DNA of 52,384 bases from Pseudomonadota bacterium (lineage in GTDB: Bacteria; Desulfobacterota; Desulfobacteria; Desulfobacterales; RPRI01): the NCBI GenBank assembly GCA_018901125.1, contig JAHIFE010000185.1, positions 1-52,384 on the forward strand, in the 5' to 3' direction. The notes under the pieces are model-generated. The model made no database searches and was not told the origin of the DNA. It worked only from the letters and a program-made list of their open reading frames with translations. Both the position numbers and the translations under genes were made by a program. Of this stretch, positions 1 through 52,384 are shown piece by piece (the stretch's first letter is position 1; each line of letters starts with the position of its first letter).

Positions 1-99
1 ATAATAAATATTACCTATAAGTCAAGCTATTTACATAAATTATATTGTGTCCACATATATTATTTTTTATTATGTTATATTTCAATTTATATTAATTAG

Positions 100-420
100 T
101 TATACCATATATGCATAATATATCAGGGGGAAGATCCGTTGAAAGCAAAAACAATATCCTGCCACACCCCAAATTGCTAATGGAACTCCGAGGAAAACGG
201 AATAGGGACTCTGGGAAACAGTATCGCAGTTAATTGCCTTTGATATTGCACAGAAGCTTTCATACCCGATATCCGTGTAAATAAGATAATGGTGAACCTA
301 AAGATAAATGGAGTCGGTAAGACCGGCAAGCAATAAAAAAGCTATAGCTGCCGAGTAAACAGGAAACGGAAAAGGTTTTATTTCGCTTCTTTTTGAAATT
401 ATTGAGTTTGCAAATTTCAT
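100..420 (-). pseudogene. VKOR-family (vitamin K epoxide reductase) gene remnant
   Basis: Reading the minus strand from the ATG at 420 gives a membrane-protein start followed by a strongly VKOR-like stretch: FCAISKAINCDTVSQSPYS and then VFLGVPLAIWGVAGY. Two conserved cysteines (codons 57 and 65) sit in this segment. VKOR proteins reoxidise periplasmic disulfide-bond machinery in the inner membrane. The frame is interrupted by TAG at codon 41 (298-300), inside the first membrane helix region, and ends at TAA after 106 codons. The later helices and the CxxC active site are therefore absent. The likely reading is a pseudogene broken by a nonsense mutation and a 3' truncation. Family assignment is by recognition of the motif only. 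Confidence 0.72.
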
Positions 421-510
421 AGTTTTATAAAGGATTTGATAATTACATTTGATCTGTTCGCAATTAACGGCGAATGTGAAATAAAGATACTATACTGACA
501 GCATAATTAC

Positions 511-550
511 AAAACAAAAAGAGGAAGGAGAACCCTGCATCTCCTTCCTC
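511..550 (-). terminator. Rho-independent terminator of the pilin gene
   Basis: A perfect 10-bp inverted repeat (GAGGAAGGAG at 521-530 and CTCCTTCCTC at 541-550, 10-nt loop) is followed on the minus strand by a T-rich tract (511-520). It lies about 30 bases past the pilin stop codon. Confidence 0.85.
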
Positions 551-581
551 TTAGATGTTGCGTGTAATGAAAGTGCTATTG

Positions 582-1052
582 TTATTGCATGACCTTTGTG
601 AAAACTCCAGCATTGGCCGCACCGTTCCAGCCTTCACCGTTAGCGCTATTGGCTGCAAGGCGTGAATCCTGATAAGTTACAGGACATCTTGTACTTCCAT
701 CTGTCACTGCAATGAGTATAATAGGCATGCCGCCAGCATTCACAGCAGCTGTGTTTTCGGAAGGTTCGCCTTGACGACTAAGCGATATGGTGGTGGGAGG
801 ATTGCCTGGAAATGTTACTACAGCAGTCCCATCAGTAGGATTTACATAACTGACATTGGTTGGGTTCGAAAAGTAGTCAGCTATTCCTGCTGCGATAGAA
901 TTCGCATCGGATTCTGCAGCGCTGCAGAATCCTTTATCTCTATATGCAATAAAGTTCGGAATTGCTATTGCTGCAAGAATGCCGATAATTGCGATAACGA
1001 TCATAAGTTCGATAAGTGTAAAACCTTTTTGTCCTCTTAAATTTTGATTCAT
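582..1052 (-). CDS. Type IV pilin major subunit (PilA-like)
   Basis: A 156-residue prepilin. After a short basic leader (ending QKG) comes FTLIELMIVIAIIGILAAIA, the class III signal cleaved and N-methylated by PilD. Glu5 of the mature protein, needed for pilus assembly, is present. The hydrophobic helix is followed by IPNFIAYRDKGFCSAAESDA, typical of deltaproteobacterial PilA. The C-terminal half is a variable globular domain with one late cysteine. A clear ribosome site (AAGGAG) precedes the ATG. The gene stands alone between its own sigma-54 promoter and a strong terminator, with no pilus assembly genes nearby. A minor pilin or pseudopilin cannot be excluded, but strong isolated expression signals fit a major subunit. 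Confidence 0.9.
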   Translation of the reverse strand: MNQNLRGQKGFTLIELMIVIAIIGILAAIAIPNFIAYRDKGFCSAAESDANSIAAGIADYFSNPTNVSYVNPTDGTAVVTFPGNPPTTISLSRQGEPSENTAAVNAGGMPIILIAVTDGSTRCPVTYQDSRLAANSANGEGWNGAANAGVFTKVMQ

Positions 1053-1236
1053 TTTGTTGTCTCCTTTTTTTATGTTTTATTAATTAAATTGTCCGTGTTT
1101 ATATTTTACAGCGTGTAACACTTTATATTTTTTTTGAATGTCACCCACCCCCTTTATTCATTTTGTCTATTAAATTATCTGAACCGGATTATATTTTTTA
1201 TAAGTCAAATGTTTTCGTGCTTTGAAAATGTTTAAA

Positions 1237-1251
1237 GCAAGTGGTGTACCA
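1237..1251 (-). promoter_or_regulatory. Sigma-54 promoter for the pilin gene
   Basis: On the minus strand the sequence TGGTAC-N5-TTGC matches the RpoN consensus TGGCAC-N5-TTGC, with correct spacing between the GG and GC dinucleotides. Transcription would start near 1225, giving a 5' leader of about 170 nt before the pilin ATG. RpoN-dependent pilA promoters, often with PilR, are well known, which supports the call. Confidence 0.75.
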
Positions 1252-1691
1252 TTATTGTTTTTTTCTAAGAAAATATACTATATTAATTTTGAAGGCTTTG
1301 TGAAAAGTACCCGAATCGTCATGCAGGACTTGATAAAACATTAATTAATTTCAAAATGTTATTGATACAGGCTTTCGCCGGTATAACAATTTGTGGGTTT
1401 TTTATGGATCATCAATCTTATCAGGTAAAAACCCATAACATGAACAAGCAAGCTTAGTTTAGTTTCGAATATTAAGAATAATTGACAATTATTGTTAGGA
1501 TTAAAACAAAAATTGTCAGTAAAAATAAAAAGACTGATTACTGATCAAAAATATCTAACAGTTCAGGCAAAAAACGCAGAGATAATTACTGGAAAGTATA
1601 GCTTATAAGCTGATAAACAAAAATTCGTATAGCAAACAGCGGACAGTAAACTTCGCTATTCAAATACTTTGACAGCAGGTATAGGGAGGCT
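1252..1691. other. Noncoding stretch, upstream region of pilin
   Basis: AT-rich sequence without a convincing ORF. An 8-bp inverted repeat (1483-1490 with 1511-1518) is visible but has no T tract on either strand. The part next to 1252 is where an RpoN activator would be expected to bind; no specific site was recognised. Confidence 0.5.
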
Positions 1692-2048
1692 TTATTTTAA
1701 AGCCAGGCTGTTTTTCAGCGCCATGTCCACTTTTTCCATGATCTCATCAGGAAGAGCGGCGATTTTCGGACCTATCAACCGTCTAATGTCGATGGTGCGG
1801 ATCTGTGATAGATTAACAATTGAATGTTTTTTCAGACCGGCATCCATGTCAACAGGCACGCAGATCGGATAATTTGCTTTTTTCTCTGAATATTCAGTGA
1901 TAACGGCGGCTATGGTCGTAGGCGAGTACAGATTGCCGATATCATTTTGAATGATCAATACTGGTCGGGTTTCCCCGGTTTCACTCCCCACCACCGGATC
2001 AATGGCCGCATAATAGATTTCTCCTCTTTTAATATTGAAAGTTGTCAT
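1692..2048 (-). CDS. PemK/MazF-family toxin (endoribonuclease)
   Basis: 118 residues, the usual size of MazF/PemK/Kid toxins, which cut mRNA at short sequences. The signature opening IKRGEIYYAAIDPVVGSETG, followed by ETRPVLIIQND and later SIVNLSQIRTI, gives the conserved core: the Arg-Gly beta hairpin, the RPVLIIQND strand, and the Ser/Gln region near the RNA-binding surface. The ATG overlaps the antitoxin stop as ATGA, so the two genes are translationally coupled. It looks intact. Action would be cytoplasmic, with neutralisation by the adjacent antitoxin. Confidence 0.88.
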   Translation of the reverse strand: MTTFNIKRGEIYYAAIDPVVGSETGETRPVLIIQNDIGNLYSPTTIAAVITEYSEKKANYPICVPVDMDAGLKKHSIVNLSQIRTIDIRRLIGPKIAALPDEIMEKVDMALKNSLALK

Positions 2049-2317
2049 GGGGCGGCTTCTGGTAGATTCTCGGCGTCAGAGAATTTAAACTCTTCAGAAA
2101 TATTGATGTTTTCTTCGGCTAAGTCTTGATAGGCGGCTTTCATCTGCTTCTCAAAATCCTGCCTGTCGAGTTGGATTAACTTTTCCTCGATAGACTCCCG
2201 TACGAAGGCAGAAACCTTTTTCCCATGTCGGGAAGAGGCATTGAAGAGCTTCTCCTTGATCTCCGCAGAAAGTTGGATATTTATCCGCACCTTTTCTTGT
2301 TGCGTTGTAGGTAACAT
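2045..2317 (-). CDS. Ribbon-helix-helix antitoxin partner of the PemK/MazF toxin
   Basis: A 90-residue protein when started at the ATG at 2317, which has an AGAGGTG ribosome site. An upstream in-frame ATG at 2356 would add 13 residues but lacks such a site. The N-terminal half (KVRINIQLSAEIKEKLFNAS followed by VSAFVRESIEEKL) has the pattern of a MetJ/Arc/CopG DNA-binding fold. The acidic C-terminal tail (AEENINISEEFKFSDAENL) is the likely toxin-wrapping region. It directly precedes and overlaps the toxin gene by four bases, the standard antitoxin-first order. Autorepression of the operon by the RHH domain is expected from the family. Confidence 0.82.
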   Translation of the reverse strand: MLPTTQQEKVRINIQLSAEIKEKLFNASSRHGKKVSAFVRESIEEKLIQLDRQDFEKQMKAAYQDLAEENINISEEFKFSDAENLPEAAP

Positions 2318-2344
2318 TGTTACACCTCTTTTTTTGTGTGTTAA

Positions 2345-2385
2345 TGATGTGACCATTTTATATCATAAAGTGATGTAAAAAACAA
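2345..2385 (-). promoter_or_regulatory. Probable promoter/operator of the toxin-antitoxin pair
   Basis: On the minus strand TTGTTT (2380-2385) and TATAAA (2357-2362) are separated by 17 bases. The pentamer GATGT occurs twice in direct orientation on the plus strand (2345-2349 and 2372-2376), a candidate RHH operator. The assignment rests only on motif resemblance. Confidence 0.4.
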
Positions 2386-2404
2386 TAAAAAAAATAGTAA
2401 AGAT

Positions 2405-2480
2405 TGGTACCCCCGGCAGGAATCGGACCTGCGGCCAATGGATTAGGAATCCATTGCTCTATCCACTGAGCTACGGGGGC
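2405..2480 (-). tRNA. tRNA-Arg (anticodon CCT)
   Basis: The minus strand begins GCCCCCGTAGCTCAGTGGAT, folds into a full cloverleaf, carries the anticodon arm ATGGA-TTCCTAA-TCCAT (anticodon CCT) and ends with an encoded CCA. The T arm shows GGTCCGATTCC, with a C where most tRNAs have T in the TTC loop. It stands alone; genes for rare-codon Arg tRNAs are common integration sites, but no att duplication was noticed here. Confidence 0.95.
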
Positions 2481-2813
2481 ATGAAATGAAGGGTAATTAT
2501 AAAATTTCGGGAGCTTTGCTTAGTATTCGTTCAAAAGGCATACCCCGGCGAGACGAATGTAAGCTATTCAACGCTCTGGTTTTGGTTCCCATTATCAGAT
2601 AGAAAATAAAAATTCAACACTTAAAAGCTGATGGCTTGTAAAAAGTAAATCAATATTTACATAGTCCCAAGTTTATTGCTATACATAGATTGTTTATGTT
2701 ATTATAATAAAAAAATGCTTCGCAAAAAAGTCGTTATCAGGCTTTTTACGAATTCATCAAATTTGTTATGTATAGTATTTTATTTGATCAACTTAAACTT
2801 CAAGGAGGAAAAA
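2481..2813. other. Intergenic region between tRNA-Arg and lipoprotein gene
   Basis: AT-rich noncoding DNA. A TATAAT-like box lies near 2701-2707. No confident promoter, RNA or repeat was recognised. Confidence 0.4.
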
Positions 2814-3299
2814 ATGTTTCAAATCAGGCAGTTTGGTAACATCAGGACATTTGCCCTGATATGCGTGGTTCTTATGGTTGTTATTTCCGGATGTGCTGCT
2901 CTGAGTCAGGATGAAAACAGCGCCATGTCAGGCGCTTCTGTTCAGAAAGATAGCGGAGATATGCCCAGTTATTATGATTTTGGTGACGTTCTTATACCTA
3001 AAGAACTTAAGGTTAAAATTGAAAAATCTTTTATATATAAAACATCCGGCCTTCCTGCCGGTGTGCTTGCATTAAGCGGAAGAGTTGATTTGAGTTCACT
3101 TTGCACATTTTTTGATAATAATATGGCGAAAGATAACTGGAAACTTATAAGTTTGTTTAAATCGCCGCACACTTTAATGCTGTTTCAAAAGCAAAACAGA
3201 TGGTGTGTAATAAATATAACAGATGGTATGATATTTACGGATGTTGAAATCTGGGTTGCTCCGTCAATTGCTGAAAATTCTTCGGGTTTAATTAAATAG
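2814..3299 (+). CDS. Predicted lipoprotein of unknown function
   Basis: Started at the ATG at 2814 because a strong AGGAGG site lies just upstream; an open frame extends further 5' but has no such signal. The protein (161 residues) has a signal peptide (FALICVVLMVVISG) with the lipobox VISGC, so it should be lipidated and membrane-anchored after SPase II cleavage. The rest is a compact soluble domain (VLIPKELKVKIEKSFIY, then LSSLCTFFDNNMAKDNWKLI) ending in alternating beta strands. The domain repeats the pattern of small lipoproteins found beside coaBC in related bacteria, but I do not recognise a named family. It lies 27 bases upstream of coaBC and may be cotranscribed. Confidence 0.75.
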   Translation: MFQIRQFGNIRTFALICVVLMVVISGCAALSQDENSAMSGASVQKDSGDMPSYYDFGDVLIPKELKVKIEKSFIYKTSGLPAGVLALSGRVDLSSLCTFFDNNMAKDNWKLISLFKSPHTLMLFQKQNRWCVINITDGMIFTDVEIWVAPSIAENSSGLIK

Positions 3300-3326
3300 G
3301 CTTTCCCGGATTCGGATTGATAATTT

Positions 3327-4550
3327 ATGAAATATATTAAAGATAAGAATATTGTCATTGGCATAAGCGGTGGAATTGCTGCATATAAAAGTGCTGAACT
3401 TTTAAGGCTTATTCAAAAGCAGGATGCAAACGTACGGGTTGTAATGACTCATAACGCAGGTTATTTTGTCGGGCCTCTCACATTTGAAGCCCTGTCTGGA
3501 AAACCAGTATATACAAATACTTTTGAAAAGGGAGGAAATACTGAAATCAGGCATATACAATGGGCTGAAGAAACTGATGCAGTTATTGTTGCTCCTGCCA
3601 CCGCTAATATAATAGGTAAAATTGCAAATGGAATAGCAGATGATGCCTTAAGCACATTTCTTCTTGCCGTTACCTGTCCTGTGTTGATTTGCCCTTCAAT
3701 GAATACAAATATGTATGAAAAAATTTCAGTTCAGAGAAACATTGAGATTTTAAAAAAGGACGGATATTTTATTGTGGAACCGGCATCGGGAGAACTTGCC
3801 TGTGGTACCAGCGGACAGGGAAGGCTTCCCGAGCCTGAAGAGATTTTGGACAGGCTCATATATTGTCTCAGTCCAAAGGATTTTAAAGGTAAAAAGATTT
3901 TGGTTACGGCCGGACCTACAAGAGAACATATTGATCCGGTAAGATACATCAGTAATCCATCTTCCGGCAAAATGGGTTATGCTATTGCAAGAGCCGCCGA
4001 ACACAGAGGCGCGGATGTTACTCTTGTTTCAGGACCTGTTAATCTTGAACCGCCAGTTAATATTACAATGGTTAATACTGTTTCTGCAAAAGATATGGCA
4101 AAAGCGGTTTTTGATAACATGGAAAATTGTGACATAATAATTAAAACCGCAGCCGTTTCGGATTACAGGCCTAAGGAAGCTGCCAAACAGAAGATTAAAA
4201 AAGGCATGGATGAAATATCGCTTGTTCTTCAAAAAAACGAAGATATTTTATTTGAACTTGGAAAAAACAAAAAAAATCGTGTGTTGATAGGTTTTGCTGC
4301 CGAAACTGAAAATCTTGAAAAAAATGCGAAAGATAAGCTTGCCAGAAAAAACCTTGATATTATCGTTGGAAATCTTGTTGGTGAAAGAAGTGACGAAGAA
4401 GATGATGAAAAATCTCCGGTTTTTGGTATGGATACAAACAAGGTGGTATTTTTCTTCAGAAATGGAGATACGGAACATCTGCCATTGATGGAAAAGGATA
4501 TGGTTGCACATGCTCTTCTTGACCGGATAGCAGATCTTGATAAAGGATAA
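3327..4550 (+). CDS. coaBC: Bifunctional phosphopantothenoylcysteine decarboxylase / phosphopantothenate-cysteine ligase
   Basis: 407 residues, normal for CoaBC, which performs the second and third steps of coenzyme A synthesis from pantothenate. The N-terminal flavoprotein half opens with IVIGISGGIAAYKSAELLR. It contains the HIQWA histidine motif, APATANIIGKIANGIADD and the PSMNTNMYE substrate clamp (PxMNxxMW-like). The C-terminal CoaB half begins near residue 185 with KKILVTAGPTREHIDPVRY and SNPSSGKMGYAIA, and contains KTAAVSDYRP and IGFAAETE. All key motifs are present. It follows the lipoprotein and precedes a uracil-DNA glycosylase in the same direction. Confidence 0.97.
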   Translation: MKYIKDKNIVIGISGGIAAYKSAELLRLIQKQDANVRVVMTHNAGYFVGPLTFEALSGKPVYTNTFEKGGNTEIRHIQWAEETDAVIVAPATANIIGKIANGIADDALSTFLLAVTCPVLICPSMNTNMYEKISVQRNIEILKKDGYFIVEPASGELACGTSGQGRLPEPEEILDRLIYCLSPKDFKGKKILVTAGPTREHIDPVRYISNPSSGKMGYAIARAAEHRGADVTLVSGPVNLEPPVNITMVNTVSAKDMAKAVFDNMENCDIIIKTAAVSDYRPKEAAKQKIKKGMDEISLVLQKNEDILFELGKNKKNRVLIGFAAETENLEKNAKDKLARKNLDIIVGNLVGERSDEEDDEKSPVFGMDTNKVVFFFRNGDTEHLPLMEKDMVAHALLDRIADLDKG

Positions 4551-4553
4551 AAG

Positions 4554-4582
4554 CAGGGATCAGGGATCGGGGATCAGGGGAA
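4554..4582 (+). repeat. Short degenerate heptamer repeat (GGGATCA-type)
   Basis: Between coaBC and the glycosylase gene the unit AGGGATC/GGGGATC is repeated in tandem about three times. Similar short G-rich heptamer tracts occur at 11443-11494 and 12441-12465. Confidence 0.6.
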
Positions 4583-4607
4583 AAGGCAAGGATTGGGAAA
4601 TAGGAAT

Positions 4608-5294
4608 ATGGAAGATATTGATGATGTTTTAAATAATGTCAGCAGCACGCTTAAATTTATGGCAAAAGCAGGTTGTGCTGGTTTTGATTGTTCTGAAAAA
4701 ACCATAGGAGTTGTCGAAAAACTTGATAAAATGACATCTTCTTCCCTTGATGGCCTTGATGCGATCCGAAACGAACTTGGAGAATGCAAAAGGTGCAAGC
4801 TATTCAGTGGACGGACAAACATAGTATTCGGTACGGGAAATCCCGGTGCCAGGCTTGTTTTTGTCGGAGAAGGTCCGGGTTATGATGAAGATATTAAAGG
4901 AGAGCCTTTTGTAGGGAGAGCAGGGCAGCTTTTAACTAAAATCATTGAAGCTATTAATCTTACAAGAGACGAGGTATATATCTGCAATATCATTAAGTGT
5001 CGTCCGCCCTCAAACAGGAATCCTGAGGCTGATGAAATAAAAGCATGTTTTCCGTTTCTAAAACGCCAGCTTGATGCAATCGGTCCTGATTTCATTTGCG
5101 CACTAGGTACATTTGCTGCTCAAACCCTGCTTGATACAAACGAGCCGATTTCAAAATTAAGAGGGCGTTTGTTTGATTATAGGGGCACGCAGCTTATGCC
5201 TACCTATCATCCTGCATATCTTTTGCGGAGTCCCGAAAAAAAACGCGATGTATGGGAAGATATGAAAAAACTGATTGGTATGATGAAAGGTTAA
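4608..5294 (+). CDS. Uracil-DNA glycosylase, family 4 (Fe-S type)
   Basis: Removes uracil from DNA to start base excision repair. The ATG at 4608 has AGGA upstream; an alternative TTG lies at 4593. The catalytic region shows VFVGEGPGYDED followed by KGEPFVGRAGQLL, the family-4 motif 1, and the C-terminal MPTYHPAYLLRSPE is motif 2 with the conserved His. Cysteines in CKRCKLF and in ICNIIKCRPP plus a later Cys fit the four ligands of a [4Fe-4S] cluster. The first 55 residues are a poorly conserved extension. Family-4 enzymes are typical of thermophiles but widespread in anaerobes. The gene ends 7 bases before nfeD. Confidence 0.92.
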   Translation: MEDIDDVLNNVSSTLKFMAKAGCAGFDCSEKTIGVVEKLDKMTSSSLDGLDAIRNELGECKRCKLFSGRTNIVFGTGNPGARLVFVGEGPGYDEDIKGEPFVGRAGQLLTKIIEAINLTRDEVYICNIIKCRPPSNRNPEADEIKACFPFLKRQLDAIGPDFICALGTFAAQTLLDTNEPISKLRGRLFDYRGTQLMPTYHPAYLLRSPEKKRDVWEDMKKLIGMMKG

Positions 5295-5301
5295 AATATA
5301 T

Positions 5302-6591
5302 ATGAAAACCGGAATATCCGGAATGATATTATTTTTTTTATCTTTATTTATACTATCTCCTGCTGATTATAGCTTTGCCGGCGGGCAGGATATATGTCTG
5401 ATCAATATTTCAGCCGATATAAATCCGGGTGTTGCCGATTTTTTAAAAAGCGGAATAAAATATGCCGAGGATAATGGTTTTGGATGTATCATAATAAAAC
5501 TTAATACACCGGGAGGACTTGCGGAATCTATGCGTGAAATGGTTGTTGATATTCTTGCGTGTAAGCTTCCCGTTATAGTTTATGTGTCTCCGGACGGAGC
5601 CAGGGCGGCTTCTGCGGGAGTAATGATTACCATGGCAGCAGATATAGCGGCGATGGCTTCCGGTACAAATATCGGAGCCGCGCATCCTGTTGGAATTGGG
5701 GGAAAAGATGCTGGCGGAACTATGTCTGATAAGATTACAAACGACATGGCCGCATATGCTAGAAGTATTGCCGCAAAGCGACAAAGAAACATTGAGTGGG
5801 CAGAGAATGCAGTTAGAAAAAGCGTATCAATAACAGAGACTGAAGCGCTTAAACAGAACGTAATTGATATTGTGGCAAAAGATCTTGATGATCTGATAGC
5901 AAAAATAAATGGCAGGAAAATTAAGGACAAAGGTATCCTGCAGCTTGATCACTATAAGATAATCGAATACAAAGAGACTCTTAGAACAAAAATTTTAAAG
6001 ATCATAGGCAATCCGAATATATCTTATATTCTTATGATGATAGGCCTTGCGGGCCTTTATTTTGAAATGGCTCATCCGGGTGTGGTTTTTCCAGGAGTAA
6101 TAGGTGGAATATCGCTGATACTGGCTTTTTATTCTTTCCAGGTACTTCCAATAAACTATGCCGGCATACTTCTTATAGCGCTGGCTGTGATATTTTTTAT
6201 TTTAGAGATGAAGATTACCAGCTATGGACTTTTAAGCATCGCAGGAGTTGCATCATTTTTGTTGGGTTCTCTTATGCTTTTTGAAGGATCGGTTCCCGGT
6301 GTAAGAATTTCTATGGATGTTCTACTTCCAACAATTATTTTTGTATCGCTCTTTTTTGTAGCTGTTTCCGCGCTTGTTTTTAAGGCTCAGATATTAAAAT
6401 CAATGTCCGGTTCCGAAGCTTTAATCGGAGAAACAGGAATAGTAAAAAAGGATATCATGCCGGAAGGAAAAGTCTTTGTACATGGTGAATTGTGGAAAGC
6501 AAGATCAAAAATTGCTTTATCGGAAGGAACTAAAGTTAAGGTTGTTAAGGTTGATAACCTTGTTTTGGAAGTCGAACAGCTTGATAAATAA
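5302..6591 (+). CDS. NfeD family membrane-bound serine protease
   Basis: 429 residues: a signal peptide, a ClpP-class (SppA-like) protease domain, several membrane helices (about residues 235-365) and a C-terminal OB-fold NfeD domain (about 375-425). The protease motifs are IIIKLNTPGGLAESM, YVSPDGARAASAGVMI (with the nucleophilic Ser of AASAG) and the GAAHPVG turn. Long-form NfeD proteins are usually encoded next to a stomatin-like SPFH protein, and that is the case here: the slipin gene follows 55 bases downstream. The pair probably works in membrane quality control. The stomatin substrate link is known from archaeal homologues and is inferred here. Confidence 0.93.
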   Translation: MKTGISGMILFFLSLFILSPADYSFAGGQDICLINISADINPGVADFLKSGIKYAEDNGFGCIIIKLNTPGGLAESMREMVVDILACKLPVIVYVSPDGARAASAGVMITMAADIAAMASGTNIGAAHPVGIGGKDAGGTMSDKITNDMAAYARSIAAKRQRNIEWAENAVRKSVSITETEALKQNVIDIVAKDLDDLIAKINGRKIKDKGILQLDHYKIIEYKETLRTKILKIIGNPNISYILMMIGLAGLYFEMAHPGVVFPGVIGGISLILAFYSFQVLPINYAGILLIALAVIFFILEMKITSYGLLSIAGVASFLLGSLMLFEGSVPGVRISMDVLLPTIIFVSLFFVAVSALVFKAQILKSMSGSEALIGETGIVKKDIMPEGKVFVHGELWKARSKIALSEGTKVKVVKVDNLVLEVEQLDK

Positions 6592-6646
6592 AGATGGTCT
6601 TTTTACAAGTCTCACTTAGTTAATTATAACAAAAAAGGAGAATAAA

Positions 6647-7417
6647 ATGTATTCATCTATTGCCATAGTGGTTATTGTAATATTTTTTCTTTCAACATCC
6701 ATAAGAATATTAAATGAATATGAACGGGGTGTTATATTCAGGCTTGGACGTGTTATCAAGGCAAAGGGCCCAGGCATAATTATTTTAATTCCGTTTGTCG
6801 ACCAGATGGTAAAAGTCAGCCTCAGACTTATTGTAATAGATGTAGATCCTCAGGATGTAATCACAAGAGACAATGTTTCAGTTAAGGTTAATGCGGTTAT
6901 TTATTTCAGGGTAATAGATACAGTAAAGGCTGTTATTGAAGTAGAAAACTATCAGTATGCAATGACTCAGCTTGCACAGACTACTTTAAGAAGCATTTGC
7001 GGTCAGGGAGAGCTTGATGATCTTTTATCTGAAAGAGAAAAAATTAATTCCCAGATACAGGAGATACTTGATACGCATACGGATCCATGGGGAATAAAGG
7101 TTGCAACTGTAGAGCTTAAACATATTGATCTTCCCCAGGAAATGCAAAGGGCAATGGCCAAGCAGGCTGAGGCTGAGAGAGAGCGGAGAGCTAAAATAAT
7201 CAATGCGGAAGGCGAACAGCAGGCTGCGACTAAACTGGCTGAAGCTGCACAGATCATAGGGGATTATCCGATGGCCTTACAACTCAGGTATCTTCAGACA
7301 ATGAGAGAAATGTCGTCCGAGCAGAACACTACTACTATTTTTCCGGTTCCGATCGACATGTTCAGACCATTTTTAGATATAGCAAAGGCGATTACATCGC
7401 AGAAAAAGGCCGATTAA
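6647..7417 (+). CDS. Slipin / stomatin-like SPFH protein
   Basis: 256 residues with an N-terminal membrane hairpin ([19 protein letters not shown]), then the SPFH domain ([21 protein letters not shown], the slipin signature) and an Ala/Glu/Arg-rich coiled coil ([20 protein letters not shown]). Such proteins oligomerise into membrane microdomains. The pairing with upstream nfeD is the classical bacterial/archaeal operon. AAGGAG precedes the ATG. A hairpin terminator lies about 150 bases downstream, suggesting the nfeD-slipin transcript ends there. Confidence 0.95.
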
Positions 7418-7562
7418 TTCAGGGATATGTGTTTTGATGGACTTTGCATGGCCCCATCTATTTTATTGACTTTATAAAAATAAATAGTTTAAGAAATATA
7501 ATGGATATTTTGCATGTTCATCATAATAGGGATGTTTAATATAATTTAGTTTTAATTTTATG

Positions 7563-7597
7563 GCGGAGGCATGGGCGCTTCCGCTTGTGTTTTTTTA
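7563..7597 (+). terminator. Rho-independent terminator
   Basis: GCGGAGGC and GCTTCCGC form an 8-bp stem (one G-U pair) around a 6-base loop and are followed by TTGTG and a run of T. It lies between the slipin gene and the next small gene. Confidence 0.65.
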
Positions 7598-7627
7598 CAT
7601 GATTAGAGAAAGGAGACTGGAATTCAG

Positions 7628-7948
7628 ATGGGCAGCAAGAAAAAAGCAGTAAAAGAAAAACCTCTTGATAAAATGACAGCTAAGGAATTGAGGGAAGTCG
7701 CAATAAATACTCCCGGAGTTACAGGCGCTCATGGTATGAATAAAGATGAGCTTATAAGCACCATCAAAGAGGCGAAAGGAATAGTGGAGGCTCCTTCTAA
7801 AAAGAGCAATGCAACCATTCGGGAATTAAAGGCCAGCATCAAGGAAATAAAGACCAAACATGCTGCTGCTATTGGTGATGATAATTCAAAAATGGCCCGG
7901 ATATATCGCAGCAGGGTAATAAAGCTTAAGAAGAAGACAAGAGTATAA
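7628..7948 (+). CDS. Small basic protein with Rho N-terminal-like domain
   Basis: 106 residues, very lysine-rich. MTAKELREVAINTPGVTGAH followed by MNKDELISTIKEAKG (residues about 18-55) resembles the Rho N-terminal / SAP-like helical module that binds nucleic acid. After a linker, residues 65-106 form a charged helical segment (RELKASIKEIKTKHAAAIGD). An AAAGGAG site precedes the ATG, which follows a terminator, so the gene has its own transcript start. Function is unknown; a nucleic-acid-binding accessory role is an inference from the fold resemblance and charge. Confidence 0.75.
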   Translation: MGSKKKAVKEKPLDKMTAKELREVAINTPGVTGAHGMNKDELISTIKEAKGIVEAPSKKSNATIRELKASIKEIKTKHAAAIGDDNSKMARIYRSRVIKLKKKTRV

Positions 7949-7994
7949 ATCCGGATATATTGTGAATTTAGGTTTTGTGTGACATGGTGTTCTA

Positions 7995-8576
7995 ATGATA
8001 GAGACGGCTTCTCTGGCTTTTGATATAGACGGCGTTTTTGCTGATATAATGTCGTTGTTTATTGATATTGCAAGGGATGAATATAATATAGACAATCTGT
8101 TATATCAAGATATTTCATGCTATTATATCGAAGAATGCGTTGATATTAAACCTGAGATAATCAGTGATATAATAAATAAAATACTTGATGGTAAACATAG
8201 TGCTCCCTTAAAACCTATTCAAGGATCAACACGTGTACTGAACAGACTGAGCAGAGAAGGGCCGCTTCTTTTTGTAACCGCAAGGCCCTATATTGGGCCA
8301 ATACACAACTGGATATCTCAAACATTGTCTATAAATCCTGCTTTAGTTGAAGTTATAGCTACAGGTTCCTTTGAGGCAAAGGCTGATGTCCTTTTGGGGA
8401 AAAATATTTCATATTTTGTGGAAGACAGGCTTGAAACATGTTTTGCATTAAATGAAAAAGGTGTTACGCCTGTTGTTTTCAAACAACCATGGAACAGAGA
8501 AAAACACCCGTTTTTGGAGGTAGGGAGCTGGGATGAACTTGAGTCATTGATTAATTTTAACGGTTCTGCCCGATGA
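7995..8576 (+). CDS. HAD-superfamily phosphatase (5' nucleotidase-like)
   Basis: 193 residues. LAFDIDGVFADIMS is HAD motif I (DxDG, with the nucleophile and acid/base Asp). LLFVTARPYIG supplies the motif II Thr, and YFVEDRLETC the motif IV acidic residue. The cap is the small helical type of 5'(3')-deoxyribonucleotidases and related YqfW-like proteins. It may dephosphorylate a nucleotide, but the substrate cannot be read from sequence. The stop codon overlaps the start of xerC as ATGA, so the two are translationally coupled. Confidence 0.8.
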   Translation: MIETASLAFDIDGVFADIMSLFIDIARDEYNIDNLLYQDISCYYIEECVDIKPEIISDIINKILDGKHSAPLKPIQGSTRVLNRLSREGPLLFVTARPYIGPIHNWISQTLSINPALVEVIATGSFEAKADVLLGKNISYFVEDRLETCFALNEKGVTPVVFKQPWNREKHPFLEVGSWDELESLINFNGSAR

Positions 8577-9505
8577 ACAAGCATCCGATTGACAGCTTGA
8601 TAAGTTCTTTTATCGAAACCCTTGCTTCTGAAAAAGGATATTCGGTTAATACCTGCCGTGCTTATGCAAATGATCTTTATGAGTTTGCATCTTTTGCCTC
8701 TAATAAATCCGGGCATGACAGTGATGAAAAATCTGATAAAAAAACATTCATGGCAGAAGATGCGGATTATCTGTTGATCAGGGCATATCTTGGTTTTTTG
8801 CATAAAAAGAACAAAAAAAAATCAATTATTCGTAAGTTGTCCGCTCTCAGGTCATTTTTTAAGCACCTTGTAAGGCATAATATTATATCGAATAATCCTG
8901 CTGAGTTAATATCAACGCCCAAACAGGATAAGAACATTCCGGCTTTTCTTACTGTAGATGAGATGTTTCGTCTGCTTGATTCAATAAAAACTGATACGGT
9001 TTTAGGTTTAAGAAACAGTGCGATTTTTGAGACTATGTATTCTTCCGGAATACGTGTTTCGGAACTTGCAGGCCTTAATGTTTCGAGTGTGGATTTTGGC
9101 GCAAGTTTAATAAAGGTTTTTGGAAAAGGCGGTAAAGAGCGGATTGTACCTATAGGCAGTAAAGCTATGAATGCAATAAAGTCCTACAGAGAAAAGTTAA
9201 AGGGAGATAAAATATTATCAGATGACAGCAGCCCTCTCTTTTTAAATAAGAATAAAGGACGCCTTACTACCAGATCTATTGCCCGGATACTTGAAAAATT
9301 TGTCAGGGAATTTTGTATTTCAGTGCCTGTTTCGCCTCATGCGCTTAGGCACTCTTTTGCCACACACATGCTGGATGCCGGTGCAGACCTGAGAGTTGTA
9401 CAGGAGTTGTTGGGGCATAAAAGCCTTTCAACTACGCAAAGATATACGCATGTTGGTATAGACAGACTTATGGAGACGTATGACAAGGCTCATCCAAGAA
9501 AATAA
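8573..9505 (+). CDS. xerC: Tyrosine recombinase XerC
   Basis: 310 residues, the XerC/XerD length. The N-terminal SAM-like core-binding domain (about residues 8-105) contains LASEKGYSVNTCRAYANDL. The catalytic domain has the R-H-R-H-Y set: Arg in YSSGIRVSELAGL, HALRHSF (His and Arg), His in LGHKSLSTTQRYTHV and the Tyr nucleophile in the same motif. It resolves chromosome dimers at dif together with XerD. The neighbourhood xerC-hslV-hslU is a conserved housekeeping order, so this is not a phage integrase. It overlaps the HAD gene by four bases; hslV begins 28 bases downstream. Confidence 0.93.
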   Translation: MNKHPIDSLISSFIETLASEKGYSVNTCRAYANDLYEFASFASNKSGHDSDEKSDKKTFMAEDADYLLIRAYLGFLHKKNKKKSIIRKLSALRSFFKHLVRHNIISNNPAELISTPKQDKNIPAFLTVDEMFRLLDSIKTDTVLGLRNSAIFETMYSSGIRVSELAGLNVSSVDFGASLIKVFGKGGKERIVPIGSKAMNAIKSYREKLKGDKILSDDSSPLFLNKNKGRLTTRSIARILEKFVREFCISVPVSPHALRHSFATHMLDAGADLRVVQELLGHKSLSTTQRYTHVGIDRLMETYDKAHPRK

Positions 9506-9533
9506 TATGCTGAAAAAACAGGAAAATGAAATC

Positions 9534-10064
9534 ATGAATTTCCACGGAACGACAATTCTTGCTGTTAGACATAAGGAAAAGATAGCGGTTGCCGGTGACG
9601 GCCAGGTTACTCTTAATAACATGGTTGTTAAACACACGGCTAAAAAGGTCAGAAGGATATATAACGATACTATCATAGTAGGGTTTGCAGGAGCCACAGC
9701 TGATGCGCTTAATCTTTCGGAACGCCTTGAAGGCAAACTGGAAAGATATAACGGCAATCTTACAAGAAGCGCCGTTGAACTTGCAAAAGACTGGCGTACG
9801 GATAAATATCTAAGACGTCTTGAGGCTCTCATGATTGCAGTTGACAACTCCAGAATTTTTCTTATTTCGGGAAACGGTGATGTTATAGAACCTGATGAGG
9901 GATTTATCGGCATAGGATCGGGAGGAATTGGAGCGCAGGCAGCAGCAGCAGCTCTTATTAAACACTCCAATCTCAGCGCAAGGGAAATTGTTGAAGAATC
10001 GATGAAAATAGCCTCATCTCTTTGCGTATACACAAACGACAAAATAACTATAGAAGAACTTTGA
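9534..10064 (+). CDS. hslV: HslV, proteolytic subunit of HslUV protease
   Basis: The start at 9534 gives [20 protein letters not shown], the normal HslV opening; the frame extends upstream into xerC but those residues are not conserved. The catalytic N-terminal Thr is in GTTIL and is exposed after propeptide removal. [20 protein letters not shown] and [20 protein letters not shown] are family hallmarks. The subunit forms a double hexamer of threonine peptidase activity capped by HslU rings in the cytoplasm. The hslU ATG follows the stop by five bases. Confidence 0.96.
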
Positions 10065-10069
10065 GAAAT

Positions 10070-11443
10070 ATGGAAAATTTAAAACCGTCTGAAATAGTAA
10101 AGGAACTTGATAAATATATAATCGGTCAGAATAAAGCTAAAAAATCGGTAGCTATAGCTTTAAGAAACCGCTGGCGCAGGCAGCAGGTGCCTGATGATCT
10201 GCGTGATGAAATTGCTCCTAAAAATATAATACTTATAGGTCCAACAGGTGTAGGGAAAACAGAGATTGCCAGAAGACTGTCAAAGCTCACGGATTCGCCT
10301 TTCAACAAGGTTGAAGCATCCAAATTTACAGAGGTCGGATATGTCGGACGCGATGTTGAATCTATGGTAAGGGATCTTCTTGAATTGACCGTAAACATGG
10401 TAAGGTCAAAAGAGCAGGAGGATGTTAAAGAGAAAGCAATGATTATTGCGGAAGAAAGAATGCTTGATATCCTGCTTCCAAAAACAAACCGTCAGGAAGT
10501 TGATAACAAGAATGAATCAATTGAAACCGGGTTGGAACCCATCAATGCTGAAAGCACCGATTCATCTACAACAAGAAATAAACTCCGTGACATGCTCAGA
10601 AAGGGAAAGCTTGACGACCGTATTATAGATCTTGATGTTTCGGAAAGACAAATGCCTGTAATAGAAGTATTTTCCAACTTAGGCATGGAAGAGATGGGAG
10701 TTAATTTCAAGGATATGCTTGGCAGCCTGATGCCTAAATCCACAAAGAAGCGCAAGGTAAAAGTTTCCGAGGCTATGGAAATATTGATATTGGATGAATC
10801 CCAGCGGCTTGTGGATATGGATAAAGTAGTAAAAAGTGCAATTCTAAAAGTTGAACAATCCGGAATTATATTTATTGACGAAATTGATAAAATTGTGGGT
10901 AAAAACGGTGGGTCCGGTCCTGATGTCTCAAGGGAAGGCGTGCAAAGGGATCTTCTTCCGATTGTAGAAGGAAGTACAATTACTACAAAGTATGGCCCGG
11001 TAAAGACCGATCATATTCTTTTTATTGCTTCGGGAGCATTTCATGCGGTTAAGCCTTCCGATCTGATACCCGAACTTCAGGGGCGTTTTCCTATCCGGGT
11101 CGAGCTTGATGCACTGGGTCAGAAAGAATTTGTCAGAATTCTGAAGGAACCTAAAAATGCTCTGCTTATCCAGTATATTGCCATGCTTAAAACAGAAGGG
11201 GTTAATATTGTTTTTGAACCGGAAGCAATTGAGGAAATTGCAAGAATAGCTGAAGAGGTCAATAATCATACTGAAAACATAGGGGCAAGAAGGCTTCACA
11301 CCATTATGGAATGCCTGCTTGAGGATATTCTTTTTGATGCTCCGGATATGCCCGGCAAAGATATTGTAATTGATGCGAAAGCTGTTTCAAGCAAATTAAA
11401 TGACATTAAAGATAATGAGGATCTGAGTAGGTATATACTCTAA
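10070..11443 (+). CDS. hslU: HslU, ATPase subunit of HslUV protease
   Basis: 457 residues. The start at 10070 gives [20 protein letters not shown], the conserved HslU beginning; the open frame upstream overlaps hslV out of frame. Walker A is GPTGVGKTE, Walker B is [10 protein letters not shown], and the pore motif is [11 protein letters not shown]. The intermediate I-domain (about residues 110-240) is present, and the C-terminal LSRYIL peptide is the tail that inserts into HslV to activate it. It unfolds substrates using ATP and feeds them to HslV. Confidence 0.97.
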
Positions 11444-11494
11444 GGTTCAAGGTTTAAGGTTCAAGGTTCAAGGTTCGAGGTGCAAGGTTCAGGA
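11443..11494 (+). repeat. Tandem heptamer repeat (AGGTTCA)n
   Basis: Immediately after the hslU stop the unit AGGTTCA is repeated about seven times with single-base variants (AGGTTTA, AGGTTCG, AGGTGCA). The same unit recurs after argB at 12441. It contains no ORF and no hairpin-plus-T-tract. Confidence 0.8.
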
Positions 11495-11566
11495 ACCAAA
11501 AAGAAGATGTTTTTAACAAAGAGCTCATAAGTTGATAGGTTGGTAAGCTAAAGATTAGGACGGAAA

Positions 11567-12442
11567 ATGAATCCAAATGTTGCGGATATATTAATTGAGG
11601 CTTTGCCGTACATCAGGCGTTTTTACGGTATGACAATAGTAATAAAGTATGGCGGTCATGCAATGGTTGATGAGCAATTAAAGGAAGATTTTGCCCGCGA
11701 TATAGTACTGATGAAATTTGTAGGACTCAATCCTGTGGTGGTACACGGGGGAGGTCCTCAGATAAACCAGGTGCTTTCCCAGATGGGAATAAAATCAACT
11801 TTTGTGAGAGGTATGCGGCTTACCGATCAGCCTACAATGGATGTTGTTGAGATGGTTCTTGGCGGAAAAGTCAACAAGGCTATTGTTGCCCAGATTAATC
11901 AGCATGGCGGAAAAGCAGTGGGCTTAAGCGGAAAAGATGGAGGATTAGTATTAGCTAAAAAACTTCGCATAGTATTTAAGAAGGATGAAAATACACCACC
12001 TGAAATAATTGATCCGGGGCTTGTAGGCGAGGTAACAAACATCAACCCTGATATAATTACAACTCTAACTGACAAGGGTTTTATTCCGGTTATTGCTCCA
12101 GTCGGCGCCGGTAAATCAGGGGAGACTTTTAATATAAACGCTGATCTTGTAGCAGCAAGCATAGCAATGGCGCTTTCCGCAGGCCGCCTAATATTGCTTA
12201 CCGATGTGGATGGCGTACTCGATGCTTCAGGGGATCTGATATCGTCGATAGATTCTGTGACTGCCAAAAAGATGATGGATAATAAGAGTATTTCAGGAGG
12301 AATGATTCCAAAAATAGAATGTTCTCTGGAAGCACTGAAAAATGGAGTTGGAAAGGTTCACATTATAAACGGTAAAAAACGGCATTCTTTGCTGCTTGAG
12401 TTGTTTACGGATAAAGGGATAGGAACTGAAGTAAAAAAATGA
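11567..12442 (+). CDS. argB: Acetylglutamate kinase
   Basis: 291 residues. Phosphorylates N-acetylglutamate, the second step of arginine synthesis. [15 protein letters not shown] supplies the catalytic Lys and glycine loop, [14 protein letters not shown] the second Gly-rich loop, [16 protein letters not shown] the substrate Asn, and [11 protein letters not shown] with [11 protein letters not shown] the ATP-site residues. The N-terminal helix ([18 protein letters not shown]) is the extension seen in the hexameric, arginine-inhibited enzymes, so feedback inhibition is likely. It is first in an argB-argD-argF-argG-argH run. Confidence 0.97.
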
Positions 12443-12465
12443 GGTTCAAGGTTCAAGGTATTAGG
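12441..12465 (+). repeat. Short AGGTTCA repeat
   Basis: Two and a half copies of the AGGTTCA unit directly after the argB stop, the same unit as at 11443-11494. Confidence 0.65.
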
Positions 12466-12493
12466 TATAAACTTTTAATTGAAAAGTCCGATT

Positions 12494-13672
12494 ATGAAAA
12501 ATGATATTATTGAAAAAGCGGAAAAGTGTATAGTAAATACATATAAAAGGCCTTCTATTGTCATAGAGAAGGGAAAGGGTTGTACGGTATGGGATACCGA
12601 AGGGAAATCCTATATCGATTTTGTAGCAGGGGTTGCTGTTTGCAGCCTTGGACATGCCCATCCCAGGGTAGTAAAAGCTCTGTGCAGCCAGGCGGATATT
12701 CTTTTTCACGTATCTAACCTTTACTATACGGTGCCGCAGGTCAAACTTGCTTTGTGGCTTGTTGAAAACAGTTTTGCAGACAAGGTTTTTTTCTGCAACA
12801 GTGGAGCGGAAGCAAATGAAGCAGCCATAAAACTGGCTCGAAAGTACTTTAGCGGAAACGGCGGAAAAGAAAGATACAAAATAATTTCTATGGAAAGGTC
12901 TTTTCATGGCCGCACCATGGCTACTTTATCTGCTACAGGTCAGAATAAGGTAAAAAAAGGTTATGACCCTATTCTTGATGGATTTGATTTTGTGCCTTTT
13001 AATGACATCGATGCCCTGGCAAAAAAAATTAATCCGTCAACATGTGCTGTACTTCTTGAACCGATTCAGGGAGAAGGAGGATTGTGGTGTCCTGATTCTG
13101 GCTATTTGAAAGAAGTTAGAAAGCTTTGTGATAAAACAGGCGCTCTTCTTGTGTTCGATGAAATACAAACCGGAATAGGGCGTACCGGAAAACTTTTTGC
13201 TTATCAGCATTTCGGGGTTGAACCGGATATAATGACTTTGGCCAAGGCTCTGGGAAATGGCCTTCCGATAGGAGCAATGCTTGCAAAAGAACATGTTGCT
13301 TCTGCTTTCGTACATGGTTCCCATGCGTCTACTTTTGGGGGTACTCCAGTTGTTACAGCAGCTGCGCTTGAAGTATTAAAAGTTCTTACGGAAGAAAAGG
13401 TTATAGATCATTGCAGCAGGATTGGTACATATTTTATGGAAAGGCTCATGTGGCTTAAAACCAGGCATGCTTCTATCAGGGATATACGGGGAATGGGGCT
13501 TATGCTTGGGATAGAAATTGATACTGAAGGTGAGCCGGTGGTCAATAAGTGCCTTGAGAAAGGGTTTCTTGTAAACTGCATACAGGGTAATGTAATTCGT
13601 TTTATTCCGCCTCTTATTATCAGTAAGCAGGAAATTGATGCTCTTATTTTGTGTCTTGATGATATACTATAG
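12494..13672 (+). CDS. argD: Acetylornithine aminotransferase
   Basis: A class-III PLP aminotransferase that makes N-acetylornithine. The ATG at 12494 is preferred; a TTG five codons earlier is also possible. VWDTEGKSYIDFVAGVAVCS and LGHAHPRVV are the family opening. FFCNSGAEANEAAIKLAR binds the PLP phosphate, SFHGRTMATLSATGQ follows, LLVFDEIQTGIGRTGKLFAY has the PLP Asp, and TLAKALGNGLPIGAML carries the Schiff-base Lys. Many such enzymes also act as succinyl-DAP aminotransferases, but the dapL here makes that unnecessary. Confidence 0.95.
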   Translation: MKNDIIEKAEKCIVNTYKRPSIVIEKGKGCTVWDTEGKSYIDFVAGVAVCSLGHAHPRVVKALCSQADILFHVSNLYYTVPQVKLALWLVENSFADKVFFCNSGAEANEAAIKLARKYFSGNGGKERYKIISMERSFHGRTMATLSATGQNKVKKGYDPILDGFDFVPFNDIDALAKKINPSTCAVLLEPIQGEGGLWCPDSGYLKEVRKLCDKTGALLVFDEIQTGIGRTGKLFAYQHFGVEPDIMTLAKALGNGLPIGAMLAKEHVASAFVHGSHASTFGGTPVVTAAALEVLKVLTEEKVIDHCSRIGTYFMERLMWLKTRHASIRDIRGMGLMLGIEIDTEGEPVVNKCLEKGFLVNCIQGNVIRFIPPLIISKQEIDALILCLDDIL

Positions 13673-13687
13673 ACTAAAAACCAACCC

Positions 13688-13731
13688 GTAGAGACGCAAA
13701 GTCCCAGAGGCGCAAGGTTTTGCGTCTCTAC
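13688..13731. terminator. Inverted repeat, probable bidirectional terminator
   Basis: A perfect 13-bp inverted repeat GTAGAGACGCAAA / TTTGCGTCTCTAC with an 18-base centre, followed on the plus strand by ATTTTTACT. It lies between argD and argF. Similar GAGACGCAAA palindromes are dispersed in many bacterial genomes, so it may be a mobile repeat acting as a terminator. Confidence 0.6.
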
Positions 13732-13764
13732 ATTTTTACTTGATGATATATTGCAGAGGATGCC

Positions 13765-14694
13765 TTGAAAAAAGATATTTTAACTATATTGGATTTAACA
13801 AAAACTGATATTGATGATTTGCTGAACAGGGCGATAGAACTTAAAAATTTGCAAAAACAAGGTATTTTATTCCGTCCTTTTATTGGGAAAACTCTTGGTT
13901 TGATTTTTGATAAGCCGTCAACAAGAACGCGTGTCTCTTTTGAGGCTGCAATGATTCAGCTTGGCGGAACCCCGCTTTTTATAAGCGCAAAAGATACTCA
14001 GATAGCAAGAGATGAACCTGTAAGAGATACTGCAAGAGTACTTTCAAGATATATTGATTGTCTCGCAATAAGGACATATTCTCAGAGTCTGCTTGAGGAA
14101 TTCGCACTGTTTTCTTCAATTCCGATTATAAACGCACTGACCGATTTGTATCATCCCTGCCAGGTATTAAGCGATATAATGACGATAGTAGAAAAAAAGG
14201 GAAGATACGACAAGCTTAAAATTGCCTGGATTGGTGACGGAAATAATGTAGCGCATTCATGGATTAATGCAGCTGCGGTATTGGGTCTTGATCTTGTTCT
14301 TGCATGTCCTAAAGACTACTACCCGGATGAAGAAATATTGAAAAGGGCGCTTGAAAGAGGACGCGGAAAAATTCATTTAACATCCGATCCTGTTGAAGCC
14401 GCAAGCGGTGCGAACGTGTTATATACCGATGTATGGGCGAGCATGGGGCAGGAAAACGAACATAAAGAAAGAAAGCTTGTTTTTGCTCCCTATAAGTTAA
14501 GAGGTAAACTTCTTCAATATGCATCGGAAGATGTAATTGTTATGCATTGTCTTCCCGCACACAGGGAGGAAGAGATCAGTGAAGAAGTTCTTGAAGGTCC
14601 TAAATCCGTTGTCTGGGACCAGTCTGAGAATAAGCTTCATATGACAAAAGCAATACTTGAAGCCCTGATAGGCGGTAAATCGGTTGTTTTATAG
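13765..14694 (+). CDS. argF: Ornithine carbamoyltransferase
   Basis: 309 residues. Converts ornithine and carbamoyl phosphate to citrulline. The start is a TTG with AGAGGA just upstream; no in-frame ATG lies nearby. The carbamoyl-phosphate motif is DKPSTRTRVSFEAAM (STRTR). HPCQVLSDIMT is the second binding motif, and VMHCLPAHREEEI contains the ornithine-binding HCLPA loop. The trimeric cytoplasmic enzyme follows argD and precedes argG. Confidence 0.97.
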   Translation: MKKDILTILDLTKTDIDDLLNRAIELKNLQKQGILFRPFIGKTLGLIFDKPSTRTRVSFEAAMIQLGGTPLFISAKDTQIARDEPVRDTARVLSRYIDCLAIRTYSQSLLEEFALFSSIPIINALTDLYHPCQVLSDIMTIVEKKGRYDKLKIAWIGDGNNVAHSWINAAAVLGLDLVLACPKDYYPDEEILKRALERGRGKIHLTSDPVEAASGANVLYTDVWASMGQENEHKERKLVFAPYKLRGKLLQYASEDVIVMHCLPAHREEEISEEVLEGPKSVVWDQSENKLHMTKAILEALIGGKSVVL

Positions 14695-14734
14695 ATTTTG
14701 CTGTTAAAATTATTTTGGTTTTTGGAGAAATAAA

Positions 14735-15946
14735 GTGTCGGATAAAATTAAAAAAATAGTATTGGCCTATTCGGGCGGACTTGATACTTCAGTTATTCTG
14801 AAATGGCTTATAGAAACATATCAATGCGAAGTAATCACTTTTTCCGCCGATTTAGGCCAGGAAGAAGAACTTGACTATATTGATGAAAAGGCTAAAAAAA
14901 CCGGAGCAGTGAAGGTATATATCGATGATCTTAAAGAAACATTTGCAAAGGATTATGTATTTCCGGCCTTTCGTGCAAATGCTATTTATGAAGGCAATTA
15001 CCTTCTTGGGACATCTCTTGCAAGACCGCTTATTGCAAAACGCCAGATGGAAATTGCAAAAATCGAAGGAGCGGATGCGGTAAGCCATGGGGCTACCGGC
15101 AAGGGCAATGATCAGGTAAGATTTGAACTGACCTATCTTGCGCATGATCCGGGTATAAAAATTGTTGCTCCTTGGCGTGAATGGAATTTAAGTTCAAGAA
15201 CACTTCTTATGGATTATGCCAAGAAACACGGTATTGCCGTGCCTACTACTCAGGCAAAGCCATACAGTTCGGATAGGAATCTTCTTCATATAAGCTATGA
15301 AGGAGGAGTGCTTGAAGATCCATGGAATGCACCGCCGGAAGATATGTTCACTCTTTCCGTATCACCGAAAAATGCTCCTGATGAAGCGGAGATTATAGAA
15401 ATAACTTTTGATAAAGGAAACCCTGTTGCAATTGACGGGATAAAATATTCTCCAGCAAAGCTTTTAAAAGAGCTAAACAGGTTTGGAGGAAAACACGGTA
15501 TTGGAAGAGTTGACCTTGTTGAAAACAGGTTTGTAGGCATGAAATCGCGTGGAGTATACGAAACCCCTGGGGGTACAATATTAAGAGCGGCACACATGGC
15601 TGTTGAATCAATAACAATGGATAGAGAAGTAATGCATCTTCGGGATTCTCTGATTCCAAAGTATGCCGAACTTGTTTATTATGGGTTCTGGTTTTCACCT
15701 GAGATGAAAATATTGCAAAACATGATAGACCAAACCCAGGAATATGTTTCAGGAATAGTTCGTATTGAGCTTTATAAAGGAAACTGCACGATTCTTGGCA
15801 GAAAATCTGGTGAGTCCTTATACAGCCATGAATTTGCCACATTTGAAACAGACAGTGTATACAGCCAGAAAGATGCCGAGGGCTTCATCCGATTAAATGC
15901 TTTGCGTTTAAGGATTCAGAGCTTGAAAAACAGAAATATTACATAA
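14735..15946 (+). CDS. argG: Argininosuccinate synthase
   Basis: 403 residues, standard for the bacterial enzyme that joins citrulline and aspartate using ATP. The start is GTG with GGAG at good spacing. [18 protein letters not shown] is the ATP pyrophosphatase P-loop, [16 protein letters not shown] follows, and [18 protein letters not shown] is the substrate signature. [11 protein letters not shown] and the C-terminal [11 protein letters not shown] segment are also present. Confidence 0.97.
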
Positions 15947-15964
15947 AGAATTGAGGCTTTTTAT

Positions 15965-17350
15965 ATGTCGGACAAACCATGGGACGGCAGGTTTTCTCAA
16001 AAAACCGATAAAATTGTGGAAGCATTTACCTCTTCTATTGATGTTGATAAAAGACTTTATGCGCATGATATAGAAGGAAGCATCGCCCATAGCCGTATGC
16101 TTGCAAAGGTATCCATAATAACTGACAAAGAAGCTTCGCTGATAGCAAAAGGTCTTGAAAAGATAAAAAAAGATATTGAAAGCGGCAAATTTGAATATGA
16201 TGACAGCCTTGAAGATATTCATATGCATATTGAATCAAGACTTGCAAAAGATATAGGAAAGGTTGCTTTAAAACTTCATACTGCCAGAAGCAGAAATGAC
16301 CAGGTTGCTTTAGATGTTAGGATGTACTTAAGGGATGAAGTAAACAAAATCATAAGTAGCCTTGTTGAGTTAAGAAAAGCTGTCATTGATCTTTGCGCAA
16401 AAAATACGGATACGATTATGCCCGGCTACACACATCTGCAAAAGGCCCAGCCGGTGCTTCTTTCCCACCATCTTATGGCATATTATGAGATGTTTTTCCG
16501 CGATACCGAAAGAATGCGGGACTGTTTGAAGCGAATAAACGTCATGCCTTTAGGAAGCGCTGCTCTTGCAGGAACAACTTATCCGATAGACCGAAATTAT
16601 ACGGCAAAGCTTCTTGGTTTTCCGAAAGTAACCGCAAACAGCATGGATTCGGTTTCAGACAGGGATTTTATAATAGAATTTCTTTCATCTGCCGCAATTT
16701 GCATGGTTCATTTCAGCCGGTTCTCCGAAGACCTTATAATCTGGTCTTCATATGAATTCGGCTTTATAGAACTTCCCGATGCTTTTGCTACAGGAAGCTC
16801 TATAATGCCGCAAAAGAAAAATCCGGATGTTTGTGAACTGGTAAGAGGTAAGTCAGGACGTATATTCGGAGATCTTGTTGCGATGCTGACAATCATGAAA
16901 TCTTTGCCTCTTTCCTATAACAGGGATATGCAGGAAGATAAGACAGTAATGTTTGATGCTGTTGATACTTTAATTGCATGTATTGAAATTTATACGAGAA
17001 TGCTTCCTAATCTGAAAATAAATAAAGAGGTTATGCTTAAAGCCTCTTCTTCGGGGTTTTTAAATGCCACGGATTTGGCTGATTATCTGGCTATAAAAGG
17101 TATGCCTTTCAGAGAAGCACATTCATGCGCAGGCAAGGCGGTTGCTTTTGCTTTAAATAAAGGAAAAGAACTTCATGAGCTTTCTCTTGATGAGATTAAA
17201 ACTTTTTCGCATCTTTTTTCAGATGATGTATTTGAAGTATTAACGCCTGCCAGCATGATAAAACGGAGAAAATCATTAGGCGGAACTGCTACAGGCAATG
17301 TTATTTCTGCTATTAAGAAAGCAAAAAAAGATATAGCAAAAGAAGCCTGA
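15965..17350 (+). CDS. argH: Argininosuccinate lyase
   Basis: 461 residues. Splits argininosuccinate into arginine and fumarate, the last step of the pathway. WDGRFSQKTDKIVEAFTSSI is the usual opening. LHTARSRNDQVALDVRMYLR and YTHLQKAQPV carry the catalytic His, and GSSIMPQKKNPDVCELVRGK is the fumarase-superfamily signature with the flexible Ser loop. It is the last gene of the arginine run; argC, argJ and argA-type genes are not in this window. Confidence 0.97.
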   Translation: MSDKPWDGRFSQKTDKIVEAFTSSIDVDKRLYAHDIEGSIAHSRMLAKVSIITDKEASLIAKGLEKIKKDIESGKFEYDDSLEDIHMHIESRLAKDIGKVALKLHTARSRNDQVALDVRMYLRDEVNKIISSLVELRKAVIDLCAKNTDTIMPGYTHLQKAQPVLLSHHLMAYYEMFFRDTERMRDCLKRINVMPLGSAALAGTTYPIDRNYTAKLLGFPKVTANSMDSVSDRDFIIEFLSSAAICMVHFSRFSEDLIIWSSYEFGFIELPDAFATGSSIMPQKKNPDVCELVRGKSGRIFGDLVAMLTIMKSLPLSYNRDMQEDKTVMFDAVDTLIACIEIYTRMLPNLKINKEVMLKASSSGFLNATDLADYLAIKGMPFREAHSCAGKAVAFALNKGKELHELSLDEIKTFSHLFSDDVFEVLTPASMIKRRKSLGGTATGNVISAIKKAKKDIAKEA

Positions 17351-17453
17351 TAAGTTTTTTATGAAGGTTTCAAATTAATAACAGTTAACTTTAAACCGTT
17401 AATAATCGATATGTTAATTATTTTTCAGAATTTAAAAGGCATATAAACCGCAA

Positions 17454-17915
17454 ATGGCTATCTTAAACAAAATTTTTAAAAACAATTTATTTTTTTGGAC
17501 CGTTGCTGTCATGTTGGTTCTTTTATCGGTGTCCAGCTGCGGCAGAAAGGGCCCGCCGGTAGCACCAAGGCAAGTTGCTGTGCCTGCCGTAAATGATCTT
17601 GAATCTATTATTGAAACAAATAATGTTATACTTACCTGGACAGTTCCTGAAACTAAAGAGAAAGAGAGTCCCCCTATAACAGGGTTTGTTATACACCAGG
17701 CTAAATACTCTGTTTCAGAAGATTTTTGTGAAAATTGCCCGATTAATTATAAGCCTGTTGCTGAGGTTGCAGCCGATTTTAATGGAAACGACAGGAAAAT
17801 AAAATATATTAAACAGCTTGATAAGGGATTTAAGTATTTTTTCAAGGTTACTGCTTTTAGTAAAAACATGACATCAGAGAGCAGAGATTCAAATATAATA
17901 AAATTTGATTATTAA
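17454..17915 (+). CDS. Lipoprotein with LptM-like N-terminus and fibronectin-III-like domain
   Basis: 153 residues. A signal peptide ends in the lipobox SVSSC, followed by GRKGPPVAP, the short motif of LptM/YifL lipoproteins, which assist assembly of the LptD outer-membrane lipopolysaccharide translocon. From about residue 45 a beta-sandwich of fibronectin-III type follows (NVILTWTVPETKEKESPPIT, then KYFFKVTAFSK). The position upstream of lysA is the same as for lptM in many proteobacteria. The extended C-terminal domain is absent from E. coli LptM, so the precise role is uncertain. Confidence 0.75.
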   Translation: MAILNKIFKNNLFFWTVAVMLVLLSVSSCGRKGPPVAPRQVAVPAVNDLESIIETNNVILTWTVPETKEKESPPITGFVIHQAKYSVSEDFCENCPINYKPVAEVAADFNGNDRKIKYIKQLDKGFKYFFKVTAFSKNMTSESRDSNIIKFDY

Positions 17916-18003
17916 TACATAAAAACCATTAAAGCGAATATAGAAGACTGAGCAACTCATATCGATTTTAGCTATTATGCAATTGGTGCTCGTTGGGAGA
18001 ATT

Positions 18004-19257
18004 ATGAATCATTTTATTTATCGCGACAAAGAATTGTATTGTGAGAATGTGCCTGTAAGAAATATTGTGCAAAAGATAGGCACGCCTTTATATATCTATA
18101 GCCATGCTACACTGAAACGACACTTTAAAGCGTTTAACGATGCCTTTAAGGGTGTAAACAAGCTTGTCTGCTTTTCCGCAAAGGCTAATACAAACCTTGC
18201 TATATTAAGCCTGTTTTCAAAACTTGGAGGAGGGCTTGATATAGTTTCGGGAGGGGAACTCTACAGAGGATTAAAGGCCGGATATGCTTCAAGCAAAATA
18301 GTTTATTCGGGTGTAGGAAAGAGAATTGATGAGATAGATTATGCTCTTAAAATGGGAATACTGATGTTTAACGTCGAATCCTTAGAGGAGCTTGAGATTA
18401 TAAATCAGAGAGCGGGATTGCTGAAGAAAAAAGCGCCTGTAGCAATCAGAGTAAATCCTGATGTTGATCCCAAAACTCACCCATATATTTCAACAGGTAT
18501 GAAAAAGAATAAGTTCGGTATAAATATCGAAGCAGCCATGGAGGCATATAAAGTTGCAGCAAATCTTAAAAACATTAAGGTTATAGGCCTTGATTGTCAT
18601 ATAGGATCACAGATTACCCAAACAGGCCCGTTTAAGGACGCTCTTTACAGCTTAAAAACCATGATAAAAGATCTTACAGCTTGTAAAATCAATATAAAAT
18701 ATCTGGATTTAGGGGGAGGACTTGGAATAACTTATAATGAGGAAGAGCCCCCTGATCCTGTAGAATATGCAAATGCAATAAAAGAAGTAATAGGTGATAC
18801 CAAAGTTAAGCTGATTTTTGAGCCGGGAAGAGTAATTGTTGGAAATGCCGGAATACTGGTAACAAAGGTGCTTTACCGGAAATCAACGGGTGTTAAGGAA
18901 TTTGTTATTGTTGATGCAGGCATGAATGATCTTGTCCGCCCAACTCTATATGAGGCTTTCCATGCCATAAAACCGGTTATGGATTCGGATAATGAAGAGA
19001 TTAAAGCAGACATCGTGGGCCCTATTTGTGAAAGTGGTGATTTTTTAGCTCTTGACCGCAACATACAAAACGTTGAGCAGGGGGATCTTCTTGCTGTTAT
19101 GAGTTCGGGGGCATATGGTTTTGTGATGTCGTCAAATTATTGCTCAAGACTTAAGCTTGCCGAAGTAATGGTAAATGACGATAAGTTTCAGATTACAAGA
19201 AAACGGCAGAAATACGAGGACCTTACACGGGGCGAAATTATCCCTGATTTTGTATAA
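18004..19257 (+). CDS. lysA: Diaminopimelate decarboxylase
   Basis: About 417 residues from the ATG at 18004, chosen for its GGGAGA site; the frame is open nine codons upstream. A fold-III PLP enzyme making lysine from meso-diaminopimelate. CFSAKANTNLAILS carries the PLP Lys, LDIVSGGELYRGLKAG follows, GLDCHIGSQI has the conserved His, and LDLGGGLGI, FEPGRVIVGNAG and GPICESGDFLA (the CESGD motif with the active-site Cys) are all present. It opens the lysA-dapF-dapL group. Confidence 0.97.
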   Translation: MNHFIYRDKELYCENVPVRNIVQKIGTPLYIYSHATLKRHFKAFNDAFKGVNKLVCFSAKANTNLAILSLFSKLGGGLDIVSGGELYRGLKAGYASSKIVYSGVGKRIDEIDYALKMGILMFNVESLEELEIINQRAGLLKKKAPVAIRVNPDVDPKTHPYISTGMKKNKFGINIEAAMEAYKVAANLKNIKVIGLDCHIGSQITQTGPFKDALYSLKTMIKDLTACKINIKYLDLGGGLGITYNEEEPPDPVEYANAIKEVIGDTKVKLIFEPGRVIVGNAGILVTKVLYRKSTGVKEFVIVDAGMNDLVRPTLYEAFHAIKPVMDSDNEEIKADIVGPICESGDFLALDRNIQNVEQGDLLAVMSSGAYGFVMSSNYCSRLKLAEVMVNDDKFQITRKRQKYEDLTRGEIIPDFV

Positions 19258-19355
19258 GTGACGGGGGCAGGGATCTGAGGCCAGGAAATTTGTTGATAAT
19301 TTTATTGAAGCGAATAGCGGACATCGATATTCGCTATTTGCTATTCGAGCAGGAT

Positions 19356-20183
19356 ATGAAAAATATAAATTTTTTTAAAATGAGCGGAAGCGGCAACGAC
19401 TTTATTATAATTGACAACAGGGAAAATCTGATTGAAGACAAAGGCCTTACCTCTTTTATTACTAAGGTCTGTGCGCGAAGAATGTCTGTAGGCGCTGACG
19501 GGTTTATACTGATTGAAAATTGTGATTCGGCTGATTTTAAATGGCAATTTTTTAATTCGGATGGCAGCAGGGCCGAGATGTGCGGAAACGGTGCAAGATG
19601 TGCCGCCAGGTTTGCGTATATAAACAAGATTGCAGGTCCAAATATGTCTTTTGTAACCGATGCCGGTATGGTTCATGCCCAGGTAACCGATGGCAGGGTG
19701 AAAGTAAACATGATGGACCCTTCTTACTGTGAATATGATTATCAGATCTCCCTAAAAACCTGTCCGTTGAAGGTTTCAAGCTTAAATACCGGCGTTCCGC
19801 ATGTAGTTATTATGACAGATGATATTGAAGGTGTTGATGTTGCCGGTATAGGAAGAGAAATAAGATTTCATGAAAATTATGCTCCAGCCGGAACTAATGT
19901 AAATTTTATCAGCGGCGTAAAAAACAAAACAATCCATATCAGAACTTATGAAAGAGGCGTTGAAGGTGAAACTCTGGCATGCGGCACTGGTTCAATAGCA
20001 TCAGCTCTGGTTGCAGCCCGTAAATATAAAGTTGAGTCTCCGATAGATGTGATAACCAGAAGCAAAGGGGTTCTTACTATTCATTTTAAACAGGATAACG
20101 GCAGGTTTTATGATATTTATCTTGAAGGAGATGCCCGGCTCGTATACAAAGGTGAACTGGGAAAAGATGCTTGGCAATATTAA
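19356..20183 (+). CDS. dapF: Diaminopimelate epimerase
   Basis: The ATG at 19356 gives MKNINFFKMSGSGNDFIIID, the normal DapF opening; the open frame before it is not conserved. The enzyme interconverts LL- and meso-diaminopimelate using two cysteines without cofactor. The first is in AEMCGNGARCAARFAY and the second in LACGTGSIASALVAARKY. ERGVEGETLACGTGS is the PROSITE-like signature. Meso-DAP feeds both lysine (LysA) and peptidoglycan. Confidence 0.96.
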   Translation: MKNINFFKMSGSGNDFIIIDNRENLIEDKGLTSFITKVCARRMSVGADGFILIENCDSADFKWQFFNSDGSRAEMCGNGARCAARFAYINKIAGPNMSFVTDAGMVHAQVTDGRVKVNMMDPSYCEYDYQISLKTCPLKVSSLNTGVPHVVIMTDDIEGVDVAGIGREIRFHENYAPAGTNVNFISGVKNKTIHIRTYERGVEGETLACGTGSIASALVAARKYKVESPIDVITRSKGVLTIHFKQDNGRFYDIYLEGDARLVYKGELGKDAWQY

Positions 20184-20213
20184 TTATTTTAACAAAGGGA
20201 TGATGTTTGCAAT

Positions 20214-21383
20214 ATGATTACGATCGAAAAATCTGAAAGACTGAAAAATCTTCCTCCATATCTGTTTAAGGAAATCGACAGGCAGAAGGATGAAGTTAAA
20301 AAACGTGGTGTGGATATAATAAGTCTTGGAGTAGGCGATCCGGATATGCCCACGCCTCCTCATATAATCGAAGCTTTACAGAAAGCAGCAATGGATCCGC
20401 AAAATCATAAGTATCCTTCATATACCGGAATGGATGAGTTCAACAATGCGGTTGCAAGATGGTATAAGAAAAGATTTAATGTATCTCTTGATTCAGCTAA
20501 AGAAGTTGTTACACTCATTGGATCTAAAGAAGGTATTGCACATATTCCGCTTGCATTTATTAATCAGGGAGATATAGCGCTTATGTCAAGCCCTGGTTAT
20601 CCTGTGTATAATGTAGGAGTTCAGTTTGCAGGGGGTAAATCCTATTTTATGGATTTAAAGAAGGAAAATGATTTTCTTCCTGATCTTGATGCCATTCCTG
20701 ATGATATTGCAAAAAAAGCAAAACTGATGTTTATCAATTATCCTAATAATCCGACTTCCGCTGTTGCAACAGACGAATTTTTTAAAGAAGTAGTTCGATA
20801 TGCACAGAAAAATAACATCATAATATGCCATGATGCAGCTTATACTGAAATGGCATTTGATGGTTACAAACCAGCCAGTTTTCTTGAAACAGAAGGTGCC
20901 AAAGAAGTTGGTATTGAATTTCATTCACTTTCAAAGACCTATAATATGACAGGGTGGCGCCTGGGATTTGCGGTGGGAAGACCGGAAGTGATTGATGGAC
21001 TCGGACAGATCAAGAGCAATATAGATTCAGGGGCATTTCAGGCCGTCCAGATTGCAGGCATTGCCGCTCTTGATGGAGACCAGTCATGTGTGGATGAGTT
21101 TAATCTGGAATATACAAAGCGCCGCGATATTCTGGTGGACGGCTTAACAGAACTTGGATTTTCGGTTAATAAGCCGCGTGCTACTTTTTACGTGTGGGTT
21201 GAGGTTCCAAAGGGTTACACATCAGCGCAGTTTACAAGCCTTCTGCTGTCAAAAACGGGTATAGTTGTAACTCCCGGAAACGGGTTCGGATCTGCCGGAG
21301 AAGGTTATATCCGTATGGCTCTTACGGTTGGACAAGAGAGGATGAAAGAAGTCGTTGAACGAATCCGATCTGTTGAGTTTTAA
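20214..21383 (+). CDS. dapL: LL-diaminopimelate aminotransferase
   Basis: 389 residues, a class-I PLP aminotransferase. VDIISLGVGDPDMPTPPHII and YPSYTGMDEFNNAVARWY are typical of DapL. The PLP Asp region is MFINYPNNPTSA with ICHDAAYTEMAFDG, the Schiff-base Lys is in FHSLSKTYNMTGWR, and the tail Arg is in EGYIRMALT. DapL makes LL-DAP directly from tetrahydrodipicolinate, bypassing dapD/C/E; its presence beside lysA and dapF indicates this route. The end overlaps folK by 29 bases. Confidence 0.94.
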   Translation: MITIEKSERLKNLPPYLFKEIDRQKDEVKKRGVDIISLGVGDPDMPTPPHIIEALQKAAMDPQNHKYPSYTGMDEFNNAVARWYKKRFNVSLDSAKEVVTLIGSKEGIAHIPLAFINQGDIALMSSPGYPVYNVGVQFAGGKSYFMDLKKENDFLPDLDAIPDDIAKKAKLMFINYPNNPTSAVATDEFFKEVVRYAQKNNIIICHDAAYTEMAFDGYKPASFLETEGAKEVGIEFHSLSKTYNMTGWRLGFAVGRPEVIDGLGQIKSNIDSGAFQAVQIAGIAALDGDQSCVDEFNLEYTKRRDILVDGLTELGFSVNKPRATFYVWVEVPKGYTSAQFTSLLLSKTGIVVTPGNGFGSAGEGYIRMALTVGQERMKEVVERIRSVEF

Positions 21384-21906
21384 TCCTTGCAGCTTAACCG
21401 GTATTATTGATGTGGAAAGACACACTGCGTATATTTCAGTCGGCTCCAACATTGGAGATAAGCTTCTAAACTGCAAAAAAGGTGTAGAAGTGCTGACTGA
21501 TTTGGGAGTTGTTGCGATTATAGCATGGTCACACTTTTATAAGACTTCTCCTGTTGATTATAAAGATCAGGACTGGTTTGTAAACGCCGTTGTAAAGGTT
21601 GAAACCATACTGAAACCTGCAGATCTTTTAAAAGAGATAGTTTCAGTTCAGCATAATGCCGGACGCATATATGACAAAGTGCGCTTTGGCCCGCGCATTC
21701 TTGATCTTGACATTATATTGTATGACGATTTGGTTATAGATTCACCGGGGCTGACTATCCCGCATCCCAGGATGCATAAAAGGCTGTTTGTGTTAAAACC
21801 TCTTTGCGATATAGATTCATCGGTTATTCATCCTGTTTTGAAAAAAGATATAAAATGGCTGCTCGATAGTCTGGATGATAATGAACAGGAGATAATTAGA
21901 TATTAA
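21355..21906 (+). CDS. folK: 2-amino-4-hydroxy-6-hydroxymethyldihydropteridine pyrophosphokinase
   Basis: HPPK of folate synthesis. The frame begins with a TTG inside the dapL 3' end; a GTG at 21412 is an alternative nearer the conserved part. TAYISVGSNIGDKLLNCKKG is the N-terminal signature, DWFVNAVVKVET follows, and RFGPRILDLDIILYDDLVI with the Asp pair that binds Mg-ATP is the family motif. IPHPRMHKRLFVLKPLCDI closes the fold. The deep overlap with dapL suggests translational coupling, although the products are unrelated. Confidence 0.93.
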   Translation: MNESDLLSFNPCSLTGIIDVERHTAYISVGSNIGDKLLNCKKGVEVLTDLGVVAIIAWSHFYKTSPVDYKDQDWFVNAVVKVETILKPADLLKEIVSVQHNAGRIYDKVRFGPRILDLDIILYDDLVIDSPGLTIPHPRMHKRLFVLKPLCDIDSSVIHPVLKKDIKWLLDSLDDNEQEIIRY

Positions 21907-21935
21907 CAGTCTGATATGAATGCGTTAAATTTGCG

Positions 21936-22193
21936 ATGAAATTAATAATATATATTTTATTTGTATTTTTTGTATATAAAATTTCTAAATACTTGCTGAC
22001 CCCTTCAGTGTCTTCAAAAAGGAAAGTTTATCGCAATGCTGATGCTGCGGATGATTTAATGATAAAGGATCCGGTTTGTGAAGTATATTTTCTCAAAAAA
22101 GACGGTATATTTCTGAATTTTGGTGGCAAGGAGATGTTCTTTTGCAGTCCGGAATGCAGGGATAAGTTTGTTAAGCTGAATTCGAATAAATAA
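21936..22193 (+). CDS. Small membrane-anchored YHS/TRASH-like metal-site protein
   Basis: 85 residues. An N-terminal hydrophobic helix (IIYILFVFFVYKISKYLL) is followed by a short linker. The C-terminal domain of YHS/TRASH type has MIKDPVCEVYFLKKDG and FGGKEMFFCSPECRDKF, with three cysteines placed for metal binding. Such PP0621-like proteins are frequent but uncharacterised. The stop TAA is directly followed by a MITE-like element and is part of its 4-bp target duplication. Confidence 0.75.
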   Translation: MKLIIYILFVFFVYKISKYLLTPSVSSKRKVYRNADAADDLMIKDPVCEVYFLKKDGIFLNFGGKEMFFCSPECRDKFVKLNSNK

Positions 22194-22194
22194 C

Positions 22195-22336
22195 GAGCCA
22201 GTTTCAAAACGTCCCATTTTGGCCGATCTCTGCGTTGGGCGAAAATTTTAATCCTCGAAATACTACATGTATTCCTGCGGTTAAAATTTTCACCCGCCTT
22301 GACTTTGACCAAACTGAAACGTTTTGAAAGTGGCTC
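22195..22336. mobile_element. 142-bp MITE-like palindromic element, copy 1
   Basis: Ends are GAGCCA and TGGCTC. The terminal inverted repeats match at 17 of 18 bases and the whole element is an imperfect palindrome, with the AAAATTTTAA / TTAAAATTTT pair around the centre. It is flanked by a 4-bp direct duplication TAAC (22191-22194 and 22337-22340). No ORF. Other copies: 23845-23986 (opposite orientation) and 35762-35903 (same orientation). Confidence 0.88.
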
Positions 22337-22370
22337 TAACGTATGAATTGTGGTATAAGGAGGATTCGTT

Positions 22371-23024
22371 ATGAAGTTTTTTATTGATACGGCAAACATT
22401 GATGAAATAAAAGAAGCAAACAGTATGGGGATGGTAGATGGGGTTACAACCAATCCGTCTCTCATTGCCAGAGAGGGGCGTGTTTTAGAAGAAGTTATAG
22501 AAGAGATCTGCAAGATTGTTGACGGACCTATAAGCGCTGAGGTTATAAGCCTTGATGCAAAGAATATGATAAAGGAAGCTAATCAGCTATCATTAATCCA
22601 CAAGAATGTAGTTGTAAAGATTCCCATGACGGTTGATGGCCTCAAAGCTGTGAGAAAGCTAACGGAGGAAGGGATAAAAACGAATGTTACTTTGATTTTC
22701 TCGCCTCTTCAGGCTTTAATGGCTGCAAAAGCCGGTGCGACTTATGTGAGCCCTTTTGTGGGGCGCCTTGACGATATCTCACATGATGGTCTTTTACTGG
22801 TTGAGCAGATCGTCGATATATACAGCAACTACGCTTTCGAAACGGAAATTATTGTTGCAAGCGTGCGTGATCCTCTTCATGTTCTTGAATCTGCTTTACT
22901 TGGGGCAGACATTGCTACTATTCCGTTTAATGTTCTGGCAAAGCTTGCTTCCCATCCGCTTACGGATAAGGGTATAAAGTCTTTTCTTGATGACTGGAAG
23001 AAATCGAAAAAAACAAAAAAATAA
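22371..23024 (+). CDS. Transaldolase-family aldolase (TalC/FSA type)
   Basis: 217 residues, the short transaldolase subfamily. [20 protein letters not shown] and [16 protein letters not shown] form the N-terminal signature, the Schiff-base Lys is in [16 protein letters not shown], and [20 protein letters not shown] with SPFVGRLDD follow. It acts in the nonoxidative pentose phosphate pathway or as a fructose-6-phosphate aldolase; sequence alone does not separate these well. A strong AAGGAGG site precedes the ATG. The stop overlaps the pgsA start by one base. Confidence 0.93.
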
Positions 23025-23608
23025 TGTTTTCGGATAATGGAATGACGAATAGCAGCAGGATTCTTTATATACTGAAACATCCAAACAGCTTGACAATATA
23101 CAGAATGGCTGCAATTCCTGCAATTGTAGTATTTCTGCTGTTTCAAAACAAATATTTCACTTTGATTGCAGCACTGCTCTTTAGTGCTGCGGCTATTACC
23201 GATTATCTTGACGGTTATCTGGCAAGGCGATGGGGGCTTGTTTCAAATATAGGCAAATTCATGGATCCCCTTGCCGATAAGCTTCTTGTATCATGTTCCT
23301 GCATAATGATGGCTTCTTTTGGCTGGATACCTGCCTGGGTTGTTTGTATTATTATCGGACGCGAGCTTGCGGTAACCGGTTTGAGAAGCATTATTGCAGA
23401 ACACGGTCAGGACGTAGGGGCCTCAAAACTCGGAAAATATAAAACCGGTTTTCAGATAGCTGCTATTATTCCTCTTTTGATGCATTATCCATATTTGGGT
23501 ATCAATTTCCATGCGATAGGAATGTTCTTTCTCTGGATAGCGCTTGTTATGACTGTCTGGTCCGGATTAGATTATTTCGTTCACTTCTGGAAGCTATTTA
23601 AAAAGTAG
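23024..23608 (+). CDS. pgsA: CDP-diacylglycerol-glycerol-3-phosphate 3-phosphatidyltransferase
   Basis: 194 residues of integral membrane protein. The CDP-alcohol phosphatidyltransferase signature D-x2-D-G-x2-A-R-x8-G-x3-D-x3-D is complete: ITDYLDGYLARRWGLVSNIG followed by KFMDPLADK. LTIYRMAAIPAI and GRELAVTGLRSIIAEHGQ (GRE-x2-TxLR) are PgsA-specific. It makes phosphatidylglycerophosphate, the precursor of phosphatidylglycerol and cardiolipin, in the inner membrane. Four to five hydrophobic helices are visible. Confidence 0.94.
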   Translation: MFSDNGMTNSSRILYILKHPNSLTIYRMAAIPAIVVFLLFQNKYFTLIAALLFSAAAITDYLDGYLARRWGLVSNIGKFMDPLADKLLVSCSCIMMASFGWIPAWVVCIIIGRELAVTGLRSIIAEHGQDVGASKLGKYKTGFQIAAIIPLLMHYPYLGINFHAIGMFFLWIALVMTVWSGLDYFVHFWKLFKK

Positions 23609-23844
23609 ATTTTGATGCACTAAGAGTGAGCATCTTCGCTACCCGGTTGCTTCATAATAAAATGTTATCGAATGATGAGAATAGTGAAGATAACATTGAC
23701 TCATTCAATCATATTTTAATCACGCTTGAGTAATATTTTATATAATGCAGTTAGCTTTTTACAAGCCATCAATTTTATTTCTTGAACAAAAAAGTATGCA
23801 TGTTATACTAAAATTTATTTGTTATGTTAATTTTTAAACAGAAT
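23609..23844. other. Intergenic AT-rich region before MITE copy 2
   Basis: No ORF or RNA gene was recognised. Together with the MITE it makes a 417-base gap between pgsA and pyrR. Confidence 0.4.
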
Positions 23845-23986
23845 GAGCCACTTTCAAAACGTTTCAGTTTGGTCAAGGTCAAGGCGGGTGAAAATTTTAA
23901 CCGCAGGAATACATTTAGTATTTCGAGGATTAAAATTTTCTCCCAACGCAGAGATCGGCCAAAATGGGACGTTTTGAAACTGGCTC
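23845..23986. mobile_element. 142-bp MITE-like palindromic element, copy 2 (inverted)
   Basis: Same element as at 22195-22336 in the reverse orientation, again GAGCCA to TGGCTC. It is flanked by a 5-bp direct duplication AGAAT (23840-23844 and 23987-23991). With copy 1 it brackets the transaldolase-pgsA pair as inverted repeats. Confidence 0.88.
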
Positions 23987-24025
23987 AGAATAATTAAACA
24001 TATCAAACATTCAGGTACCTGAAAA

Positions 24026-24565
24026 ATGATGAAAAATACACATCCCATACTGGATGCAGCGGATATAGAACGTATTATCACAAGAATGACCCATGAAATT
24101 CTTGAAGTTCATAAAGGCGCCAAAAACTTCTCGCTTATAGGAATTCAAACCCGCGGCGTTTTTCTGGCCAAAAGGATACAGGCATTAATAAAGAAAATCG
24201 AGGGTATCGAAATACCTGCGGGAACTGTTGATATCACTCTTTACCGTGATGACTGGACCAGAATAAGCCATAATCCCGTAGTTCAGGCTACCGATATTTT
24301 CTTCTCCATTGACGGAAAACAGGTTGTACTGGTGGATGATGTTTTGTTTACAGGCAGGACAATAAGAGCTGCTATGGATGCAATTATGGACTATGGAAGA
24401 CCGGATCGTATCCAGCTTGCAGTACTTGTAGACAGGGGACACAGAGAGCTTCCTATTCAGGCAAATTATGTTGGCAAACACATTCCAACAGGTTTGCTCG
24501 AAACCATAAACGTGCTTTTGTCCGAGTACGACGGTATAGACAAAGTTGTTCTGGAAAATAAATAA
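24026..24565 (+). CDS. pyrR: PyrR-type regulator / uracil phosphoribosyltransferase
   Basis: 179 residues. The phosphoribosyltransferase PRPP loop is VVLVDDVLFTGRTIRAAMDA. FSLIGIQTRGVFLAKRIQ and VDITLYRDDWTRIS, followed later by LAVLVDRGHRELPIQANYVG and KHIPT, are PyrR hallmarks. In Gram-positives PyrR binds pyr mRNA and controls attenuation; in this lineage the regulatory target is unclear, and no pyr biosynthetic gene is in this window. It is followed after 3 bases by moaB. Confidence 0.92.
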   Translation: MMKNTHPILDAADIERIITRMTHEILEVHKGAKNFSLIGIQTRGVFLAKRIQALIKKIEGIEIPAGTVDITLYRDDWTRISHNPVVQATDIFFSIDGKQVVLVDDVLFTGRTIRAAMDAIMDYGRPDRIQLAVLVDRGHRELPIQANYVGKHIPTGLLETINVLLSEYDGIDKVVLENK

Positions 24566-24568
24566 ATT

Positions 24569-25075
24569 ATGGGCGTTAAAGATCATAAAAAACATGCCCC
24601 GAAAAGAATAAAAGTCGGTGTTATATCCGTTTCATCAACAAGAACTGAAAAAACCGATGAAAGTGGAAGCTGGATAAAAAAACTGGCGATTAAAGAGGGG
24701 CATGATATAATATTCTATCAGGTCGTACCTGATGATATATATAAAATAGCAGAGACTGTCAAAGTAGCTGTTTTTGAGCAAAAAGTTCAGGCGCTCCTGT
24801 TGACCGGAGGCACCGGAATAAGCAGCAAAGATGTTACAATTGAATCGGTTCGCCCCTTGTTTGAAAAGGAGCTGACAGCTTTCGGGCCTATATTCAGCCA
24901 GCTTAGTTTCGAAGAAATAGATTCGGCAGCGCTGTTATCCCGAGCCACAGCAGGAATTATAGGAAGCGCCATTGTTTTTTGTATGCCGGGGAGTTTAAAA
25001 GCCTGCAAGCTTGCTTGTAAAGCCCTGATTTTTCCGGAACTTGGGCATCTTGTAAAACATATCATGGAAGGATAG
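24569..25075 (+). CDS. Molybdenum cofactor biosynthesis protein MoaB-like
   Basis: 168 residues of MoaB/MogA fold (molybdopterin-binding domain). KVGVISVSSTRTEKTDESGS is the N-terminal motif. ALLLTGGTGISSKDVTIESV is the TGGTG loop that binds molybdopterin. LSFEEIDSAALLSRATAGII and VFCMPGSLKACKLACKAL, with FPELGHL at the end, complete the fold. It probably adenylylates molybdopterin, like MogA, or is the inactive MoaB form. The gene is packed between pyrR and the glycogen debranching gene, both within 7 bases, indicating cotranscription. Confidence 0.88.
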   Translation: MGVKDHKKHAPKRIKVGVISVSSTRTEKTDESGSWIKKLAIKEGHDIIFYQVVPDDIYKIAETVKVAVFEQKVQALLLTGGTGISSKDVTIESVRPLFEKELTAFGPIFSQLSFEEIDSAALLSRATAGIIGSAIVFCMPGSLKACKLACKALIFPELGHLVKHIMEG

Positions 25076-25081
25076 CGCTTC

Positions 25082-28000
25082 ATGGGAAATATAGTCCGGG
25101 TATCCCAGAATCCTTTCCCCGGAACTCATATTTTGATGTTTCGGGGCGATGCGCAGACTATTACTCTTACTATCTCAGACCCTCTCAATGGAAAAGCTTG
25201 GCTTCGTACAAACATAGGTCAAGCAAAAACCTCAAGAAACGAAATAATAAGAGAGGTATTTCACGATGAACCTCCTCTTGGAAGAGACTGGTTTGACCTT
25301 CCAATGAAAAAAATCGATGAACTGACTTTTAGCATTACAGTGCCTCTTTGCGAAGTCGGGCATTTTGAAGCCAAATGTTATTTTCTGAAAAAAGATGATG
25401 TTGATCCAATCTGGCCTGACGGTCCCAATACCACAATAAATGTAGAACCTGCCGCAACCTGTTGTGCCAATATTATTTACAATGCTTTTGTACGGCAATT
25501 CGGACCCAATAAAGAAGGCAGGGGAGCTGCTGATCCAACACAAGTTAACTGGATACAAAACCTTGATGCAAAAGGATATACAGTAATTCCTCAGTCGGGC
25601 AAGTTTCGCGATCTCATCCGTGAACTTGATTTTATTATCGGAAAGCTGGGCTGCAGAGCTATTCAGCTTCTTCCTATTAACCCTACTCCTACAACATACG
25701 CCCGCATGGGCCGTTTCGGCAGTCCATATGCAGCATTAAGTTTTACAGCCGTAGATTCTGCTTTAGCCGAATTCGACACCAAAGCAACGCCGCTTGAACA
25801 GTTCATAGAGTTAGTTGATGCCATTCATGCCCGCAGTGCAAAAATTTTAATAGACATAGCAATCAATCATACCGGATGGGCAGCATCTTTGCATGAAACG
25901 AACCCTGAGTGGCTCGTGCGCAGCAAAGACGGCCATATTCAAGTTCCCGGTGCATGGGGTGTGCGCTGGGAAGATCTTACAATGCTAGATTATTCAAAGA
26001 AAGATTTGTGGGATTATATGGCGAACATATTTCTTACATGGTGCCGCAGAGGAGTTGACGGTTTCCGCTGCGATGCCGGTTATATGGTTCCACTTTCCGC
26101 ATGGCGGTTTATAGTAACATTAGTAAGGGAACAATTTCCTGATACCATTTTCTTTTTGGAAGGACTGGGAGGAAGAATGTCCGTTACCCGCGACATTTTA
26201 AACTTGGGTAATTTTAACCTTGCTTATTCCGAATTGTTTCAAAATTACGACCGGGGCCAGTTGGAACATTATCTTCCCGGCGCAACAGCCATCTCCTCTG
26301 AAGACGGTATTCTTCTCCATTTTGCCGAAACCCATGACAATAACAGGCTTGCTTCACGTTCCAAAACATATGCCAGAATGCGCACCACACTATGTGCTCT
26401 TCTATCTTATGAAGGATCTTTCGGTTTTGCAAATGGGGTTGAGTGGTTTGCTACAGAAAAAATTAATGTGCACGAAGCATCTTCTCTTAACTGGGGAGCA
26501 GAAGATAACCAGGTTGATCATTTAAAGACACTTTCAAATATCCTTAAGGCTCACCCCGCCTTTTTTAACAAAACAGAATTGAGCTTGATCCAGCATGGCG
26601 AGGGAAATCATATTGTTCTTTTTCGCAACAATATTCCAACCGGCAAGAAACTGCTTATAGTTGCAAATCTCGATGATAACAATCAAACTCTTGCCTCATG
26701 GGATGCAAAAAAGGCCGGGATCAAGGAAACAACATATATTGACCTTCTTACATCAGAAAAAATTCATGTTGAATCCAGTAGCAATTATAACTCATACTTT
26801 CTTAATCCAGGCATGGTGCTATGCCTTACAAACGATGAAAATGATCTTGATCTTATAAAAATTAATGCTGAAAGAGATTTCATTGTACCTGAAAAAGTTG
26901 CAAAACAGAAAATGAATGCGAAGGCGCTTGATATTTTAAGAATATATAACGGAAATAACGATATAGGCGATTTCGATATCGAAAATGCATCAAACTCTCT
27001 CGCCGATAATCCAATAGAATATTGCCGGCGCCTCAATCCGTTTTCCGGTGAAACCAGAGTAAAAGTATGGAACTGGCCCAAAGATGTCAGGCGGGAAATC
27101 ATGATACCGCCCTCATATTTTCTTATGGTAGTTGCGGATAAACCCTTTCAGGCCTTGATAGCAGACGGGAATTTTATCTTAGCAAATGAAGAAAGCCTGC
27201 CTCGATCAGATGGTTTATTTTTTGCGCTGTTCTCTCCTCTTCAAACTCCTTTAAAGCATCAACAACTGGTTTTGAAACTTACAGTTTACGAGTCAGGACA
27301 GGCAAAACACGTACAAGCGCCCCTTCTTTATCTATCGGAACCGGAAGAAGTCAGACTCAAAAGGGTGTTCAGTCGTTCCCAATTGCTTAAAAATCCAATC
27401 GGCATGCTTGATACGAACGGACGCGGTGCAATGTTGCATGTCCCTGTATTCTGGGGCACCTTGAATAGTAAATATGATGCTATTCTTGCAGCAAATACCA
27501 GCAGTGAATATCCTGTAGACAGACTTGTTGCTTTCTCAAGGTGCCGGGCATGGGTAGTATTCCAGGGCTTTTCACAAGACGTCTGTTCGGATTGTTTCGA
27601 TTCCTTTGAATTTGATTACAAAGACGGCGGTCTCTGGCGCTATCGTATACCAACAAGCCAGGGGGAACATATTCATCTTAATATTAGACTTCACATGGTA
27701 AATGGTGAAAATTCAGTACGTATTGTTTTTACCCGTCCATATTCAAATAATCAGGATAGAAATTTATCTGACGATAAGGTGATAAAGCTTATATTAAGAC
27801 CGGATATTGAATACAGAAATTTTCACGAAACGACCAAGGCTTTTAAAGGACCCGAACAGTTGTGGCCAGGTGCCGTGTCGTCAAAATCTTCCGGATTTAT
27901 GTTTGCGCCTGAGGCAGAATTCGGGCTTTTTATGGATATATCAAAAGGCAATTTTTCTTTTGAACCCGAATGGCAGTATATGATCTTCAGATCTTTAGAA

Positions 28001-29377
28001 GACCAAAGAGGTCTTGATCCGAATTCGGATCTTTTTAGCCCCGGTTATTTCCAAACCTTTCTTAAAGGAGGAGAAGAAGTCGTTTTATCTGCCTGCGTTG
28101 ATAGTAAAATTAAACATAAATCTTCCTGCCCGGAACCTGCCGAAACGAACGATTCATCTTTTAAAAAGCGGCATCCCGGCTTGAAAATCGAAGAAGCATT
28201 AACTTTAGCTCTCGACCACTACATAACCAGCAGAGGATCTTACAAATCCATAATAGCCGGATATCCCTGGTTTCTCGACTGGGGACGCGATTCTCTTATA
28301 TTTGCAAGAGGAATGATTGCTGCGGGAAAGTATAAAGAAGCAGAGCTTGTAATAAAGCAATTTGCAAGGTTTGAAAAAGACGGAACGATTCCAAACATGA
28401 TAAGTGGCCATGATGCCGCTAACAGAGACACTTCCGATGCCCCGTTGTGGCTTTTTATTGCGTGTTCTGATTTAGCCGGAGCCAAAGGAAAAGATTCTTT
28501 TTTAAACCGGAAAACAGATGACAGGGATATTCGAAGCATACTGATTTCCCTGGCTTCCCGTTTGATATCCGGCACGCCCAATGGAATTTACATGGATGAC
28601 GATTCCGGATTTTTGTTTAGCCCGGCTCACTTTACATGGATGGATACCAACTATCCTGCATGCACTCCGAGGGAAGGTTATCCGGTAGAAATTCAGGCTT
28701 TGTGGTATAAAGCTTTATTGTTTCTTTCCGATATTGATACATCAGATTCTTCAAAAAAATGGAGTGCCCTTGCAGCAAGAGTTCAAAAATCTATTTATGA
28801 ACTCTTCCCGCTCACGGGAGGTTATCTTTCAGACTGCCTTTGTGCCCCATCGGGAGTTTCTGCCAGAAAAGCCGAGAAGGACGATGCTTTGAGACCAAAC
28901 CAGCTTCTTGCAATAACGCTTGGTGCTGTTTCGGATTTTACCTTGTGTGAACAAATCCTTTGCGCATGTGATGAACTTCTTGTTCCGGGTGCTATCAGAA
29001 GCCTTGCCGACAGGCGTGTAAACAGGCCTCTTGAGGTAAAACTTAACGGAACTGTTCTTAATGATCCGCATAATCCATATAAGGGAATTTATGCAGGAGA
29101 TGAAGATATCAAGCGAAAACCGGCTTATCACAATGGAACGGCCTGGACATGGCTTTTCCCATCTTTTTGTGAAGCCTGGGCTATGACTTACGGCGATAAA
29201 GCAAAACGCAGTGCTTTATCTTTGCTTTCTTCTTCAACCCAACTTATAATGTATGGGTGCACCGGTCATGTGCCGGAAGTTGTTGACGGAGATTATCCCC
29301 ACAAAGCAAGGGGATGCGATGCACAGGCATGGGGTGCAAGTGAGATGCTGCGTGTATGGATACAGCTTTCAAAATAA
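25082..29377 (+). CDS. Two-domain glycogen debranching enzyme (GH13 glucanotransferase plus GH133 amylo-1,6-glucosidase)
   Basis: 1431 residues. After an N-terminal beta domain, a GH13 barrel spans about residues 130-540: DIAINHTGW (Asp258-His263), nucleophile Asp331 in GFRCDAGYM, acid Glu360 in FFLEGLGG, and Asp419 in ETHDNNRLA. Further beta domains follow. A C-terminal (alpha/alpha)6 GH133 domain from about 1030 contains GYPWFLDWGRDSLIFARGM (Asp1066 and Asp1070) and later DAQAWGASEML. The layout parallels the eukaryotic bifunctional debranching enzyme: transfer of a short maltosyl block, then hydrolysis of the remaining alpha-1,6 glucose. It heads a glycogen cluster. Confidence 0.9.
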   Translation: MGNIVRVSQNPFPGTHILMFRGDAQTITLTISDPLNGKAWLRTNIGQAKTSRNEIIREVFHDEPPLGRDWFDLPMKKIDELTFSITVPLCEVGHFEAKCYFLKKDDVDPIWPDGPNTTINVEPAATCCANIIYNAFVRQFGPNKEGRGAADPTQVNWIQNLDAKGYTVIPQSGKFRDLIRELDFIIGKLGCRAIQLLPINPTPTTYARMGRFGSPYAALSFTAVDSALAEFDTKATPLEQFIELVDAIHARSAKILIDIAINHTGWAASLHETNPEWLVRSKDGHIQVPGAWGVRWEDLTMLDYSKKDLWDYMANIFLTWCRRGVDGFRCDAGYMVPLSAWRFIVTLVREQFPDTIFFLEGLGGRMSVTRDILNLGNFNLAYSELFQNYDRGQLEHYLPGATAISSEDGILLHFAETHDNNRLASRSKTYARMRTTLCALLSYEGSFGFANGVEWFATEKINVHEASSLNWGAEDNQVDHLKTLSNILKAHPAFFNKTELSLIQHGEGNHIVLFRNNIPTGKKLLIVANLDDNNQTLASWDAKKAGIKETTYIDLLTSEKIHVESSSNYNSYFLNPGMVLCLTNDENDLDLIKINAERDFIVPEKVAKQKMNAKALDILRIYNGNNDIGDFDIENASNSLADNPIEYCRRLNPFSGETRVKVWNWPKDVRREIMIPPSYFLMVVADKPFQALIADGNFILANEESLPRSDGLFFALFSPLQTPLKHQQLVLKLTVYESGQAKHVQAPLLYLSEPEEVRLKRVFSRSQLLKNPIGMLDTNGRGAMLHVPVFWGTLNSKYDAILAANTSSEYPVDRLVAFSRCRAWVVFQGFSQDVCSDCFDSFEFDYKDGGLWRYRIPTSQGEHIHLNIRLHMVNGENSVRIVFTRPYSNNQDRNLSDDKVIKLILRPDIEYRNFHETTKAFKGPEQLWPGAVSSKSSGFMFAPEAEFGLFMDISKGNFSFEPEWQYMIFRSLEDQRGLDPNSDLFSPGYFQTFLKGGEEVVLSACVDSKIKHKSSCPEPAETNDSSFKKRHPGLKIEEALTLALDHYITSRGSYKSIIAGYPWFLDWGRDSLIFARGMIAAGKYKEAELVIKQFARFEKDGTIPNMISGHDAANRDTSDAPLWLFIACSDLAGAKGKDSFLNRKTDDRDIRSILISLASRLISGTPNGIYMDDDSGFLFSPAHFTWMDTNYPACTPREGYPVEIQALWYKALLFLSDIDTSDSSKKWSALAARVQKSIYELFPLTGGYLSDCLCAPSGVSARKAEKDDALRPNQLLAITLGAVSDFTLCEQILCACDELLVPGAIRSLADRRVNRPLEVKLNGTVLNDPHNPYKGIYAGDEDIKRKPAYHNGTAWTWLFPSFCEAWAMTYGDKAKRSALSLLSSSTQLIMYGCTGHVPEVVDGDYPHKARGCDAQAWGASEMLRVWIQLSK

Positions 29378-29535
29378 AAATATCTTATAAGGATTCAAGA
29401 GTTCAAGTGGTCAAGTGAATGGCGGCCGGCTCTATCCCAGTTAATATTATGCTGAACCGTATGGGAGAACTACAACCATTGAACCCCGGAATCCCCGAAC
29501 TCTCGAACCCTATTATATATAGAGGATCATAAAAC
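29378..29535. other. Intergenic region with short GTTCAAG-like repeats
   Basis: Contains TTCAAGAGTTCAAGTGGTCAAGTG near 29396-29418 as short irregular direct repeats, and an AGAGGAT ribosome site for the next gene. No ORF. Confidence 0.4.
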
Positions 29536-32085
29536 ATGAAACATATACAGCCTTTTCAGGTTTTTCCCGTCATCCCGGAACCTCTGTCTTTTTTGGATAC
29601 ATTATCCCGGAATCTGTGGTGGAGCTGGCAAAACGATGCAAAAGAGCTTTATAAAAGAATTGATCCAAAGCTCTGGGAAAAATCGGAACAAAATCCGATT
29701 GTTTTTTTAACAAATACACCAAAAGAACGGCTCGAAGAGCTTGCAAAAGATGAGAGTTTTCTTGTTCATCAGAAACGAATCAGAGATAATTTTGTAATCG
29801 CTGTTCTTCAAAGGCTGAATGTGCCGGGTTCTCCATTCCAGCAAGATGATGTTATTGCATATTTTTCAATGGAGTTCGGCATTCATGAGTGTATACCTCT
29901 GTTTGCAGGCGGTCTTGGAGTACTTGCCGGAGATCATTTGAAAGCTGCATCCGACCTGATGCTTCCAATGGTTGGAGTAGGACTTCTTTACAAACATGGA
30001 TACTTCCGCCAGTTTCTCAGCCAGGATGGAATGCAGCAGGAAGAATATCCTGAAACAGATCTGTATAAAATTCCGGTTGAAAAGGCGCTCGATCTGTCAG
30101 GAAAATCATTATACGTAACGGTAAACGGACCAAACGGCAATATTCGTGCGCGTGTCTGGAAGGTAAATATAGGACGCGTTCCTCTTTATTTGCTCGATAC
30201 AAATTTGCCTGATAACCCTCCGGAAATAAGGGACATTACAGCCAATTTATATCCGGCTAATCAGAATAAGCGCGTGGCTCAGGAAGTATTGTTGGGTATA
30301 GGCGGCATGCGCGCTCTTGCGGCTATGGGAATATTTCCTACTGTAGTCCATCTCAATGAAGGCCATTGTACTTTTGCAAGCATTGAACGCATCGATCAAA
30401 TTATTTCAAAACACAATGTAGATTTGAAAACAGCTCTTGAAATAGTGCCCCGTTCTACAGTTTTTACAACACATACTCCTGTGATTGCCGGCCATGACGT
30501 ATTTCCCACAGACATTGTAAAACCATATCTGCAAATCTATAAAGAAAAGTTGGAAACAAGTGAAAAGGAAATCCTTTCATGGGGAAAACCTGCATGGAAA
30601 GATTCCGAAGGTCAGTTTTCAATGTTTATTCTTGGCCTGAAAATGGCTCAATATTGCAATGGAGTAAGTAAGCTTCATGGCTCTGTTGCCCGTAAAATGT
30701 GGTCTCATGTTTGGCCGGAAAGGCCGGTTGATGAAATACCCATAACACATATCACCAATGGTGTTCATGTGCCTTCATGGATATCCCATGAAATTTCGCT
30801 TCTATTAGACAGATATCTTGGTTCCGGATGGAATAAACACCCATGGGATCCTGCACTTATGAACCGCATCGACGGGATTTATGATGAAGAGCTCTGGCAT
30901 ATCCATGAAATAAACCGTACCAGGCTTGTTCGAAAATGCCGCGAACTTATGATAAAACAATATGAGAAGCGCAACACTCCTAAATTGATTATGAACGATG
31001 TAGAATCAGTGCTAGACCAGGATGCATTGACGATTGTGTTTGCCCGAAGATTTGCAACATACAAAAGATCTCATCTTTTGTTTATGGATCCCGAACGGCT
31101 TGAATCAATTCTCACCTCCAAAACACATCCCGTGCAAATTATTTTTGCAGGGAAAGCTCATCCAAAAGACCAGGAAGGAAAGGATCTTATAAAATATGTG
31201 ATAAGATTTGCACAAAAGCCTGAGTTGAGGCATCACCTGATTTTTCTCGAGGATTACGATATCAATATAGCAAGAATGCTTGTTCAGGGAGCTGATGTCT
31301 GGTTGAATACTCCCAGGCGTCCTTTTGAAGCTTGCGGCACTTCGGGAATGAAATCCGCAATAAACGGAGGGCTCAATGTTGGCATACTTGACGGGTGGTG
31401 GTGTGAGGGATATTCCGAAGGAAGAGGCTGGCGAATAGGAAAAGGAGAAGAATATTTTGACTCGGAGTATCAGGACAATGTTGAAAGTCAGGCATTGTAT
31501 AATGTGCTATCAGATGAGGTTATCCCTTGTTTCTATGACAAGAAAAACAACAATTACTCGCAAATATGGTTGAGTAAAATGAAAGAATCCATGAAAATGG
31601 CTATGCAATATTTTTGCAGCCATGTAATGGTAGCAAATTACAATAAAAAATTTTATATTTCATCAGCTAAAAACAACCGGGATCTTCTATCAAACAATAG
31701 TTCAAAAGCAAGAGCGCTTTCATTTCAGAGAGAGCGTCTTCAATCACTTTGGAAACTTATCAGCATAAAACCGCCTAAAAGGAAAGATCAGGGTCCTTTT
31801 CGTGTTGATGATACTATTTATGTTTCAACTGAAGTCTTTCTTGGCGAAATTATTCCCGAAGAAGTAGAAGTACAGCTTTATTATGGCCGTATACAATCCG
31901 TTGATTCAGTAACTGATGGTAAAGCAGAAATAATGACTGTTGAAAAAAATCTGGGGAATGGCAACTATATTTATAACTGTGCTATAACTTGTTGTGATAC
32001 CGGAAGATTCGGCTTAACAGCCAGAGTAATGCCAAAAGGTGATGAATGGATAAAAAGCACCCAGGAATTTTTAACCTGGGCATAA
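29536..32085 (+). CDS. glgP: Alpha-glucan (glycogen/maltodextrin) phosphorylase, GT35
   Basis: 849 residues, the DUF3417-containing bacterial phosphorylase type. The N-terminal module (PEPLSFLDTLSRNLWWSWQN) is followed by AYFSMEFGIHECIPLFAGGL and VLAGDHLKAASDL. VVHLNEGHCTFASIERI and TTHTPVIAGHDVFP surround the active site, and FEACGTSGMKSAINGGLNVG carries the PLP Lys (Lys606). It releases glucose-1-phosphate from glycogen. The C-terminal 130 residues form an extra domain (DDTIYVSTEVFLGEIIPEEV) found in this subfamily. AGAGGAT precedes the ATG. Confidence 0.95.
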   Translation: MKHIQPFQVFPVIPEPLSFLDTLSRNLWWSWQNDAKELYKRIDPKLWEKSEQNPIVFLTNTPKERLEELAKDESFLVHQKRIRDNFVIAVLQRLNVPGSPFQQDDVIAYFSMEFGIHECIPLFAGGLGVLAGDHLKAASDLMLPMVGVGLLYKHGYFRQFLSQDGMQQEEYPETDLYKIPVEKALDLSGKSLYVTVNGPNGNIRARVWKVNIGRVPLYLLDTNLPDNPPEIRDITANLYPANQNKRVAQEVLLGIGGMRALAAMGIFPTVVHLNEGHCTFASIERIDQIISKHNVDLKTALEIVPRSTVFTTHTPVIAGHDVFPTDIVKPYLQIYKEKLETSEKEILSWGKPAWKDSEGQFSMFILGLKMAQYCNGVSKLHGSVARKMWSHVWPERPVDEIPITHITNGVHVPSWISHEISLLLDRYLGSGWNKHPWDPALMNRIDGIYDEELWHIHEINRTRLVRKCRELMIKQYEKRNTPKLIMNDVESVLDQDALTIVFARRFATYKRSHLLFMDPERLESILTSKTHPVQIIFAGKAHPKDQEGKDLIKYVIRFAQKPELRHHLIFLEDYDINIARMLVQGADVWLNTPRRPFEACGTSGMKSAINGGLNVGILDGWWCEGYSEGRGWRIGKGEEYFDSEYQDNVESQALYNVLSDEVIPCFYDKKNNNYSQIWLSKMKESMKMAMQYFCSHVMVANYNKKFYISSAKNNRDLLSNNSSKARALSFQRERLQSLWKLISIKPPKRKDQGPFRVDDTIYVSTEVFLGEIIPEEVEVQLYYGRIQSVDSVTDGKAEIMTVEKNLGNGNYIYNCAITCCDTGRFGLTARVMPKGDEWIKSTQEFLTWA

Positions 32086-32183
32086 TTGATTTATAAAAAA
32101 CAATCTATAATTATTAACAATTAAGGAATTAAAATCTATATTCCCTGGTCAGGGTTTATATATTCTATAATAAGGATAAAGTA

Positions 32184-33704
32184 ATGTCTGTAGGTTCTAA
32201 AACAAATCCACGCATACTTATCGTAACACCTGAAGTAACTCATCTTCCTGAAGGAATGGGAAACGTTTCCAATTATTTTACTGCAAAAGCCGGCGGGCTT
32301 GCCGATGTTTCAGCAGCATTAATAAGCTCATTGTTCGAACATGGAGCAGACGTGCATGTAGCTCTTCCTGATTACAGGGAAATTTTTAACGCTCAGCTTG
32401 CCCGTATTTTTGGTAAAGAATTGGATTTAATCCGCAGGAAAATACCTGAGGAAAGAATTCATCTTGCTGAAGACAAGGTGTTTTACTATCTAAATCACGT
32501 TTATTCCAGCTACGGGTGGGAAAATCTGAAAATAGCTCTATCCTTCCAGCGTGAAGTAATAAATAATATAATTCCGCGTGTGAGACCGGATTTGATTCAT
32601 TGCAATGACTGGATGACCGGTCTGATACCTGCCATGGCAAGAAAGCTTGGGATACCCTGCCTGTTTACCATACATAATATTCACACAACTAAAACTTTTC
32701 TTTCAAATATCGAAGATGCAGGTATTGATGCAGCTTCCTTCTGGCAAAATTTTTATTATGAGAAAATGGCTTATGATTACTGGGGAACCCGCGAATCAAA
32801 TCCTGTTGACCTGCTTACAAGCGGAGTTTTTGCGGCTCATTATGTAAACACGGTAAGTCCGACTTTTTTAAATGAAATAATTGAGGGAAGACACCCTTTT
32901 GTCGAGCCTTATCTTCGGCAGGAACTGTTAAATAAATGGCATTCAGGATGTGCAGCAGGAATTTTGAATGCTCCGGACCCTACTTTTAATCCATCCAAAG
33001 ACAATGATATTTTCTTCAAATATGGAATAGATGATTTTGCAAAAGGAAAAGTTAAGAATAAACAAGCTTTTCAGAAAACGCTGGGGCTTATAGAAGATGA
33101 CCGGGCTCCTTTATTTTTCTGGCCATCCAGGCTGGATTCAATACAGAAGGGGTCGGAGCTTCTTGCAAAAATTCTTTATGACGTCGTCTCTTCTTACTGG
33201 GATTTAAATCTTCAAATCGTTTTTGTGGCAAACGGAGAATATCAGCAGCACTTCAAAAACATCGTTGACTTTCATCATTTGAATAACAGGGTGGCAGTGT
33301 GTAATTTTGATGAAAGACTTGAACGCATTGCATATGCCGCATCCGATTTTGTGCTTATGCCCTCTCGTTTCGAACCATGCGGGCTGCCACAGATGATAGG
33401 AGCTATTTATGGATCTCTGCCGATTGCTCATAACACAGGCGGGCTGCATGACACAATAACAGACCTTGATGTGACAAAAGAAACAGGAAATGGATTTTTA
33501 TTCGATCATTACGATACACAGGGACTTTTTTGGGCGATTAACCAGGCAATGACTTTTTATAAAATGCCTTCAAAAGTTAAACAAAAACAAATAAAAAGAA
33601 TCATGCGGCAAAGCATTGACAGTTTCAATCATTCCGTTACAGCTAAACAGTATATAAACCTTTACGAGAAGATGTTACAGCGTCCACTCACAACTACTTC
33701 TTGA
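32184..33704 (+). CDS. glgA: Glycogen/starch synthase, GT5
   Basis: 506 residues. Extends alpha-1,4 glucan from a nucleotide glucose. ILIVTPEVTHLPEG and YFTAKAGGLADVSAALISSL give the KxGGL motif (Lys35) that binds the sugar nucleotide. LIHCNDWMTGLIPAMARKLG and PCLFTIHNIH follow, and FVLMPSRFEPCGLPQMIGAI with NTGGLHDTI is the GT-B acceptor/donor signature. A short insertion before KAGGL differs from E. coli GlgA. GlgC is not encoded nearby, so ADP-glucose must be supplied by a gene elsewhere, or another donor is used. Confidence 0.92.
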   Translation: MSVGSKTNPRILIVTPEVTHLPEGMGNVSNYFTAKAGGLADVSAALISSLFEHGADVHVALPDYREIFNAQLARIFGKELDLIRRKIPEERIHLAEDKVFYYLNHVYSSYGWENLKIALSFQREVINNIIPRVRPDLIHCNDWMTGLIPAMARKLGIPCLFTIHNIHTTKTFLSNIEDAGIDAASFWQNFYYEKMAYDYWGTRESNPVDLLTSGVFAAHYVNTVSPTFLNEIIEGRHPFVEPYLRQELLNKWHSGCAAGILNAPDPTFNPSKDNDIFFKYGIDDFAKGKVKNKQAFQKTLGLIEDDRAPLFFWPSRLDSIQKGSELLAKILYDVVSSYWDLNLQIVFVANGEYQQHFKNIVDFHHLNNRVAVCNFDERLERIAYAASDFVLMPSRFEPCGLPQMIGAIYGSLPIAHNTGGLHDTITDLDVTKETGNGFLFDHYDTQGLFWAINQAMTFYKMPSKVKQKQIKRIMRQSIDSFNHSVTAKQYINLYEKMLQRPLTTTS

Positions 33705-33728
33705 TAAATATAGCGATTGGAAGTGACA

Positions 33729-35738
33729 ATGACAATTAAAGAAAGATTTTATAAAAACGATCCTTTTCTACAACTTTACCGGGATGCTATTGAAAGCCGG
33801 ATAACGAATATAATTGAAAAAGAAGTTCTTCTTACCAAAGGCAATAAAACTCTTGCTGATTTTGCCTCCGGCCATAATTACTTCGGTCTTCATTTTTCAA
33901 ATAACCAATGGACTTTCAGAGAGTGGGCTCCGAATGCCAATTCTGTATTTTTGATCGGAGAGATTACAGGCTGGCAGGAATTAGACAAATACTCATTAAA
34001 TAGAATCAGCGATTCCGGTGTATGGGAAATAGTGCTTGCTGAAGAAGACCTGAAGCATAAGGATTTATACAGACTGAGGATTCATTGGCCGGGCGGTGAA
34101 GGAGACAGGGTGCCGTCTTATGCAAACCGTGTGGTTCAGGATCCGCATACTCTTATTTTCAATGCCCAGGTCTGGTTTCCCCTGCTTCCATACAAATGGC
34201 GTTTTTCCGGTTTTAAATGTTTCAAAGATGCCCCTTTTATTTATGAAGCCCACATAGGTATGGCTCAGGAAGAAGAAAAAATCGGCACTTACAGAGAATT
34301 TGCAGATAAAATTCTTCCACGTATCATAAATTCCGGTTATAATATTATACAGCTTATGGCAATCCAGGAACACCCGTATTACGGCTCTTTCGGATATCAG
34401 GTTTCTAATTTTTTTGCCGCTTCATCGCGCTTTGGAACTCCAGAAGATTTAAAAGAACTGATCGATTCTGCGCATTCGGCAGGTATAGCCGTTGTCATGG
34501 ATATAATACATTCCCATGCCGTTTCTAACGAAGTCGAAGGTTTAAGCCGGTTTGACGGCACAATGCACCAATATTTTCATGATGGGCCTCGCGGAATGCA
34601 TAACGCATGGGATTCCAGATGCTTTGATTATAACAAGATAGAAGTTCTTAACTTTTTGCTTTCAAACTGCAAATACTGGTTGGAAGAATATCATTTTGAC
34701 GGATTCAGGTTTGACGGAATCACTAGCATGTTATATCTCCACCACGGCCTGGAGGAAAAATTTAGCTCATATGATGGTTACTTTAGTCGTGATGTTGATG
34801 AAGATGCCCTGACCTATCTCGCCCTTGCAAATAAGCTGATACATGATATCAGGCCTGATGCAATAACGATAGCTGAAGATATCAGCGGAATGCCGGGACT
34901 CGCAGTTCCAATATCAGAAGGTGGTTTCGGTTTTGACTACCGCTTTGCCATGGGGATACCCGACTTCTGGATACGACTTGTTAAAGATTCCTATGATGAA
35001 GACTGGCCGACCGGTCATCTCTGGTATGAACTTAACAACAAACGTATAGAAGAAAAAACAATAAGTTATTGCGAGTCACATGATCAGGCTCTTGTTGGAG
35101 ATCAATCCCTTATTTTCAGACTAATCGGCGTTGCTATATTTGATCATATGACTAAAGGTGATAATGATTTTCGTGTCGACAGAGGAATTGCCTTGCATAA
35201 ATTAATCAGGCTGATCACTTTATCTACAGCAGGAAACGGTTATTTGAATTTTATGGGAAATGAATTCGGGCATCCGGAATGGATAGATTTCCCAAGGCAA
35301 GGCAACAACTGGTCGTACCACTATGCCAGACGCCAATGGCATCTTGTTGACGATTCTTTATTAAAATATCATCTTCTTGCAAATTTTGATCGCGATATGA
35401 TTGCCGTAGCAAAGCAATATAATCTTCTGGAGTCTTCAGCTCCATTGCTTTTATATGAAAATACATATGATAAAATTATTGCCTTCAGGAGAGCCGGCCT
35501 TTTATTTGTTTTTAATTTTCATCCAACCTGTTCTTTTACAAATTACTGCTTTGACGCTCCTCCCGGGACCTACCATATGATTTTTGAGAGTGATGCCCTG
35601 ATATATGGAGGACATGGCCGCCTTATTCCAGGACATGAGCATAAAACAATTTGCGGTGAAGCAAAAAACTCAAAGCGTCAGTTTATCAGCCTTTATCTTC
35701 CTACACGTACCGGGATAGTACTGAAATATAGCGAATGA
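33729..35738 (+). CDS. glgB: 1,4-alpha-glucan branching enzyme (eukaryote-like GH13_8 type)
   Basis: 669 residues from the ATG at 33729, which has GGAAGTG upstream; a TTG lies four codons earlier. An N-terminal CBM48-like domain (WTFREWAPNANSVFLIGEIT) precedes the GH13 barrel: VMDIIHSHAVSN, nucleophile Asp329 in FDGFRFDGITSMLY, acid Glu383 in TIAEDISGMPG and ESHDQALVGD. FMGNEFGHPEWIDFPRQGN is typical of eukaryotic and GH13_8 branching enzymes rather than E. coli GlgB. It creates alpha-1,6 branches and is the last gene of the block. Confidence 0.94.
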   Translation: MTIKERFYKNDPFLQLYRDAIESRITNIIEKEVLLTKGNKTLADFASGHNYFGLHFSNNQWTFREWAPNANSVFLIGEITGWQELDKYSLNRISDSGVWEIVLAEEDLKHKDLYRLRIHWPGGEGDRVPSYANRVVQDPHTLIFNAQVWFPLLPYKWRFSGFKCFKDAPFIYEAHIGMAQEEEKIGTYREFADKILPRIINSGYNIIQLMAIQEHPYYGSFGYQVSNFFAASSRFGTPEDLKELIDSAHSAGIAVVMDIIHSHAVSNEVEGLSRFDGTMHQYFHDGPRGMHNAWDSRCFDYNKIEVLNFLLSNCKYWLEEYHFDGFRFDGITSMLYLHHGLEEKFSSYDGYFSRDVDEDALTYLALANKLIHDIRPDAITIAEDISGMPGLAVPISEGGFGFDYRFAMGIPDFWIRLVKDSYDEDWPTGHLWYELNNKRIEEKTISYCESHDQALVGDQSLIFRLIGVAIFDHMTKGDNDFRVDRGIALHKLIRLITLSTAGNGYLNFMGNEFGHPEWIDFPRQGNNWSYHYARRQWHLVDDSLLKYHLLANFDRDMIAVAKQYNLLESSAPLLLYENTYDKIIAFRRAGLLFVFNFHPTCSFTNYCFDAPPGTYHMIFESDALIYGGHGRLIPGHEHKTICGEAKNSKRQFISLYLPTRTGIVLKYSE

Positions 35739-35761
35739 CGAATGGAAAATAATATACTTCG

Positions 35762-35903
35762 GAGCCAATTGCAAAACGCCTCATTTTGGCCGATCTCTGC
35801 GTTGAGCTCAAATTTTAATCCTCGAAATACTCCATGTATTCCTGCGGTTAAAATTTTCGCCCGCCTTGAGCTTGACCAAACTGAAACGTTTTGAAACTGG
35901 CTC
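35762..35903. mobile_element. 142-bp MITE-like palindromic element, copy 3
   Basis: Same orientation as copy 1, GAGCCA to TGGCTC, flanked by a 4-bp duplication TTCG (35758-35761 and 35904-35907). It lies between the convergent glgB and lytic transglycosylase genes, where its hairpin could serve as a terminator. Confidence 0.88.
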
Positions 35904-35926
35904 TTCGATTTAAGCTCTTCTGAGGT

Positions 35927-36721
35927 TTATTGCGAGATATTGCGACTATTTTGTTTGAAATGATGAAAGTATTTCATAACTCTTTCAACGTAGTCTTCAG
36001 TTTCCTTAAAAGGTGGGATGCCTTTGAAAGAGGCAACAGCACCAGGTCCTGCGTTATATGCAGCCAGCGCCAGATCAAGATTCCCATCAAACCGTTCTAT
36101 AAGTTTCTTGAAATATCGTGTCCCGGCTAAAATATTTTCTTTCGGATCAAAGGGGTCTTTTATTTTGAAGGCTTTTACGTTTTCAGGCATTATCTGCATT
36201 AATCCAAGTGCTCCAGCGCTTGATACAGCTTTGGGGTCAAAATCGGACTCAGCCTTTATTACGGCCTTGAGCAAAGGGAATGAAATGCCATGTTTCTTTG
36301 AAGCTTCTGTAATCACATGATCATATGCATTAGATTGGTATAATGATAAACGGGGTTTTGGTGTTTTCTCATGTATATCTTTAATAAAAAGGCGATAGTT
36401 AATTGACGGATTTGTGGGAACATTAGTAAAATGTATCGTACCGTTTTTATCAATATATTTATAAATATCAGCAAAGGCTAAAGAGATAAAGCCGGAAATA
36501 AGTACCGCAATAATAGCACAAATACCAAGCCGTGCTGACTTTGCTGCAAGACCACAGGATAACCCGCTTTTTTGCCCAGATTTTGCGCCAGGTTCAAATT
36601 CCAATTTTCGAAATATTCTATGTCTTCCTGTAGTTGAAATTCTATCCTTTCTTATCTCCGGGCAAATTCGAAGATTCTTTAAATGTCTCATCGCTCTTTT
36701 TATAAAAGAATTATTAAGCAT
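35927..36721 (-). CDS. Lytic transglycosylase (SLT domain) with DUF4124-like N-terminal domain
   Basis: Residues about 85-115 (IYKYIDKNGTIHFTNVPTNP) match the DUF4124 type; about 135-255 form an SLT domain with AVIKAESDFDPKAVSSAGAL (catalytic Glu), GLMQIMPENV and LALAAYNAGPGAV. It cleaves peptidoglycan in the periplasm. The export helix LGICAIIAVLISGFISLAFA starts only near residue 65. The preceding 65 residues have no homologous look and partly derive from a MITE-related repeat (36586-36650), so the true start is uncertain: no ATG, GTG or TTG was found just before the helix. Confidence 0.85.
   Translation of the reverse strand: MLNNSFIKRAMRHLKNLRICPEIRKDRISTTGRHRIFRKLEFEPGAKSGQKSGLSCGLAAKSARLGICAIIAVLISGFISLAFADIYKYIDKNGTIHFTNVPTNPSINYRLFIKDIHEKTPKPRLSLYQSNAYDHVITEASKKHGISFPLLKAVIKAESDFDPKAVSSAGALGLMQIMPENVKAFKIKDPFDPKENILAGTRYFKKLIERFDGNLDLALAAYNAGPGAVASFKGIPPFKETEDYVERVMKYFHHFKQNSRNISQ
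36586..36650. repeat. Diverged MITE-related repeat inside the transglycosylase ORF
   Basis: A 50-base segment aligns with the centre of the 142-bp element (around CGAAATA and TTCCTG) at 39 of 50 positions when compared by eye with copy 3. It is read in frame as about residues 24-45 of the transglycosylase ORF. Confidence 0.55.
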
Positions 36722-36929
36722 CTCTCAAGCCTGAATTAGAATAACTTTCATTAAATATCTTTGTATATCTTTTAATTCTTTTATCATTATACACTAATAT
36801 CAGCATAACTCAATTAAAATATGAAATCGGAATAAAATCAGTATATTTCATATTGAATCTCGTAAAGTATTTTACATATACCTTACCAAAGCATAAGCCA
36901 TAAGCAACATGGTATAAAATATCAGGTCA

Positions 36930-38324
36930 TCAAAAATGCTTTTTTTCAAGTCTGGCAACAGATTCTATATGGAAGGTATGCGGAAACATATCAACCGGCT
37001 GTACTTCCATAACATCATAATAATCCTTCAAAACGAAAAGATCTCTTGCAAGGGTTGCCGGGTTGCAGGAAACATAAACGATTCTTTCGGAAGCTATATC
37101 AACAACCTGCTTTACTACATCTTTGTGCATCCCTACTCTTGGCGGATCAATGATAATGACGTCAGGCTTTTTTTCAATCTTTGAAAGGCTGTTTTTAATA
37201 TCTCCGGTTATAAATGTGCAGTTTGATATGCCGTTTATTATACAATTATTTTTGGCATCCGATACGGCGCTTTCAGAAATCTCAATGCCGGTAATTTCAC
37301 TGGCATCTGCTGAAAGAAAAATAGGAATAGTGCCTGTCCCGCTGTATAAATCAATAACTGTTTGTTTGCCGGAAAGCTGAGCAAACTCCTTTACTTTGTT
37401 ATATAAAATTTGCGCTCCTTTTGTGTTTGTCTGAAAAAAAGAATTTGCCGATATTTCGAATTCAAAAGCTCCGAGTTTATCTTTTATATAAGAAGATCCG
37501 GCAAGAATATTCTCGTATTCTCCAACAGCTATGCCAGCTTTGCTTGAAGTAATATTGTTTATTACAGACACTACATCGGAGTATTTTTCAACAAGCAAAT
37601 CGGAAAGAGGCTCAACAATACTTTTCTCTTCCGCAGAAGTAATAATATTAACCATCCATTTGCCATATGCTGCCGAATTCCGCAGCATAAGAAAACGCCA
37701 GAACCCTTCATGGGATCTAAGCCCATATACCGGTATATCGGAATTTTTTATAAAATTCTTTACATCATTTAAAATTAAATTTCCCTTTTCCGGCTGCAAG
37801 AGACATGCTTTTATATCAAGCACTTTATCAAAAGTACCCGGAACATGAAGTCCTAATGCGAAACCGGCGGTTTTTTCTCCCGGTATAAAATTTAAAGGTA
37901 ATACCCATTCTTTGTCTGAACAGGAAAATTCCATCTTGTTTCTGTATCCAAAGATCGATTCTGACGCAATCACAGGATGTACTAAAATATCTTTTAATAA
38001 ACCAATATGCTCCAAAGCTTCTTTAACATGCTGCTGCTTATAATAAAGCTGCCGATCATAATTTAGAAACTGCCACTTGCAGCCTCCGCAATAACCGCTG
38101 TATTCGCAAGGCGGAACAGTTCTGTCTGGAGATGGTTCAATAATTTCTACTGCGGTTGCTTCTGCAAAACTCTTCTTTTTTTTTATTATGCGCGCTTTAA
38201 CCCGGTCTAAAGGAACAGCCTTATCCACAAAAACTGTAAACCCGTCAACTTTGGCTATTGCTTTTCCGCCATAGGCCATGCCGGTAAGTTCAAGATCAAT
38301 AAAATCACCTTTTTTTAATCCCAT
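36930..38324 (-). CDS. RlmD/TrmA-family 23S rRNA (uracil-5)-methyltransferase
   Basis: 464 residues. An N-terminal TRAM domain (FIDLELTGMAYGGKAIAKVD) is followed by an iron-sulfur motif CEYSGYCGGCKW (Cys73, 79 and 82, with a fourth Cys in LDIKACLLQP). The C-terminal Rossmann domain has the SAM site VIDLYSGTGTIPIFLS, IIDPPRVGMHKDVV, and the catalytic Cys in IVYVSCNPATLARDL. It methylates U at C5 in rRNA; RlmD (U1939) is most likely, though tRNA or other RlmC-type targets cannot be excluded. It is followed 80 bases on by an amidohydrolase gene in the opposite reading order. Confidence 0.92.
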   Translation of the reverse strand: MGLKKGDFIDLELTGMAYGGKAIAKVDGFTVFVDKAVPLDRVKARIIKKKKSFAEATAVEIIEPSPDRTVPPCEYSGYCGGCKWQFLNYDRQLYYKQQHVKEALEHIGLLKDILVHPVIASESIFGYRNKMEFSCSDKEWVLPLNFIPGEKTAGFALGLHVPGTFDKVLDIKACLLQPEKGNLILNDVKNFIKNSDIPVYGLRSHEGFWRFLMLRNSAAYGKWMVNIITSAEEKSIVEPLSDLLVEKYSDVVSVINNITSSKAGIAVGEYENILAGSSYIKDKLGAFEFEISANSFFQTNTKGAQILYNKVKEFAQLSGKQTVIDLYSGTGTIPIFLSADASEITGIEISESAVSDAKNNCIINGISNCTFITGDIKNSLSKIEKKPDVIIIDPPRVGMHKDVVKQVVDIASERIVYVSCNPATLARDLFVLKDYYDVMEVQPVDMFPHTFHIESVARLEKKHF

Positions 38325-38405
38325 GTATTGTCAACCTCTGATAAAATTTGCTCCAGGCAATAAAGCCCGGTATGAATATATAACACCTCAAATATTCTGC
38401 TCAAT

Positions 38406-39599
38406 CTATCCGGGCAAATTTGTTAAAATACCATTAATACAAATTGCCTTGATACTGCTTATAGAACCTGGAAACTCTGAAGGATCACCCTTCACCGCTA
38501 TAAAAGTAGCTGGCTTTGCTTTAGCGATGAGACCAAATTCTTCTATGCCAAGTAATGTTGCACCGTTAAAAGTTGCGCATTTCACAGCTTCTGCTAATGA
38601 ATACCCCGCCATTATCAATAAACCAAGCTCTTCTATTACTGCCGAACCATGGTGAACGCCGGTACTTCCTGCATCTGTGCCAAGTGCAATTGTAATTCCA
38701 AATTTTCTTGCCATTGAAATCTGTTTGAGCTGATGCTCAAGATTCATGCGGGTAACATCATACTCAATGCTTTTCTTTTCCATATGTTCAGAATATGCTT
38801 TCATGGTGCAAGCGGTCGGAACCCATGTAATATTTTTTTCAGCCATTAATCTCAGGTTCTCATCTCCCATGAAAAAACCATGCTCTATTGAATGGCAGCC
38901 GGAAACCAGAGCAAACTCAACCGGTTTTTTCCCGTTTGCATGCACCATAACCTTAAGACCGAGTCTTTCGGCAATTTTTACTGCATCCGACAGCTCTTTG
39001 ATGCTAAATTGAGGATTGGTTTCTTTGCCGAATTCTTTAAGGCTGTTTAAACCCGAATTTACTATCTTAATATGATCTGTTTTATCCGAACAGTTTTTTA
39101 TTTCTTCTGCAAGAGAGCAATATTTTTCCGGCAGCCTTCCAATCAAGCCTCCATATCTTCCTGCCTTGTGCCATGCTTTTCCTGCAACTTTAATCTTAAC
39201 CGGAGAGTTTATAATGTCATGACATTCATTTAAGTATCGCAATGCATGAGCGTATTTATCACCACCGTCTCTTACAGCTAAAACACCATGAGACAAATGT
39301 TGGGCAATATGATTTGAAATGATGACTTTTGCATCAGCAAAGTTTATATCAAGCTGATTTTTTCTGACTATCGAATCATTAGTTCCTGACATGCAAAGAT
39401 GGACATGGCTGTCAACCAATGGTGGAAGAATAGTGCATGAAGACAAATCTGCTGCTGCTTTTATTGAGGGATCTTTAAATCCTGATTCATTTATGGAAAC
39501 AATATTTTCCTTTTCAATGCCAAGCCTTACATTTTTTAAAACAGGACCGCCGCTTCCATCTATTAGCCAACCTGCATCTATAAATTTTATATCAGACAT
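38406..39599 (-). CDS. Amidohydrolase-family metalloenzyme (imidazolonepropionase-like)
   Basis: About 397 residues from the ATG at 39599, preceded by AGGGGCG; the frame extends 25 codons upstream without conservation. Metal ligands are visible: HVH in PPLVDSHVHLCMSG, His in VMVHANGKKPVEFAL, His in GCHSIEHGFFMGD and Asp in IALGTDAGSTGVHHG. The C-terminal GLIAKAKPATFIAVKGDP closes the beta sandwich. The substrate is unknown; relatives include prolidases and imidazolonepropionase-like proteins. The start overlaps the cinA end by 8 bases, so the two are coupled. Confidence 0.85.
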   Translation of the reverse strand: MSDIKFIDAGWLIDGSGGPVLKNVRLGIEKENIVSINESGFKDPSIKAAADLSSCTILPPLVDSHVHLCMSGTNDSIVRKNQLDINFADAKVIISNHIAQHLSHGVLAVRDGGDKYAHALRYLNECHDIINSPVKIKVAGKAWHKAGRYGGLIGRLPEKYCSLAEEIKNCSDKTDHIKIVNSGLNSLKEFGKETNPQFSIKELSDAVKIAERLGLKVMVHANGKKPVEFALVSGCHSIEHGFFMGDENLRLMAEKNITWVPTACTMKAYSEHMEKKSIEYDVTRMNLEHQLKQISMARKFGITIALGTDAGSTGVHHGSAVIEELGLLIMAGYSLAEAVKCATFNGATLLGIEEFGLIAKAKPATFIAVKGDPSEFPGSISSIKAICINGILTNLPG

Positions 39600-40872
39600 A
39601 CGCCCCTGATGACGGACCTTGATTGTGTGAAACAACAAGCTCTTTTCTGATAAGATCAAGCGCAGTATAGGCAAATATCTTTTTATTCATCATGCGGTTA
39701 CGGAAATTAAAATTAAAAGTAAAACCCTTAACATCATCGGGAGTCGCAAGACCCATGCAAACGGTTCCTACCGGCTTATTCTCGGTGCCTCCCGAAGGTC
39801 CGGCAATTCCGCTGGTTGAAAGGCCATACGTTGAACCTGCAAGTTTTCTTGCACCAACAGCCATTTGCTTTGCCGTTTCTTCGTGCACGGCTCCATACTG
39901 ATCTATTGTCGCCTTTTCCACTCCCAGCACTTTTATTTTGGAATCGTTAGAATATGTAACACCGGAAAAACGGAAATAGTCCGAACTGCCGGAAACATTA
40001 GTAAGCATATCCGAAATCAAACCGCCCGTGCAGCTTTCGGCAACAGCGATTGTGGCATTATTGATTTTCAGAAGATTTCCTACCACAACTTCCATTGATT
40101 CGCCCTGAGGTGAAAGCACTTTATTGCCGAATATGTTTAAAACCTTTGCGCAAGCTTCATCAAGAAGTTTAATAGTCTCATTCTCATCTTTTCCCCTTGC
40201 ATATAATTTCACATGAATCTCGGGAAAGGTCGCCCTTAAGCCAAATTTTATACCTGGAAATTCTTCGATAAATGGTAACAGATTTTCGTTTACTGCTGCT
40301 TCTGTTAGACCGAAGGTGGATATATTTTTAATAATACTGTATTCTCTTATTCCTTCCTGCAGCTTATTGATTCTTGGAATTACCGTTTCGGAAAGCATCT
40401 TTTTCATTTCATACGGAACACCCGGAAGAAAGAAAAACAGGCATTTTCCTGTTTTCATTGCAAAACCGGGAGCTGATCCCACCGGGTTATCCAGGCATTC
40501 GGAACCTTTTGGAAGCATAGCCTGTTTTTTGTTTAATGCATTCATAAGACGCTTTCTTTTTTCAAAGAAATTTTCCACTGTTTTTAAGGCAGCTTCATCA
40601 AGACACATATCCACCCCGGCTGCAATTGCCGCAGCTTCGGCAGTTATATCGTCTGTTGTTGGTCCAAGCCCACCTGTAACAACGGCAAAATCCGAACGTG
40701 CCCCGATCTCCTTTATTATCGAAGAAATGGCGACAAGATCATCTCCTACGGTACTATGCCTTACAACTTCAAGACCCGCATCCTCAAGCGCCTGAGCGAT
40801 GTAAGCCGAATTGCTGTCAATCAATGCTCCTGAGCGAACCTCGTCACCCGTTGAAAGAATCTCCGCTATCAT
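39592..40872 (-). CDS. cinA: CinA: ADP-ribose pyrophosphatase/nicotinamide-nucleotide amidase
   Basis: About 426 residues from the ATG at 40872; a TTG two codons earlier is possible. The N-terminal COG1058 molybdopterin-binding-like domain (AEILSTGDEVRSGALIDSNS and VVTGGLGPTTDDITAEA) is followed by the C-terminal PncC deamidase domain (IAVAESCTGGLISDMLTNVS, then YSNDSKIKVLGV and GIAGPSGGTENKPVGTVCM). It salvages nicotinamide mononucleotide in the pyridine-nucleotide cycle. Full-length two-domain form. An AAGGA site precedes the start. Confidence 0.94.
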   Translation of the reverse strand: MIAEILSTGDEVRSGALIDSNSAYIAQALEDAGLEVVRHSTVGDDLVAISSIIKEIGARSDFAVVTGGLGPTTDDITAEAAAIAAGVDMCLDEAALKTVENFFEKRKRLMNALNKKQAMLPKGSECLDNPVGSAPGFAMKTGKCLFFFLPGVPYEMKKMLSETVIPRINKLQEGIREYSIIKNISTFGLTEAAVNENLLPFIEEFPGIKFGLRATFPEIHVKLYARGKDENETIKLLDEACAKVLNIFGNKVLSPQGESMEVVVGNLLKINNATIAVAESCTGGLISDMLTNVSGSSDYFRFSGVTYSNDSKIKVLGVEKATIDQYGAVHEETAKQMAVGARKLAGSTYGLSTSGIAGPSGGTENKPVGTVCMGLATPDDVKGFTFNFNFRNRMMNKKIFAYTALDLIRKELVVSHNQGPSSGAYV

Positions 40873-40989
40873 ATCCAAATCATTCCTTTAACTATCAGAT
40901 ATTAAAAACTATTATTTGTTACATAAAACAAATTGAAATATTTTTCCCAAAGATTAATATATCAAATCATATTCGGCAAGTTATAAATC

Positions 40990-43900
40990 TTAATCATGAA
41001 GATGTTCTTTCAGGCAGGTGCTACGGTAACTGATTTCTACAATGGGAATTTCCCATTGGCTGCAACGTACATTTGCTTTATATTCCGGTTGCACATCTGC
41101 GGCCTTCCGGGTTACCAAGCCAAGTACAGTAATCTTTTCAATGGTATGTACTTTATCCCGCCAGTCTTTTGCAGCATCTTTTGAAAGCTGTGCGACCGCA
41201 ACTCCGTCAAAAGAGAAAAGCCTCAGATTGCCGGAAGCTTCTTTTAAATGCAGTTTTTCACCGCAGCAAAGCTTTTTAAGACTATCGTGAATTTTCGCCT
41301 TCTCCGGAAACTTCCCGGCAAAGTCAAGAAAAAGATGCTTCATTCCAAGAATGGCAGTATGGCAAAATTGATATAGCTCACATTCATCGGCAGAAACGGT
41401 AATCTTCCTTTCGACAAGACAATCTGCCCATATCATCGGCGCATGGGGGTTTTTGGTATCTGCACATTTAAACAGGGTTAAGGTATCTTTTGCCCGTGTC
41501 ATAGCCACATAATACAGCCTGCGCTCTTCCTCAACTTCCATCTGATTCTGATATGATCGCCAACCGCCGTCAAGCACAAACACATGCGAAAATTCCAGCC
41601 CTTTTCCGCCATGCACCGTGCTCAGATACACGCCATGCCCGAAACGCTGCTCTCTTTTCTGATCGGCAAGTGATTCATATATGAAAGCTATCACAGCCTG
41701 GACAAATACTTCCGAATCCCCTGTTTCCTCTTTCCATGCTTCAAGAAGACGCAGGATCTCTTTGCCCCAGTGATTCAGCAAAGAACCGGTTTGTATCTTA
41801 TATAAATCAATCAGAGTTGACGCTTTTCTAAGCTCATTATTTATTTGCGCAAGAGTTGCCAGAAAATTTACTACTTCTCTGATCCTTGAAATTGGAAATG
41901 ATGATTCGCGATCAAGAGCATAACTGAAAGCGATTTCGTTTTTTTCAAGCGCTGTGCGAACCATGGACAATTGAGGAAAATTTAATCCGTTTCTTGCAAA
42001 TACGGCTATATGAGCCTCATCAGTTTCAGGTGATATCTTTTTAAGCCGCTTTATCTCGCTCACAACAGCAGCCGCCTGCTCCGCGCTGTTTTTTATTGAA
42101 AATATCTGAATATATCCTCTGGAAACCGGATCTTTTACTTCCCAAATTCCTCCGGGAGGGTTGTCTTTTCGCAGTACGTCAATGCGAATGGGATGTTCGG
42201 TTTTCATCCTGACTCTGTTATGGCAGATAAGAGAATTTGCGGCATTTATTATATTTTTAGTGCTTCGGTAATTATCAACAAGATGATAAATCCTGGCATT
42301 ATAATCTTTTTGGAATCGGCGGATAAACTCGACATTTGCCTTTCTAAACCCGTAAATACTTTGATCATCATCACCCACCGCAAGAATGCTTAATTTTCTG
42401 TCGGGATCTTTAAGCGTCCGGCCTGCAAGTACTGAAATAAGATGATATTGCTGCTGATCTATATCCTGGTATTCATCCACAAGAATATGCCGATACCCGC
42501 CCATCAAGCGATCACGAATATTATCAGGCTCGATCCCATGCAATTCCTTATGGCCGCTTAAAAGGTCAATGGCCTCAAGGATAATATCCTCAAATGCCTT
42601 TGTGAGCGATTCTTTCTCTTTAGAAATTGCACCATCGTTTTGTGCAAATGATCGTCCGGCGATTCGCATGGCAAGAGCATGATAGGTTAAGACAGTAACA
42701 TCGCGCGCTTCATTTCCGATCAAATCCCAGAGGTGTTTTCGAATTGAAAGAGCTGCGCTGTGATTAAAGCAAAGCGCAAGAATACTTCCCGGCGGAACTC
42801 TCTCAACCCTTAGCAGATAGGCGCATCTGTGAATGACCACCGTGGTTTTTCCCGATCCGGGTCCTGCAAGAATTAAAATATTATCTTCGGGTGAGCTGCA
42901 TACAATCGATTCCTGTATCGGATTTTTAAGTGACTCCACAATACGCCCGTAAGACGCAGCACTGGTGGCCCGTTCAATTTCTTTATGATTATCAGGGAAA
43001 AACCGTTTGATAAAACCTTTTCTGTCCATAGTAAAATATGCTGTTACCAAAGCCAGAGCCTGCCTGATTTTTTCCATGCCCAGGCGCGCGTATTCATTCA
43101 TCACATGTACCTGGAATATTTTCTGCTCGTAATGCTGTTCCAGCGGCTCATAATCGCCCTTGCCGTATCTTCGCAAACGCGATTCGGGAAGCAACCGGAT
43201 AGTAAGGGCTTGCCGGAACACCGAAAGTCCTTTTTGCAGAATAATCACTTTTTGTTCATGCAGAAAAAGCAGCCCCCTTTCGATAGCAGCCAGCATCTTT
43301 TTATCTTCCACAACAATTGTCAGATCACGACGGATGGCTTCTGCCATATCATCGCTGGAAAATTCAACAAGTATTTCCGCCTGGCTCTTTCTGTCCTCCG
43401 GAATGCGATCATAAATGGCTTTTAACAGAATATAGGCAAGATTACGACGGCGGCTGTCTATTTCGCTGATTTCAAGCCAGCTTCTTTGAAGTTTCACGCG
43501 ATATTGATCCTGATAGGCATGTCTGAACTGAATACTTCCCTGCCGCTCGGCAAATCCGGTACCGTCTCTTGCAATACTGGTAAGAAGCGTTCGGAGCAGT
43601 TCAGGATTTGTGTCCGCATATCCTTCATTAATCAGACGCTGGTTAAGTTTTCGAATATCAAGAGAAACCCATTCGCCGGTTGTTTCCATCGGATGTTCTT
43701 CTCTTAAAATTCGAATCATCGCCTGATCAATTTCACATACCGTATCTAAAATATGGCGCGCATTGTTTTTCCCTTTTGGCCGGATATATGCAGACATCAA
43801 AATTCCGCTTTGAATGATTCCCTGCTCGGCCATCTGGTGTAAAATATGAATTATTCTTCTGGTATCGGAAATAATATCATGGGTAATTCCTTCAATGCCT

Positions 43901-46278
43901 CCAAGGTATTCGGCAATCTGATCCGCGCTCATGCCGTCATCCGGGTCTGCATTCATAAGGCAGCGGATCACAGATTTCCAGACCAGGCGGTTTTGAACAG
44001 ATAAATTGAGTTTGTCAAGTTGCGGCCCGATTTCCTCCATGGTTTTGAATTTCGGCTTTCCCTGAAAAATACTGGTTCTGTTTTCGTTTCTTAAGAGATA
44101 ACCGGCCCTCTCCAGCCATGCAACTGCGGTGATTACTTTAGTACCGGCCCCGTAATCATTTCCTGTAAAACTTGTTTCCACATCTTCCTGGCGGAGAAGT
44201 TCACCGGTTGTAATGATGATTTCCTGATTTTCATTGCGCTTAGCCGCACGAAGACCCCTTAAAATCTGGACGATGTCCCGGCGATGCAGCTTGGACAAAG
44301 CCCCGAGTTTAAACTGGGTTTCAATATCGGATTCATCATAAAGCAATACGCAATCCGCATCCTGCGTATCACGTCCGGCACGGCCTGCTTCCTGGAGATA
44401 GTTTTCAAGAGAACCCGGAATATCCGCATGAATCACCAGGCGCACATCATTTTTGTCGATTCCCATTCCAAAGGCGTTAGTAGCACAGATAACCGGCACA
44501 TCCCCGTTTAAAAAAGCCTCCTGGATATACCGCTTTTCAGGCGCTTTCAATCCGGCATGAAACGCCTCGGCCCTCCATCCCTGCTGCACCAGAAAATCCC
44601 TTACTTCTTCCGTTTTGTTTTGTGTGGCACAATAGATAACCGCACTGCCTTTTGCAGGCTTTCCGATCCGTTCTTCAAGAAGTGCGTGAACCCTGGCATA
44701 TTTTTCATGGCTGCTAACAGTCTGAACCTCAAAGCGCAGGTTTTCCCTTTCAATTCCTCCTTGAAAGACCGCAAGATCCTGCCCGAGCTGATCCTTAAAA
44801 TGAGCTAGTATTTCTTCAATAACTTCCGTTTTTGCCGTTGCCGTGTAGCATGCAACAGGTGGTATGGAAGAAGACTGTTCTTTCGAAAATTCACGGATAA
44901 ACCTTGCTGCATACAGATAATCAGGGCGGAAATCATGGCCCCATTTGGAGATACAATGCGCTTCATCAAACACCCAGCAGCCGATTTCTCTTGACTTAAG
45001 CGCTTGCTTTACCGAACGGTTCCGAAGCTGCTCAGGCGATATATACAATATGCCGATATCACCAAGGCGCACCTGTTCAAGGATTGAGCCACGCTCAGGC
45101 ATTGTCAGCATTCCGTTGATTGCTTCCACATCATTGGTATTAAGCGTTCTTTTAAGACTGTCTACCTGGTCTTTCATGAGCGCCTGTAAAGGAGAAATCA
45201 CCACGGTAAGAAGGCCTCTTCTGTGAAACCTCACAAAGCCCGGCAATTGGTAGCAGATTGATTTACCAAAACCTGTGGGCAAAATTCCCAAAAGCGGCTT
45301 ATCTTTCATGCCTTCTGCTGCAATCTCATACTGAAGGGGTGAGCCGGACGGAAGCATCCTGAAATCATCGTAGCCGAAATATTTTTTCAGTTGTGCTCTG
45401 GGATTGTGGTTTATCAAACAATATTGGCAAGTATCATCATCGCATGCATCATCGCGCAGTTTTTTAAGAATAGGCGACAAACCATTAAACCGGTGTCTCA
45501 CCCAGGATGGTATTACAGAATTTCCTCCGGCAACCCTAAGCCATGCAAGACAATAAGCAAGCACAGGCCGATCACCGGGATTTGCCAAAAATGCCGGAAT
45601 AATTTTTTCAAGCTGGTTGGGGCACACTTCAGAAGTTGTTTTCTTTTGAAAAACTGCAAATGCTTCTTGCTCAGTTATAAGATTTGAAGCGCCCAAACAG
45701 CGAAATACTTCAGCAAGGGCTTCTCCCCTTAAAGTATTATTTGCCGTATGTGCTTTGTTAAAACAAAACCTGTAAAAAGAAAGTATTTCGGGCTCGTTTT
45801 CAAAAAGCTTCGAAAAACTTTCCCATTGATCCAAAAACACCGAGCCTGCCAGGCGGGCATCATAAACCGGATTGTTTAAACAATCCGAGACAAGCTTGTA
45901 GTCTTTAACAAGCCGGTGATATGGATTTTCCGGAAAGGCAAGCGGCGAAAGATAAAGGGTGTCTACAATCGGAAGATCAGTAAAGCCAAGATCCGAAGTA
46001 AAGCTTTTAACAACAGGCAGGTCGTGGGCAAGTATATTGTGCCCAAGCAAAAATTTGGCACCGTAACAAAATCTATCCAGATCTTTTATGGCCGTCTCAA
46101 TTTTAAAGTTTCCTTTACGCTCAAATGTCTGATCCCCAAAAACAGCGCCTATATGAAAGATCCTGTTTTGCCCCGCAATCTCAAGATCAATCAGGACACA
46201 TTCTTTAAGAAACTCTTTTGCCGCAGCCTCTCCATCCCACTTTGAAACAGCCCGGCTATTGTCAATGTCTACTGCCAT
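40990..46278 (-). CDS. Giant fusion: DEDD exonuclease-like, RecQ helicase and UvrD-type helicase
   Basis: 1762 residues. Residues 25-190 resemble a DEDDh exonuclease (LIDLEIAG with Asp31 and Glu33, LLGHNILAHD, VYDARLAG). Residues about 310-650 are a RecQ helicase: TGFGKS (Lys339), DEAH (438-441), and ATNAFGMGIDKNDVRLVIH with QEAGRAGRD. After a middle region with zinc-like and winged-helix segments, an SF1 UvrD helicase starts near 1110: AGPGSGKTT (Lys1144), LVDEYQDID, AVGDDDQSIYGF, NYRSTKNI, TVHGGKGLE and YVAMTRAKD. All motor motifs look intact. Probably repair or defence DNA processing; role inferred. The gene is monocistronic. Confidence 0.9.
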   Translation of the reverse strand: MAVDIDNSRAVSKWDGEAAAKEFLKECVLIDLEIAGQNRIFHIGAVFGDQTFERKGNFKIETAIKDLDRFCYGAKFLLGHNILAHDLPVVKSFTSDLGFTDLPIVDTLYLSPLAFPENPYHRLVKDYKLVSDCLNNPVYDARLAGSVFLDQWESFSKLFENEPEILSFYRFCFNKAHTANNTLRGEALAEVFRCLGASNLITEQEAFAVFQKKTTSEVCPNQLEKIIPAFLANPGDRPVLAYCLAWLRVAGGNSVIPSWVRHRFNGLSPILKKLRDDACDDDTCQYCLINHNPRAQLKKYFGYDDFRMLPSGSPLQYEIAAEGMKDKPLLGILPTGFGKSICYQLPGFVRFHRRGLLTVVISPLQALMKDQVDSLKRTLNTNDVEAINGMLTMPERGSILEQVRLGDIGILYISPEQLRNRSVKQALKSREIGCWVFDEAHCISKWGHDFRPDYLYAARFIREFSKEQSSSIPPVACYTATAKTEVIEEILAHFKDQLGQDLAVFQGGIERENLRFEVQTVSSHEKYARVHALLEERIGKPAKGSAVIYCATQNKTEEVRDFLVQQGWRAEAFHAGLKAPEKRYIQEAFLNGDVPVICATNAFGMGIDKNDVRLVIHADIPGSLENYLQEAGRAGRDTQDADCVLLYDESDIETQFKLGALSKLHRRDIVQILRGLRAAKRNENQEIIITTGELLRQEDVETSFTGNDYGAGTKVITAVAWLERAGYLLRNENRTSIFQGKPKFKTMEEIGPQLDKLNLSVQNRLVWKSVIRCLMNADPDDGMSADQIAEYLGGIEGITHDIISDTRRIIHILHQMAEQGIIQSGILMSAYIRPKGKNNARHILDTVCEIDQAMIRILREEHPMETTGEWVSLDIRKLNQRLINEGYADTNPELLRTLLTSIARDGTGFAERQGSIQFRHAYQDQYRVKLQRSWLEISEIDSRRRNLAYILLKAIYDRIPEDRKSQAEILVEFSSDDMAEAIRRDLTIVVEDKKMLAAIERGLLFLHEQKVIILQKGLSVFRQALTIRLLPESRLRRYGKGDYEPLEQHYEQKIFQVHVMNEYARLGMEKIRQALALVTAYFTMDRKGFIKRFFPDNHKEIERATSAASYGRIVESLKNPIQESIVCSSPEDNILILAGPGSGKTTVVIHRCAYLLRVERVPPGSILALCFNHSAALSIRKHLWDLIGNEARDVTVLTYHALAMRIAGRSFAQNDGAISKEKESLTKAFEDIILEAIDLLSGHKELHGIEPDNIRDRLMGGYRHILVDEYQDIDQQQYHLISVLAGRTLKDPDRKLSILAVGDDDQSIYGFRKANVEFIRRFQKDYNARIYHLVDNYRSTKNIINAANSLICHNRVRMKTEHPIRIDVLRKDNPPGGIWEVKDPVSRGYIQIFSIKNSAEQAAAVVSEIKRLKKISPETDEAHIAVFARNGLNFPQLSMVRTALEKNEIAFSYALDRESSFPISRIREVVNFLATLAQINNELRKASTLIDLYKIQTGSLLNHWGKEILRLLEAWKEETGDSEVFVQAVIAFIYESLADQKREQRFGHGVYLSTVHGGKGLEFSHVFVLDGGWRSYQNQMEVEEERRLYYVAMTRAKDTLTLFKCADTKNPHAPMIWADCLVERKITVSADECELYQFCHTAILGMKHLFLDFAGKFPEKAKIHDSLKKLCCGEKLHLKEASGNLRLFSFDGVAVAQLSKDAAKDWRDKVHTIEKITVLGLVTRKAADVQPEYKANVRCSQWEIPIVEISYRSTCLKEHLHD

Positions 46279-46335
46279 ATTGATTATGCTTTTATATGCA
46301 TTGATTATTATTTAGCATTACTGATGTATCAATCT

Positions 46336-46597
46336 TTACAGATTATGGCTCAGTATTTTTAATATGTCCTCAGCCTCATTATCTTTAAGCGTTTCTATTA
46401 CTTTTCTTTGATGTTTATGCGAAATACTCTTAAATAGTTTAACCAACTTCGGCCCGTCCATACTATGGATACACAATCTCAATACTTCTAAACCGGCTTC
46501 AATATCCTTTACCAATGATCATGAGTTTGGGTAAAATACCTGCATCATCCAAACGTCTTAATACCTCAATGCAAATATTATATTGCCTCTTGTCCAC
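46336..46597 (-). pseudogene. Nucleotidyltransferase-fold gene with internal deletion
   Basis: A GTG start at 46597 gives MDKRQYNICIEVLRRLDDAG-type sequence (ILPKLMIIG follows), then a stop. In another frame the DNA continues as DIEAGLEVLRLCIHSMDGPK and HQRKVIETLKDNEAEDILKI to a TAA at 46336-46338. The two pieces look like the first 29 and last 55 residues of a GSU2403-type nucleotidyltransferase-fold protein, usually encoded just after a small protein like the one at 46578. The middle, including the catalytic GS...D.D region, is gone. Family identity is from memory of the neighbourhood pattern and is moderate. Confidence 0.55.
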
Positions 46598-46895
46598 GCA
46601 ATGCACCCCTTAAAAATTTTATCTGCTTTTTAAGCTGAGACAGAAGCTTTCTATATTTTGCGCGAAGCTCTTTTGCTCTCGCATATTCTTCAATAAGGGC
46701 TTCAGACACATTTTTCCCTTTATATATGAACTTAACTTTTCCATTTTCACGCATCACAATATAATAATATTCATGTTCTTTGATTTTCTTTTTTATTAAA
46801 CTGCCGACAGGCATTTTTTTTAATTCTTCCTCATATTTCACCTGCATTCTGATGGAATTTTCTAATTCTTCTTTTAATACACCTTTTATTGCCAT
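46578..46895 (-). CDS. Small helical/beta protein, putative partner of a nucleotidyltransferase
   Basis: Start at 46895 is supported by GGAG six bases upstream; an ATG at 46913 lies inside a 9-bp operator half-site and lacks a ribosome site, but its extra residues may also be native. Layout: an N-terminal helix (VLKEELENSIRMQVKYEEEL), a central beta segment (GSLIKKKIKEHEYYYIVMRE followed by NGKVKFIYKG) and a C-terminal coiled-coil helix (IEEYARAKELRAKYRKLLSQ). Lys/Glu-rich. Such genes commonly sit before nucleotidyltransferase-fold genes, as here, where the partner is degraded. Function unknown; an antitoxin-like or accessory role is inferred from the promoter array. Confidence 0.65.
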   Translation of the reverse strand: MAIKGVLKEELENSIRMQVKYEEELKKMPVGSLIKKKIKEHEYYYIVMRENGKVKFIYKGKNVSEALIEEYARAKELRAKYRKLLSQLKKQIKFLRGALRGQEAI

Positions 46896-46907
46896 ATCAA
46901 TCTCCGT

Positions 46908-47003
46908 TACCATACAAAATGAATATTATAATAAAGTGTATGGTAACTTAAGTCAATAAACAAAATACCATACAGTATGACAAGTTAGCCAATTTGTATG
47001 GTA
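46908..47003 (-). promoter_or_regulatory. Promoter with array of four alternating 9-bp sites
   Basis: TACCATACA occurs at 46908-46916 and 46966-46974, and its reverse complement TGTATGGTA at 46937-46945 and 46995-47003. All four centres are exactly 29 bases apart with 20-base spacers and alternating orientation. On the minus strand TTGACT (46951-46956) and TATTAT (46928-46933), 17 bases apart, form a promoter whose spacer contains one site. The first site covers the ATG at 46913. A cooperative autorepressor is the likely binder. Confidence 0.65.
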
Positions 47004-47054
47004 ATCTTTATATCCATATTCTATGAGATATTGAGTTGAAGCTCATTGTTCAGC

Positions 47055-47419
47055 ATGAAGTCAAATGATGATTTTAATGCTTCCGAAAACAGCGAATACT
47101 CCCATAATGATATTCCATGGGAAACTACTGAGGATGGAGATATTATTCAATATGAAGCAGTATTTTATAGGACTTTGCCTTATTCAGTGAGAAATCGTTA
47201 GGAGTTGTTCTAATCTCAGAGTCAGGAATTGAAACTCCCAGGATATACAAAGCATAAAAGTTTGCCTGCAAAGCTCTGAAGGGGCGAGGAGTAATGAGCG
47301 GCATAAGAATCATATATGCATATTTTGAAAAAGAAGATGCTATTGAATTTATAGAAATCTATTTTAAGGGTGATAAGGAAAACGAGGATAAAAAACGGAT
47401 TAAAAAATATTCTGGCTAA
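47055..47419 (+). pseudogene. Degraded RelE/HigB-like toxin region
   Basis: The frame ending at 47419 reads ETPRIYKA, a TAA at 47255, then KFACKALKGRGVMSGIRIIY and FIEIYFKGDKENEDKKRI, resembling the C-terminal half of RelE-family toxins. From an ATG at 47294 it would give only 41 residues. Upstream, in another frame, an ORF at 47055-47201 (48 residues, containing IPWETTEDGDIIQYEAVFYR) may hold the original N-terminal part or an antitoxin tail. Frameshift plus nonsense mutation suggest a dead gene. Family call is by motif memory. Confidence 0.45.
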
Positions 47420-47641
47420 TTTTCTCTGTGAATTGTGACATATTTAATAAGAACAGGAGCCGGCCCAGAATTCATCGGCATTGAATAGTTGACTATCTAA
47501 TAATATAAAATTATTTGATTTTTATAAAGATAACGGTGTAAATAAAAGAGCATTCAGGAAGCGGATTATGACCCCATGGCTTTAACTACGCGTTATGTAA
47601 ACGATGAAAACATGAACTACATATAAAAATATACTAAAAAC

Positions 47642-49660
47642 ATGGATAAAATAATTGAATCAATATTGGAACTGATACCGTTTGGCTATCTATTTGAGCT
47701 TATCGGATTAAGCAAGGAGCTTAGTGCCGGATTGTCGGTATTGGTTGCTGCTATTTTACTTTATATTATAGGTATTTTTATTAAGAAGTTGCAAACTTAT
47801 ATCAAGAATAAGAATACTGCTGCCGATTTGAACCCATATTTTAGCTATTTAAATGTAAAAAAATCAACGGAGTTGTTTATACAAACACGAGGACAGAATC
47901 ATTCACCAACATCTGAAGAAGAACCACGCAAAAGCACAAGATTTATTGTGAAGGAAAAATTAATACCATGGTTCTTAAAATCGGCTTTCAATGAAAAGCA
48001 AGAAAGCGATAAATATTATCTCATACTTGCCGACTCAGGTATGGGAAAAACAACTTTTATGATTAACCTTTATATTCGTTATATCTCAAAATTTTGCCAA
48101 AAATATACTATTAAACTTATTCCGTTTGGAGATGAACGCATCATTGGCAAGCTAAAAGAATTAGGCAAAAATCAGGACCAGGCCAAAAATACAATTTTAC
48201 TACTGGATGCTTTTGACGAATACAAGGGCTTGCTTCCACCCGACGAACCGGACGGCCTTGATGATGATGAGCGATTCAGAAAACAAATAGATGAAATTGT
48301 AAAGCTTACCCGTGATTTTCGTGAAGTTGTAATTACAAGCCGCACACAATACTTTCCCGGACAGGAAAATGAACCTTATGAGCTTAAAATCCGGCGTTTC
48401 GATGACCAGGGTTTCCATACCCTTGCAAAGCTCTACCTTTCGCCTTTCGACAGCAACGAAATAAGAAAATATCTGAATAAAAAATATGGAGTTCTTAAAT
48501 TTTGGAACAACAAAAAGAAACAGCTTGCCAAAAGAATTGTTGAAGCTTCGCCGAAGCTGATGGTACGTCCTATGTTATTGGCTTATATAGATTATCTGGT
48601 AGACAGCAAAGAAAAATTTGAAACAACATATCAAATTTATGAAACACTGATAGAAAAATGGATAGAACGTGAAGCTAAAAAGCGAAAGAATGAAAGCACG
48701 ACACGCAATAAGTTCAAAAAGGACTTGTATGAATTTTCTATGCAAATATCTTTAACTATTTATAAAAATCAAAAATCTACAAAAGAATTAAGTATTGATA
48801 AACAAACGGCTACCGCATTATGTAATACAGAAAACTTAAACCTGAAAGATTACGAAGTTACAGGACAATCCTTACTTACCCGAGATGCCAACCACAATTG
48901 GAAATTTGCCCACAAATCTATTCTTGAATTTTTCCTTGCTAAACAATGTCTTGCAAATAGCGATTTTTTGGATGAATTTGAATTTTCCGGAATGGATATG
49001 GTAGAAACTTTTCATCAAGAAGTGATAGGAAAAGACTTTGTATTTGTTAAAGGTGGCATGCTAAATCTGAATGATAAGAAGGTTATAAACATACCTGGTT
49101 TTTATATTTGCAAATACCAGGTAACGCAAAAGCAATGGCAGGAAATAATGGGTAAGGATCCAAGCAATTTTAAAGGTGAAAACAATCCGGTAGAAAATGT
49201 AAGTTGGAACGATGTGCAGGGATATATAAAAAAAATAAATGCAAAAACGGGGAATTTTTTTCGCTTACCAAGCGAAGCGGAGTGGGAATATGCGGCAAGA
49301 GGCGGTAATCGGAGCAAGGGTTTTGAATTTGCCGGAAGCAATAACCTGGATGAAGTCGGGTGGTGTAAAGAGAATTCAAATAATTCAACACATCCGGTGG
49401 GACAAAAAATTCCTAACGAATTAGGCATATATGATATGAGTGGAAACGTATGGGAATGGTGTCAGGACAAATGGAGTGATGGTTACGATGGCATCCCGAA
49501 AGATGGAAGGACAAATGAAACAGGTAAAGGCTCGATTCGTTTTAATCGAGGCGGTTCGTGGGACTACGGCGCTGACGACTGTCGTGTTGCCGGTCGCATC
49601 AGCGACGATGCCGGCAGCAGCGGCGACGACATGGGCTTTCGTCTTGCCCTCAGTTTATAA
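47642..49660 (+). CDS. Membrane-anchored NACHT-type NTPase fused to FGE-sulfatase (C-type-lectin fold) domain with hypervariable C-terminus
   Basis: 672 residues. One N-terminal membrane helix (about 29-48), then a STAND/NACHT NTPase: Walker A ADSGMGKTTF (Lys136), Walker B ILLLDAFDEY (Asp189), VVITSRTQYFPGQ sensor. A helical region with FAHKSILEFFLAKQCL (about 425) ends it. Residues 462-672 are an FGE/SUMF1 domain: YICKYQVTQKQWQEIMG, PVENVSWNDVQGYIK, FRLPSEAEWEYAARGG, MSGNVWEWCQD, RGGSW, GFRLAL. The last part is a putative DGR variable repeat. No Shine-Dalgarno site is seen, unlike neighbours, and codons are AT-rich, suggesting transfer. Likely a ligand-sensing conflict protein (inference). 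Confidence 0.88.
   Translation: MDKIIESILELIPFGYLFELIGLSKELSAGLSVLVAAILLYIIGIFIKKLQTYIKNKNTAADLNPYFSYLNVKKSTELFIQTRGQNHSPTSEEEPRKSTRFIVKEKLIPWFLKSAFNEKQESDKYYLILADSGMGKTTFMINLYIRYISKFCQKYTIKLIPFGDERIIGKLKELGKNQDQAKNTILLLDAFDEYKGLLPPDEPDGLDDDERFRKQIDEIVKLTRDFREVVITSRTQYFPGQENEPYELKIRRFDDQGFHTLAKLYLSPFDSNEIRKYLNKKYGVLKFWNNKKKQLAKRIVEASPKLMVRPMLLAYIDYLVDSKEKFETTYQIYETLIEKWIEREAKKRKNESTTRNKFKKDLYEFSMQISLTIYKNQKSTKELSIDKQTATALCNTENLNLKDYEVTGQSLLTRDANHNWKFAHKSILEFFLAKQCLANSDFLDEFEFSGMDMVETFHQEVIGKDFVFVKGGMLNLNDKKVINIPGFYICKYQVTQKQWQEIMGKDPSNFKGENNPVENVSWNDVQGYIKKINAKTGNFFRLPSEAEWEYAARGGNRSKGFEFAGSNNLDEVGWCKENSNNSTHPVGQKIPNELGIYDMSGNVWEWCQDKWSDGYDGIPKDGRTNETGKGSIRFNRGGSWDYGADDCRVAGRISDDAGSSGDDMGFRLALSL
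49562..49650 (+). repeat. Putative DGR variable repeat (VR) at the 3' end of the NACHT-FGE gene
   Basis: Codons 641-663 (49562-49630) all end in a pyrimidine (17 C, 6 T) and the stretch is about 68% GC. Encoded residues are mostly Asp, Gly, Ala, Ser, Tyr and Ile, exactly those reached from AAC/AAT template codons by adenine replacement. It lies between the conserved RGGSW and GFRLAL segments, where DGR targets of this fold vary. No template repeat was seen in the window. Confidence 0.7.
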
Positions 49661-49693
49661 CGGTTCATTCATTACTTTTCGGGAGCCGAATAA

Positions 49694-49768
49694 TTTTTCC
49701 TGAATGAAGCTTTGCAGCGCAGGGCGAGCGATAGTCGCCCGAAGTAGCAAAGTGGAATACAGGAAAAA
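49694..49768 (+). other. Three-tier nested inverted repeat after the VR
   Basis: TTTTTCCTG (49694-49702) pairs with CAGGAAAAA (49760-49768), CTTTGC (49710-49715) with GCAAAG (49747-49752), and GGGCGA (49722-49727) with TCGCCC (49735-49740). The internal loops are symmetric (7+7 and 6+6 bases) and the apical loop is 7 bases. It could be a DGR cruciform-type element, a terminator or a mobile repeat. Confidence 0.75.
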
Positions 49769-49871
49769 TTAAAAACCCCGCTTTTGGCGGACAATATTTT
49801 TTTTAAACGAAATTTCAAGCGTGCTTGCACCTTGTACTTAATATTAATTCAAAAATAATTCAGGAGGTTTT

Positions 49872-50723
49872 ATGTTCAAAAATATCTTTAGGATTCTGAT
49901 TCTGGTCTTGTTTTTAGCTCCACTTCATACTGTCATGGGAGCCAGTTCTCCCAATGATTATGCCGGCAGCAAAGATCCGGCTATGTTCACCCGTATGCCG
50001 GGTTTCCATATAAGCAGCTACGAAGAACTCGACTTCAATAAATACGATTTTCAGGTTGGGCCAGGCAAGACACAAAAGGTTGAGGGAAGGTATTGTTTTA
50101 TCGATTACTATGCCAACGATGGTATCAAAATCCCCAGCGGACTGCAGGTTATCCGCAACTACGTCAATGCTGCCAAGGCTATCGGAGGAAAGTCGGTATA
50201 TGAATATGAAGATGGCGGAACCCAATATGCCACAATAAAGGTTGTTAAAAATAACGCTGAAGTCTGGGTCGCAGTAGAAGGAGCCAATAACGGCATGTAC
50301 CAGATACATATAATTGAAAAGCAGCTTATGAAACAGGAGGTGGTAGCAAGTGCTGAAAGCATGGCGGGAAATATAAATGATACCGGCAAGGTTGCTGTTT
50401 ACGGTATCTATTTCGACACAGGTAAAGCAGATATTAAGCCGGAGTCAGATCCGGCCCTGGCCGAGATTGTCAAAATGCTTAAGTCCGATTCAAAGCTTAA
50501 GCTGTTTGTGGTCGGTCATACTGACAATGTCGGTATGTTTGACAACAATATCAAACTATCAAAGGACCGGGCAGCAGCAGTAACAAAAGCTTTAGTGGGT
50601 AAATACGGTATAGCAGCTTCACGCCTTACCCCTTTTGGTGCCGGACCGACGGCTCCGATCGCCTCCAATAAAAGTGAAGAAGGACGTGCCAAGAACCGCA
50701 GGGTGGAGCTGGTGGCCCAATAA
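49872..50723 (+). CDS. OmpA-family outer-membrane/periplasmic protein
   Basis: 283 residues with a signal peptide (IFRILILVLFLAPLHTVMGA) and an AGGAGG ribosome site. Residues about 25-155 form an uncharacterised domain (MFTRMPGFHISSYEELDFNK, then YATIKVVKNNAEVWVAVEGA) that resembles the DUF4892-like part of other OmpA-type proteins. Residues 170-283 are an OmpA peptidoglycan-binding domain: VYGIYFDTGKADIKPESDPA, LFVVGHTDNVG, LSKDRAAAVTKAL, LTPFGAGPTAPIASNKSEEG and AKNRRVEL. It should link envelope layers by binding diaminopimelate of peptidoglycan. A long AT-rich gap separates it from the NACHT-FGE gene, so it is probably a separate unit. Confidence 0.9.
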   Translation: MFKNIFRILILVLFLAPLHTVMGASSPNDYAGSKDPAMFTRMPGFHISSYEELDFNKYDFQVGPGKTQKVEGRYCFIDYYANDGIKIPSGLQVIRNYVNAAKAIGGKSVYEYEDGGTQYATIKVVKNNAEVWVAVEGANNGMYQIHIIEKQLMKQEVVASAESMAGNINDTGKVAVYGIYFDTGKADIKPESDPALAEIVKMLKSDSKLKLFVVGHTDNVGMFDNNIKLSKDRAAAVTKALVGKYGIAASRLTPFGAGPTAPIASNKSEEGRAKNRRVELVAQ

Positions 50724-51046
50724 TTTTTTGTAATTATAGATAGTTGACTTTGTAGCTTGAGTTTTTGTTTTTCCGGCGGTGGGTAATAAAATTTATTGCA
50801 TCGTAATAACAGCCTGCGTATAAATAAATTACTTCTTCAAATTAGGTTAGCAGTCTATCCATAAACGGCATCCTGCGGCCAGTATATGCATTCTCGCGTT
50901 TTTGAAATACTAGGCGTAAGCCTATTACGCCTGCGTTTCAAAAACGCTGCGGCCTTGATCAGTGTTGGTGAAACGAATATCAAAAAGATTTTCGAGCCGA
51001 ATGGAATCGGGGAACAGCCCCTTAAAAAGGCTCGGGAAGATAAGCC
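50724..51046. other. Intergenic region with nested palindrome (50896-50947)
   Basis: A 12-bp inverted repeat GCGTTTTTGAAA / TTTCAAAAACGC encloses a second one, AGGCGTAA / TTACGCCT. The segment CTGCGGCC occurs on both sides as a direct repeat. No T tract, so it is probably a dispersed palindromic repeat rather than a terminator. No ORF was recognised. Confidence 0.6.
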
Positions 51047-51406
51047 TTAGATATCAAGCTTAATTATCTCAGGGATAAGACCTTTTGAATTTACGACAAC
51101 TTTTGCAATCGTAACAGGCAAATTCGACCTGCGCGGACCTGCGCTTCCGGGATTGAGGTAAAATATGGAATTCTGCTGTTTAATTTCTGCTCTGTGCGTA
51201 TGTCCGAAAATAACCATTTCAAAGTTTGCTGCGGCAGGTTCAAGACCAAGGGCATTAAGCTCATGTAATATATAAAAAGAATGGCCACAAAATTTTACAG
51301 CTTCTGTGAGCGGAAGTTTTTCGGTCCACTTTCCCCCGTCTGTATTTCCTTCTACAGCATAAGGGATATTTACGGGACGCATTAAACTTGCAAACTTATT
51401 GATCAA
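51047..51406 (-). pseudogene. YfcE/MJ0936-type metallophosphoesterase lacking its N-terminus
   Basis: The open frame (119 residues from a TTG) contains YAVEGNTDGG, the metal-site Asn region, and MVIFGHTHRAEI with LNPGSAGPRR, typical of the C-terminal two thirds of a 155-160-residue phosphodiesterase. The first 40 or so residues, with the SDTHG and HAGD metal ligands, are missing; upstream in-frame sequence reads RHIFLLLCF before a stop. The retained protein would lack half of its dinuclear metal site. A 5' truncated gene is the best reading. Confidence 0.75.
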
Positions 51407-51543
51407 AAAGCAAAGAAGAAGAAATATATGACGTTACTGACTGCAATATACTTTTTTTAGGTTGTAACTATTCTATTCCGTAAAATAATTTTGATGCAGC
51501 AGAAAGAAGTACGGCTTGCTGCGAAATATAGGAAAGTAGTATA

Positions 51544-51858
51544 TTATGCTGCGTTTAAGGGCTTAATTTGAGATAGCTCTTTTTGAATACGTTGTTCCGA
51601 ATCCCATAAATCCCAGGCATGTTGGGCATTCAACCAAAATTCGGGAGAGTTTCCGAAAAGACGGGATAATCTTAGTGCCATGGCAGGTGTTATGGCCCGT
51701 CGTTCTCTTAATATTTCATTGATAGTCTGGCGTGATACGCCTAAAGCCGCAGCCATTGAAGTAGCGTTCAAACCAAAATCCGGCATGAAATCTTCTCTTA
51801 GTATTTCGCCGGGATGTGTTGGGGAGCATTCTCTTTTTTCTGTGTTTGATATAGTCAT
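51544..51858 (-). CDS. higA: HigA-family antitoxin (XRE helix-turn-helix)
   Basis: About 104 residues from the ATG at 51858, which has AGGA sites upstream. THPGEILREDFMPDFGLNAT and SMAAALGVSRQTINEILRER form the canonical HigA/VapI helix-turn-helix. AITPAMALRLSRLFGNSPEF and WLNAQHAWDLW complete the family pattern. It is an antitoxin that neutralises HigB mRNA interferase and represses its own operon. Here only a 13-codon higB tail is present upstream, so it is orphaned and may serve as an anti-addiction or regulatory protein. Confidence 0.9.
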   Translation of the reverse strand: MTISNTEKRECSPTHPGEILREDFMPDFGLNATSMAAALGVSRQTINEILRERRAITPAMALRLSRLFGNSPEFWLNAQHAWDLWDSEQRIQKELSQIKPLNAA

Positions 51859-51869
51859 CTTCCTGTTCC

Positions 51870-51911
51870 TCAATGGTAATCGGTAATTTCAACATCGTAA
51901 GCTGTCACGTG
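51870..51911 (-). pseudogene. higB toxin 3' remnant
   Basis: In frame up to the TGA at 51870-51872 the sequence reads HVTAYDVEITDYH, the usual HigB C-terminus. No further HigB sequence is open upstream, so only the tail survives, in its normal place just before higA. Confidence 0.6.
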
Positions 51912-51922
51912 ACAGTTGTCAA
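51894..51922 (-). promoter_or_regulatory. Promoter with 14-bp palindromic operator upstream of higA
   Basis: On the minus strand TTGACA (51917-51922) and TACGAT (51894-51899) are 17 bases apart, and the spacer contains the perfect palindrome CTGTCACGTGACAG (51902-51915). A HigA dimer is the expected ligand. The -10 box is a weak match (4 of 6). Confidence 0.55.
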
Positions 51923-52039
51923 TATTAAATTCATTATGAGAGTACTTGAGCCTTAAATATATTCCTGTTATAAATGTATAAAATTCCAACATAGCATCGC
52001 GTTTTGAACTTAAACCGTAAATCAAAAATGGAGGTTAAA

Positions 52040-52384
52040 ATGAAAGTTGTTGCATTTAACGGCAGTCCCAGGAAAAACGGTAATACATCAATTTTGATCA
52101 GAACAGTATTCGAGGAGCTGGAAAAGGAAGGAATCGAAACAGAGGTAGTCAATCTGGCCGGAAAGGACATTAAAGGATGCATAGCTTGTTACAAGTGTTT
52201 TGAGAAGAAAGAGAAAGAAAAAGAGAAAGAGTATAAATGTTTGGGAATAGATGATTTTATTAACGAATGCATCGAAAAGATGATTAAGGCCGATGGTATA
52301 TTATTGGGTTCTCCTACCTTTTTTAGCAATGTTACAACAGAAATGAAGGCGTTTATTGACAGAGCAGGAATGGTAGCATACGCA
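52040..52384 (+). CDS. NADPH-dependent FMN reductase / flavodoxin-fold iron-sulfur flavoprotein (partial, runs off window)
   Basis: The first 115 residues only. MKVVAFNGSPRKNGNTSILI is the flavin phosphate-binding loop of the NADPH-dependent FMN reductase family. GCIACYKCFEKK is the compact cysteine motif of iron-sulfur flavoproteins or a metal site, and ADGILLGSPTFFSNVTTEMK with AFIDRAG completes the FMN site. A Lys/Glu insert (KKEKEKEKEYKC) follows the cysteines. GGAGG precedes the ATG. The gene is cut by the window end. Confidence 0.88.
   Translation, partial: MKVVAFNGSPRKNGNTSILIRTVFEELEKEGIETEVVNLAGKDIKGCIACYKCFEKKEKEKEKEYKCLGIDDFINECIEKMIKADGILLGSPTFFSNVTTEMKAFIDRAGMVAYA

Follow-up and report, generated by a model that had tools for sequence, protein, structure and literature searches.

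A STAND-type NTPase gene of a Desulfobacterota genome with a C-terminal variable repeat: a probable target of a diversity-generating retroelement stranded from its Bacteroidota-type mutator

Background

Diversity-generating retroelements (DGRs) include targets in which STAND, NACHT or KAP NTPases are joined to a CLec/FGE domain. These are proposed to be antigen sensors, and the available part of the same report also describes degenerate loci and trans diversification for such DGRs (Dore et al. 2024, PMC10907252). The gene analysed here resembles the clade 5D STAND/NACHT-CLec targets described there (DGR 3 and DGR 6 of Thiohalocapsa PB-PSB1): it has a central STAND NTPase and carries its variable repeat (VR) in a C-terminal FGE/CLec domain. 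The likeness is one of target architecture, and degenerate and remote loci comparable to ours exist in that type too, as far as the available text goes (PMC10907252). In contrast to Thiohalocapsa PB-PSB1, our genome has no detected reverse transcriptase (RT), no accessory gene at the locus and no detected template repeat (TR), and its gene, in a different phylum, is of the Bacteroidota type.

A second precedent is provided by the partial DGRs of Nanoarchaeota, which consist only of target, VR and cis elements and which the available sections interpret as fossil or remotely diversified (Paul et al. 2015, PMC4372165). In our locus, too, an RT is lacking and the target, its VR and the target-site elements are present. 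Nanoarchaeota genomes carry other DGRs according to the same sections (PMC4372165), whereas none was found in our genome, and an intact orthologous cassette of donor type was identified. At the DNA level, a comparable target site is that of BPP-1, where efficient homing needs an inverted repeat 3' to the VR, which lies 4-34 bp away in phage DGRs, according to the part of the study available (Guo et al. 2011, PMC3240598). FGS domains and DGRs have moreover been tied to conflict systems (Kaur et al. 2020, PMC7159879).

Since both STAND-FGE targets of DGRs and partial DGRs reduced to the target have already been described, the architecture and the stranded state of our locus are both of known kinds. 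New here are the gene family, the intact orthologous cassette, the remote-target relative and the inferred move across phyla. Neither this gene nor the locus is mentioned in the titles and abstract beginnings of the open-licence PMC literature searched.

Domain organisation of the protein

The window is the whole stretch of DNA analysed (52,384 nucleotides, one contig of the genome called G000 below). The gene and its two recognisable domains are located as follows.

47642 to 49660, + strand: target gene, STAND-type NTPase with a C-terminal FGE / C-type-lectin-fold domain, 672 aa (profile searches; full-length orthologs L060 and L130/L142)
47993 to 48400, + strand: core of a P-loop NTPase of the STAND type, aa 118-253 (weakly assigned; nSTAND3 of Pfam stays under its cut-off at E 5.4e-5)
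49082 to 49648, + strand: FGE-sulfatase-like domain (C-type lectin fold), aa 481-669 (Pfam 2.7e-44; AF2 pLDDT 88; TvpA 2y3c)

The NTPase region reaches 23.4 bits against nSTAND3 (Pfam cut-off 27.2) and 14.4 bits against NACHT (cut-off 26.7; E 0.035). The NCBIfam profile EruA, a NACHT antiphage protein, matches at E 2.9e-4, far under its cut-off, and PADLOC gives no match for the protein. The sequence-only reading had labelled the protein NACHT. The P-loop NTPase resembles nSTAND3 (5.4e-5), NACHT itself attains only 0.035 and both profiles stay under their cut-offs, so that the domain is better described as a STAND-type P-loop NTPase that is NACHT-like at best. A hydrophobic segment at about aa 30-46, spotted by eye, suggests a putative membrane anchor.

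The full-length AF2 model was set aside as too poor (pLDDT 47) but the FGE domain was modelled with a pLDDT of 88. By profile, TvpA of Treponema denticola (2y3c, E 3.2e-62) ranks first among solved structures and PvdO second (1.9e-46), an order favoured by the DGR targets included in the profile. Fold comparison of the model also places TvpA first (3.8e-19), PvdO following narrowly (9.5e-19). True FGE enzymes rank below TvpA. Profile, model and fold match all locate the VR within the C-type-lectin fold. TvpA, like the FGE domain of our protein, is a DGR variable protein of the FGE type. It belongs to a complete DGR, unlike our gene, and is to our knowledge not an NTPase fusion, unlike our protein.

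Codon and GC composition of the variable repeat

49550 to 49653, + strand: variable repeat, GC-rich; its differences from the template of genome G576 cluster at adenines (21/33 template adenines vs 15/72 other sites, p 4e-5)

As the sequence-only reading had pointed out, 23 consecutive codons of about 68% GC end in C or T in an otherwise AT-rich gene. All 23 codons at 49562-49630, between RGGSW and M-GFRLAL, are NNY, with C as third base in 17 of them. GC content is 0.68 in this run and 0.67 over the 32 VR codons against 0.355 in the gene before. The same reading noted that nearly all the encoded residues can be reached from AAC or AAT. This holds but restates that the codons end in C or T and provides no independent evidence.

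The gene has an NNY background of 48.5% and its next-longest NNY run is of 8 codons. The probability of the run is about 6e-8 on raw NNY frequency and rises to about 4e-4 with the encoded residues kept constant, as D, Y and C have no codons other than NNY. The 52-kb window contains four other NNY runs of at least 20 codons (24, 21, 21 and 21; all six frames, regardless of coding). The run is thus odd but not decisive and, taken alone, proves nothing. Three FGE genes are found in G000 at E 0.001. The one on contig C103 shows no GC island (0.41 vs 0.40) and its longest NNY run is 3.

Orthologous genes with intact DGRs

An ortholog of the NTPase that also carries the FGE end (L130) lies on a 4802-bp Bacteroidota contig (G576:C488, L142). 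This contig groups the target, an HRDC accessory gene, an RT with the IGNLTSQ motif and an AAC/AAT-rich template. HRDC accessory proteins occur in DGRs. The L142 template differs from its own VR at 14/33 adenine sites and 1/72 others. Compared with the VR of our gene, it differs at 21/33 adenine sites and 15/72 others (p 4e-5). By codon position, the adenine-site differences fall at 13/18 first and 7/14 second positions, the non-adenine ones at 4/17 first, 2/21 second and 9/34 third positions; third positions therefore account for 9 of the 15 non-adenine differences. Codon 21 is Ala (GCC) both in the L142 template and in our VR, while it is Pro in most templates seen here. A template identical to our VR at non-adenine sites was found nowhere in the material searched. 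As no template of its own was found for the VR, we infer its adenine-directed writing from the template of the ortholog, 15 non-adenine differences included.

The similarity between the two loci extends beyond the coding sequence. The window matches L142 into non-coding DNA, with a 24-base string (CTCAGTTTATAACGGTTCATTCAT) identical in both. The local DNA alignment covers the VR, the stop codon and a palindrome (see below) and ends at about 49807.

49807, no strand assigned: final base of the window aligned locally to the intact cassette; its counterpart lies 33 bp before the L142 accessory gene

The alignment would place an accessory gene some 33 bp past 49807. The window instead carries an OmpA-family gene (Pfam) starting at 49872, and no accessory gene of Avd or HRDC type is found beside the target.

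A scan of species genomes for orthologs identified one full-length relative, L060 (62% in the best segment), in a Saprospiraceae genome assembled from metagenome data (G059). This genome has an intact DGR RT and template on a contig other than that of L060, which is therefore a remote target. The remote L060 VR differs from the G059 template at 18/27 adenine sites and 1/66 others (65/66 non-adenine sites matched), and the local G059 VR differs from the same template at 16/27 and 0/66. Because the orthologs are targets of intact DGRs, local (L142) or remote (L060), a DGR origin of our VR is well supported and, judged by such comparisons, very likely.

Anatomy of the 3' target site

49652 to 49657, + strand: AGTTTA, 3' boundary motif of the VR and candidate IMH boundary (templates have AGCTCA in the same place)
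49691 to 49771, + strand: imperfect palindrome, 81 bp, a possible counterpart of the DGR hairpin/cruciform (starts 33 bp past the boundary motif; putative function)

The VR retains the 3' boundary and the palindrome of the G576 target. The exchange of AGTTTA in the VR for AGCTCA in the TR is observed in four TR/VR pairs (L062, L084, L085 and L142). Of 37 VR rows outside G000 and its order, one of which (L067 at 8280) is not a C-terminus, 9 have AGTTTA no more than 40 nt from the VR end. All 9 belong to the 19 rows from Bacteroidota, with L062 and L073 sharing a genome. None of the 26 other FGE rows of G000 and its order has it.

The palindrome folds as DNA with a z of -3.94 (0/200 shuffles), and the 160-bp tail with a z of -4.47. 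Homologous palindromes are found downstream of L061, a Bacteroidales relative, and of L142. A multicopy origin was rejected, since even with 3 mismatches allowed the core has a single occurrence in G000, and a short hairpin directly after the stop codon was also discarded (z -0.99). Fold z values below -3 are obtained for our gene, for 3/26 FGE genes from G000 or from its order, among them L033 beside a DGR RT, and for 7/34 others. The demonstrated targets L060 and L102 have no significant palindrome (z 0.02 and 1.05). The long palindrome is consequently not specific to DGR targets: it is missing in these two and present after FGE genes whose DGR status is not established. Strong palindromes immediately follow two such genes, L024 (z -6.1) and L082 (z -4.5 and -6.7).

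As in the BPP-1 target site, within what the available part of PMC3240598 describes, the VR is followed by a mismatch-bearing candidate IMH boundary and then, in the form of the palindrome, by a possible counterpart of the inverted repeat. The gap, 4-34 bp in phage DGRs, here measures 33 bp when counted from the motif and 37 bp when counted from the last base shared with the template. In contrast, our palindrome is 81 bp long with interrupted arms, whereas the phage stem is a GC-rich one of 7-10 bp with a 4-nt loop (PMC3240598, same part).

Search for the mutator and present state of the variable repeat

The genome G000 is a draft of 4.45 Mb in 241 contigs, 98.4% complete. BLAST of the VR against it returned nothing above noise but the VR itself. 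A masked pattern of the first half of the VR (up to 3 mismatches) had the VR as its sole match, and a generic NNN-template pattern had no match in the genome. This generic pattern matches one of 10 genomes, that of the genus member G002, where it detects the template, and it also fits the G576 template. Templates from four other genomes (G002, G059, G061 and G062) were rejected as sources of the VR, with non-adenine mismatches of 21/64, 25/66, 16/64 and 15/65, respectively. For the RT, RVT_1 (Pfam) and a DGR RT profile each give a single match in G000, the same gene on contig C80. It was rejected as a DGR RT on account of its QGGVISP motif, which we take to be of the group II intron type. Missing core genes are not proof of absence since the genome is a 241-contig draft.

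The sequence-only reading had proposed a remote or orphan DGR target, and this is upheld by the intact cassette with an ortholog as local target and by the remote target L060. It had also proposed a hypervariable ligand-binding face, which is not supported for this organism: of the three outcomes that it had named as speaking against its proposal, two, no template and no DGR RT, were obtained with the draft genome.

Our main reading, to which we give a probability of roughly 0.77, is that the gene is a DGR target gained horizontally and stranded from a Bacteroidota-type mutator, with a VR that is probably frozen. A Bacteroidota-type DGR would have written the C-terminal face of this STAND NTPase-FGE/C-type-lectin sensor: an AAC/AAT-rich template would have been reverse-transcribed with random replacement of adenines, and the product would have homed into the VR, immediately 5' to the AGTTTA boundary and the palindrome. 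The target, with boundary motif, palindrome and a terminator-like element, would then have moved horizontally into a non-Bacteroidota host, leaving behind accessory gene, RT and template. The VR would now be frozen with one fixed binding specificity. In line with what has been proposed for defence sensors of the STAND-CLec kind, the protein may sense a ligand with its VR face and signal via the NTPase; it would then be a sensor of fixed specificity.

Alternatively, a DGR situated elsewhere in the organism (unassembled, unbinned or episomal) might still rewrite the VR in trans. The ortholog L060 is just such a target, with its DGR on another contig, the boundary motif, palindrome and VR frame of our gene are intact, and the available text of PMC10907252 proposes diversification in trans for DGRs 4 and 5 of Thiohalocapsa. 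The fragmentation of the assembly also leaves room for it. However, neither RT profile nor any of the three template searches revealed a DGR in G000, while the same generic pattern succeeded with G002 and fits G576. We consider an active remote target unlikely; within the limits of the draft assembly, the gene of this organism is likely to be stranded.

Host placement and origin of the gene

In the NTPase region the protein is 76% identical to the Saprospiraceae ortholog. In 59 genomes (G000, its genus and its order) the only other match to this region, among the matches listed, is at 35%. The host itself does not group with Bacteroidota: in a RecA tree of 13 rows, G000 and its genus fall outside the supported Bacteroidota clade. 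The 3' end of the window has no match in IMG/VR (exact pattern), plasmids or phages, and a search of the 393 genomes of the order of G060 returned G060 only. We infer a horizontal transfer of the target, either without the core or followed by a loss of the core.

A chimeric or mis-binned contig or contig end, the gene then coming from a Bacteroidota genome that has the DGR, would also account for the closest full-length relatives found being Bacteroidota, and about 2.7 kb separate the gene from the end of the contig. Tetranucleotide composition nevertheless fits G000: for positions 1-47 kb of the window, mean r is 0.53-0.59 against 8 sampled G000 stretches and 0.30-0.38 against 4 Bacteroidota stretches, and for the 2.6 kb past the gene, a short segment, it is 0.25 against 0.10. 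The profile of the gene itself favours neither origin (r 0.29 vs 0.31). Moreover, no Bacteroidota relative above 76% in the NTPase was found. An assembly or binning error is accordingly very improbable, and horizontal gain of a stranded target remains the preferred reading.

Conservation by codon position

Exact identities between our gene and L142, L060 and L061 were counted by codon position in the FGE body and in the VR with its tail. Against L142, they change from 121/172 to 22/38 at first (p 0.18), from 128/172 to 31/38 at second (p 0.41) and from 78/172 to 27/38 at third positions (p 0.007). Against L060, the respective values are 122/177 to 18/38 (p 0.015), 134/177 to 20/38 (p 0.009) and 75/177 to 20/38 (p 0.28), and against L061, 133/179 to 22/38 (p 0.05), 142/179 to 23/38 (p 0.02) and 81/179 to 25/38 (p 0.03). 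Third positions thus appear better kept in the VR than in the FGE body, and first and second positions mostly worse, a partly significant reversal of normal coding evolution. L142 is an exception: second-position identity rises in the VR and the fall at first positions is not significant.

FGE proteins in the order of G000, whose DGR status is not established, have a common frame RGGSW...CR.A.R...GFR and are variable between those positions. An ordinary FGE C-terminus shaped by normal evolution, with a GC-rich stretch due to recombination or codon preference, would agree with this shared frame, with a residue-conditioned probability of merely 4e-4 for the codon run and with the failure to find an own template in G000, but is hardly tenable given that orthologs are demonstrable DGR targets, that identity continues over the non-coding boundary and palindrome, that codon-position conservation is partly reversed in the VR and that the C103 FGE gene of the same genome has no island.

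Significance

The ligands of DGR-diversified STAND sensors have not yet been tested, according to the part of Dore et al. available (2024, PMC10907252). With its single fixed VR, a stranded target would, together with the intact G576 cassette, make the ligand question testable, by offering a defined receptor open to assays of its selected specificity and a matched complete system. Another suggestion from the locus is that what a mutator has produced can persist without it and travel further than it does. In genome scans, a VR would be recognisable by codon pattern, boundary motif and orthology even where template and RT are lacking.

More tentatively, and with rather less than even odds, DGR targets may cross phyla as mutator-free 'target cassettes' (sensor domain, VR, boundary motif and palindrome), of which a gene on contig C53 of G000 would be a second case. 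If so, recipients would obtain ready-made receptors of one specificity, rewritable should a compatible DGR arrive.

Related genes

The C53 gene is an NTPase-FGE fusion (FGE domain at 11752-12408) with a GC- and NNY-rich VR-like end (L012 2062-2154), for which no template was found. It has a GC island (0.67 vs 0.42) and an NNY run of 11. Its NTPase is related to QatA and PifA (QatA 7e-45, yet under cut-off) and is probably of KAP type. From these features the gene is a candidate second stranded DGR target. The G002 template was rejected as the source of this VR-like end: the adenine bias is clear (p 5e-6) but 18/64 non-adenine sites differ.

In the same genus, G002:C72 (L050 1161-2804) carries a shortened FGE target, a 136-aa C-terminal fragment of an RT and an NNN template directly behind. 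This DGR looks decayed, and DGR decay is thus seen in the genus. Elsewhere in the order, L033 1-2148 (G047:C348) groups an FGE gene with a VR-like end, a 158-aa ORF and a DGR RT (IGNLISQ); the long palindrome that follows the FGE gene has a z of -6.1.

L061 (905-3307) has a different N-terminus but shares the FGE end, the AGTTTA boundary and the palindrome with our gene. The DGR RT profile finds no match in its genome, and its differences from the L142 template are not biased towards adenines (p 0.28). The FGE module seems to have been swapped between N-termini. The VR-like end of L071 was rejected as a product of the template of its genome (15/65 non-adenine differences).

A search with the NTPase part in 396 genomes of the order of G059 gave matches in 12 genomes (13 rows). 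Among these, L129 duplicates L060, and the FGE end is present in L130. L138 is truncated, as are L140-L141, two distant relatives that break off inside an FGE-like region. The others (L131-L137 and L139) are NTPase relatives with C-termini other than FGE, several of them leucine-rich-repeat-like by eye, as if the sensor part were exchangeable.
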